Source: Lachnospiraceae bacterium | Lineage (GTDB): Bacteria > Bacillota > Clostridia > Lachnospirales > Lachnospiraceae | Direction: 5' to 3' | Length of the DNA: 37,904 nt | Assembly (NCBI GenBank): GCA_024698145.1 | Contig: JAILRO010000032.1 | Span: 1 to 37,904 of the forward strand | In this document: piece by piece, positions 1 through 37,904 of the stretch | How positions within the stretch are numbered: the first letter of the stretch is position 1 | Layout: the number at the start of each line of letters is the position of its first letter | Position numbers and translations under genes: made by a program | Notes under the pieces: model-generated | Databases searched by the model: none | Seen by the model: only the letters and a program-made list of their open reading frames with translations | What the model was told of the DNA's origin: nothing

Positions 1-62
1 TGAAACGCGTATCGGCATATAATCTGATACAAGAGTAAAGTGATGGTTTACATAAATCAGAA

Positions 63-98
63 AAACCTCTGAGTCATAATGATTCAGAGGTTTCTTTT
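63..98. terminator. Intrinsic terminator-like hairpin
   Basis: A 10-bp perfect stem (63-72 with 84-93) closes a short loop and is followed by a T-rich run to 98. It probably ends a plus-strand gene lying left of the window. Bases 3-38 could be the last codons of that gene (frame ending in TAA at 36-38), but this is too short to support. Confidence 0.6.
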
Positions 99-213
99 GT
101 TAAGAGTCAAATGTCTCAATATTCGTTTCATTGTTGAAAAGTGTAGCTATCCTAATGAAAACAAAGCAGTATTGAATCAATAGAACGGATAACCGGAAGA
201 TAAACGCGCAAAG

Positions 214-250
214 GAGCTTCAGCCCAAGTAGGACTGAAGCTCATATTTTT
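214..250. terminator. Hairpin next to the transposase remnant
   Basis: A stem with nine outer pairs (214-222 with 234-242) plus further inner pairing lies just beyond the stop codon of the transposase remnant, with an AT-rich run on each side. It may terminate transcription leaving the remnant or be part of the end of the old insertion sequence. Nothing else recognisable was seen in 99-213. Confidence 0.4.
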
Positions 251-542
251 ATTCTGGAAGTTTTCCTTCATACATAATCTGAAGCTCGCCATAGACTCTT
301 CCCCAGTTCCTGAGTGGCATAGTCCATTTCTTAGTTGCCTCAAATGTAGATAAATACAGTGCTTTAAGAAGAGCCTGATCACTCGGAAAAACGCTTCTTT
401 GACGGTTCAGCTTGCGATAAGTGGCATTGAGACTTTCGATGGCGTTGGTAGTATAGATGACAGTTCTTACCTCTGATGAGAACTTGAAAATCGGACAGAT
501 TGCATCCCAGTTATCGTACCAGCGTTTCATCGCGCGAGGATA
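249..542 (-). pseudogene. Truncated IS256-family (mutator-type) transposase, C-terminal remnant
   Basis: The conserved tail of IS256-type DDE transposases is present: a W..NW region, then an IYTTNAIESLN block holding the last catalytic Glu, then a basic segment and an FPS/LLKALYL segment. Full-length members are about 400 residues; only about 97 remain. Family-like residues (YPRAMKRW) continue upstream of the first Met at 530 until an in-frame TAA at 543-545, so homology breaks at about 542. The two catalytic Asp residues and the DNA-binding part are gone, so it cannot be active. No intact terminal inverted repeats were found. It is the relic of an insertion left beside the S1 gene. Confidence 0.85.
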
Positions 543-568
543 TTAATTGTCGCAATTCTAAACATAAA

Positions 569-609
569 AAATAGCCGCCTTGCCCTGATGGGCAGACGGC
601 TATTTGTAT
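569..609 (-). terminator. Terminator of the S1-domain gene
   Basis: Outer stem (about 569-577 with 597-605) and an inner GC-rich stem (581-585 with 590-594) form a strong hairpin just past the stop codon of the minus-strand S1 gene. On the minus strand it is followed by a run of T residues. Confidence 0.75.
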
Positions 610-616
610 ATTTCTT

Positions 617-1546
617 TTAATCAACCTTTACACCTGCAAGTAATGCAGCAAATGGATTGTTTGGAATCTCCTCTGATTTATACTCTACAGCAGGAGTATC
701 ATCAACATCATTATTACTGCTTTCTGCAATATCAGATGTATTCATCTCAACATCTTTGATTGAAAGTGAAAGCTTTCCGTCTTCGATCTTTAATACTTTA
801 ACTTTAACTTCCTGACCAACTTTTAATACCTCTGAAGGCTTCTTGATTCTCTTCATTGATATCTTAGATATGTGGACAAGACCTGTGAGACCATTCTCTA
901 ACTGTACAAATGCACCATATGGCTGAAGTGTTTCAACTGTTCCGTTAAATATTGCGCCGGGTGCAATTGCAGACATCTTGCGTCTGTTGTTGTCATCTTC
1001 CTTCTCGCGAAGTACTGACTTTGCGGAAAGAACAAGTTTGTTAGCGTTCTCATCAGCAGTGATAACTCTTACCTCAAGCTGCTTTCCGATATATTCTGAT
1101 GTGTCTTCAACAAATGAAAGTGAAAGTTGTGATGCTGGGATAAATGCTCTTATTCCTTCAAGGTATGCAACAACTCCTGACGGAACCTCTTCTTTGACAC
1201 GAACGTTTACGATATCCTGACTTTCTAACAAAGCACGAAGTTTATCCCATGCAGCAGCCTCCCCGGCTTCTTTCATTGAAAGAAGGACATTGCCTTTGCC
1301 GTCATCCTTCTCGATTACAACTGCCTGCGTTTTGTCGCCGATTTTTAAATCTCTCATAGGCGAAAAATCCGGATCTGCGGATATATCGTTAAGAGGCACA
1401 ACGCCCGGAACATAATAACCTATATCAAGTGTTACAACTTCGTCGTTGATATCCACTATCATACCCTCTAAAACATCGCCTTCACGTATAACACGAAAGG
1501 AATCATTTAACTCCTTCTCGAAATCCTTCATTGTTTCTTCTGCCAT
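617..1546 (-). CDS. rpsA: 30S ribosomal protein S1-like RNA-binding protein, three S1 domains
   Basis: The protein has about 309 residues with three S1 (OB-fold) RNA-binding domains, roughly residues 18-90, 105-180 and 200-275, followed by an acidic tail. The third domain is the most typical (PYGAFVQLENGLTGLVHISKIS). Proteobacterial S1 has six domains; Firmicutes S1 homologues (YpfD type) have about four, so this is a short form that probably assists mRNA handling on the 30S subunit. I chose the ATG at 1546 (MAEETM) because a strong AAGGAGG lies 9 nt upstream; the ATG at 1552 is only 3 nt from it. The gene is monocistronic, with its own promoter at 1578-1606 and terminator at 569-609. The specific role is inferred from domain content. 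Confidence 0.85.
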   Translation of the reverse strand: MAEETMKDFEKELNDSFRVIREGDVLEGMIVDINDEVVTLDIGYYVPGVVPLNDISADPDFSPMRDLKIGDKTQAVVIEKDDGKGNVLLSMKEAGEAAAWDKLRALLESQDIVNVRVKEEVPSGVVAYLEGIRAFIPASQLSLSFVEDTSEYIGKQLEVRVITADENANKLVLSAKSVLREKEDDNNRRKMSAIAPGAIFNGTVETLQPYGAFVQLENGLTGLVHISKISMKRIKKPSEVLKVGQEVKVKVLKIEDGKLSLSIKDVEMNTSDIAESSNNDVDDTPAVEYKSEEIPNNPFAALLAGVKVD

Positions 1547-1577
1547 TCCCATAATCCTCCTTGTATCTTTGTTATTC

Positions 1578-1606
1578 TTTATATCAATTTTTTTTGCGAA
1601 AATCAA
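1578..1606 (-). promoter_or_regulatory. Sigma-A-type promoter of the S1 gene
   Basis: Read on the minus strand: TTGATT, a 17-nt spacer, then TATAAA. It lies about 30 bases upstream of the chosen start codon. Confidence 0.7.
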
Positions 1607-1628
1607 GACTTTTTAGGGCATTTACTGC

Positions 1629-1657
1629 TTGACAGAAAGAAGGTTATTTATTATAAT
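1629..1657 (+). promoter_or_regulatory. Consensus sigma-A promoter of the symporter gene
   Basis: A perfect TTGACA (1629-1634), a 17-nt spacer and a perfect TATAAT (1652-1657), about 60 bp upstream of the symporter start. The -35 box is only 23 bp from that of the divergent S1 promoter. Confidence 0.85.
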
Positions 1658-1718
1658 TCACTTTATGACGTTAAAGCGTTAAAACATTAAAACAACAAAG
1701 CAGTGAGGAGAGAAGAAA

Positions 1719-3257
1719 ATGATTATTAAAGTAATTATGCTTGTTGTATTCTTTGCGTTGATGATCGGAATCGGTATCTATTCAAGAAAGAGTGCAACTA
1801 ACGTGAATGACTTCGTATTAGGAGGAAGAGGTGTCGGCCCTTGGGTATCAGCATTTGCATTCGGAACATCTTATTTCTCTGCGGTTGTATTCGTTGGATA
1901 TGCCGGACAGTTTGGTTGGAAATACGGACTTTCGACAACATGGGTAGGACTTGGTAATGCATTTATAGGAAGTTTGCTTGCATGGCTTGTTCTTGGACGT
2001 AGAACCCGTGTTATGACACAGAAACTTGATGCAAAGACAATGCCTGAATACTTCGGTAAGCGTTTTGATTCAAAGTCGCTTCGTGTATTCGGCTCACTTG
2101 TTTCATTTATATTCCTTGTTCCATATACATCATCAGTATATAACGGTCTTTCAAGACTTTTCGGAATGGCATTTAATATTGACTACAAAGTTTGTATCAT
2201 CGTTATGGCAGTTCTTACAGGAGTATATGTAATCGTTGGTGGTTACATGGCTACAGCGTTAAATGATTTCGTACAGGGAATCATTATGTTATTTGGTATC
2301 AGTGCGGTTATCGTTGCTGTTCTTAAAGGACAGGGTGGATTTTTAACAGCAGTCAAGAAACTTTCAGAGATTCCAATGGATGAGACAGTTACTGTTCCTG
2401 CATTACAGGGAAGCCAGGGATTATTCGCAAGTTTCTTTGGACCGGACCCACTTAACCTTCTTGGTGTTATCGTTCTTACATCACTTGGTACATGGGGACT
2501 TCCTCAGATGGTGCATAAGTTCTATGCAATCAAGGATGAGCATTCAATCAAGACAGGAACAATTGTATCGACATTCTTTGCTATTGTTATTGCAGGTGGT
2601 TGTTACTTCCTTGGTGGTTTCGGAAGACTTTTCGATGTACCTGGAATATATAAGCCGGATGGAACGGTTGCATTTGACTCAATTATTCCGCAGATGCTTT
2701 CTACTTTGCCTGACATTCTTATAGGTATAGTGGTAGTGCTTGTGCTTTCGGCTTCAATGTCAACACTTTCATCATTGGTACTTACATCAAGTTCTACAGT
2801 TACACTCGATTTCCTTAAGGAAACATGTGCTAAAAATATGGACGAGAAGAAGCAGCTTATTATCATGCGTGTGCTTATCGCATTCTTTATCGTGCTTTCA
2901 GTTGTGCTTGCTCTTAATCCACCAACATTTATTGCACAGCTTATGGGATACTCATGGGGAGCACTTGCAGGTTCGTTCCTTGCACCATTTATGTATGGTC
3001 TCTACTCAAAGAAGGTTACAAAGGCTTCTGTATGGGCAAGTTATATTGTTGGTGTATGCTTCACTGTAGTTAACATGTTTGTTAAGATTATTCCTTCACC
3101 AATCAATGCAGGTGCGGTTACAATGCTTGCAGGACTTATTATCGTTCCTGTTGTTAGTGCAATTACACCTAAGCTTGATTCAAAGTTTGTTGATGAAATA
3201 TTCACATGCTATGACGAGACAGTTACTGTTCAGAAGAAGTTCTCTCTTGAGGAGTGA
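1719..3257 (+). CDS. Sodium:solute symporter (SSS family)
   Basis: A 512-residue, strongly hydrophobic protein with about 13 predicted membrane spans. It shows the SSS (TC 2.A.21) pattern: an early GGRGVGPWVSAFAFG segment in place of the family's G-R-x-L-x-x-W block, the Na+-binding region around AFGTSYFSAVVFVG, an MPEYFGKRF loop, and a conserved GGYMATALNDFVQG segment. Such proteins import proline, pantothenate, sugars or carboxylates with Na+. The sequence alone does not tell which, so no gene symbol is given. A GAGGAG ribosome-binding site precedes the ATG. The gene is monocistronic, between a consensus promoter and a terminator at 3335-3377. Confidence 0.88.
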   Translation: MIIKVIMLVVFFALMIGIGIYSRKSATNVNDFVLGGRGVGPWVSAFAFGTSYFSAVVFVGYAGQFGWKYGLSTTWVGLGNAFIGSLLAWLVLGRRTRVMTQKLDAKTMPEYFGKRFDSKSLRVFGSLVSFIFLVPYTSSVYNGLSRLFGMAFNIDYKVCIIVMAVLTGVYVIVGGYMATALNDFVQGIIMLFGISAVIVAVLKGQGGFLTAVKKLSEIPMDETVTVPALQGSQGLFASFFGPDPLNLLGVIVLTSLGTWGLPQMVHKFYAIKDEHSIKTGTIVSTFFAIVIAGGCYFLGGFGRLFDVPGIYKPDGTVAFDSIIPQMLSTLPDILIGIVVVLVLSASMSTLSSLVLTSSSTVTLDFLKETCAKNMDEKKQLIIMRVLIAFFIVLSVVLALNPPTFIAQLMGYSWGALAGSFLAPFMYGLYSKKVTKASVWASYIVGVCFTVVNMFVKIIPSPINAGAVTMLAGLIIVPVVSAITPKLDSKFVDEIFTCYDETVTVQKKFSLEE

Positions 3258-3334
3258 TGAAAGACGAATTCGCAATATATTGTGGGTGAGTTGTCATTTA
3301 GTCACAAGTGGATACGGTGATAATATAATATAGA

Positions 3335-3377
3335 AGAAAAAGTCAGGAAAAACCATTATTTTTTCTTGACTTTTTCT
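3335..3377 (+). terminator. Terminator after the symporter gene
   Basis: A long A-rich/T-rich stem (about 3335-3352 with 3358-3376), including AAAAAGTCA paired with TGACTTTTT, ends in T residues. Its right arm overlaps the -35 box of the next promoter. Confidence 0.7.
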
Positions 3378-3394
3378 ATGTGTTCTGATATTCT
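3366..3394 (+). promoter_or_regulatory. Probable promoter of the rpmG-secE-nusG-rplK-rplA cluster
   Basis: TTGACT (3366-3371), 17-nt spacer, TATTCT (3389-3394), leaving a leader of about 100 nt before rpmG. A small hairpin (CGGC-AAAT-GCCG, 3403-3414) followed by six T residues lies at the presumed start of the transcript; whether it attenuates is unknown. Confidence 0.55.
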
Positions 3395-3502
3395 ACCCTA
3401 GTCGGCAAATGCCGGGCTTTTTTAATGTGCGCATTTTTAATGCTTGGAGTGCGTAGGGCAAGGCATAAGTCAGACAGATAATTAAAGATGGAGGTGGAAG
3501 TT

Positions 3503-3652
3503 GTGCGAGTTAAAATCACATTGGCATGTACAGAGTGTAAACAGCGTAATTACAATCTGACAAAGGACAAGAGAGTCCACACTGAGCGTATGGAAACAAA
3601 GAAGTATTGTCCATTCTGTAAGGCACACACCTTACACAAAGAGACCAAATAA
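3503..3652 (+). CDS. rpmG: 50S ribosomal protein L33
   Basis: A 49-residue protein starting at GTG, with GGAGGTGG about 6 nt upstream. It contains the L33 pattern: [17 protein letters not shown] near the N-terminus, then [18 protein letters not shown]. The paired CxxC motifs (C-T-E-C and C-P-F-C) mark the zinc-binding (C+) form. L33 belongs to the large ribosomal subunit near the E site. It lies 17 bp before secE in the usual rpmG-secE-nusG order. The four-Cys form is often paired in genomes with a zinc-independent paralogue induced under zinc starvation; none is in this window. Confidence 0.93.
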
Positions 3653-3669
3653 TACGGAGGTGAATTGAA

Positions 3670-3873
3670 GTGGCAAAGGAAAATGAAAACGCAGCTTTAA
3701 AAAGAAGCTTTTTCACTGAGCTCAAAGGTGAATTCCGTAAAATTGTTTGGCCAGAAAAGAAACTGTTAGGAAAGCAGTCTGTTGCAGTTATTCTTGCTGC
3801 TGTAGTAATCGGATGTATGATTGCTGCAATCGATTGGGTAATGCAGGTTGGCTTGTCATTTATTATCGGGTAA
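3670..3873 (+). CDS. secE: Preprotein translocase subunit SecE
   Basis: A 67-residue single-span protein, the short SecE typical of Gram-positives. The conserved amphipathic segment FFTELKGEFRKIVWPEKK precedes one C-terminal membrane helix (about residues 36-60). SecE clamps SecY in the SecYEG protein-export channel. It starts at GTG with ACGGAGGTG upstream and is separated by 14 bp from nusG, the almost universal neighbour. Confidence 0.95.
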   Translation: MAKENENAALKRSFFTELKGEFRKIVWPEKKLLGKQSVAVILAAVVIGCMIAAIDWVMQVGLSFIIG

Positions 3874-3887
3874 GGTGGTGACATATT

Positions 3888-4424
3888 ATGGCAGATGTTG
3901 AAAGAAACGGCGAAGCAAGATGGTATGTTGCACACACTTATTCGGGCTATGAGAATAAGGTCAAGGCAGATATTGAGAAAACAATCGAAAACAGAAAACT
4001 TCAGGACCAGATCTTTGAGGTATCCGTACCGGTTCAGGATGTTATGGAACTTAAAAATGGTACAAGAAAATCTGTTTCAAAGAAAATGTTCCCTGGCTAT
4101 GTGTTGATCAATATGATCATGAACGACGCAACGTGGTACGTTGTTAGAAACACAAGAGGCGTAACAGGTTTCGTTGGTCCCGGATCTAAGCCGGTACCCC
4201 TTACAGAAGCCGAGATGAAGAATCTCGGAATCAGAGTTCCTGAAATGGAAATTGACGTTGCTAAGGGTGATACAGTTAAGGTTGTTTCCGGTGCATGGGA
4301 AGGAACAGTAGGCGTTATCACAGAGGTTAACGACGGCAAACAGGCAGTTACCATTGAAGTGGATATCTTTGGTCGTGCCACATCCGTGGAAATCAGTTTT
4401 ATGGATGTTGTTAAGATGGAGTAG
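3888..4424 (+). CDS. nusG: Transcription termination/antitermination protein NusG
   Basis: A 178-residue protein. The NGN domain (RWYVAHTYSGYENKV near the start, then MFPGYVLINM and VRNTRGVTGFVG) binds the RNA polymerase clamp; the C-terminal KOW domain (about residues 125-178, with VKVVSGAWEGTVGVI) links to Rho or ribosomal protein uS10. Length and motifs are normal. RBS AAGGTGGTGAC lies upstream. The gene is followed not by rplK directly but by a 298-bp spacer full of hairpins. Confidence 0.96.
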   Translation: MADVERNGEARWYVAHTYSGYENKVKADIEKTIENRKLQDQIFEVSVPVQDVMELKNGTRKSVSKKMFPGYVLINMIMNDATWYVVRNTRGVTGFVGPGSKPVPLTEAEMKNLGIRVPEMEIDVAKGDTVKVVSGAWEGTVGVITEVNDGKQAVTIEVDIFGRATSVEISFMDVVKME

Positions 4425-4638
4425 AGCTTAGTTTGCAATGAGCAAAGCGAAATTGGAAACTTAGCGAAACCAAACATGATAGCTGTCCAAGAACACGAAC
4501 GAAGTGAAGTGTGATTGGAAACAGCGAACCATGGGATTGACAGAGAACTTAGCGAAAACAAGCGTAAGCGAAGTTTGAGCTTAGTCGTAGTCATGCACCG
4601 AACTTAACGAAACCAAGCGAAGCGAAGGTTGAGTTTAG
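4424..4638 (+). repeat. Array of four structured hairpins with tandem G-A mismatches (nusG-rplK spacer)
   Basis: Four hairpins in a row. H1 (4424-4467): GCTTAG pairs with CTTAGC, then TTT/AAA and CAAT/ATTG around a GC-AAA-GC tip. H2 (4475-4533): CATG/CATG, GCTGT/ACAGC, CCAA/TTGG, tandem GA/GA, ACAC/GTGT, tip AC-GAA-GT. H3 (4548-4584): CTTAG-C-GA-AAAC pairs with GTTT-GA-G-CTTAG, tip GC-GTAA-GC. H4 (4603-4638): CTTAAC-GA-AACC pairs with GGTT-GA-GTTTAG, tip GC-GAA-GC. A T-T mismatch lies at the centre of each CTTAG pairing. Stem sequences differ but remain complementary. No coding frame was found here. Function unknown. Confidence 0.75.
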
Positions 4639-4673
4639 AGAGGGGCATTGACAGAGAGAAAAATGTCATAACA

Positions 4674-4700
4674 GTGGGAGGGTATATCCCGTTTGACCAC
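4674..4700 (+). promoter_or_regulatory. Predicted L1-binding leader upstream of rplK
   Basis: GTGG (4674-4677) pairs with CCAC (4697-4700) around an inner GGGA..TCCC hairpin and an asymmetric GTTTGA side, 22 bp before the rplK start. This is the form of the ribosomal protein L1 operator seen in Firmicutes leaders, which mimics the L1 site on 23S rRNA and lets excess L1 repress translation. The identification comes from pattern memory plus a near-identical second copy before rplA. Confidence 0.75.
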
Positions 4701-4722
4701 ATGAATTAGGAGGAAATTAGAA

Positions 4723-5148
4723 ATGGCAAAGAAAGTAGAAGGTTATATCAAATTACAGATTCCTGCAGGTAAGGCAACTCCTGCACCACCGGTTGGACCT
4801 GCTCTTGGTCAGCATGGTGTTAATATCGTAGAGTTCACAAAGCAGTTTAATGCTAAGACAGCAGATCAGGGAGATATGATTATCCCTGTTGTTATCACTG
4901 TATATGCTGATAGAAGTTTCAGTTTTATTACTAAGACTCCGCCGGCTGCAGTTTTATTAAAGAAGGCATGTAAGCTTCAGAAGGCTTCATCAGTTCCTAA
5001 TAAAACTGAAGTTGCTACTATATCTAAAGCTGAGGTTCAGAAAATCGCAGAGCTTAAGATGCCAGATTTAAATGCTGGTAGCATCGAAGCAGCTATAAGC
5101 ATGATTTCCGGAACAGCTCGTTCAATGGGAATCGTTGTTGAGGATTGA
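4723..5148 (+). CDS. rplK: 50S ribosomal protein L11
   Basis: A 141-residue protein of normal length. The N-terminal domain has the proline-rich [23 protein letters not shown] segment that contacts release factors and thiopeptides; the C-terminal domain (from about residue 70) binds the 23S GTPase-centre rRNA and ends in [24 protein letters not shown] precedes the ATG. The gene sits between two structured spacers, each with an L1-type site, so its translation is probably tuned by L1. Confidence 0.97.
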
Positions 5149-5277
5149 TAGAGAACTTAGTGAAAGCAAGTCGCAAGACGAAGCTTGAACTTAGTCGTAA
5201 TCATGCACCGAACTTAACGAAACCGAACGAAGTGAAGGTTGAGATTAGTGAGGGGCATTGACAGAGAACTTAGTTGT
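5144..5277 (+). repeat. Second copy of the hairpin pair (rplK-rplA spacer)
   Basis: This stretch aligns with 4535-4660 at roughly 85 % by eye. H5 (5156-5194): CTTAG-T-GA-AAGC pairs with GCTT-GA-A-CTTAG, tip GTC-GCAA-GAC. H6 (5213-5248): CTTAAC-GA-AACC pairs with GGTT-GA-GATTAG, tip AC-GAA-GT. Relative to H3, H5 changes C-G to T-A and A-T to G-C with both partners altered; relative to H4, H6 changes its tip from GC/GC to AC/GT. The copy begins inside the last codons of rplK. A degraded H1-like piece follows at 5268-5298. Confidence 0.75.
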
Positions 5278-5298
5278 AATGAGAAATAGTAATTAAAA

Positions 5299-5326
5299 GT
5301 GGGAGGGTCGCTCCCGATAATACCAC
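5299..5326 (+). promoter_or_regulatory. Predicted L1-binding leader upstream of rplA
   Basis: GTGG (5299-5302) pairs with CCAC (5323-5326); inside, GGGAG pairs with CTCCC, and a GATAATA stretch forms the unpaired side. The AGGAGG ribosome-binding site of rplA starts immediately after, so L1 binding would be expected to block initiation on its own gene. The same GTGGGAGGGT core occurs before rplK. Confidence 0.8.
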
Positions 5327-5341
5327 AGGAGGTTATATAAT

Positions 5342-6034
5342 ATGAAAAAAGGTAAAAGATATGTTGAAGCTAGCAAGCTTGTAGACAAAACACAGGTTTA
5401 TGATATCCCTGAAGCAGTTGCACTCGTTAAGAAAGCAGCAAGCGCTAAGTTTGATGAGACAGTAGAAGCTCATCTTAGAATGGGACTTGACGGACGTCAC
5501 GCAGATCAGCAGATTCGTGGTGCTGTTGTACTTCCTCACGGAACAGGTAAGACCGTTAAAGTACTTGTTTTCGCTAAGGGTGATAAGGTAGATGAGGCTA
5601 CTGCAGCAGGTGCTGATTATGTTGGTGGCGAGGAGTTGATTCCTAAGATCCAGAACGATGGATGGTTAGATTTTGACGTTGTAGTTGCAACTCCTGATAT
5701 GATGGGTGTTGTAGGACGTCTTGGTCGTGTTCTCGGACCTAAGGGACTTATGCCAAACCCTAAGGCAGGTACAGTTACTCCTGACGTTACAAAGGCCGTA
5801 AATGATATCAAAGCAGGTAAGATTGAATACAGACTTGATAAGAACAACATTATACATGTGCCAGTTGGAAAGGCTTCTTTCTCAGAGGAGCAGTTAGCAG
5901 ACAACTTCCAAGCATTAATAGATGAGATTATCAAGGTTAAGCCGGCAGCAGCTAAAGGACAGTATTTCAGAAGTGTAACACTTACTTCTACAATGGGTCC
6001 TGGTGTTAAGATTAACACAGTTAAGCTTGCTTAA
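5342..6034 (+). CDS. rplA: 50S ribosomal protein L1
   Basis: A 230-residue protein of standard length with the L1 signature region [19 protein letters not shown] at about residues 125-143, lysine-rich N-terminus ([10 protein letters not shown]) and the two-domain L1 layout. L1 binds the mobile stalk of 23S rRNA near the E site and represses its own mRNA in many bacteria. The cluster ends here: a strong terminator follows at 6057-6090, and rplJ-rplL, the usual next genes, are absent from this locus. Confidence 0.97.
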
Positions 6035-6056
6035 TCGTAAGTCTTACGTGAATTAT

Positions 6057-6090
6057 AAAGCCGTCGTATCGCATGATACGGCGGCTTTGT
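6057..6090 (+). terminator. Terminator of the ribosomal protein cluster
   Basis: A GC-rich stem of about 14 bp (6057-6070 with 6075-6088, including AAAGCCG..CGGCTTT) with a GCAT loop and downstream T residues, right after rplA. Confidence 0.85.
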
Positions 6091-6116
6091 TATTATCAAA
6101 ACAGGTCAAGTAAATA

Positions 6117-6146
6117 TTGACATTTGCATGTCGGTTGAGTTACCAT
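6117..6146 (+). promoter_or_regulatory. Possible promoter of ddh
   Basis: TTGACA (6117-6122), 18-nt spacer, TACCAT (6141-6146). The -10 box is imperfect, so this is tentative. It would give a leader of about 95 nt containing the hairpin at 6169-6204. Confidence 0.4.
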
Positions 6147-6168
6147 ATATTTTGTGCTGACAGAGGTG

Positions 6169-6204
6169 TGCCATCCTTTGCGAGGTGTATTGGGTGGCAT
6201 TTTT
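6169..6204 (+). terminator. Terminator-like hairpin in the ddh leader
   Basis: TGCCATCC (6169-6176) pairs with GGGTGGCA (6192-6199, one G-T pair) across a 15-nt loop and is followed by five T residues, about 40 bp before the ddh start. Because the rplA terminator is already upstream, this may be an attenuator. No known riboswitch class was recognised. Confidence 0.45.
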
Positions 6205-6245
6205 GATGCACAATAATATGATACAAAATTAGGAGGACATAAGGC

Positions 6246-7232
6246 ATGAGTATTAGAATTGGTATTATGGGCTATGGTAATCTCGGAAGAGGGATTGAGT
6301 GTGCAGTTAAACAGAATGATGATTTGGAGTTGGCTGCAGTATTTACAAGAAGAGAGCCATCGACAGTATCGGTTATGACAGAAGGCGTTTCTGTATGTAG
6401 TGTTAATGATATTGAGTCGTGGAAGGATAAGATAGACGTTTTGATTCTTTGTGGCGGAAGTGCGACAGACCTTCCTGAACAGACACCGAAGTATGCTAAA
6501 CTTTTCAATGTTATCGACAGCTTTGATACACATGCAAGGATTCCTGAACATTTTGCTAATGTAGATGCAGCAGCAAAAGAGTCGGGACATATTGGAATTA
6601 TATCTGTTGGTTGGGATCCGGGAATGTTCTCGTTAAATAGAATGTATGCAAATGCAATTCTTCCTGATGGAAAAGACTATACTTTCTGGGGTAAGGGCGT
6701 AAGCCAGGGACATTCAGATGCAATCAGAAGAATTGAAGGCGTTAAGAATGCTAAACAGTACACAATTCCTGTTGATAGTGCATTGGAGCAGGTTCGTGCA
6801 GGAAAGAATCCTGAACTTACAACAAGACAGAAGCATACAAGAGAGTGCTTTGTTGTTTTGGAAGATGGGGCAGATGCTGCTAAGGTTGAGGAAGAGATTA
6901 AGACAATGCCGAATTACTTTGCTGATTATGATACAACAGTTCATTTCATCAGTGAGGAAGAGCTTCTTCGTGATCACAGCGGAATTCCTCATGGTGGATT
7001 TGTAATCAGAACAGGTAAGACAGGCTGGAATGGTGAGAATAACCATGTTATCGAATATAGTTTAAAACTTGATTCAAACCCGGAGTTCACATCATCAGTT
7101 CTTGTGGCTTATGCAAGAGCAGCTTATAAGATGTCAAAAGAAGGACAGACAGGTTGTAAGACAGTATTTGACGTTGCACCTGCATATCTTTCAGCATTAG
7201 ATGGTGCAGAACTTAGAAAGAACTTATTGTAA
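6246..7232 (+). CDS. ddh: meso-Diaminopimelate D-dehydrogenase
   Basis: A 328-residue NADPH-dependent enzyme that converts tetrahydrodipicolinate and ammonia to meso-diaminopimelate in one step, bypassing the four-enzyme acylated route for lysine and peptidoglycan. The Rossmann motif GYGNLGRG is at residues 9-16; CGGSATDLPEQTP, SVGWDPGMFSLNR, FWGKGVSQGHSDA and HGGFVIRTG are family signatures around cofactor and substrate sites. Length matches the family (about 325). RBS AGGAGGACAT precedes the ATG. The enzyme occurs in a limited set of bacteria including some Clostridia. It is followed after 16 bp by mscL, probably co-transcribed. The upstream hairpin at 6169-6204 may regulate it. Confidence 0.93.
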   Translation: MSIRIGIMGYGNLGRGIECAVKQNDDLELAAVFTRREPSTVSVMTEGVSVCSVNDIESWKDKIDVLILCGGSATDLPEQTPKYAKLFNVIDSFDTHARIPEHFANVDAAAKESGHIGIISVGWDPGMFSLNRMYANAILPDGKDYTFWGKGVSQGHSDAIRRIEGVKNAKQYTIPVDSALEQVRAGKNPELTTRQKHTRECFVVLEDGADAAKVEEEIKTMPNYFADYDTTVHFISEEELLRDHSGIPHGGFVIRTGKTGWNGENNHVIEYSLKLDSNPEFTSSVLVAYARAAYKMSKEGQTGCKTVFDVAPAYLSALDGAELRKNLL

Positions 7233-7248
7233 GAAGGGGGATTTACTT

Positions 7249-7662
7249 ATGAAGAAGTTTATCGAAGAATTCAAAGAGTTTGCTCTTAAAGGAAATGTAA
7301 TGGATATGGCAGTCGGTGTTATCATCGGTGCTGCATTTGGTAATATTATTACAGCTTTGACTGAGAATGTAATTAATCCGCTTATTGGTTGTATCGGTAA
7401 TCCGGAAGTGAAGGGTTTCGTAATTCCTCTTATCAAAGGGCAGGAGATTAATCTTGGTGCATTAATTACAGCTATAATCAACTTCCTTCTTATGGCATTG
7501 GTATTGTTCATCGTTATTAAGGCTATGAATAAAGCAATGACTGTAGGCAAGAAGAAAGAAGAGGAAGAAGCACCAACAACTAAGAAGTGCCCATATTGTA
7601 AGAGTGAAATCGACATCGCCGCAACCAAGTGCCCACACTGCACCTCTGATTTGGAGGAATAA
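7249..7662 (+). CDS. mscL: Large-conductance mechanosensitive channel MscL with zinc-ribbon tail
   Basis: A 137-residue protein. The N-terminal FIEEFKEFALKGNVMDMAVGVIIGAAFG is the MscL amphipathic helix plus first pore helix; a second span (about residues 66-90) follows a periplasmic loop. MscL pentamers open as emergency valves on osmotic downshock. After the usual cytoplasmic helix, an added segment carries CPYC and CPHC (about residues 114-130), a four-Cys zinc ribbon absent from E. coli MscL. The ATG at 7249 has an AAGGGGGATT site upstream and begins the conserved N-terminus. It overlaps nothing and follows ddh closely. Confidence 0.92.
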   Translation: MKKFIEEFKEFALKGNVMDMAVGVIIGAAFGNIITALTENVINPLIGCIGNPEVKGFVIPLIKGQEINLGALITAIINFLLMALVLFIVIKAMNKAMTVGKKKEEEEAPTTKKCPYCKSEIDIAATKCPHCTSDLEE

Positions 7663-7756
7663 GGACACGTTTTAAGGTTTAATTTTGTTGGGATGTAAGA
7701 AACCATTAACAGGTTGAAAGAAAGAATAAGAAATTTTAATCTTGGATAACTTATAA

Positions 7757-7896
7757 AGATGCGCGATTATATAGGATTCGTAAGCAGACCCTTTTTGACC
7801 GCCGGTACTTAGTGAGCATGAAATGCGAACTTAGTACCGTTGCGCTCAAAACGGAGTGAGAACGTGTCTGCGGCGAAACTATATAATCGCGCATCT
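7757..7896. repeat. 140-bp structured element with 18-bp perfect inverted ends
   Basis: The ends 7757-7774 and 7879-7896 are perfect inverse complements over 18 bp. Inside, GCAGAC (7784-7789) pairs with GTCTGC (7866-7871). Enclosed are two hairpins: 7803-7839, in which CGGTACTTAGT-GA-GCAT pairs with ATGC-GA-ACTTAGTACCG around a GAA loop, and 7839-7863, in which GTT..CGCTC pairs with GAGTG..AAC. The first hairpin has the same CTTAG-N-GA skeleton as those near rplK and rplA. It lies between convergent mscL and rfbC and could serve both as terminator. There is no reading frame of note. Mobile repeat or RNA: undetermined. Confidence 0.75.
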
Positions 7897-7909
7897 GTTA
7901 AATTTGTAT

Positions 7910-8512
7910 TTAGAATTTAAATGTGTCCTTAAGTCCAACCCATTTTTGGTCTTTATCACTTAAGTTGAGTGCACTTCCATCTGACAATGTGTAACCTTCA
8001 GCAGAAGCACTTCCCTTGTATTCTCCAACAAGTTCAGGCCACTCAATTCCTATCTCGGGATCGTTCCATGCAAGACCACCTTCATCACCCGGATGATAGA
8101 AGTCTGTGCATTTATAACAGAACTCTGCAACATCTGAAAGTACGAGGAATCCATGTGCGAAGCCCGGCGAGATGTAGAATTGTTTCTTGTTTTCTTCTGT
8201 AAGTTCAACACCGTACCACTTACCGTAAGTCTTGCTGTCGCTTCTCAAATCTACAGCAACATCAAAAACTTTACCTTTGATAACACGTACTAATTTGCCC
8301 TGAGGAAACTCTTTCTGGAAATGAAGTCCTCTAAGAACTCCCTTTGTAGAGCATGACTGATTATCCTGAACAAATACCATATCAAGACCTGCCTCAGTCA
8401 TATCATTCTGATTATATGTCTCCATGAAATATCCACGAGAATCTCCATGGACAGTAGGCTCAATGACGTAGAGCCCTTCTATATCACATTTTGTAACTTT
8501 TATCTGACCCAT
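7910..8512 (-). CDS. rfbC: dTDP-4-dehydrorhamnose 3,5-epimerase
   Basis: A 200-residue cupin-fold epimerase that converts dTDP-4-keto-6-deoxyglucose to its L-lyxo isomer, third step of dTDP-L-rhamnose synthesis. Family markers are IEPTVHGDSRGYFMETY at the N-terminus, the catalytic His in RGLHFQ (H64), the conserved VRVIKGKVFDVAVDLR strand, and FYISPGFAHGFLVLSD. RBS AAGGAGACG lies 9 nt before the ATG at 8512. It is the last gene of the rfbA-B-D-C operon, 30 bp after rfbD. Confidence 0.95.
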   Translation of the reverse strand: MGQIKVTKCDIEGLYVIEPTVHGDSRGYFMETYNQNDMTEAGLDMVFVQDNQSCSTKGVLRGLHFQKEFPQGKLVRVIKGKVFDVAVDLRSDSKTYGKWYGVELTEENKKQFYISPGFAHGFLVLSDVAEFCYKCTDFYHPGDEGGLAWNDPEIGIEWPELVGEYKGSASAEGYTLSDGSALNLSDKDQKWVGLKDTFKF

Positions 8513-8542
8513 TGATATACGTCTCCTTATTTATTCTTTATT

Positions 8543-9484
8543 TTAATAACCAAGCTCTTTCAAGTAGCGTGCAAGTGCATCCTGCCATGTTGGAAGAGGG
8601 GTAAAACCGTTCTCGACAAGTTTGCTTTTATCCAAGCGACTGTTAAATGGTCTTGCTGCCTTGGAAATACCGTATTCCTCAGTCGTTACAGGATTAACGG
8701 TTATACGTTCCTCGCTGTATTCGTCATGTCCAAGCTCGCAAGCCTGTTTGAATATCTCTTTTGTGAAATCATACCAGCTTATATATCCGCCTTCGTTGGT
8801 TGCATGATAATAACCGTATTTGTCAGTTTGAATCATATCAACCAAAAGTCTTGCCAAATCATAAGTGTATGTCGGAGTACCAATCTGGTCATTGACAACC
8901 TTAAGTTCTGTATGGTTCTGTCCAACCTTTAACATTGTTTTGATAAAGTTGTTTCCGTTTAATCCGAAAACCCATGCAATACGAACGATGAAAAATTTAT
9001 CAAGATTGGCGGTTACAGTATTCTCACCCATAAGCTTTGTGTTGCCGTAGTGGTTGAGAGGCTTATAATCTTTGCAATCAGGTTTCCATGGTTCGGTACC
9101 CTGTCCGTCGAAAACATAGTCGGTTGATATATACATCATAGGAATATCAAGCTCTGCACAAACCTTGGCGATATTCTTGGTTCCACCGAAGTTGATACCT
9201 TTGACTTTAGCACGGTTCTCATCGTCTTCTGCAGCATCAACAGCTGTCCATGCGGCACAGTGAATAACAGCGTCCGGCTGTTCGAAAATGATTCTTGCTT
9301 CGACAGCTTCAGAATCAGTAAGATCAATCGGAATGTAACGCATTGTGGTAACTGCGGAACCGTCATCTGCACCACTATATTCAGGTGCAATGTCACTTCC
9401 GATTCCGGTAAGTCCGCGTTTATCCAATTCATTCATTACGTCGTGGCCAAGTTGTCCTGCCACACCGGTAACTAAAACCTTCAT
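8543..9484 (-). CDS. rfbD: dTDP-4-dehydrorhamnose reductase
   Basis: A 313-residue extended short-chain dehydrogenase that reduces dTDP-4-keto-L-rhamnose to dTDP-L-rhamnose with NAD(P)H. GVAGQLGHDV (residues 7-16) is the nucleotide-binding loop; YISTDYVFDGQG and the catalytic YGNTK motif (Y-x-x-x-K) follow, as does RIAWVFGLNGNNFIKTML. It is slightly longer than the typical 280-300. It lies third in the operon, 20 bp after rfbB, in the same order as known rhamnose clusters. Confidence 0.95.
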   Translation of the reverse strand: MKVLVTGVAGQLGHDVMNELDKRGLTGIGSDIAPEYSGADDGSAVTTMRYIPIDLTDSEAVEARIIFEQPDAVIHCAAWTAVDAAEDDENRAKVKGINFGGTKNIAKVCAELDIPMMYISTDYVFDGQGTEPWKPDCKDYKPLNHYGNTKLMGENTVTANLDKFFIVRIAWVFGLNGNNFIKTMLKVGQNHTELKVVNDQIGTPTYTYDLARLLVDMIQTDKYGYYHATNEGGYISWYDFTKEIFKQACELGHDEYSEERITVNPVTTEEYGISKAARPFNSRLDKSKLVENGFTPLPTWQDALARYLKELGY

Positions 9485-9504
9485 ATTATTTCCTTTCTAA
9501 CTGT

Positions 9505-10524
9505 CTATCTGTCTTTGTACATTTTCTCGTAGTAGTTCTGATACTCGCCGGAAATGATAGTCTCCCACCACTCCTTGTTGTCGAGATACCATTTTATAGT
9601 CTTTTTAATACCGTCTTCGAACTTTGTCTCCGGAAGCCATCCAAGTTCGTTGTGAATCTTGGTAGGATCAATAGCGTAACGCATGTCATGACCTTTACGA
9701 TCTGTGACATAAGTGATAAGGCTTTCTGGTTTTCCAAGCTCTTTACAAATAATCTTAACGATATCGATATTCTTCATCTCGTTGTGACCACCAACGTTGT
9801 ATACTTCGCCGACTTTTCCTTTGTGGATAATTAAATCGATTGCACGGCAGTGATCTTCAACATATAACCAGTCACGAACATTTTCACCCTTACCGTATAC
9901 AGGAAGTGGCTTATCATTTAACGCATTGGCAATCATAAGCGGAATGAGCTTCTCCGGGAAATGATAAGGTCCGTAGTTGTTTGAACAACGGCTGATAGTT
10001 ACAGGCAAGCCGTAAGTTCTGTGGTAAGCAAGAACGAGAAGGTCTGCTCCTGCTTTTGATGAACTGTATGGGCTGCTTGTGTGAATAGGTGTCTCCTCTG
10101 TGAAGAAGAGGTCGGGTCTGTCAAGCGGAAGGTCACCGTATACTTCGTCGGTTGATACCTGATGATAACGCTTAATTCCGTATTTTCTACATGCGTCCAT
10201 AAGAACAGCAGTACCCTTGATGTTTGTATCTAAGAATACCTCAGGATTCTCGATTGAACGGTCAACGTGGCTCTCTGCTGCAAAGTTGACAACCATGTCT
10301 GGCTTTTCTTCCTCGAAGAGTTTGTAAACAGCATCTCTGTCTGTAATGCTTTCCTTAACAAAACGGAAATTAGGGTTGTCCATAACAGGCTCTAATGTAG
10401 AAAGGTTACCTGCGTATGTTAAGCAGTCAAGACAAATGATTCTGTAGTCAGGATATTTGTCAAGCATGTGAAATACAAAGTTACTTCCGATAAATCCGGC
10501 TCCTCCGGTTACGATAATTGTCAT
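9505..10524 (-). CDS. rfbB: dTDP-glucose 4,6-dehydratase
   Basis: A 339-residue NAD+-dependent SDR enzyme that converts dTDP-glucose to dTDP-4-keto-6-deoxyglucose. It carries GGAGFIGSNF (residues 7-16) for NAD binding, the active-site STDEVYGDL segment and YSSSKAGAD with the catalytic Tyr and Lys. VRDWLYVEDHCRAID and YNVGGHNEMKN are also family signatures. It is the second gene of the cluster, 27 bp after rfbA. The product enters L-rhamnose synthesis here, since rfbD and rfbC follow directly. Confidence 0.96.
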   Translation of the reverse strand: MTIIVTGGAGFIGSNFVFHMLDKYPDYRIICLDCLTYAGNLSTLEPVMDNPNFRFVKESITDRDAVYKLFEEEKPDMVVNFAAESHVDRSIENPEVFLDTNIKGTAVLMDACRKYGIKRYHQVSTDEVYGDLPLDRPDLFFTEETPIHTSSPYSSSKAGADLLVLAYHRTYGLPVTISRCSNNYGPYHFPEKLIPLMIANALNDKPLPVYGKGENVRDWLYVEDHCRAIDLIIHKGKVGEVYNVGGHNEMKNIDIVKIICKELGKPESLITYVTDRKGHDMRYAIDPTKIHNELGWLPETKFEDGIKKTIKWYLDNKEWWETIISGEYQNYYEKMYKDR

Positions 10525-10551
10525 AATTTATCTCCTTTTTATAAATGATTT

Positions 10552-11454
10552 TTATTTGTCATGAAGTATATCAAGATACTTTCCGTCTAATACATCCTTT
10601 AAGTACTGTCCATACTGGTTCTTCTTAAGAAGCTCATACACTTCCAATACATCTTCCTTGCTAATCCAATTGTTGTGGTAAGCAATCTCCTCAAGACATG
10701 CGATTTTTCTATGCTGATGTGTCTCAAGTGTTTTAACAAAGTTGGTTGCTTCAACAAGGCTTTCGTGTGTTCCTGTATCAAGCCATGTAAAGCCCTGACC
10801 GAGAAGCTCAACATTTAAAGTTCCGTTTTCAAGATAAATGCGGTTAAGATCTGTAATCTCTAACTCGCCACGGGCACTTGGTTTTAAGTTCTTGGCATAT
10901 TCAACAACTTTGTTGTCGTAGAAATAAAGTCCTGTAACGCAGTAGTTACTCTTTGGCTGAGCAGGTTTTTCTTCTATAGATATTGCCTTGCCCTCTGCGT
11001 TAAACTCAACGATACCGAATCTTTCAGGATCATCAACGTAGTAACCAAATACTGTTGCTCCTTGACCGTTTTCTGCATTTTCTACGGCAGCCTTAAGACG
11101 CTTCTTAAGACCGTGTCCTGCAAAAATGTTGTCTCCGAGCACCATTGCTACAGTATCATTGCCGATGAACTTCTCGCCGATTATGAAAGCCTGTGCGAGT
11201 CCATCCGGACTTGGCTGAACTTCATAAGAAAGTGTAACACCAAACTGATGACCATCTCCTAAAAGTTCTTTGAATCTTGGAGTATCCTGAGGTGTTGATA
11301 TTATAAGTATGTCTCTTATTCCTGAATTCATCAAAACCGACATTGGATAGTAAATCATCGGCTTATCATAGATAGGTAACAACTGCTTTGAGGTTACCAT
11401 TGTTAACGGGTAAAGTCTTGTGCCGGAACCGCCGGCAAGGATGATTCCCTTCAT
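10552..11454 (-). CDS. rfbA: Glucose-1-phosphate thymidylyltransferase
   Basis: A 300-residue nucleotidyltransferase that makes dTDP-glucose from dTTP and glucose 1-phosphate. The N-terminal [11 protein letters not shown] (residues 8-18) is the nucleotide-binding signature; [10 protein letters not shown] and the [11 protein letters not shown] segment are typical of RmlA. Its substrate could be fed by pgi elsewhere in the window through phosphoglucomutase (not present here). It is the first gene of the minus-strand rhamnose operon. RBS AGGAGGTATATTAC precedes the ATG. Rhamnose probably ends in cell-wall polysaccharide or teichoic-like polymers, but no glycosyltransferase is adjacent. Confidence 0.96.
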
Positions 11455-11531
11455 GTAATATACCTCCTATTACTATTATTCTTCATATGTTGTTATGTAT
11501 GTAAGTCCATTAGAATAAATCTGATATTGCG

Positions 11532-11562
11532 ATTATAAAGGGTGACGTAACGTAACCTGCAA
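11532..11562 (-). promoter_or_regulatory. Possible promoter of rfbABDC
   Basis: On the minus strand TTGCAG, a 19-nt spacer and a perfect TATAAT, about 80 bp upstream of rfbA. The long spacer lowers certainty. Confidence 0.45.
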
Positions 11563-11586
11563 GAACTTTTTTGATTTTCGTATAAT

Positions 11587-11615
11587 TTGAATATTAAAAA
11601 CAGTAATGTTATAAT
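11587..11615 (+). promoter_or_regulatory. Promoter of the DUF3298-type lipoprotein gene
   Basis: TTGAAT, 17-nt spacer, TATAAT with an extended TG motif, about 30 bp before the TTG start. Confidence 0.7.
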
Positions 11616-11644
11616 AAACGGAATTAAATTAGGAGGTAGGTATA

Positions 11645-13300
11645 TTGAGAAAAAGAATCGGAATAAATATAGTTATTATGATTATGGCTGTGGCTTTATG
11701 TCAGGGGTGTGGACAAAAGCAGGCTTCTACTGAAACTGCAAGTTCGGAAGAAGAAGTTACTGAAGATGAATCGAAAAGCGAGGATACTGCAAAAGAAGAT
11801 GATAAGGAAGAAGATGAGGCGAGAACGTCGGACGTTCCGCTTAAGGTTCTGGTTGAATACAGATCTCACAGCGAATATAAGGAACCGGATAGTTATGCCC
11901 CGCTTGTTTCGGGAACCTACGCACAGGTTCAATTGACAGATGAGTCACAAAATGCATATCCCGATCTTGGTAAGGCACTTGAAACATTTAACAAGAATCA
12001 GGAAGAAAACTTCTTGTCTGAGTTTGACGGGTACGTGTCAGATGCAAGAAGTTTGTATGATGATCTTGAGAATAAAGAAGATTTCATTGAGTGCTATGAT
12101 TACAAGGATATTAACATTGTAAGGGCTGACAATTCATATCTTTCCGTGCGTGTAAATGAGGAAAATTATATGGGCGGCGCACATGGCTGGTATGGAAGTG
12201 GTGGCTATAACTATGATGTAGCTTCCGGAAAAGAACTTGCGCTTAAGGATATTATTCCCGATATTGCAACGCTCCAAAGCATAGTTAAGGATAAACTGAA
12301 AGAAAAGTACTCTGATCTTGCCGAAATGGATTTGGTTGATGAGTCTGTGCCGGAATATCTTACCGGCGAAGCTGATCAGGGATGTTCTTGGTTTATAAAT
12401 CCTTGTGGTGTTGATATTTATTTTGGTGTATATCAACTTGGATCATATGCTGCAGGAAGCCAGACTGTAAGTATTCTCTATGATGAAAATCCGGAGTTGT
12501 TCTGTGAGGATTTCAGAAAACAGAATGGTAACTATGTGGAAGCTGTCAACAATTGGGAGCAAGTATCGGCTGACTTAAATGGCGACGGCAACATTGATAC
12601 CTATTGCATTGAGCCTGACGAAGATGAGTATGGCTGGGTTAACAGTATCAACGTTACTATAAACGGTAATAAGACAAATGTTGAAGTATATGGATATGAA
12701 ATACATCCTTATCTTGTTCATACAGGTGATAAGAGTTATTTCTATATAGAACAGGTTGAAGATAATGATTACAGAATGACAGTTGCTCTTCGCGTGAATG
12801 ACGATACTGTGGAAAAGATTTCCGAATATAACGGATATATCACAGACAGATTGCCGACACCTGATTATGAATCGGACTGGAACTCATACTGGTCGGCTGC
12901 ATTTACAACACCCGATGATATATATGTTGGGGACACCATTCAGATATTTTCGACTCACACCGGTTTTGCGAAGGCATATATAAATGATAACGGCGAACTG
13001 ACAAAGGTAGATGATTATTACTACGCAATGCAATATTCAAACGATTATAATATAACAGCTAACAAAGACATTAAGGCGGATATTGTGGATAAAGATAGTC
13101 TTGAAGTCTTGTCTGAAAATGATGTTTTGCCGTCGGGAACCAAGATTGCCGTGTATGGAACTTTAGGTGACGATACGGTAGATGTTATTGATTCTAATGG
13201 AAAAGTATATCGTCTTGCAATCAAGAGTGACGATTGGCCACAGACCATTGAAGGTGTGGATATAGAAGAGTTGTTTGACGGAATTATGTTTGCGGGATAG
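11645..13300 (+). CDS. Predicted surface lipoprotein with DUF3298-like domain
   Basis: A 551-residue exported protein. It starts at TTG with a strong TTAGGAGGTAGG site. A hydrophobic signal (residues 5-18) ends near C19/C22, and a long Glu/Asp/Ser-rich linker (residues 26-65) follows, suggesting a lipid-anchored domain held off the membrane; the lipobox itself (CQGC) is atypical. Residues about 165-290 include NYMGGAHGWYGSGG..NYDVASGKEL, the pattern of the DUF3298 domain found at the C-terminus of RsiV and PdaC. At about 309-317, DLNGDGNID resembles a calcium-binding DxNxDG loop. The C-terminal half is unrecognised. No sigma factor gene is adjacent, so an anti-sigma role is not supported. Confidence 0.7.
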   Translation: MRKRIGINIVIMIMAVALCQGCGQKQASTETASSEEEVTEDESKSEDTAKEDDKEEDEARTSDVPLKVLVEYRSHSEYKEPDSYAPLVSGTYAQVQLTDESQNAYPDLGKALETFNKNQEENFLSEFDGYVSDARSLYDDLENKEDFIECYDYKDINIVRADNSYLSVRVNEENYMGGAHGWYGSGGYNYDVASGKELALKDIIPDIATLQSIVKDKLKEKYSDLAEMDLVDESVPEYLTGEADQGCSWFINPCGVDIYFGVYQLGSYAAGSQTVSILYDENPELFCEDFRKQNGNYVEAVNNWEQVSADLNGDGNIDTYCIEPDEDEYGWVNSINVTINGNKTNVEVYGYEIHPYLVHTGDKSYFYIEQVEDNDYRMTVALRVNDDTVEKISEYNGYITDRLPTPDYESDWNSYWSAAFTTPDDIYVGDTIQIFSTHTGFAKAYINDNGELTKVDDYYYAMQYSNDYNITANKDIKADIVDKDSLEVLSENDVLPSGTKIAVYGTLGDDTVDVIDSNGKVYRLAIKSDDWPQTIEGVDIEELFDGIMFAG

Positions 13301-13307
13301 AAAATAT

Positions 13308-13336
13308 TTGCCTTTATTGGGAAAATCTACTATAAT
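13308..13336 (+). promoter_or_regulatory. Promoter of the sbcD/sbcC-like operon
   Basis: TTGCCT, 17-nt spacer, perfect TATAAT; about 60 bp before the start codon at 13398. Confidence 0.7.
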
Positions 13337-13397
13337 AGCAATGTATGTGATTTTTTAGGCAAAGATAAGTTTTAATAGAAAAGAGGCAGGTGCAGAC

Positions 13398-14459
13398 ATG
13401 AAATTCATTCATATGGCAGATGTTCATCTGGGGATTCAGCCGGATAAGGGCAAGCCTTGGAGCAAGGACAGAGAACAGGAGATAAAGGATACTTTTGTTA
13501 AAGTTATAGATGATGCGCAGAGACAACAGGTTGATTTGTTGCTCATCGCCGGAGATTTATTCCATATGCCCCCTTCAGAGGGAATGTTAAGAGATGTGGA
13601 TTACATATTATCAAGACTTACTGCAACAAAGACGATTATTATTGCAGGTAATCATGATTATATGAAACCGGATAGTCCGATGGCTAACTATCGTTTTTCG
13701 TCTAAGACTATTTGTTTGTCTGCTGAGAAAATCAACAATGTATATATGAAGGATATTAATACTTGTGTTACCGGTTTCTCTTATAACAATAAGGAGAATA
13801 CGGAGGATATCCTTAATCATATCAAACCTGCAAAACAAGGTGCTTTTAACATTTTATTGGCACATGGCGGAGATGCTAAGCATTTACCTTTTAATAAGAA
13901 GAACTTAAAAGAGTCAAACTTTGATTATGTTGCACTAGGTCATATCCACAAGCCGGAAGTTATCAAAGAGAACCAAGTGATTAACTGTGGTTCGCTTGAG
14001 CCGATTGATCATACCGATACAGGTGCAAGAGGATATATATACGGTGAGGTTGTTGACGGAATTGTTAAGACGCAGTTTGTTCCGGTTGCAAAGAGAGCAT
14101 ATATGAATCTTCTTATTAACATCAAACCGGATCATTCGCCTGCAATGATACTTGACCTTGTGGACAGACAGATTCGCAATATAGGCGAACGGAATATATA
14201 CAGAATCCTTGTTAAGGGACACAATCACAATCATGATGTTTTTGATTTCTCGAGTCTTGTAGCTAAATATAATATCTACGAGGTTGTAACTGAAGAGAGC
14301 AGAGATGAGTATGATCTTAATCAGCTCTATCAGGAGAATCAGGATAACTTAATTGGTAAGTTTATCAATCAGCTTTCGGACAATTATTATAATGACGAGG
14401 TATGCAGGAAAGCAATCCATTATGGTTTGGATGTACTATTAAAGACGGGAGATAAGTAA
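13398..14459 (+). CDS. SbcD/Mre11-like (YhaO-type) DNA repair metallophosphoesterase
   Basis: A 353-residue calcineurin-like phosphoesterase. All metal-binding blocks are visible: D8 and H10 in MADVHLG, D53 in AGDLF, N85-H86-D87 in GNHD, a His in LLAHGGD, and GHIH around residue 185. Such enzymes are Mn2+-dependent nucleases acting with an SbcC/Rad50-type ATPase on broken or hairpin DNA ends. The next gene begins 1 bp after the stop and encodes that partner, so the pair almost certainly forms a complex. The size and the partner's membrane segments fit the YhaO-YhaN group better than classical SbcD. Substrate is inferred from the family only. Confidence 0.85.
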   Translation: MKFIHMADVHLGIQPDKGKPWSKDREQEIKDTFVKVIDDAQRQQVDLLLIAGDLFHMPPSEGMLRDVDYILSRLTATKTIIIAGNHDYMKPDSPMANYRFSSKTICLSAEKINNVYMKDINTCVTGFSYNNKENTEDILNHIKPAKQGAFNILLAHGGDAKHLPFNKKNLKESNFDYVALGHIHKPEVIKENQVINCGSLEPIDHTDTGARGYIYGEVVDGIVKTQFVPVAKRAYMNLLINIKPDHSPAMILDLVDRQIRNIGERNIYRILVKGHNHNHDVFDFSSLVAKYNIYEVVTEESRDEYDLNQLYQENQDNLIGKFINQLSDNYYNDEVCRKAIHYGLDVLLKTGDK

Positions 14460-14460
14460 T

Positions 14461-16149
14461 ATGAAAATTGACAAACTGCATTTACAGAATTACGGAAAAT
14501 TTCATGACAAAGACATTACACTCACTCCCGGTGTTAATATCATTTTGGGAGGCAATGAAGCCGGTAAGACTACTGCCAAAGATTTTATAATCGACATGCT
14601 TTACGGAATCGATAAGGCAAGAGGAGTAGGAGCAAGATTTGATCATTATGAGAAAAGACGTCCTATTAACGGCGTGGCTTATTCGGGTTCCATGGAGTTT
14701 TCTACAGAAAACGGTGAATATATTCTTGAGAGAAACTTTTCAAAAAGTGAGAAGCGTACAACTTTAAGAAATGCTGACACTGGACGTGAGGTTACACTTA
14801 AAAGGGATCATGATATTCTTGGAACAGTTTTAGAGACTGATAAGAGCACTTATTTGAATACTCTCTGTATTGGTCAGTTAGAGACAACAACAGACAAGAG
14901 TATCGCAGATAAGCTTAATCATTATATAGTCAATATGGCATCATCAAAGGCCGGTGACATTGATTCTATTAATGCAATTACAGAGCTTAAGAAGAAACGT
15001 CGTGAGTTCGTTGACAAGGAAGCTGAAGAGAAAATCGCTGAGATTACAGCAAAGCTTCAGTTGGACAGAGATTATGATGCAGAGTTAGAAGCTGTCCGCG
15101 CAGAGTATAGAGAATTAGATGCTTCTCTCAATAAAAAGGGAGAAGATAAAATACAGTTTACTCCAATTAAGAATGCGGCAACGCAGGAGGAAGAAGAGCG
15201 ACAGAAACGAATCCGTGAGGAAGAGGAGAGACAAAGAGAAGAAAGAGAGCCTCTTTCAAAACGTGAGAAAGATATCAGGATGTTAAATGGAATGGGTCCT
15301 AAGAGTATTTTGGACAATTTATTTGTTATTTTCCTTTTCGCACTCATCATTGTTGCAGCATTTGTTGGTGTTGCTTATGTTGTTCCGGTATCTTCACCGA
15401 AGGTTAAGATGGGAATAATGGGCTTTGGTGTTGCACTTTCTTTGCTTATGACAATACAAATATTTGCAAGAAGAAGTGCGCTTTATAAACTTCTTGATGA
15501 GTTAGAAATTGAGCGTGGATTTGAAGAAGCCAGGAGCGATGTTCAGTCATCAATTTCCGACAGCAGACGCGGTGAAATGGTTGATCGTTTGGCAGAGCTT
15601 AAAGTTAAGCAGGAGATGCTCCTTAAGGAAAGAGGAGAGCAAGAGCTCTATATGAACCAGATTACGGAGCTTAAGTCAAAGTCAAATGCTAATGTTACTG
15701 AACTTGAAGCTATAGATCTTGCAATCAGAACGATTCAGGAGCTTTCTGAAGAAATATACGATTCTTTCGGTGGTGTGCTTAATACTCAGGTATCCGAGAT
15801 TGTTTCACAGATTACTAAGGGTAAATACACAGAAGTCAGAATCGATGACCAGTTGAGAGTCATGGTTAAGAGTGGAAGTTCATTTATCAGTATGGATTAC
15901 TTAAGTATGGGTACTGTTGAGCAGATTTATCTTGCTCTTAGATTATCGATTGCCAATGTTCTTGTTAACGAAGATTTGCCGATAATCATAGATGATATAT
16001 TTGTTACTTACGATGAGGAAAGATTGCGTGATACATTAAGTTGTATCGGCGAATACTTGAATCGTCAGATTATAATATTTACAACCAATTCTAAGATACA
16101 GGATATATTCAACTCTTTGGGAGTTCCGAATTATTCTATCAATCTCTAG
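14461..16149 (+). CDS. SbcC/Rad50-like (YhaN-type) ATPase with membrane segment
   Basis: A 562-residue SMC-type ABC ATPase. Walker A is GGNEAGKTT (residues 30-38), the signature-like YLSMGTVEQ lies near 480, and Walker B is LPIIIDDIF near 505. Between them are two short charged coiled-coil stretches (about 180-275 and 355-430), interrupted by a hydrophobic segment at about 285-340 that looks like two membrane spans. Classical SbcC has over 1000 residues with long coiled coils and a zinc hook; this is far shorter and lacks a CxxC hook. It is the partner of the upstream nuclease. The membrane segment suggests that the complex works at the membrane. Confidence 0.8.
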   Translation: MKIDKLHLQNYGKFHDKDITLTPGVNIILGGNEAGKTTAKDFIIDMLYGIDKARGVGARFDHYEKRRPINGVAYSGSMEFSTENGEYILERNFSKSEKRTTLRNADTGREVTLKRDHDILGTVLETDKSTYLNTLCIGQLETTTDKSIADKLNHYIVNMASSKAGDIDSINAITELKKKRREFVDKEAEEKIAEITAKLQLDRDYDAELEAVRAEYRELDASLNKKGEDKIQFTPIKNAATQEEEERQKRIREEEERQREEREPLSKREKDIRMLNGMGPKSILDNLFVIFLFALIIVAAFVGVAYVVPVSSPKVKMGIMGFGVALSLLMTIQIFARRSALYKLLDELEIERGFEEARSDVQSSISDSRRGEMVDRLAELKVKQEMLLKERGEQELYMNQITELKSKSNANVTELEAIDLAIRTIQELSEEIYDSFGGVLNTQVSEIVSQITKGKYTEVRIDDQLRVMVKSGSSFISMDYLSMGTVEQIYLALRLSIANVLVNEDLPIIIDDIFVTYDEERLRDTLSCIGEYLNRQIIIFTTNSKIQDIFNSLGVPNYSINL

Positions 16150-16186
16150 AATTGTCAAAAGCTAATAGCTGGAAATGAGGTAAATT

Positions 16187-18487
16187 ATGGCTGATAACAA
16201 GAAACCTACATCAGAGGAATTAGCCAAAAAGAAAAGGGCCAAAAGAGAACGAAGAAAGAAAAGAAAACGTGTAAGAAGAATCATACTTAGTTACTTGCTT
16301 GTTGTTTTCACACTTGTGTTTGTAATAGGCGGATACTATGCGTATGAGAAGTTCGGTAAGGATTTGCTCGTTTATAGAGATGAAGCAATTGATATTGTTG
16401 CCGATTCTTCACCGGAAACTTTCCGTCAGGATGAGACTTCTATTGTATATGACGCAGACGGTAAGAAACTTCGCGAGGTTACAGGTGAGAAAGAAGTTTA
16501 TTACAAGACTTATGATGAAATCCCTGCATATTTTGTTGAAGCAATGGTTTCCGTTGAGGACAGACGTTTTTATGAACATAACGGTGTTGACCCTGAAGGT
16601 GTTGTAAGAGCGGCTTACATATTGTACAAGCATGGTGGTGCAATCACACAGGGTGCAAGTACGATTACGCAGCAGCTTGCAAGAGGTATATTCCTTACAA
16701 AAGAAGTTAAGGAAGAGAATGAAAGCAAGAAGCTTAAGTATTTGAGAAAAATCAAAGAGATGTTTGTTGCTATGGAGATGGAGAAGAAATACACAAAGCA
16801 ACAGATATTGGAGTATTATCTTAACAACATTTTCTTTGCTAATGGCTATTATGGAATAGGTGCGGCGGCAAAGGGATATTTTGATAAAGAGCTTGATGAG
16901 GTAACTGTTTCGGAAGCGGCATTCTTATGTGCGATACCGAACAGCCCGTCATATTATGATCCGAGAACTTCTTATGACCATACAATAGAGCGTCGTAACA
17001 AGATTCTTAATGATATGCATGAACTTGGCTATCTTAATGATCTTGAACTTGAGATGGCACTTGAAGAGAAGATTGAACTTGCTCCTGAAAAGAAAGTAAG
17101 TCATGATTATATTGAGACATATACTAACTTCTGTGCAACAGAAGCGCTTATGGAAGCTGATGGTTTCAAATTCCAGTATAAGTTCAAGAATATAGACGAG
17201 CAGCATGAATACAATGCCCGTTACAGAGCGGCATATGATGAATATTATTCGTCGCTTTATACTGGCGGATATCGTATATACACATCATTTGAGCCTGCGA
17301 AACAGAATATGCTTCAGAATACAATTGATGATGTTCTTTCAATGGATGACGAGAAGAATGCCGATACCGGTATATATAATCTTCAGGGTGCTTCCACATG
17401 TATAGATAATTCTACCGGACGTGTTGTTGCTATGGTAGGCGGAAGAACACAAAGAGAGCTAGAAGGTTACAGTTTGAATCGTGCATACCAGAGTGCAAGA
17501 CAGCCGGGTAGTACGATAAAGCCACTCATCGTATATACACCGCAGTTAGAGAGAGGTTACACTCCATCTACTGTAGTTGATGATACGGATTTTGAAGAAG
17601 CAAAAATGCCGGAGAACTCCGGAAAATCATATTCGGGTATGATATCACTTGCACAGGCTGTTGCGGCGTCTAAAAACGTTGTTGCTTATCGTTTGTATGG
17701 ACAGTTAACTCCTGAAGTTGGTGCGGATTATCTTCTTAATATGAACTTCAACTATCTTACAATAGAAGATAGACAGAACATGGCCGCATGTCTTGGTGGT
17801 CTTACATACGGTGCAACCACAGTTGAGATGGCATCGGGATATTCGACAATCGAGAATGACGGAGAGTTCCGTAAGCCTACATGTATCAGAGAGATAACTG
17901 ATGCTCAAGGTAACGTGATCGTTTCCGATAAGATTAAGTCAAAACGAGTTTACGAATTAAATGCATGCCGAATGATGACATCAATGCTTCGTGGCGTGTT
18001 CACAGGCGGAACGGCAAGCGGACTTGGACTTCCTAATATGTCTTGTGCGGGTAAGACGGGAACTACAGATAATAATACTGATGGTTGGTTCTGTGCATTT
18101 ACACCGTATTATACAACCAGTGTATGGGTTGGTTATGATACACCACAGGCAACAAGAGGTTTGTGGGGTTCTACATATCCGGGCCAGATATGGCATGATT
18201 TTATGATCCAGGTTAATGACGGATTAGAAGATATAGGATTCCCTGATTATGAATGGGTTCGTTCTACCAAGGATTGGAAGGATACGCGTTCTAGTTCAGA
18301 AGATTCCGAAGAAAAAAAGAAGAAAAAGAAAAAGAAGAAAAAAGAAAAATCAACGGAGGTATCATCAGATGAAATACCTATAGAGGATCCTTCAACGGAT
18401 GCTCCGACAGAGGTACCTACTGAACCTCCTACAGAACCGGTTACAGATATACCTGCAGAACCGGCAAGCGATGCTCCGGCACCTTGA
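16187..18487 (+). CDS. Class A penicillin-binding protein (bifunctional glycosyltransferase/transpeptidase)
   Basis: A 766-residue cell-wall synthase. A basic cytoplasmic tail (residues 14-31) and one membrane anchor (31-52) precede the GT51 domain, with catalytic E124 in SVEDRRFYEH and the GASTITQQLAR motif. The transpeptidase domain has S442-T-I-K445, S495-K-N497 and K623-T-G, all intact. It polymerises lipid II and cross-links peptides outside the membrane. The C-terminus is unusual: a run of about a dozen lysines encoded by a homopurine tract (about 18309-18348), then a tail rich in Thr, Pro and Glu. It lies 37 bp downstream of the ATPase gene, possibly in one transcript, and ends before a shared terminator. 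Confidence 0.93.
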   Translation: MADNKKPTSEELAKKKRAKRERRKKRKRVRRIILSYLLVVFTLVFVIGGYYAYEKFGKDLLVYRDEAIDIVADSSPETFRQDETSIVYDADGKKLREVTGEKEVYYKTYDEIPAYFVEAMVSVEDRRFYEHNGVDPEGVVRAAYILYKHGGAITQGASTITQQLARGIFLTKEVKEENESKKLKYLRKIKEMFVAMEMEKKYTKQQILEYYLNNIFFANGYYGIGAAAKGYFDKELDEVTVSEAAFLCAIPNSPSYYDPRTSYDHTIERRNKILNDMHELGYLNDLELEMALEEKIELAPEKKVSHDYIETYTNFCATEALMEADGFKFQYKFKNIDEQHEYNARYRAAYDEYYSSLYTGGYRIYTSFEPAKQNMLQNTIDDVLSMDDEKNADTGIYNLQGASTCIDNSTGRVVAMVGGRTQRELEGYSLNRAYQSARQPGSTIKPLIVYTPQLERGYTPSTVVDDTDFEEAKMPENSGKSYSGMISLAQAVAASKNVVAYRLYGQLTPEVGADYLLNMNFNYLTIEDRQNMAACLGGLTYGATTVEMASGYSTIENDGEFRKPTCIREITDAQGNVIVSDKIKSKRVYELNACRMMTSMLRGVFTGGTASGLGLPNMSCAGKTGTTDNNTDGWFCAFTPYYTTSVWVGYDTPQATRGLWGSTYPGQIWHDFMIQVNDGLEDIGFPDYEWVRSTKDWKDTRSSSEDSEEKKKKKKKKKKEKSTEVSSDEIPIEDPSTDAPTEVPTEPPTEPVTDIPAEPASDAPAP

Positions 18488-18501
18488 TTAAAAAGCAATA
18501 A

Positions 18502-18536
18502 TAAAAGAGGTCCTCATATGAGGACCTCTTATTTTG
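18502..18536. terminator. Bidirectional terminator between the PBP and prs genes
   Basis: A perfect stem of 13 pairs (18505-18517 with 18518-18530), flanked by A and T runs, lies between two convergent genes, so it can act in both directions. Confidence 0.85.
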
Positions 18537-18542
18537 TATGTA

Positions 18543-19736
18543 TTAGTAATTCTCGCGAATTGTATGTGACTTACGATACTCAGCAATACGATCCTGGATA
18601 CGATCGCTTGGATCAAGTATTTCGGAAATTGATGCATCATGGTTGAGGTGATCGATAAGAAGTGCGATATACTTACTCATATCAGCTGTTATATACCAAT
18701 CTCTGCTAAGAAGTTCTTCAGTTCTGTATGTAAGGTTTGTTGTAATAACCTTCTCGATAATTCCTTCTTTCTTTGCGTTGTCGAAAAGTTCAAGTCCTGC
18801 TGTGAAAAGTCCGAAGGTTGATACACAGAATACTCTCTTTGCCTTGCGGTTTTTAAGCTGCTTTGCAACATCTAACATACTCTCGCCGGAAGATATCATA
18901 TCGTCGATTATGATAACGTCCTTGCCCTCTACAGAGTCTCCTAAAAACTCATGAGCAACGATAGGGTTTCTTCCGTTGACAATTTTGCTGTAATCACGTC
19001 TCTTATAGAACATACCAACATCTACGCCAAGCACGTTTGCAAAGTATATTGCACGGTTCATAGCACCTTCGTCCGGGCTTATTACCATAAGATGTTCTTT
19101 TGAAAGATCAAGATCAGGTGTAGACATGAGTAATGCTTTCAAGAACTGGTAAGTAGGTCTTATGTTCTCAAAGCCGTGTCTTGGAATTGCCATCTGGACA
19201 CGAGGATCATGCGCATCAAATGTGATGATATTATCTACGCCCATAGATGCAAGTTCCTGTAATCCCATTGCACAGTCAAGAGATTCTCTACCGCTTCTCT
19301 TGTGCTGACGGCTTTCATAAAGGAAAGGCATAATAACTGTTATCTTTCTTGCCTTACCACAGGCTGCTGCGATAATTCTTTTAAGATCAGAATAATGGTC
19401 ATCAGGTGACATTGGACATTTCATTCCGTACATTGAATACTCAATACTGTAATTGGTAACGTCCACCATAATATACAAATCATGGCCTCTAACTGATTCA
19501 GTAATCTCTCCCTTGGCTTCTCCTGAAGCGAAACGAGGACATTTAGCATTTAACAGGTAAGAATCCTTTTCATATCCATTAAAAGCAATAGTATCCTTTT
19601 CTGCATTCTGTCTCTCAGCTCTCCATTTGGACAAATAATAGTCCACACGCTCACCAAGAGGGGTGCAACTCTGCAATGCGATGATTCCGAGAGGTCCTAC
19701 CGGTATTGTTGATAGTAAATGACTGTCTTTTGGCAT
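18543..19736 (-). CDS. prs: Ribose-phosphate pyrophosphokinase, long divergent form
   Basis: A 397-residue enzyme predicted to make PRPP from ribose 5-phosphate and ATP. The PRPP-binding loop DVIIIDDMISSGESM is clear. DAHDPRVQMAIP and SPDEGAMNRA replace the canonical DLHxxQIQGFF and SPDxGGxxRA. Typical Prs has about 315 residues; this one has a longer N-terminal region (about 100 residues before the KCPMSP block) and altered catalytic-loop residues. I chose the ATG at 19736 (MPKDSHLL), which has AAAGGAG upstream; the open frame continues to 19838 but overlaps the preceding gene. It lies 22 bp after the dnaI-like gene. The length and substitutions match a Lachnospiraceae-type variant from memory, unverified. 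Confidence 0.82.
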   Translation of the reverse strand: MPKDSHLLSTIPVGPLGIIALQSCTPLGERVDYYLSKWRAERQNAEKDTIAFNGYEKDSYLLNAKCPRFASGEAKGEITESVRGHDLYIMVDVTNYSIEYSMYGMKCPMSPDDHYSDLKRIIAAACGKARKITVIMPFLYESRQHKRSGRESLDCAMGLQELASMGVDNIITFDAHDPRVQMAIPRHGFENIRPTYQFLKALLMSTPDLDLSKEHLMVISPDEGAMNRAIYFANVLGVDVGMFYKRRDYSKIVNGRNPIVAHEFLGDSVEGKDVIIIDDMISSGESMLDVAKQLKNRKAKRVFCVSTFGLFTAGLELFDNAKKEGIIEKVITTNLTYRTEELLSRDWYITADMSKYIALLIDHLNHDASISEILDPSDRIQDRIAEYRKSHTIRENY

Positions 19737-19758
19737 GATTTTTCTCCTTTGAAAATGG

Positions 19759-20760
19759 TTAATTGTTTTTGATTGAGTTTCTTCTTTTGGCAAGACGTAC
19801 ATTGCTGCCATAGAAGTTGTAAACCTTGTACTCGGCAAGAATACGGGTTGATATTCGATCGGAATATCGGTCGTTTATTTCCTGTAAGTTCAAATTGGTT
19901 GATATTACAGTAGATTTGTTTTCCCGCATTCGCGTGTTAAGTATATTATAAAGCTCGGAGGCCACAAATGAGTTGGTAAACTCCGTGCCAAGGTCATCAA
20001 TGATTAGCAAATCACATCTATATAGGTAGTCGTAGATTTCTTTGTTTTTGGGATTGCCCGTCTTGTTCATTACGGCGTCTCCACATACTTCTTCAAAAAG
20101 ATGTATGGCACTCTGATACAATACAGTATGACGTGTATCCATGAGTGCTTTGGCGATGCAGTTGGACATAAATGATTTGCCAAGTCCGGTATCACCATAA
20201 AATAACATGTTACCGCCATTTTTGTCAAAGTTTTCTACGAAATCTTTTGCTTTGTTTAGTATATTATTCATATTATCCCATGGAGTGTAAGGATGAATAC
20301 CATCAGACTCCTTCGGGTAATAATCGAGATTAAAGGTATCGAAGTTTTCACTCTCTAATATCTTGCTAAGAGTTGATTGTCGATACAACATTGTTATGGT
20401 TGCCTGTTTGAAGCAACTACAGTAATCAGTGCCTGTTCTTCCTGTGTCATGACAAATCGGACAGGTATATATCGGGTTTAAGTAATCTTCCGGATAACCG
20501 TGCTCTACAAGAAGTTTTTTCTTTTCTTCTATAAGAGTTTTGTTGGAATCTTTGACTGCATCTGTGCGGTCTGTATTACCCTTTAAACGTGCGCGCACGG
20601 CATCTATCGATGAGACGGCAATGCTTTGCTCAATTTCCTTAATGCGCGGAATGAGACGATATATCTCTTCTTTGCGCTCTTCCTCGATAGCACGATTATT
20701 ATTTTGATTGGTGTAGTACACCTGCATTATCTCGTCATATACTTCCTCAGTAAACAGCAT
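19759..20760 (-). CDS. DnaI/DnaC-like helicase-loader ATPase
   Basis: A 333-residue AAA+ protein. An N-terminal helical region leads to a zinc-binding cluster (CPICHDTGRTGTDYCSCF, about residues 99-116) and an ATPase domain with Walker A GDTGLGKSF and Walker B LLIIDDLGTE. This layout is that of B. subtilis DnaI, which loads the replicative helicase; IstB of IS21 is related, but no transposase is adjacent and the zinc cluster argues for DnaI. Its start lies 2 bp after the stop of the DnaD-domain gene, a coupled arrangement resembling dnaB-dnaI of Bacillus. The complex would act at origins and stalled forks. Confidence 0.85.
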   Translation of the reverse strand: MLFTEEVYDEIMQVYYTNQNNNRAIEEERKEEIYRLIPRIKEIEQSIAVSSIDAVRARLKGNTDRTDAVKDSNKTLIEEKKKLLVEHGYPEDYLNPIYTCPICHDTGRTGTDYCSCFKQATITMLYRQSTLSKILESENFDTFNLDYYPKESDGIHPYTPWDNMNNILNKAKDFVENFDKNGGNMLFYGDTGLGKSFMSNCIAKALMDTRHTVLYQSAIHLFEEVCGDAVMNKTGNPKNKEIYDYLYRCDLLIIDDLGTEFTNSFVASELYNILNTRMRENKSTVISTNLNLQEINDRYSDRISTRILAEYKVYNFYGSNVRLAKRRNSIKNN

Positions 20761-20762
20761 GA

Positions 20763-21878
20763 TTAATTATTGGTCTCCTGCAAAAAAAGATTTTCGAATT
20801 CGTTAATCACATTTTCGCTTGTGGAATTGTGATATTGATTGAATTGATTTGTTGTTTTTCCTGTTTGTCGTGCTTTTCTTTTCTTGGCGTTTTCCTCATC
20901 TAACTTGTCTATGTCGGAGATTTTTTTGACACCAAACTTGTGCCAGTTTTCAAGTATTCCATTAACATAATTAAAGTTAGCAGACTGTGGGCTGGCAAGT
21001 ACAGCACGTTTACACGCTTCTATTATAATACCCTTGTCAAATGCATATGTATTATACCACTTATCGATATATTCAATTTCAATAGATGTGGCAACGCGAC
21101 CTTGTATTCCTAATTGTTTTAATACGGATTTGTAAATGGTATTGTAATTCTTGGTAAGTTCTCTTGCTTCATCTTTTGTCTTGATTCCATTCTTGTACCA
21201 TTCTATGGCAACGGCTTCTATATAACGACAGCTTTTCTTGCCGAGCGTCGAACAGTAATCAATAAGATATTCTATAAGTTCAGGTGAAAAATGAAGCTCA
21301 TCATATATATAAGTAATTGATTGAAGACTTGTTGCGGTTAATTTGTTCCCGAAAATTGTCTCTATCTGATATTTGATAGTCTCAAACTCTTCGTCTTCTT
21401 TTAATTTCTTATTAATATAAGAAGCTTTGTAACTGATTTTTTCGGGAACCGTTAAAGGTTCGTCTTCTTCAGTTGCTGCTGTCTCTTCGACAGGTTCTTT
21501 TTTGGTCTTTTTCTTTGATGTGCTGTCGTCTTTGACTCCAAGCATTGAAAGAATGGTATTATCATCACTCGTATTTGACTTGGGAGTAAGGGGAAGCAAA
21601 GTTATGCCTGTTAATACGTTATCAGTTGTATATTCAAGCTGAAGAACGTTTTCCTTAATCCAATATTTTATTGCTCTACAGATGTCTTTTTCTGTGGAAT
21701 CGAAATGATCCGCAATATCGGCAACGGTAACTGCGCGACCGCTATTTAACAACCTGACAAGATACAAATAAACTTTGACGTATTCGCCGTTTGCATCTGT
21801 CATGTAGTAGTCTATAAAGAAGTTAGAAACTGATGAATATGTCTCATGGTTTTTCGTTGAAATAGTAATAGTTTCCAC
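20763..21878 (-). CDS. DnaD-domain (DnaB/DnaD-like) replication initiation protein
   Basis: A 371-residue protein. An N-terminal winged-helix region (about residues 1-95) is followed by an acidic, Lys-rich linker (about 115-145) and a DnaD-type C-terminal domain with the characteristic YKNGIKTKDEARELTKNY motif; a second related segment follows with IDKWYNTYAFDKGIIIEAC and a WHKFGVK motif. Such proteins remodel DNA and help the DnaI-like loader deliver the helicase. The neighbour encodes that loader. The gene heads the operon dnaD-like/dnaI-like/prs, with an extended -10 promoter and a cluster of DnaA-box-like repeats upstream. Confidence 0.85.
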   Translation of the reverse strand: METITISTKNHETYSSVSNFFIDYYMTDANGEYVKVYLYLVRLLNSGRAVTVADIADHFDSTEKDICRAIKYWIKENVLQLEYTTDNVLTGITLLPLTPKSNTSDDNTILSMLGVKDDSTSKKKTKKEPVEETAATEEDEPLTVPEKISYKASYINKKLKEDEEFETIKYQIETIFGNKLTATSLQSITYIYDELHFSPELIEYLIDYCSTLGKKSCRYIEAVAIEWYKNGIKTKDEARELTKNYNTIYKSVLKQLGIQGRVATSIEIEYIDKWYNTYAFDKGIIIEACKRAVLASPQSANFNYVNGILENWHKFGVKKISDIDKLDEENAKKRKARQTGKTTNQFNQYHNSTSENVINEFENLFLQETNN

Positions 21879-21911
21879 TGATTTTGTCCCCTTTTTCTCA
21901 AATGCAAACGC

Positions 21912-21920
21912 ATTATAACA
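21912..21920 (-). promoter_or_regulatory. Extended -10 promoter of the primosome operon
   Basis: On the minus strand TGTTATAAT (TG-N-TATAAT), about 35 bp before the DnaD-like start. No good -35 box is seen, as is common for extended -10 promoters. Confidence 0.6.
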
Positions 21921-21976
21921 TAGGGATTTGAAAAAGAAAATAGAACGTTTGTTTTGAACGTGGAAGTGACAATAAA

Positions 21977-22003
21977 TGTGGAAAATGTGGAAAGTGTGGA
22001 TGT
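21977..22003 (-). promoter_or_regulatory. Three abutting 9-bp DnaA-box-like repeats
   Basis: On the plus strand: TGTGGAAAA, TGTGGAAAG, TGTGGATGT with exact 9-bp period. On the minus strand these read TTTTCCACA, CTTTCCACA and ACATCCACA; the first differs from the strong DnaA box TTATCCACA by one base. They lie about 60 bp upstream of the -10 box of the DnaD/DnaI-like operon, so DnaA control of that operon is possible. The remainder of 21879-22110 holds no gene; an imperfect inverted repeat (TGACAT..ATGTCA) lies at about 22009-22038. Confidence 0.5.
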
Positions 22004-22110
22004 GTTGTTGACATAAAATGTAGGTGGTAAGATGTCATAAATGAACACCACATAGGTACAAGCTTTTTTCAAAAAAACGATAGTCGTTTCTTCAAAATTA
22101 TGTAAATTAA

Positions 22111-22161
22111 ATAATCCACAATCATTTCTTGTCAAGAGACAATTTGTAGATTGTGGATTAT
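22111..22161 (-). terminator. Terminator hairpin after murC with nested stem
   Basis: A perfect 13-bp inverted repeat (22111-22123 with 22149-22161) encloses a second 5-bp stem (TTGTC/GACAA). On the minus strand it follows the murC stop codon closely and is followed by a T-rich stretch. Each arm also holds AATCCACA, resembling a DnaA box. Confidence 0.6.
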
Positions 22162-22169
22162 GTGTATAA

Positions 22170-23549
22170 TTATTGTCCGAGTAGCTCTTCGCCTATTAAA
22201 TAGACGTCGCCGGCACCCATAGTTATCAACAAATCATTTTTTTTGCAATTTTTTAATAAATAATTTTCAGCTGCCGGGAAGCTGCTTAAATATCTTGCAT
22301 CTGTTCCCTTTTCTTTGATTCGATCAGCTAATTGTTTGGCACTTACAAGTCCGGTATCTTTCTCTCTGGCAGCGTATATATCAACCAAAATTACATGGTC
22401 AAAACCTGACAAGGCATCTGCAAACTCTTCAAAGAGCGCTTTGGTTCTTGTGTAGGTATGTGGCTGGAAGACAACCCACAATTCATTGTGAGGTGTATGA
22501 GTTGCTGTTGTAAGAGTTGCTTTAATCTCTGTTGGGTGATGAGCGTAATCATCGATAACAGTTACATTACCGAGAGTGCCCTTCATTTCAAATCGTCTGT
22601 GTGCTCCGGAAAAACATGAAAGTCCGGTTAAGACGTGCGATCTGTCGATACCTAAAATGTCTGCTGCAGCAACAGCTGATAATGAATTGGTTATATTGTG
22701 TGTTCCACCGATATTCAAGTGGATACGTTCTTGCTTCTTGCCATCTACGACAAGAGTATAGCTCATGTGTCCGTTATCGTCTGCTTCTATATCTACAGGG
22801 TAGTATCTGTTTGTTTCATTTAAACCGAAGGTTACAACGTCGCAAGTAAGTCCTTCTCTTATTCTGTCAATACAATCCATATCGCCGTTCACAATCAGGT
22901 GTCCGTTGTCCGGTAAGTTGGTTGCAAAAGTATGGAAGCTTTCTATTATCTCATCAATTCCATTGAAGAAATCCAAATGGTCTGCATCTACATTAAGGAT
23001 TATACTTATATAAGGAAACAATGCATGATAACTGTTGGTGTATTCGCATGCTTCTGTTACGAAATAATCACTTTTTCCAACGAATACATTGCCGCCGATT
23101 GAATCCAATATTCCTCCGACAGATATTGTAGGACTAACATCAGCCTCGATGAATATCTGTGACAACATGGAAGTTGTTGTTGTCTTTCCGTGTGTTCCGG
23201 AAACAGCTACGGAATACTTGTAGTTGTTCATAATCTGGCCGAGCAGTTGTGCTCTTGAGAGCATTGGAAGATTGCGGGCAACACATTCTGCGTATTCCGG
23301 GTTGTCTTCGTGAACAGCTGCTGTATATATTACAAGATCAATATCATCTGTTATGTTGTCTGCACTTTGTCCGATGTTAACGGTAGCTCCCATGGATATG
23401 AGTTTATCAACTATATCCGAGCTTTTTGCGTCCGAGCCTGTTATTTTGAAATTCTCTTTTAATAGAATCTCTGCTAAACCGCTCATACTTATTCCACCTA
23501 TTCCGATGAAATGAACATGGATTGGTTTACTAAAATCCACCTGATACAT
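22170..23549 (-). CDS. murC: UDP-N-acetylmuramate--L-alanine ligase
   Basis: A 459-residue cytoplasmic ligase adding L-Ala to UDP-MurNAc, first peptide step of peptidoglycan synthesis. It has the N-terminal nucleotide loop GIGGISMSGLAEIL, the ATP loop SGTHGKTTTTSM, the central EACEYTNSYHAL and LNVDADHLDFF blocks, and the C-terminal DDYAHHPTEI and FQPHTYTRT motifs, all diagnostic for MurC. Length is normal. It follows the small lipoprotein gene by 22 bp and is probably co-transcribed from the promoter at 24341-24369. Confidence 0.96.
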   Translation of the reverse strand: MYQVDFSKPIHVHFIGIGGISMSGLAEILLKENFKITGSDAKSSDIVDKLISMGATVNIGQSADNITDDIDLVIYTAAVHEDNPEYAECVARNLPMLSRAQLLGQIMNNYKYSVAVSGTHGKTTTTSMLSQIFIEADVSPTISVGGILDSIGGNVFVGKSDYFVTEACEYTNSYHALFPYISIILNVDADHLDFFNGIDEIIESFHTFATNLPDNGHLIVNGDMDCIDRIREGLTCDVVTFGLNETNRYYPVDIEADDNGHMSYTLVVDGKKQERIHLNIGGTHNITNSLSAVAAADILGIDRSHVLTGLSCFSGAHRRFEMKGTLGNVTVIDDYAHHPTEIKATLTTATHTPHNELWVVFQPHTYTRTKALFEEFADALSGFDHVILVDIYAAREKDTGLVSAKQLADRIKEKGTDARYLSSFPAAENYLLKNCKKNDLLITMGAGDVYLIGEELLGQ

Positions 23550-23571
23550 AACACATTACCTCTTTTATATA

Positions 23572-24297
23572 TTATTTATTTTCAACGTCTTCGCTTGCAG
23601 CCGGGGCTTCTTCGGTAGTAGCCGGAGTGTCGCGGACATAAAGGATATTTTTGTCTATTGCAAGGAAATCGTCATCATTTATATAGTAGTATTCATCAGT
23701 AGGCTGAACCGGAATCTCCATTGTTATAGGATCCATATATCCGGCCTTGTCTACAGTTGATTTCAATATTTCAATAATTCCTTCGGCAAATTCTGTTTCA
23801 TATTCGACTTCGGTAGTGTTGTTGTAATCACCGTCGTCAACACGTGCGTTGAAGTCTTCAATATATGCTACGATGCTGTCGTAACTGGTCTCTAAAGTGT
23901 CTAACGGATATACAGTAAGCTGAATGATATAAGGCTCGCCGTTATTACCTTCTTTGACACCGGTCACTTCATACTTGGCGTTAGCAAAAATAGATTGCGC
24001 TAGATAGTAAAACTCGGAAAGAATTGTACCATCATCAACTTCTTTGATGCCGTAGTAGTTCATAAGGTTATGCGCTTGATAGTCCATGTTTGCAACATAT
24101 ACCGCTTCAGCATCCTTTTGTGAAACACCTGTAAGTGTTGTGTAGTCTTTTGAAACATTCTTGTAATTGATATCTAAAAGGCTTACTACATATCTCGAGT
24201 ATACCTTGGCTTTGCTATCAAAAAGAGCACATCCCGAAAGAGAAAAAGTAAGTACAAGTACCATGGTGATGGCTATAAGTTTCTTTGTTAATTTCAT
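23572..24297 (-). CDS. Predicted lipoprotein of unknown function
   Basis: A 241-residue exported protein. The signal sequence (residues 1-22) ends in a good lipobox, LSGC, with Cys23 as the predicted lipid attachment site. The mature part is acidic and mixed alpha/beta in appearance, with many Tyr and Asp residues, and ends in a Thr/Ala/Pro/Glu-rich tail (from about residue 226). No catalytic motif or known family was recognised with confidence. It is the first gene of a two-gene unit with murC. A substrate-binding or cell-wall-associated role would be guesswork. Confidence 0.75.
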   Translation of the reverse strand: MKLTKKLIAITMVLVLTFSLSGCALFDSKAKVYSRYVVSLLDINYKNVSKDYTTLTGVSQKDAEAVYVANMDYQAHNLMNYYGIKEVDDGTILSEFYYLAQSIFANAKYEVTGVKEGNNGEPYIIQLTVYPLDTLETSYDSIVAYIEDFNARVDDGDYNNTTEVEYETEFAEGIIEILKSTVDKAGYMDPITMEIPVQPTDEYYYINDDDFLAIDKNILYVRDTPATTEEAPAASEDVENK

Positions 24298-24340
24298 TGG
24301 TTAAACCCTCCTTAAGGTCTTAATCTGCATACATATCAAT

Positions 24341-24369
24341 ATTTTAGCACACATTTAACATAATGTCTA
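24341..24369 (-). promoter_or_regulatory. Promoter of the lipoprotein-murC unit
   Basis: On the minus strand TAGACA, 17-nt spacer, TAAAAT preceded by a TG extension. Confidence 0.65.
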
Positions 24370-24403
24370 TGTTTTGAAACCGCCAAACTCTTTTTTATCG
24401 AGG

Positions 24404-24432
24404 TTGTTTCCAGGAAGAAAATGATGTAAAAT
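24404..24432 (+). promoter_or_regulatory. Promoter of tatD
   Basis: TTGTTT, 17-nt spacer, TAAAAT, about 38 bp before the tatD start; divergent from the murC-unit promoter. Confidence 0.6.
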
Positions 24433-24469
24433 ACGTAGAAAATGATATTTGGAAAGAGGAATACACTCT

Positions 24470-25237
24470 ATGAGAATTTTTGATACACATGCCCATTATG
24501 ATGACAAGGCATTTGATGATGATAGAGAAGAGTTGTTAAGTCGTGTCTTTGCATCGGGTGTTGAAGCGATTGTTAATATTGCCTGTTCAATGGAAACAAC
24601 CAAAGCGATGCCTAAGTTCATATCTAAGTATGATAACATGTACGGAACTTTGGGTGTTCACCCGGACGATATAGAAGAACTTACCGGGCTTGATATGGAT
24701 GATATAAGAAAGTATGCCGGTGAGGAAAGAATAGTTGCAATCGGTGAGATAGGACTTGATTATCATTATGATAACATTGATAAAGAACTTCAGAAAAAAT
24801 GGTTTGCTACGCAACTTGAACTAGCAAGAGAACTTAAATATCCTGTGGTTGTTCACAGCCGAGATGCTGCAAAGGATACACTTGATGTTATGAAAGCTGT
24901 AAATGCTGCCGATATCGGTGGAGTGTTGCATTGCTTTGGCTACGGTGTTGAAATGGCAAGAGAGTATCTTAATATGGGTTATTACATCGGTGTTGGTGGT
25001 GTGGTAACATTTAAAAACGGAAAGAAGTTAAAAGAGGTTGTCGATTATGCGCCACTTGACAGAATTGTGTTAGAAACCGATTGTCCGTATCTTGCACCGA
25101 CGCCATTCCGTGGTAAGAGAAATGATTCCTCTTATCTTAAGTATGTAGTCGAGGAAATAGCCGGTATCAAGAATGTGTCGGTAGATGAAGTTTGTGAGCA
25201 GACTTTCAAAAATGCGATTGATTTATACAGACTGTAA
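24470..25237 (+). CDS. tatD: TatD family metal-dependent hydrolase (DNase)
   Basis: A 255-residue TIM-barrel hydrolase. Metal ligands are visible in DTHAHYDD (residues 4-11), GEIGLDYHYD, VVHSRDA, LHCFGYG and ETDCPYLAP. Family members are Mg2+-dependent 3'-5' exonucleases or nucleases with roles in DNA quality control. I chose the ATG at 24470, which has an AAAGAGG site, over an in-frame upstream start at 24449. It lies 30 bp upstream of rsmA, a common tatD-rsmA pairing in Firmicutes (often with rnmV between them, missing here). Confidence 0.92.
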   Translation: MRIFDTHAHYDDKAFDDDREELLSRVFASGVEAIVNIACSMETTKAMPKFISKYDNMYGTLGVHPDDIEELTGLDMDDIRKYAGEERIVAIGEIGLDYHYDNIDKELQKKWFATQLELARELKYPVVVHSRDAAKDTLDVMKAVNAADIGGVLHCFGYGVEMAREYLNMGYYIGVGGVVTFKNGKKLKEVVDYAPLDRIVLETDCPYLAPTPFRGKRNDSSYLKYVVEEIAGIKNVSVDEVCEQTFKNAIDLYRL

Positions 25238-25267
25238 TGTATGTTTGGATAATAGAAAGGAATAAAC

Positions 25268-26125
25268 ATGGAGAAACTTAGTAATCCGCAGGTTACAATT
25301 GAGACGATCAAAAAATATGACTTTGCATTTCAAAAGAAGTTTGGACAGAATTTTCTTATTGATGAGCACGTGATTTCAAAAATAATTTCTGCTGCAGAGC
25401 TTACAAAGGATGATATGGTGTTGGAAATCGGGCCGGGTTTTGGAACGATGACACAGTATCTTTGCGAGAATGCGAGAGAGGTTGTAGTTGTTGAAATTGA
25501 TAAGGAGCTTATTCCGATACTTCATGATACGTTGTCGCCTTATGATAATGTCACTATCGTGAATGAAGATATCTTGAAATACGATATCGCCGCTCTTGTT
25601 CGTGAGAAGAATGGCGGACGCCCGATAAAGGTTGTTGCGAACCTTCCTTATTACATTACTACACCTATTATAATGGGGTTGTTGGAAAGTCGCGTTCCGG
25701 TTGATAATATTACGGTTATGGTGCAAAAGGAAGTTGCACTTAGGATGCAGGCGGGTCCCGGTACAAAGGACTATGGGGCACTCTCTTTGGCCGTGCAGTT
25801 TTATGCAAAACCGTATATTGCGGCTAATGTTCCGCCGAACTGTTTTATTCCACGCCCGGGAGTTGGTTCTGCCGTTATAAGACTCAAACTTTTTGAGAAT
25901 CCGCCGGTCAATGTAAAGGATGAAAAGTTTATGTTTTCTCTTATCAGGGCATCATTTAATCAGAGAAGAAAAACATTGTCTAACAGTCTGGTAAATGGTG
26001 GAATACCTGTGACAAAAACCCAGATAGCAGATGCGCTAAAAAGTATGGGCGTATCTACGGAAATCAGAGGTGAAGCACTTACACTTTCGCAGTTCGCAGA
26101 ACTTAGCGATATTTTATGTTCGTAA
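25268..26125 (+). CDS. rsmA: 16S rRNA (adenine1518-N6/adenine1519-N6)-dimethyltransferase
   Basis: A 285-residue Rossmann methyltransferase that dimethylates two adjacent adenines in the 3' hairpin of 16S rRNA, a late 30S maturation step. Motifs are FGQNFLID (N-terminal), LEIGPGFGTMT (SAM binding), VNEDILKYD, the catalytic NLPYYITTPI, and a C-terminal region with FIPRPGVGSAVIRL and SFNQRRKTLSNSL. Length is typical. RBS AAAGGAA. The alternative symbol is ksgA. Confidence 0.96.
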   Translation: MEKLSNPQVTIETIKKYDFAFQKKFGQNFLIDEHVISKIISAAELTKDDMVLEIGPGFGTMTQYLCENAREVVVVEIDKELIPILHDTLSPYDNVTIVNEDILKYDIAALVREKNGGRPIKVVANLPYYITTPIIMGLLESRVPVDNITVMVQKEVALRMQAGPGTKDYGALSLAVQFYAKPYIAANVPPNCFIPRPGVGSAVIRLKLFENPPVNVKDEKFMFSLIRASFNQRRKTLSNSLVNGGIPVTKTQIADALKSMGVSTEIRGEALTLSQFAELSDILCS

Positions 26126-26198
26126 AATAAAAATGCTTTTTTGGAATATATTGTTATGACATGGCATACAATTATTTTCAAAGGAGCGTGTTGGACAA

Positions 26199-27086
26199 GT
26201 GGCAAATTATAAAAGAAGAGTGACATATTTTTATCATTATAATAATGACAAGATTGGGAATACTGCGGGTTTTTCAAAACTTGAAATTCGTGGAGAGGAT
26301 GTGCGGATAACTATTAATATTCAGGAGAATATAAATAATAGGACAGATCCTGTGCTTTGTTTTTATTATGAAGAGGGTAACAATTTAAATGTGGTTAAAA
26401 TTGAAACTATAAGACGCGAAAAAGGAGTTATCACGTTCTGCGAAAAAAGCAGTCGTAACAACTTTTTTGATACGGGAAAAGAATTGTACAATTTTGACGG
26501 TGTCATTGTTTTATATAGTGAGAATGATTATTATCTGGGGGACTTTGAGGATAGAGACAGACGTACATATTCCTTAAACCTCGAGGACAAGCCAAAGGCT
26601 AAAACGGAAGATGAAGAAATTGTTCCTGTTAACGAGCCTACGCAAAAAGTTGACGAACATGATCAACAAGATAAAAAGAAGGAACTTATCGATAAAACGG
26701 ATTTGGAGTATGGGTTTGAGAGGGTAGTAAAAACTTCGCCGAAACTTCCGATGTTTAACGCAGAGGAACTTTTTGATTGTGTAAGGATTCACCCTCGTGA
26801 TATAGGAAGGCTTGATATCGGCAACTGGAAACTTGGGACAAACAGTTTTCTGACACATGGATATTATACATATCAATATTTGATGCTTGGAAGAATGAGA
26901 TTTCCGGATGGAAGGAAACATGCTGTGCTTGGAGTGCCGGGCTTATATACGAGCCGGGAAAAATATCTTGCCAATATGTTTGGATTTGAACAATTTGTGC
27001 CCGTTAAGAAAACGGGGAAAGAGTCAGGACAGTTTGGATATTGGATAGTTGAAATAAATGAAGGCAATGTAAATAGTTATCGGTGA
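26199..27086 (+). CDS. DUF6128-like protein of unknown function
   Basis: A 295-residue soluble protein starting at GTG, with AAGGAG 12 nt upstream, a rather long spacing. Two conserved-looking regions flank a charged linker (about residues 128-165). The N-terminal part begins with a basic/aromatic RRVTYFYHYNNDK and continues in beta-rich segments. The C-terminal part has WKLGTNSFLTHGYYTYQYLMLGR, LGVPGLYTSREKYLANMFGFEQF and a final FGYWIVEI. I recall this pattern from Lachnospiraceae DUF6128 proteins, but could not check. No signal peptide or catalytic motif. Its last 10 bases overlap the 3' end of the convergent acetyltransferase gene. Confidence 0.7.
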   Translation: MANYKRRVTYFYHYNNDKIGNTAGFSKLEIRGEDVRITINIQENINNRTDPVLCFYYEEGNNLNVVKIETIRREKGVITFCEKSSRNNFFDTGKELYNFDGVIVLYSENDYYLGDFEDRDRRTYSLNLEDKPKAKTEDEEIVPVNEPTQKVDEHDQQDKKKELIDKTDLEYGFERVVKTSPKLPMFNAEELFDCVRIHPRDIGRLDIGNWKLGTNSFLTHGYYTYQYLMLGRMRFPDGRKHAVLGVPGLYTSREKYLANMFGFEQFVPVKKTGKESGQFGYWIVEINEGNVNSYR

Positions 27087-27634
27087 TAATCGTTGTTAAG
27101 CAGTGAGTAGCGACGATGGTCCGTGAAAGTGCCATTTACTTCAACACTCTTATATTCTGTACCTTCGTAGGTGAAGCCTAATCTTTCTAAAACGTGAATT
27201 GAACGTGTGTTGTCAGGCGCAACCTTGCCCTCGATACGATGCATTCTGTAGTCGGAAAACATGATGTTAATTCCGGCAAGACAGGCTTCGGTTATGTAAC
27301 CGTTGCCCCAGTAATCGTGATGTAACTTGTATCCGATTACGGTGCTTGCAAAAGGATGAGGTCTTATGTTGGCAAAATTGACTGTGCCTATGAGTGTGTC
27401 GGGTTCTGACTTTGGATAAATGTAATAGCGCAGAGAATGAGCTTTAGCAGCTTCGGTATATTCGCACTGCATTGCTGCTGTTTGGTATTCGATTGAATAG
27501 AAGTTGTCCGGTCTTGTTGCCTCGTACGGCTCGAAGTATTTCTTGTTCTCTTCATAAAACAGAAGAACCTTTTTGGCTATTGATTCGTCCTCTACTTTCA
27601 ATATTAGTCTGTCAGTTTCCACTAAAAAAGACAT
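27077..27634 (-). CDS. GNAT family N-acetyltransferase (RimJ/RimL type)
   Basis: A 185-residue acetyl-CoA-dependent acyltransferase. The N-terminal ETDRLILK, the central HHDYWGNGYITEAC (acetyl-CoA-binding loop with the Q/RxxGxG/A equivalent) and RIEGKVAPDNTRSIHVLERLGFTYEG are typical of RimJ/RimL-type N-terminal or small-molecule acetyltransferases. The substrate cannot be told. The gene is convergent with the DUF6128-like gene (10-bp overlap) and divergent from tadA. Confidence 0.85.
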   Translation of the reverse strand: MSFLVETDRLILKVEDESIAKKVLLFYEENKKYFEPYEATRPDNFYSIEYQTAAMQCEYTEAAKAHSLRYYIYPKSEPDTLIGTVNFANIRPHPFASTVIGYKLHHDYWGNGYITEACLAGINIMFSDYRMHRIEGKVAPDNTRSIHVLERLGFTYEGTEYKSVEVNGTFTDHRRYSLLNNDYHR

Positions 27635-27646
27635 GGCTTACCCCTC

Positions 27647-27675
27647 TTGCAAATTAACATTTAAAACATTATATT
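27647..27675 (+). promoter_or_regulatory. Promoter of tadA
   Basis: TTGCAA, 17-nt spacer, TATATT; about 30 bp before the tadA ATG. Confidence 0.6.
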
Positions 27676-27706
27676 ATATTTTACCACATGCGTTCGGAGA
27701 TATACA

Positions 27707-28180
27707 ATGGAAAAAGACGAGAAGTTCATGAAAGAAGCAATTAAACAGGCAAGGAAAGCAGTTGCTAACGGGGATGTTCCGATTGGCTGCGTTATCGTAA
27801 GAGACGATAAGATTATAGCTCGTGGCTATAATAAAAGAAACGCGAGAAAAACAACGTTGGCACATGCTGAATTGCTGGCAATAGAGAAAGCGTCAAAAAA
27901 GGTTGGAGATTGGCGACTGGAGGATTGCGTTATGTACATAACGTTAGAACCATGCCAAATGTGCGCGGGTGCGATTGTACAGGCACGGATTCCACGGGTG
28001 GTATGTGGTGCGATGAATCCCAAGGCCGGGTGTGCGGGCTCGATTCTTAACATGTTTCAGATAGATGCATTTAATCATCAGGTGGAATTTGAACATGGAG
28101 TATTAGAAGAAGAGTGTGCCGCTCTTTTGACAGAATTTTTCAGGGAACTCAGAGTCAGAAGAAAAACAGAAGCAAAGTAA
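27707..28180 (+). CDS. tadA: tRNA-specific adenosine deaminase
   Basis: A 157-residue zinc deaminase that converts A34 to inosine in the wobble position of tRNA-Arg(ACG). The zinc site is complete: H53-A-E55 (LAHAELLAI) with catalytic Glu55, and P82-C83-x-x-C86 (LEPCQMCAGAI). The NPKAGCAGS loop and a C-terminal FFRELRVRRK helix fit TadA rather than cytidine deaminases. It lies directly upstream of the SRP RNA gene, as tadA (yaaJ) does in B. subtilis; however, dnaX is not the next gene here. Confidence 0.93.
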   Translation: MEKDEKFMKEAIKQARKAVANGDVPIGCVIVRDDKIIARGYNKRNARKTTLAHAELLAIEKASKKVGDWRLEDCVMYITLEPCQMCAGAIVQARIPRVVCGAMNPKAGCAGSILNMFQIDAFNHQVEFEHGVLEEECAALLTEFFRELRVRRKTEAK

Positions 28181-28210
28181 ATGCAATGTTATGTGTTATG
28201 TGCATTTATG

Positions 28211-28239
28211 TTGACAGAAATTATGCTTTACTGTATACT
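28211..28239 (+). promoter_or_regulatory. Promoter of the SRP RNA gene
   Basis: Perfect TTGACA (28211-28216), 17-nt spacer, TATACT (28234-28239), placed correctly for a transcript starting at about 28247. Confidence 0.85.
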
Positions 28240-28254
28240 AACGGATGTTTGTTA

Positions 28255-28530
28255 AGCTAGATCTTTCCGTGCAGCCGGGGCATTAGCGCTGCCCTGTACC
28301 TGTAGCTATAGCAGGGGTGATGGTCTGCCTAGGGCTTTGCTTTTAATGCTGCCCATGATAAGTGGCGTTGACGTACGGGTCTTGCGCAATGGAAACCTAT
28401 GAACCGTGTCAGGTCGGGAACGAAGCAGCACTAAGTAGGATCTTTCATGTGCCGCAAGGGTGCCTGAACTGAGTTAACTGTCATGGTAACAGATTGGGAG
28501 TTTGTTCAAAGCAGGTCGCACGGATTTAAT
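28255..28530 (+). ncRNA. ffs: Signal recognition particle RNA, large Gram-positive type
   Basis: About 270 nt of non-coding sequence. The conserved domain IV core is visible around 28410-28434: GTCAGG, then GGAA, then AAGCAGC, the Ffh-binding loops. The ends pair (CCGTGC at about 28266-28271 with GCACGG at about 28517-28522). The extra 5' region with GC-rich short hairpins is the Alu-like domain found in Bacillus and Clostridia scRNA. The RNA binds Ffh and targets membrane and secreted proteins. Ends are approximate. Strong promoter at 28211 and terminator at 28538. Confidence 0.93.
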
Positions 28531-28537
28531 AATTAAG

Positions 28538-28566
28538 AAATCATATAAATTTTATATGATTTTTTT
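28538..28566 (+). terminator. Terminator of the SRP RNA gene
   Basis: AAATCATATAAA pairs with TTTATATGATTT, followed by a T run, 10 bp after the RNA 3' end. Confidence 0.8.
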
Positions 28567-28652
28567 CATTTTGGGTAGAATATTTTAAAAAAAGGTGTTA
28601 CAATGTATTAGATTGTTTACAAATCAAGTGTGTGGATGGGGTGTTTAGGCTC

Positions 28653-29243
28653 ATGAATTATGCAAATGTAATAGAATTTGTGAAAGAACAAATTGCCACA
28701 AACGGCAGACCACCGAAGTATCCTTTTCGTGATAGATTTGAACATACGATGCGTGTGTACAGATGGGCGATTAAGTTACAGGCAAAGGTCGGGGGCGACC
28801 TCGATATTATAGCATTGTCAGCTCTTCTTCATGATGTGGGATGGGAAGAAGGACGAGACCACGGTGAGGTTGGTGCAGAAGTAGCAGTGGATTATCTGGA
28901 TAGTATTGGTGTTGATCCGGTTAAAATAGGGAGAATCGGAGAGATTATCAGAATACACGAGGATAAAGACACCACAGATGAATTGTCATTAGAGTGCCAA
29001 GTGGTTATGGATGCTGACTTATTGGATGAAGTAGGTGCAATTAGTGTATTGTGGGATTCGATGGCTACAGCATGCGAAGAGGGTGCCAATTACAAGAAGG
29101 CATACTATCGTATCAAAGAGTATTATAAGGGGAATAAGCCAAAGATTCGTCGTTGTAAGACGGAGGTTGCCAGGGTTGAGTTCGACAAGCGTATGAAGAT
29201 GCTTGAAGAATTTCTTTACCAATTAGAAAAAGAATTATTTTAG
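28653..29243 (+). CDS. HD domain-containing phosphohydrolase
   Basis: A 196-residue HD-superfamily protein. The metal ligands fit: H31 in RFEHTMRV, H60-D61 in LLHDVGW, and a downstream Asp in VVMDADLLDEVG. A substrate is not evident; relatives hydrolyse nucleotides or phosphate esters. The ATG at 28653 (MNYANVIEF) is preferred to an in-frame GTG at 28632, but neither has a good ribosome-binding site. A possible -10 (TGTTACAAT) lies near 28597. It is followed after 15 bp by the small membrane-protein gene. Confidence 0.8.
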   Translation: MNYANVIEFVKEQIATNGRPPKYPFRDRFEHTMRVYRWAIKLQAKVGGDLDIIALSALLHDVGWEEGRDHGEVGAEVAVDYLDSIGVDPVKIGRIGEIIRIHEDKDTTDELSLECQVVMDADLLDEVGAISVLWDSMATACEEGANYKKAYYRIKEYYKGNKPKIRRCKTEVARVEFDKRMKMLEEFLYQLEKELF

Positions 29244-29258
29244 GAGGAATGTGAAATT

Positions 29259-29795
29259 ATGAAACAGGTTTTGAAGGTTTTAGCAGGAATCGCAATATTG
29301 TGTGGTGTTGTATTTTTGATTTATTCGTTTGTTCCAGAGTATCCTCATAATTTTATCAAGTCATTTGTTCAGCCGGTTGTTGATAATGAAGCAAAGCTTC
29401 GTATTCAGCAGGTTAAGAACATAGCTGTTCCCGGTATTGAAGGAGTTAATTATGAGCAGGCTCTTGCAAAGAACAGTGGAATGAACTGCTGGGTATACGA
29501 GAAAGAATATGCTGAAGGTGCAGATAAGAAGGTTGATAAGCCTATAAGCACTAAGGTTGTATTCCGTGGTAACGGTGCAAGTGTTAACATTAAGGATTTC
29601 ACCGAATATGGTGGTAAGCTTTATACAAGTGCTTATGTTAAGATTGAGTTTATCATTGATGGAACAGATGTTACTATAATTCCTTACATTGATGATCAGA
29701 AGATGTATATCGATGATAATAAGCACAAAGATGCCAATAAGGCAATCCGTGACAGCATTGTACAGCAGATGTATGGTGGATTACAGGAAGAGTAA
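29259..29795 (+). CDS. Membrane-anchored or secreted protein of unknown function
   Basis: A 178-residue protein with an N-terminal hydrophobic segment (residues 5-25) that could be a signal anchor. The remaining part is soluble-looking, with a beta-rich region (about 95-150) and no recognised motif. There is no lipobox. RBS TAGGAGGAATG lies 8 nt before the ATG. It is probably co-transcribed with the HD gene and ends at a strong terminator. I do not recognise a family. Confidence 0.7.
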   Translation: MKQVLKVLAGIAILCGVVFLIYSFVPEYPHNFIKSFVQPVVDNEAKLRIQQVKNIAVPGIEGVNYEQALAKNSGMNCWVYEKEYAEGADKKVDKPISTKVVFRGNGASVNIKDFTEYGGKLYTSAYVKIEFIIDGTDVTIIPYIDDQKMYIDDNKHKDANKAIRDSIVQQMYGGLQEE

Positions 29796-29818
29796 TTTTA
29801 ACTACAGATAATTTTAAG

Positions 29819-29848
29819 AAAGACATCTCGGATTCGAGATGTCTTTTT
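29819..29848 (+). terminator. Terminator between the small membrane-protein gene and murG
   Basis: A perfect 12-bp stem (AAAGACATCTCG with its complement) around GATT, followed by T residues. It may also serve the convergent murG. Confidence 0.8.
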
Positions 29849-29888
29849 CTATACAATAATATAATTTGTTCAAATAAGTATTGGTTGA

Positions 29889-30953
29889 TTAATTGGATAA
29901 CTCCGTTATAAGTTTCATAATTGTGCCGATGGAATCCGACATTTCACTTTCTGACATTGCTTTTATGTAGCTGTCTTTGTTATCGGAAACATCTCTTATG
30001 GCATTGAGAAGTGAGGCTTTGGAAAGTTCTTCCTCCTCGATGACATAACTAAATCCGTTTTTCTTGAAGGATTTTGCGTTAAGTATCTGGTCGCCACGAC
30101 TGGCTGCTTTTGATAACGGAATAAGAATGTTAGGTTTTCTTAATGCGAGTAATTCGCATATTGCATTAGCACCGGCTCTAGATATTACGATATCGCAAAG
30201 AGCAAACAAATCTCTAAGTTCTTTTGAGACATACTCAAACTGTACATATCCGTTTTTGCTTTTTAAGGATTCGTCTAAATGGCCTTTTCCACAGAGATGA
30301 ATGACCTGGAAGTTTTCTAATATCTCATCGAGACTCTCTCGTACAGCATTGTTGATAACAACACTACCGCTACTTCCACCGATAATTAATATTGTAGGTT
30401 TGTCAGCAGAAAGTCCGCAAAACTCTGCTGCTTTTTTTCTGTCGCCCTCAAACAGTTCTTTTCGTATAGGTGTTCCGGTAAGAACAGCTTTGTCCTTTGG
30501 AAGAAGTTCAAAGGTTTCTTTGAAGTTGCAACATACTTTTGAGGCCTGTGGTATGCATATCTTATTGGCAAGTCCGGGCGTCATGTCTGATTCGTGTATT
30601 ATTGTCGGAATGTGATTCTTGGCTGCTGCAAGAACAACAGGTACAGCAACAAATCCACCCTTTGAAAATACAACATCTGGTTTGATGGTTTTGATAAGCT
30701 TGTTTGCTTCACCAAAACCTTTTATAACACGGAAAGGATCCGTGAAATTCTTAAGATCAAAGTAACGTCTCAACTTTCCTGAAGATATTCCGTTATAAGG
30801 GATACCTGCATCTTCGATAAGCTTCTTTTCGATACCATTATAGGAACCAATGTAGAAAACCTCATAACCAGCGTCTTTAAGACTTGGCAGAAGAGCTATA
30901 TTAGGTGTTACATGTCCGGCAGTTCCGCCACCGGTCAAAACAATTTTTTTCAT
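29889..30953 (-). CDS. murG: UDP-GlcNAc:undecaprenyl-PP-MurNAc-pentapeptide GlcNAc transferase
   Basis: A 354-residue GT-B glycosyltransferase that converts lipid I to lipid II on the inner membrane face. The N-terminal GGTAGHVTPN (residues 9-18), the FSKGGFVAVPV segment, HESDMTPGLANK, a GGSSGS loop, and the donor-site SRAGANAICELLALRKPNILIPL are all MurG signatures. Length is typical. It stands alone here, not in a division-cell-wall cluster, while murC lies 6 kb away on the same strand. Confidence 0.95.
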   Translation of the reverse strand: MKKIVLTGGGTAGHVTPNIALLPSLKDAGYEVFYIGSYNGIEKKLIEDAGIPYNGISSGKLRRYFDLKNFTDPFRVIKGFGEANKLIKTIKPDVVFSKGGFVAVPVVLAAAKNHIPTIIHESDMTPGLANKICIPQASKVCCNFKETFELLPKDKAVLTGTPIRKELFEGDRKKAAEFCGLSADKPTILIIGGSSGSVVINNAVRESLDEILENFQVIHLCGKGHLDESLKSKNGYVQFEYVSKELRDLFALCDIVISRAGANAICELLALRKPNILIPLSKAASRGDQILNAKSFKKNGFSYVIEEEELSKASLLNAIRDVSDNKDSYIKAMSESEMSDSIGTIMKLITELSN

Positions 30954-30994
30954 ATTATAAACCTTCCTTGATTTTAGAATTAAATCTGTTTCCT

Positions 30995-31022
30995 ATTATA
31001 TCATTATGTGTAGAAAATGCAA
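30995..31022 (-). promoter_or_regulatory. Promoter of murG
   Basis: On the minus strand TTGCAT, 16-nt spacer, perfect TATAAT. Confidence 0.6.
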
Positions 31023-31177
31023 CGAACGGTATTATATTGTCGAGATGGTGGAGTAAGAGTTGTTTGTTGTTGTTTTGTGGTGGAGTGGGTGCTGAAATTG
31101 CGATTTCTATGCCCTTTTTTTGAGGTATATTTGGAAGTAAACTTATATCAAAGAACATAGAAAAGGAAAGGGACAAA

Positions 31178-31888
31178 ATGATAGTGAGATTAATAAATGA
31201 AAATATGATTGCAGGCAGCATTTTACTTGTGGGAGCATTAAGCATTTTTTTTGAGTGGCTGATGACGATTTCCATAAATGGATATGTTAAAGCTTCGGCA
31301 AATATGAAGACAACAAAAAAGAAATCATTAGTTAATTTGAAAAACCAGTTCGAAGCAATTTATGATTTGAACTCGAAGGTTAGAAATATGGATGCTTACG
31401 TAGATAAGTATATGATAAAACTACGCTTCATGGGTATTACATACAGTAGGTGGGAACATGCGTCGTATATTGCAGCAGGAATTGTATCTATTATAACCGT
31501 TGTTGCGACTTTTTATGGTTTTACTAACAATCTAAACGAGTTATATTTTGCGGAGACTTTCTTCTCGTGTGGAATAAGTCTGGCATGTTTGTATGTTTCA
31601 TTTCATATATTTGATACAAAAACAAGAAAGCAGCAGATTCACATTCAGCTCGTAGATTATCTTGAAAATTATCTCTCAAACAGACTTATTCGCGAAACGC
31701 CGGAGCATCCTTCGGAGGAACTTCATAATGATAACGCAGAGGAGGATATGGATATGCTTAAGCGTTTGATAAAGGAAATGGATGCGAGAAAGGAAAAAGA
31801 AGAGACATCCGACGAAGTGGCGGTTTCGGTTGAAGAAAGTTCAGAGGTAGAGCTTTTGGAGGAATTTGTGCAAAGCTTTCTGTCGTAG
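31178..31888 (+). CDS. Multi-span membrane protein of unknown function
   Basis: A 236-residue protein with a hydrophobic segment at about 10-30, a basic middle part, two more membrane spans (about 96-120 and 128-146), and an acidic, Glu/Ser-rich cytoplasmic-looking tail (from about 170). No family is recognised. The RBS AAAGGAAAGGG precedes the ATG. The next gene, encoding a PdaA-like deacetylase, starts 15 bp after the stop, so the two are probably co-transcribed and may work together at the envelope. Confidence 0.7.
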   Translation: MIVRLINENMIAGSILLVGALSIFFEWLMTISINGYVKASANMKTTKKKSLVNLKNQFEAIYDLNSKVRNMDAYVDKYMIKLRFMGITYSRWEHASYIAAGIVSIITVVATFYGFTNNLNELYFAETFFSCGISLACLYVSFHIFDTKTRKQQIHIQLVDYLENYLSNRLIRETPEHPSEELHNDNAEEDMDMLKRLIKEMDARKEKEETSDEVAVSVEESSEVELLEEFVQSFLS

Positions 31889-31903
31889 AAATGAGGACTG
31901 TCG

Positions 31904-32815
31904 TTGATAAAGAAATACGCGGTATTTGTCCTGTTGATACTTGCTGTAGCGGGAACATTTTTTCTGGCAATGTCACATGAAGAAAAAGAAGAAACGGTTG
32001 AAAAGGAGAAAAGTGATTGTGCAACAACCACCGAGGAAATAAGTGTCAAGAATATGAATGCCATCGAGAAAGCAAAGTACTATATGGAAAACAAGAGTGT
32101 TGTTATCGGTACGGATTATAATTCATATGACAATACACTCTATTCATGGTGGTTTAAAAGGAACGACGAGCATGCAAAGGTCGGATGTCAGGAGGATTTC
32201 AATATTCTTGATTATAATGCGTATTATGTTGCACCTACAGATGAAAAGATTATATATATAACTTTTGATTGTGGGTATGAGAACGGATTTACACCGGATA
32301 TGTTGGATGTCTTAAAAGAGGAACAGGTGCCGGCAGCATTTTTTGTTACGCAGACATTTATAAGGGATAATGTTGATCTGGTAAAACGAATGAAGGAGGA
32401 GGGACACTTGGTCTGCAATCACACGGTGACGCATCCGTGTATGCCGGCTAAAAGTATAGAAGAACAGCAGACTGAACTTGCAAAGTGCGAGCAATATATG
32501 AAGGAAGCAACGGGTTATGATATGGATTTGTTTTTCAGGCCGCCACGCGGAGAGTACAGTCAAAGGACTTTGCAAATGGCAAAGGATATGGGGTATGTAA
32601 CGGTGTTCTGGTCAATGGCATATCTTGATTATGATGTCAATAACCAGCCGAGTGCGGAACATGTGATTAATCATTTTGGTAAATATCATCATCCCGGGGC
32701 AATTCCTTTGATTCATAATGTATCAAAAGCCAATCATGATGCACTAAGAAGTGTTTTGGAGTTATTAAAAAATGAAGGATATTCCTTTGGCAGCCTTTAC
32801 GATTTGAAGGAATAA
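31904..32815 (+). CDS. PdaA-like polysaccharide deacetylase (delta-lactam type)
   Basis: A 303-residue exported CE4 deacetylase starting at TTG (TGAGGA upstream). A hydrophobic signal anchor occupies residues 5-24. The catalytic blocks are present: TFDCGYENG with D122 (the usual TFDDG has Cys for the second Asp, as in PdaA), H173-x-x-x-H177 in NHTVTHP, and RPPRGEYS. PdaA removes acetyl groups from MurNAc during muramic delta-lactam formation in spore cortex; sequence details (CGYENG, a late HNVSKAN) fit that subfamily better than PgdA. A sporulation role is inference and no other spore gene is nearby. Confidence 0.85.
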   Translation: MIKKYAVFVLLILAVAGTFFLAMSHEEKEETVEKEKSDCATTTEEISVKNMNAIEKAKYYMENKSVVIGTDYNSYDNTLYSWWFKRNDEHAKVGCQEDFNILDYNAYYVAPTDEKIIYITFDCGYENGFTPDMLDVLKEEQVPAAFFVTQTFIRDNVDLVKRMKEEGHLVCNHTVTHPCMPAKSIEEQQTELAKCEQYMKEATGYDMDLFFRPPRGEYSQRTLQMAKDMGYVTVFWSMAYLDYDVNNQPSAEHVINHFGKYHHPGAIPLIHNVSKANHDALRSVLELLKNEGYSFGSLYDLKE

Positions 32816-32847
32816 AATAACATCAAAACGTTTTTTGAAATTAAACA

Positions 32848-32876
32848 TTGATATTTTGCTCTTGTTTTGTTAAAAT
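32848..32876 (+). promoter_or_regulatory. Promoter of pgi
   Basis: TTGATA, 17-nt spacer, TAAAAT preceded by TG-T (extended -10), about 50 bp before pgi. Confidence 0.65.
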
Positions 32877-32926
32877 ATATGCGATTATGCGTAAGTAATC
32901 AATGAATAACAAAGGAGAGCGATAAA

Positions 32927-34285
32927 ATGGCAGAGAGCATTAGTTTCGATTATAGCAATACAATGTTCATGATTAATGATGATGACATTGCTGCAATGAA
33001 AGAGAGAGTTTTAGAGGCTCAGAAGACCCTTTTAGAGAAGACCGGTGAGGGTAATGATTTTCTTGGTTGGGTAGATCTTCCGATTAATTATGACAAAGAG
33101 GAGTTTGCAAGAATTAAGGCGGCAGCTAAAAAGATTCAGAGCGATTCAGAAATTCTTATTGTTATCGGTATCGGTGGTTCATACCTTGGCGCAAGAGCAG
33201 CGATAGAAGCATTACGCCATACATTTTATAATGAGATAGATAAGGATATGAGAAAGGGTTCACCGGAGATTTATTTCTGCGGTAACAACATCAGTTCTAC
33301 ATACATGGAGCATTTGCTTGAGGTTGTAGGCGACAGAGATTTCTCAGTTAACATTATTTCTAAGTCAGGTACAACTACAGAGCCTGCAATAGCGTTCCGT
33401 ATTTTCAAGAACCTTCTTATTGACAAGTATGGTAAGAAAGGTGCTGCTAAGAGAATATATGCAACAACTGATAAGGAGAAGGGTGCTCTTAAGCATCTCG
33501 CAGATGAGGAAGGATATGAGACATTTGTAGTTCCTGATGATGTTGGAGGACGTTTCTCAGTTCTTACTGCTGTAGGTCTTCTTCCTATCGCAGTTAGTGG
33601 TGCTGATATTAAGCAGCTTATGGTTGGTGCGGCTACAGCAAGAACAATCTGCTTAGAGCCGGATTTTGATACTAACAACGCACTTCAGTATGCAGCTATC
33701 CGTAACATTTTAAGAGAAAAGGGCAAGACAATGGAGATTCTTGCTAACTATACACCTTCAGTTCACTACATCGGTGAATGGTGGAAACAGCTCTTTGGTG
33801 AGTCAGAAGGAAAAGATGGTAAGGGTATTTATCCTACAGCTTGTGACTTTACAACAGACCTTCACTCACTTGGACAGTTCATTCAGGATGGTACAAAGAA
33901 CCATATCGAGACAGTTATCAATATCGGTTCTCCAAGACGTAAGATTATCATGGAGGCAGAGGATGACGATTTAGATGGTCTTAACTATCTTGCAGGAAGA
34001 ACAGTTGATTATATCAACAAGCAGGCAATGAACGGAACAGTTCTTGCTCACGTTGATGGCAAGATTCCTAACATGATGATTACTGTTCCTTACATGACAG
34101 AGTTTAACCTTGGTGAGTTGTTCTACTTCTTCGAGTTCGCATGTGGCGTTTCAGGTTATGTACTTGGAGTTAATCCATTTAACCAGCCGGGTGTAGAAAG
34201 CTACAAGAAGAACATGTTTGCACTTCTTGGTAAGCCTGGATACGAAGAGCAGAGAGCAGAGCTTATGGCACGTATGAAAAAATAA
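32927..34285 (+). CDS. pgi: Glucose-6-phosphate isomerase
   Basis: A 452-residue enzyme interconverting glucose 6-phosphate and fructose 6-phosphate in glycolysis. The length matches the shorter Firmicutes form (E. coli has 549). Visible are [15 protein letters not shown], the phosphate-binding [15 protein letters not shown], the [14 protein letters not shown] signature, the catalytic Glu region SLGQFIQDG and a late [27 protein letters not shown]. Monocistronic between its own promoter and the terminator at 34309-34337. Codon use looks like that of a highly expressed gene. Confidence 0.97.
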
Positions 34286-34308
34286 TATAAGTCAATTTTA
34301 AGACATTG

Positions 34309-34337
34309 CGGGCGGTTTGTATAAACCGTCCGTTTTT
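34309..34337 (+). terminator. Terminator of pgi
   Basis: CGGGCGGTTT pairs with AAACCGTCCG around a GTAT loop and is followed by five T residues. Confidence 0.85.
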
Positions 34338-34361
34338 CGTATGAAAATGTTGTTTTCACGG

Positions 34362-34390
34362 TTGCTTTTTTATTGGTTAGCAAGTATAAT
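34362..34390 (+). promoter_or_regulatory. Promoter of malQ
   Basis: TTGCTT, 17-nt spacer, TATAAT, about 60 bp before malQ. Confidence 0.65.
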
Positions 34391-34448
34391 ACTGTCTTAT
34401 GAGTGAGCGCAGATAAATGCGTGTTTAATGAGGTAAGGAGAAAAAGCC

Positions 34449-35981
34449 ATGAAGGATAATTCGGCATTGGGAATGGACTACGATAAATATGCAGGAATTC
34501 TTGCACATCCCACATCATTTCCGGGAGATTACGGAATAGGAGATTTGGGAAAAGGTGCGTATGCATTTGTTGATTTTTTGGAGAAATCGGGACTTAACCT
34601 ATGGCAGGTTTTGCCGCTTGGACATACTGGATTTGGTGATTCGCCATATCAACCGTTTTCGTCATTTGCGGGACAGCCGCTTATAATCGGAATTGATCCG
34701 CTTAGAGAGAAAGGCTTGTTGTGGGATGAAGATTTTGATGATATGCCACAGTGGGATCCGGTTAAGGTTGAATACGGTAAAGTTATTGAGTTTAAGACAG
34801 GACTTCTCAAGAAAGCATTTGCTAGATTTACTGATGATTCTATAGATGACGGATGCTCGAAGGATAAGGAGTTCGTTTCCGAATATGAAGAGTTTAAGAA
34901 GGATACAGAGTGGCTTGATGATTATGCACTCTTCATGGCAGGAAAGGATCATTTCCAGGGTGCACCTTGGTATATGTGGGAGGATTCTCTTAAGAAGCCT
35001 ACCGACAAGCAGAAGAAAGAATGGATGGAGAAACTCTCTGACCAGGTAGAGTATTATAGATTTATACAGTTCCTTTTCCACAAACAGTGGTTTGAACTTA
35101 AGGAATATGCTAATGAGAAAGGCATCAAGATTGTTGGAGATATTCCGATTTTTGTCGCTTGGGACAGCGTAGATGTGTGGGCTAACAAGAAGCTCTTTGA
35201 TCTTGATACTAAAGGATATCCAAAGACTGTTGCAGGTGTACCGCCGGATTATTTCTCGGCAACAGGACAGCTTTGGGGCAATCCGTTATATAAATGGAGC
35301 GAGCACACAAAGACAGGTTACGAGTGGTGGATAGCAAGACTTCGTCATCAGTTGAAACTTGCCGACTTTGTAAGACTCGATCATTTCAGAGGTTTTGACA
35401 AATATTGGGCTGTACCATTTGGCGAGGAGACTGCTGTTAATGGTAAATGGATGAAGGCGCCGGGTGTTAATTTCTTTACGCACCTTGAGGCAACTTTGGG
35501 TTATCATATGCCTATTATTGCAGAAGATTTGGGTCAGATTGACCAGTCGGTAATCGACCTTCGCGATAAGTTCGACCTTCCGGGAATGAAGATATTACAG
35601 TTCGGTTTTGAGAATCCGGACGAGAACAGCTTCCTTCCGCACAACTTTGTTAGAAACTGTGTGTGCTATACAGGAACGCACGATAATGATACAACTCTTG
35701 GCTGGTATAAGAAATGTTATGAGCAGTCTAGAGATAAACTTAGAAGATATTACAATACAGACGGTGGAGATGTGTGCTGGACACTTATCCGTGCATGTTT
35801 TTCGTCAGTTGCCAATATGGCACTTGTACCTATGCAGGATGTTCTTTGCCTTGATTCATGGGCAAGACTTAATACACCGGGTGTAGGTGAAGGTAACTGG
35901 GCATGGAGATTTAAATATTCTGACATGACACCACAGTTAGAGGCAAGACTCTTTGAGACAGCTAAGCTTTACGGAAGATAG
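34449..35981 (+). CDS. malQ: 4-alpha-glucanotransferase (amylomaltase)
   Basis: A 510-residue GH77 enzyme that transfers alpha-1,4-glucan segments between maltodextrins or glycogen chains. Family markers are GILAHPTSFPGDYGIGDLG at the N-terminus, WQVLPLGHTGFGDSPYQPFS, the nucleophile region VRLDHFRGFDKYWAVP, the acid/base Glu in IIAEDLGQID, and TGTHDNDTTLGWY. Length is typical. RBS AAGGAG lies 8 nt upstream. It lies downstream of pgi with its own promoter; together they suggest glycogen or starch-sugar handling, though no other glycogen gene is present. Confidence 0.96.
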   Translation: MKDNSALGMDYDKYAGILAHPTSFPGDYGIGDLGKGAYAFVDFLEKSGLNLWQVLPLGHTGFGDSPYQPFSSFAGQPLIIGIDPLREKGLLWDEDFDDMPQWDPVKVEYGKVIEFKTGLLKKAFARFTDDSIDDGCSKDKEFVSEYEEFKKDTEWLDDYALFMAGKDHFQGAPWYMWEDSLKKPTDKQKKEWMEKLSDQVEYYRFIQFLFHKQWFELKEYANEKGIKIVGDIPIFVAWDSVDVWANKKLFDLDTKGYPKTVAGVPPDYFSATGQLWGNPLYKWSEHTKTGYEWWIARLRHQLKLADFVRLDHFRGFDKYWAVPFGEETAVNGKWMKAPGVNFFTHLEATLGYHMPIIAEDLGQIDQSVIDLRDKFDLPGMKILQFGFENPDENSFLPHNFVRNCVCYTGTHDNDTTLGWYKKCYEQSRDKLRRYYNTDGGDVCWTLIRACFSSVANMALVPMQDVLCLDSWARLNTPGVGEGNWAWRFKYSDMTPQLEARLFETAKLYGR

Positions 35982-35995
35982 AGTTGTGCTATAAT
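35968..35995 (+). promoter_or_regulatory. Possible promoter of plsC within the malQ end
   Basis: TTTACG, 16-nt spacer, TGC-TATAAT (extended -10); the -35 box lies in the last codons of malQ. Confidence 0.5.
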
Positions 35996-36033
35996 ATGGC
36001 GCGAGCTTTAATTTGAACAGAGGTTGATAATAC

Positions 36034-36774
36034 ATGAGAAATATACTTGTACTCGGTTTTCTGTTTCTCTATCTGGTACTTATGATTCCGATTCATCTTA
36101 TTCTTAGAATAATAGGAATATGGAATCCGGCGTTAAGATATAAGATTGGTAAAACGTTTGTATATTATGGTTTTAAATGGGAACTTTTCCAGGCGGGCGC
36201 TCACATAACTGTTGAGGGCAAAGATAATATACCTGATGTTCCGGTGCTTTTTGTGTCAAATCACAGAAGTTATTTTGACATTTTGCTTTTATTTAATACT
36301 TCCGGCAAACGTCCAGGATTTGTAGCCAAATCGGAGATGAACAATTTCCCGTTTCTTAACTGGTGGATGAAGAATATATGCTGTCTGTTTCTTGACAGAA
36401 AGGATATGCGTTCCGGAATACAGATGATTAAGGATGGGGCCGAACTTGTTAAGAACGGCTATTCTATGGTCATTTGCCCTGAGGGAACAAGAAATCAAAA
36501 AAGAGAAATGCTACCTTTTAAGGAAGGAAGTCTTAAGATTGCAGAGAAGGCTGATTGCCCTATAGTACCGGTAGCCATAATTGACAGCGATACAATGCTT
36601 GAGGAAAGACCGGGCTTTCATATCAAAAGCGGAAGTCCGAAGGTCATATATGGTAAGCCTTTCTATATAAAAGACCTTGAAAAAGAGGATAGAAAACATG
36701 CTGGTTCCTATGTGCAGAATATCATTAAGGATATGATAGAGTCACATGGCGGACAAAGTGTTGATAAACAATAA
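36034..36774 (+). CDS. plsC: 1-acyl-sn-glycerol-3-phosphate acyltransferase
   Basis: A 246-residue membrane-associated acyltransferase that acylates lysophosphatidic acid to phosphatidic acid, the phospholipid precursor. The catalytic NHRSYFD (H77-x4-D82) and substrate-binding PEGTRN motif are present, as are FLDRKD and a VPVAIID strand. One or two N-terminal hydrophobic helices (residues 3-30) anchor it. The gene is followed after 20 bp by a membrane-protein gene, likely co-transcribed. Confidence 0.93.
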   Translation: MRNILVLGFLFLYLVLMIPIHLILRIIGIWNPALRYKIGKTFVYYGFKWELFQAGAHITVEGKDNIPDVPVLFVSNHRSYFDILLLFNTSGKRPGFVAKSEMNNFPFLNWWMKNICCLFLDRKDMRSGIQMIKDGAELVKNGYSMVICPEGTRNQKREMLPFKEGSLKIAEKADCPIVPVAIIDSDTMLEERPGFHIKSGSPKVIYGKPFYIKDLEKEDRKHAGSYVQNIIKDMIESHGGQSVDKQ

Positions 36775-36794
36775 ATAATAAGGAGGATACACAC

Positions 36795-37352
36795 ATGAGT
36801 CCATGGATAATTACATTAATTGTGTTGCTCGTGATGGCAGGAATACTTGTTGCTCTTTACTTTTTCGGCAGCAAAATGCAGAAGAAACAGATTGAGCAGA
36901 AGGAAATGATCAAAGAGGCAGCGCAGATGACATCAATGCTTATCATAGATAAGAAAATGATGAAACTTAAAGATGCAGGTCTTCCAAAGGTTGTCATGGA
37001 TCAGGCACCAAAGCGTTATCGTAACGCAAAAATGCCGATTGTTAAGGCTAAGGTTGGACCGCAGACTGTCAATCTTATATGTGATGATGGAATCTTTGAT
37101 GAGCTTCCTACCAAGTGCGAAGTTAAAGCAATGGTAAGTGGTATTTACATCACAGAGATTAAGAGTGTACGTGGCAAAAAGAAGAATCAGGCAGAAGAGC
37201 CTAAAAAGAAATCTTTTGCGCAGAAGATGAGAAAGAAGCAGAATGAACTTCAGGCTGAATACGCCAAGGAAGAGAAGGCGAAAGAGGCTAAGAAGGCTGC
37301 TAAGGAAGCCGAGAAAAAGAAGAAGGAACAGGCTAAGAAAATTACACAATAA
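36795..37352 (+). CDS. Membrane-anchored basic protein of unknown function
   Basis: A 185-residue protein with one N-terminal membrane span (about residues 3-25), a short conserved-looking soluble region (about 45-125, with ICDDGIFDELPTKCEVKAMVSG), and a long Lys/Glu/Ala-rich helical tail (about 130-185), probably a coiled coil or charged helix. No family or catalytic motif is recognised. RBS AAGGAGGATAC. The gene is in the plsC unit, which suggests an envelope context, and is followed by a strong terminator. Confidence 0.7.
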   Translation: MSPWIITLIVLLVMAGILVALYFFGSKMQKKQIEQKEMIKEAAQMTSMLIIDKKMMKLKDAGLPKVVMDQAPKRYRNAKMPIVKAKVGPQTVNLICDDGIFDELPTKCEVKAMVSGIYITEIKSVRGKKKNQAEEPKKKSFAQKMRKKQNELQAEYAKEEKAKEAKKAAKEAEKKKKEQAKKITQ

Positions 37353-37361
37353 ATATAAGAG

Positions 37362-37392
37362 ATACCGCACCAATTTAAGGTGCGGTATTTTT
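37362..37392 (+). terminator. Terminator of the plsC unit
   Basis: ATACCGCACC pairs with GGTGCGGTAT across a 7-nt loop, followed by T residues. Confidence 0.85.
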
Positions 37393-37410
37393 CTGCTTAC
37401 TTACACTTTT

Positions 37411-37904
37411 GACGGACGCATAGAGAATTATCGACATATTACATTCTGCGTGACAACTATACGGACACAAGAGTTTCTAAGCATCCCGGGAACGTATCAA
37501 GAACGGACGCGGCACTGTTCCAATTCGACATCCTGTCTCAATGGAACATACCGTACATCCATGTACGGCAACCGCTGACTACTCATCGGCATGTTAAGAA
37601 ACTCTAGTATCCTCCTAAATGTCGCGCAGAATGCAATATACGACAATTCTCTATGCTGTCTGTTGGTAAAAATGTACGTAAGCAATCTTGGACACCGCAC
37701 ACTTAACTTGTTGCGACGCCGACCGGTGCGCGGGCTGATTTTACGCACTTTCCCACATGAAGGAACAGCGTGAGATTATCTGTGTATGAAATATCCTGTG
37801 ACATCTGAAAGGTACTTAGAGGTTGTTGGTATGCCGTGAGTACCTAAGCGAATGCCTGACATGGATGTCAGGCAAGGCATGTTGAGACAGGATGTCGAAT
37901 CCAT
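37411..37904. repeat. Cluster of three related palindromic repeat copies
   Basis: Copy P (plus, 37411 to about 37506) and copy M (minus, about 37663 to 37512) face each other; their first 75-80 bp are about 80-85 % alike by eye. Copy D (plus, about 37770 to the window end) is a more diverged version of M. M and D share a hairpin: CCGTACAT/ATGTACGG in M (37551-37568) and TGCCTGACAT/ATGTCAGGCA in D (37853-37874), the same tip with both arms changed. Both then carry GACA-GGA-TGTC. Only a weak 83-residue frame (37748-37497, minus) spans M. There is no convincing gene; the element continues past the window. Confidence 0.7.

What the first reader, a model, noticed from the sequence alone, without database searches (positions are those of the whole stretch)
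4424..4638. Hairpins with tandem G-A pairs and compensatory changes in front of rplK
Four successive hairpins (H1-H4) fill the nusG-rplK spacer. H3 and H4 share the skeleton CTTA(G/A), one pair, GA, four pairs, small capped tip, then the mirror image with GA again. The two GA steps face each other, as sheared tandem G-A pairs would, and a T-T mismatch lies within each CTTAG pairing. H2 uses different sequence but the same order: CCAA/TTGG, GA/GA, ACAC/GTGT, a GA/GAA side loop, then AC-GAA-GT. Pairing is kept while sequence changes, which argues for selected structure. The site, in a translation operon, suggests an RNA role such as control, processing or protein binding; a dispersed DNA repeat is the alternative.
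Basis: seen in the sequence. Interest (0 to 1): 0.78.

Follow-up and report, generated by a model that had tools for sequence, protein, structure and literature searches.

The report
Repeated RNA hairpins marking transcript boundaries
A small hairpin with an unusual fixed set of mismatched bases recurs, mostly in the direction of transcription, at the ends of ribosomal-protein and other genes in a family of gut bacteria, which suggests an unnamed RNA signal for cutting or protecting messenger RNAs.

Summary
H3 and H4 belong to a dispersed hairpin family, 5'-CTTARYGA-stem-GARYTTAG-3'; H1 and H2 are kin by architecture only. Two more copies lie in the rplK-rplA spacer and one tops a palindrome at 7757-7896. 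The own genome has 69 pattern matches (reversed control 1); 187 of 299 sampled family genomes have at least one, many at control level. On 73 distinct long copies 95.8% of paired cells are kept (shuffles 77.2%), with change on both sides in 9 of 12 pairs (shuffles 6.4), while T-T and GA/GA did not vary where tested. No Rfam family matches; eight literature searches found no description. It is not an rplK leader: the nusG-rplK spacer holds the motif in 3 of 21 genus loci. In 15 genomes, strong copies between same-direction genes lie in sense in 35 gaps and antisense in 3. Copies sit 3-13 nt after stop codons, after tRNA genes, or 7 nt after TATAAT, often in r-protein, tsf and pgk-tpiA operons. 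Best reading: a REP-like transcribed hairpin acting in cis at RNA ends (processing or stability), perhaps through an unknown partner. Function is inferred, not shown.

The parts
4427..4464 (+). H1: CTTAG/CTTAG with T-T, TTT/AAA, G-G, CAAT/ATTG, GA/GAA side loop, GC-AAA-GC; lacks the facing GA step
   Evidence: in G006 (L065) CAAT/ATTG is CAAC/GTTG; not hit by model R1
4482..4525 (+). H2: CCAA/TTGG, GA/GA, ACAC/GTGT, GA/GAA, AC-GAA-GT
   Evidence: two copies in G006 (L065), one with GCAC/GTGC instead of ACAC/GTGT; not hit by R1
4548..4584 (+). H3 core, CTTAGCGA..GAGCTTAG; base stem TGAC 4538-4541 / GTCA 4590-4593
   Evidence: (65.2 bits; in the training set); absent as a clean 32-nt difference next to CTTAG in G002
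4603..4638 (+). H4 core, CTTAACGA..GAGTTTAG; base stem within 4591-4654
   Evidence: (59.5 bits; in the training set)
5156..5194 (+). H5 core in the rplK-rplA spacer, 7 nt after the rplK stop; base stem TGAT 5146-5149 (contains the stop TGA) / ATCA 5200-5203
   Evidence: (60.0 bits; in the training set)
5213..5248 (+). H6 core; one outer pair broken (GAGATTAG for GAGTTTAG)
   Evidence: 47.3 bits; not in the training set
7757..7896 (+). Long imperfect palindrome between convergent genes; its apical hairpin 7808-7834 is a short copy of the core (class B)
   Evidence: z -9.6 against 200 shuffles of 7757-7905; core hit by R1 at 33.2 bits; no Rfam match

Best explanation
H3-H6 are copies of a dispersed RNA hairpin module (H1 and H2 are divergent kin). 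It works in cis in the transcript. A 4-bp helix, a facing GA/GA step, two covarying pairs, A-T, a T-T mismatch, T-A and C-G form a rigid hairpin whose non-canonical steps are a constant recognition surface while other letters are free to change. Copies sit at the boundaries of RNA units: 3-13 nt after stop codons, between genes of translation and glycolysis operons, behind tRNA genes, and 7 nt after a TATAAT box, where a transcript would begin with the hairpin. I propose that they mark and protect RNA ends: an endonuclease cuts polycistronic RNA at or between hairpins, the upstream hairpin shields the new 3' end and the downstream one the new 5' end, so neighbouring genes gain separate stabilities. 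Shown: sequence, covariation, invariant mismatches in the own genome, sense bias, positions. Inferred: transcription, cleavage, protection, protein partner.
For: Covariation: 203 cells changed on both sides against 59.2 shuffled; score 0.574 against 0.203, 0 of 500 shuffles; at most 0.086 when slid. Invariance in the own genome: with the 3' T of T-T replaced by A, C or G there is 1 match (reversed control 4), against 69 with T. With the 3' GA left free there are 80 matches (reversed control 17), and by my reading every copy with a complementary inner stem carries GA. Sense bias: 35 gaps against 3 (about 7e-8 two-sided by hand if gaps were independent, which related species are not); 41 against 3 in the wider set. 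19 of 72 sense long copies begin 3-13 nt after the stop codon. The spacers pgk-tpiA and rplE-rpsH, and sites beside rpsH or rplF, recur in three genera each; ten proteins were checked. Behind tRNA genes on the same strand in three loci. TATAAT ends exactly 7 nt upstream in 24 of 307 copies, about 0.2 expected from its density. G-U pairs 18, A-C mismatches 8 on this strand.
Against: No transcript or cleavage data. Copies turn over fast: in the rplK-rplA spacer 12 of 21 genus loci have the motif, the others are bare or hold remnants, so no single copy is essential. Arrays with direct repeats (CTTAG, or the TATAAT stretch) look like duplicating DNA. The related class B form shows no strand bias (16 sense, 18 antisense) and short copies of other kinds little (25, 16). 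Part of the translation-gene enrichment comes from how loci, training hairpins and genomes were chosen. T-T, GA and CTTA..TTAG are fixed in alignment A1 by my search pattern, and the 2-nt side loop was filtered too.
Confidence: 0.5

Rival explanations
1. A mobile or duplicating DNA hairpin (REP or MITE kind) recognised as folded single-stranded DNA by a transposase-like enzyme; the mismatches are its recognition marks and effects on RNA are side effects.
For: Many near-identical class B copies lie in a ~750-nt element with ends TTGCTGTTTA..TAAACAGCAA. G002 lacks H3 as a clean 32-nt unit next to CTTAG. Tandem arrays of whole units. Class B has no strand bias.
Against: Long copies are strongly sense-biased. 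No Y1_Tnp match in G000 or G002 although both are rich in copies. Class B carries a second hairpin whose cap is GNRA in the 52 of 64 that read GNNA, with no GNYA (no cap found in 20 more cores; related copies), which is an RNA habit. G-U 18, A-C 8.
Confidence: 0.3
2. An autoregulatory leader or attenuator for r-protein genes: a ribosomal protein binds the hairpin and controls rplK, rplA, rplF and others.
For: Frequent at r-protein genes (with the selection caveat given there).
Against: Also at pgk-tpiA, a thiolase-like/enoyl-CoA-hydratase-like pair, tRNA genes and TATAAT sites. In the nusG-rplK spacer of only 3 of 21 genus loci. Another element, GTGGGAGGG..TCCC..CCAC, precedes rplA in 21 of 21 loci and is the better leader candidate.
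Confidence: 0.08
3. Neutral debris: hairpins kept perfect by template-switch correction rather than by selection.
For: Fast turnover and remnants.
Against: Correction would also repair T-T and GA/GA, yet in the own genome these were not seen as pairs in any copy with a complementary stem. Sense bias and fixed distances to stop codons and TATAAT.
Confidence: 0.07

Closest known systems
REP/BIME repeats (enterobacteria, pseudomonads)
   Same: Short intergenic imperfect hairpins, tens to hundreds per genome, in operon spacers, in pairs and arrays; proposed effects on mRNA decay (recalled; a passage of PMC12320835, says RNase R and PNPase target REP-bearing mRNAs)
   Different: Long copies here are sense-biased, the stem letters covary across genera while T-T and GA/GA stay fixed, and no Y1 transposase is found in G000 or G002
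Dispersed stem-loop families catalogued in 40 bacterial genomes (PMC2267715, passages read)
   Same: Structured, mostly intergenic, possibly acting as RNA
   Different: Family sequences were not compared; in the table excerpt I saw, the clostridia are C. perfringens and C. tetani
Ribosomal protein leaders (PMC7247131, passages read)
   Same: Structured RNA next to r-protein genes
   Different: Dispersed over unrelated genes and not conserved at the site; L11 and nusG do not occur in that paper's main text
TwoAYGGAY RNA, Rfam RF01731
   Same: Occurs in one ~750-nt element that carries a class B copy (L123) and in this window at 37456-37619
   Different: Other place and, in L123, the opposite strand; no match to the finding

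Membership tests
REP/BIME with RAYT | Multi-copy short intergenic palindromic hairpin | tested here: met
   69 matches in the own genome, control 1; 4 of 258 unique copies inside ORFs over 150 aa
REP/BIME with RAYT | Cognate Y1 (RAYT) transposase in the genome | tested here: not met
   PF01797 found in 13 of 26 genus genomes but not in G000 or G002
REP/BIME with RAYT | Conserved tetranucleotide (GTAG/GGAG) at the hairpin foot | not tested
   Recalled feature; flanks -1/+1 here are A/T in 167 of 279 distinct hairpins
Ribosomal protein leader | Conserved at the regulated operon across relatives | tested here: not met
   Motif in the nusG-rplK spacer of 3 of 21 genus loci; in the rplK-rplA spacer of 12 of 21
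Ribosomal protein leader | Binds an r-protein | not testable with these tools
   needs a binding assay
Known Rfam family | Match at gathering score | tested here: not met
   Only SRP RNA and TwoAYGGAY listed in the window; at relaxed threshold in 4300-5400 only Clostridium-PBP (24.2 bits, gathering 94.4) and Fluoride (15.9, gathering 34), both far below; class B loci none
Kink-turn | Three-nucleotide bulge beside tandem GA pairs (recalled) | tested here: not met
   The GA/GA step is symmetric with paired neighbours (alignment A1)
Intrinsic terminator | GC-rich hairpin followed by a T run | tested here: not met
   No T run follows H1-H4 (sequence, read by eye; the scan tool was not run)
MITE (class B part) | Terminal inverted repeats, many copies | tested here: inconclusive
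   ~750-nt element with TTGCTGTTTA..TAAACAGCAA ends (read by eye); no clear target duplication; no transposase sought beyond PF01797

The most novel reading that the evidence does not exclude
The bacterial family uses a general RNA punctuation system: a dedicated, still unknown RNA-binding protein or nuclease reads the invariant T-T plus GA/GA hairpin wherever it lies and thereby cuts or caps mRNA and tRNA-operon transcripts at unit boundaries; the same reader also serves the larger branched class B RNA.
Probability: 0.3. Interest if true: 0.87.

Novelty: new variant of a known kind. Interest (0 to 1): 0.7.

Why it matters
If right, operons of a large family of gut bacteria carry an uncharted code for mRNA segmentation, with a motif that can be found by one pattern and a partner that can be fished out. 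It would also be a clean case of repeats turned into, or selected as, RNA signals: pairs vary freely while mismatches are frozen.

Tried and rejected
RAYT origin: PF01797 is absent from G000 and G002. Rfam at gathering and relaxed thresholds gave nothing for the finding or for class B. rplK-specific leader: rejected by the survey of 21 loci (in one search the script misplaced the start of several nusG-rplK spacers, which one search put right). Spread outside the family: in the class sample (393 genomes, 20 of them same-family) other families are about at control level except G567 (12 against 0) and a few with 3-4; single hits in unrelated named genomes are probably chance, since so short a pattern is expected by chance in so much sequence. 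H1 and H2 do not match model R1. Reading the TATAAT-linked copies as promoters is not proven: GGTAT/ATACC or GATAT/ATATC can pair across some of those copies, so the box may be part of a stem. Literature: eight searches (two of them returned no paper) and passages of PMC2864571, PMC7247131, PMC12306157, PMC11109978, PMC2267715 and PMC12320835 gave no description of the motif; PMC5927463 (operon mRNA decay) and PMC3997798 were seen only as search listings with the start of the abstract.

Full report
What is in the window. Behind the nusG stop (4424) and before rplK (4723) lie four hairpins: H1 4427-4464, H2 4482-4525, H3 4548-4584, H4 4603-4638. The 4424-4638 stretch folds to -57.7 kcal/mol against -42.3 +/- 3.6 for 200 dinucleotide shuffles, 0 of 200 as low. 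H5 and H6 (5156-5194, 5213-5248) fill the rplK-rplA spacer; 5146-5267 is less extreme (z -2.7, 4 of 200). 4534-4657 and 5142-5267 are 89% alike. A short copy of the core (7808-7834) tops a long palindrome, 7757-7896, between convergent genes.

A family. H3 and H4 reduce to 5'-CTTA-R-Y-GA-stem-GA-R-Y-TTAG-3': C-G, T-A, a T-T mismatch, A-T, a G-C/A-T pair, a C-G/T-A pair, then facing GA steps and free pairs, in long copies followed by a 2x3 side loop (GA or AA against GAA, GCA and the like) and a small cap. The strict pattern occurs 41 times in the own genome (25 + and 16 -) against 0 for the reversed pattern and in 25 of 26 genus genomes. The looser pattern occurs 69 times against 1 in the own genome and in 187 of 299 family genomes, from 353 copies (control 1) down to control level in many. 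In a class sample of 393 genomes, 20 of them same-family, other families are about at control level except G567 with 12 against 0. On the 80 listed loci, which hold the pattern by construction, model R1 gives 40 matches at E up to 0.01. One genus member (G014:C33, 41371 bases) has the length and hairpin of JAUNJF010000027.1, an Eubacteriales bacterium record. That the window's family is Lachnospiraceae is my inference from these names.

Selection on structure. Long copies were gathered by the pattern, class B left out, seven loci skipped as likely chance, and the 2-nt side loop limited to GA, AA or GG, with no filter on inner pairing: 74. One more (L257) was dropped, leaving 73 distinct. The named 12-pair structure keeps 95.8% of cells paired against 77.2% shuffled, has 203 cells changed on both sides against 59.2, and a covariation score of 0.574 against 0.203 (0 of 500 shuffles), at most 0.086 when slid. 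Nine of twelve pairs change on both sides, against 6.4 in shuffles (4 of 500 as high); the other three do not vary, being fixed by my pattern. Outside that pattern the fourth pair also covaries: CTTGG..CCTAG copies occur in the rplK-rplA spacer of several species. The mismatches, in contrast, are frozen. In the own genome the T-T position with A, C or G in place of T gives 1 match, the reversed control 4 (G002: 1 against 4), against 69 with T. With the 3' GA left open there are 80 matches (reversed control 17), and by my reading of the list the copies with a complementary inner stem all have GA. At the same site, H1 is CAAT/ATTG here and CAAC/GTTG in G006, one of two H2 copies there has GCAC/GTGC for ACAC/GTGT, and the base stem of H3, TGAC/GTCA, is TGAT/ATCA in H5, where it includes the rplK stop codon.

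Which strand, and where. I took the R1 matches of 40 bits or more in 15 genomes chosen because they have copies (77; 4 were not held). The tool scored 150 first-look candidates per genome, so matches may be missing. The 73 hairpins fall in 53 gaps: both neighbours in sense 35 gaps (53 hairpins), both antisense 3, divergent 9, convergent 1, contig edge 5. ORFs were called by a simple script; two of the divergent gaps precede rplF and look like sense gaps with a spurious antisense ORF. In 25 of the 35 sense gaps I read a neighbour as an r-protein, NusG, EF-Ts or Pgk gene. Ten proteins, two of them from the window, were checked by NCBIfam (Pgk, Tpi, S8, L6, EF-Tu, L5, EF-Ts, S12, NusG, L1; Pgk and the partial EF-Tu below the curated cut-offs); the others are my reading of sequence ends. 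This enrichment is partly built in, since rplK loci were fetched by gene and fed the model; the strand bias is not. In the wider set of loci the count by gap was 41 sense, 3 antisense, 7 divergent and 3 convergent for long copies; by hairpin 72 sense, 6 antisense, 5 divergent, 6 convergent. Of the 72, 19 begin 3-13 nt after the stop codon, and another cluster begins at about 53-71 nt, the second members of pairs with linkers of about 18-22 nt. Some spacers recur in different genera: pgk-tpiA in the own genus (G000 as class B, G001, G002, G016), G053 and G279; sites beside rpsH or rplF in the own genus (G000, G001, G006, G010, G016), G279 and G287; rplE-rpsH in G053, G229 and G279. Copies also follow tRNA genes on the same strand in L203, L307 and L311. 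In 24 of 307 copies a TATAAT box ends exactly 7 nt before the hairpin (two more at 8), where about 0.2 would be expected from its density (some copies lie in tandem arrays). That would put the hairpin at the very 5' end of the transcript, but the box can also pair with the other side.

Not an rplK device. Of 21 rplK loci in the genus, the nusG-rplK spacer has the motif in 3 (G000, G002, G006) and the rplK-rplA spacer in 12; the others are bare or keep remnants. G002 lacks H3 as a clean 32-nt unit beside CTTAG. In other species the same spacers hold unrelated hairpin repeats (L068, L070). Copies therefore come and go.

Class B. The palindrome at 7757-7896 belongs to a larger relative: a variable outer stem, a short conserved neck, the core hairpin in a CGGTA..TACCG stem, and a small second hairpin. 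Among 84 class B cores in hand a 4-nt cap was found in 64 and was GNRA in 52, with no GNYA; in 20 no cap was found. These have no strand bias (16 sense, 18 antisense). In the own genome and G002 many lie at the 3' end of a ~750-nt multi-copy element with ends TTGCTGTTTA..TAAACAGCAA, one of which (L123) also holds TwoAYGGAY on the other strand.

Mechanism. The frozen mismatches amid free pairs argue for a reader of shape; the strand bias argues that it reads RNA (long copies); the positions argue that it acts at RNA ends. I therefore favour cis-acting processing or protection of transcript units, in the manner of REP but with its own code. Transcription, cleavage, protection and partner are inferred. 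The main rival is a mobile DNA hairpin, which explains class B and the array dynamics but not the sense bias. Both can hold: a mobile hairpin domesticated as an RNA signal.

Known or new. No Rfam family matches. Eight searches of the open-licence library found no description; that library holds only part of the literature. I rate it a new variant of the dispersed-hairpin kind.

Noticed in passing
window 4674-4700 and 5299-5326: Similar short elements GTGGGAGGG..TCCC..CCAC before rplK and rplA; the rplA one is present in 21 of 21 genus loci. A likely r-protein (perhaps L1) leader; no Rfam match at gathering.
   Followed up: partly
window 37436-37900: TwoAYGGAY RNA (RF01731, minus strand) inside long inverted repeats that resemble the 5' part of the ~750-nt multi-copy element in L123/L131/L134.
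   Followed up: partly
L123, L131, L134, L010, L012, L030: ~750-nt multi-copy element with ends TTGCTGTTTA..TAAACAGCAA carrying the class B form at its 3' end; at least nine contigs of the own genome begin within about 100 bases of a copy.
   Followed up: partly
L068 and L070 (rplK loci of G010 and G013): Another repeated hairpin family, unrelated in sequence (CAATTTGC..GCAAATTGGTTACAAG and CGCCCGCAT..CTGCTTCGCAGATAG), in the same spacers.
   Followed up: no
L303-L306, L313, L364, L372: Hairpin units in front of genes flanked by direct repeats of the TATAAT stretch, as if they had inserted into, and copied, a -10 box.
   Followed up: partly
L228, L247 (Kiloniellales): The same core (CTTAGCGA..GAGCTTAG) inside a different repeated palindrome (CTCCCCC..GGGGGAGAGGG) of an alphaproteobacterium; chance or convergence not decided.
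   Followed up: no
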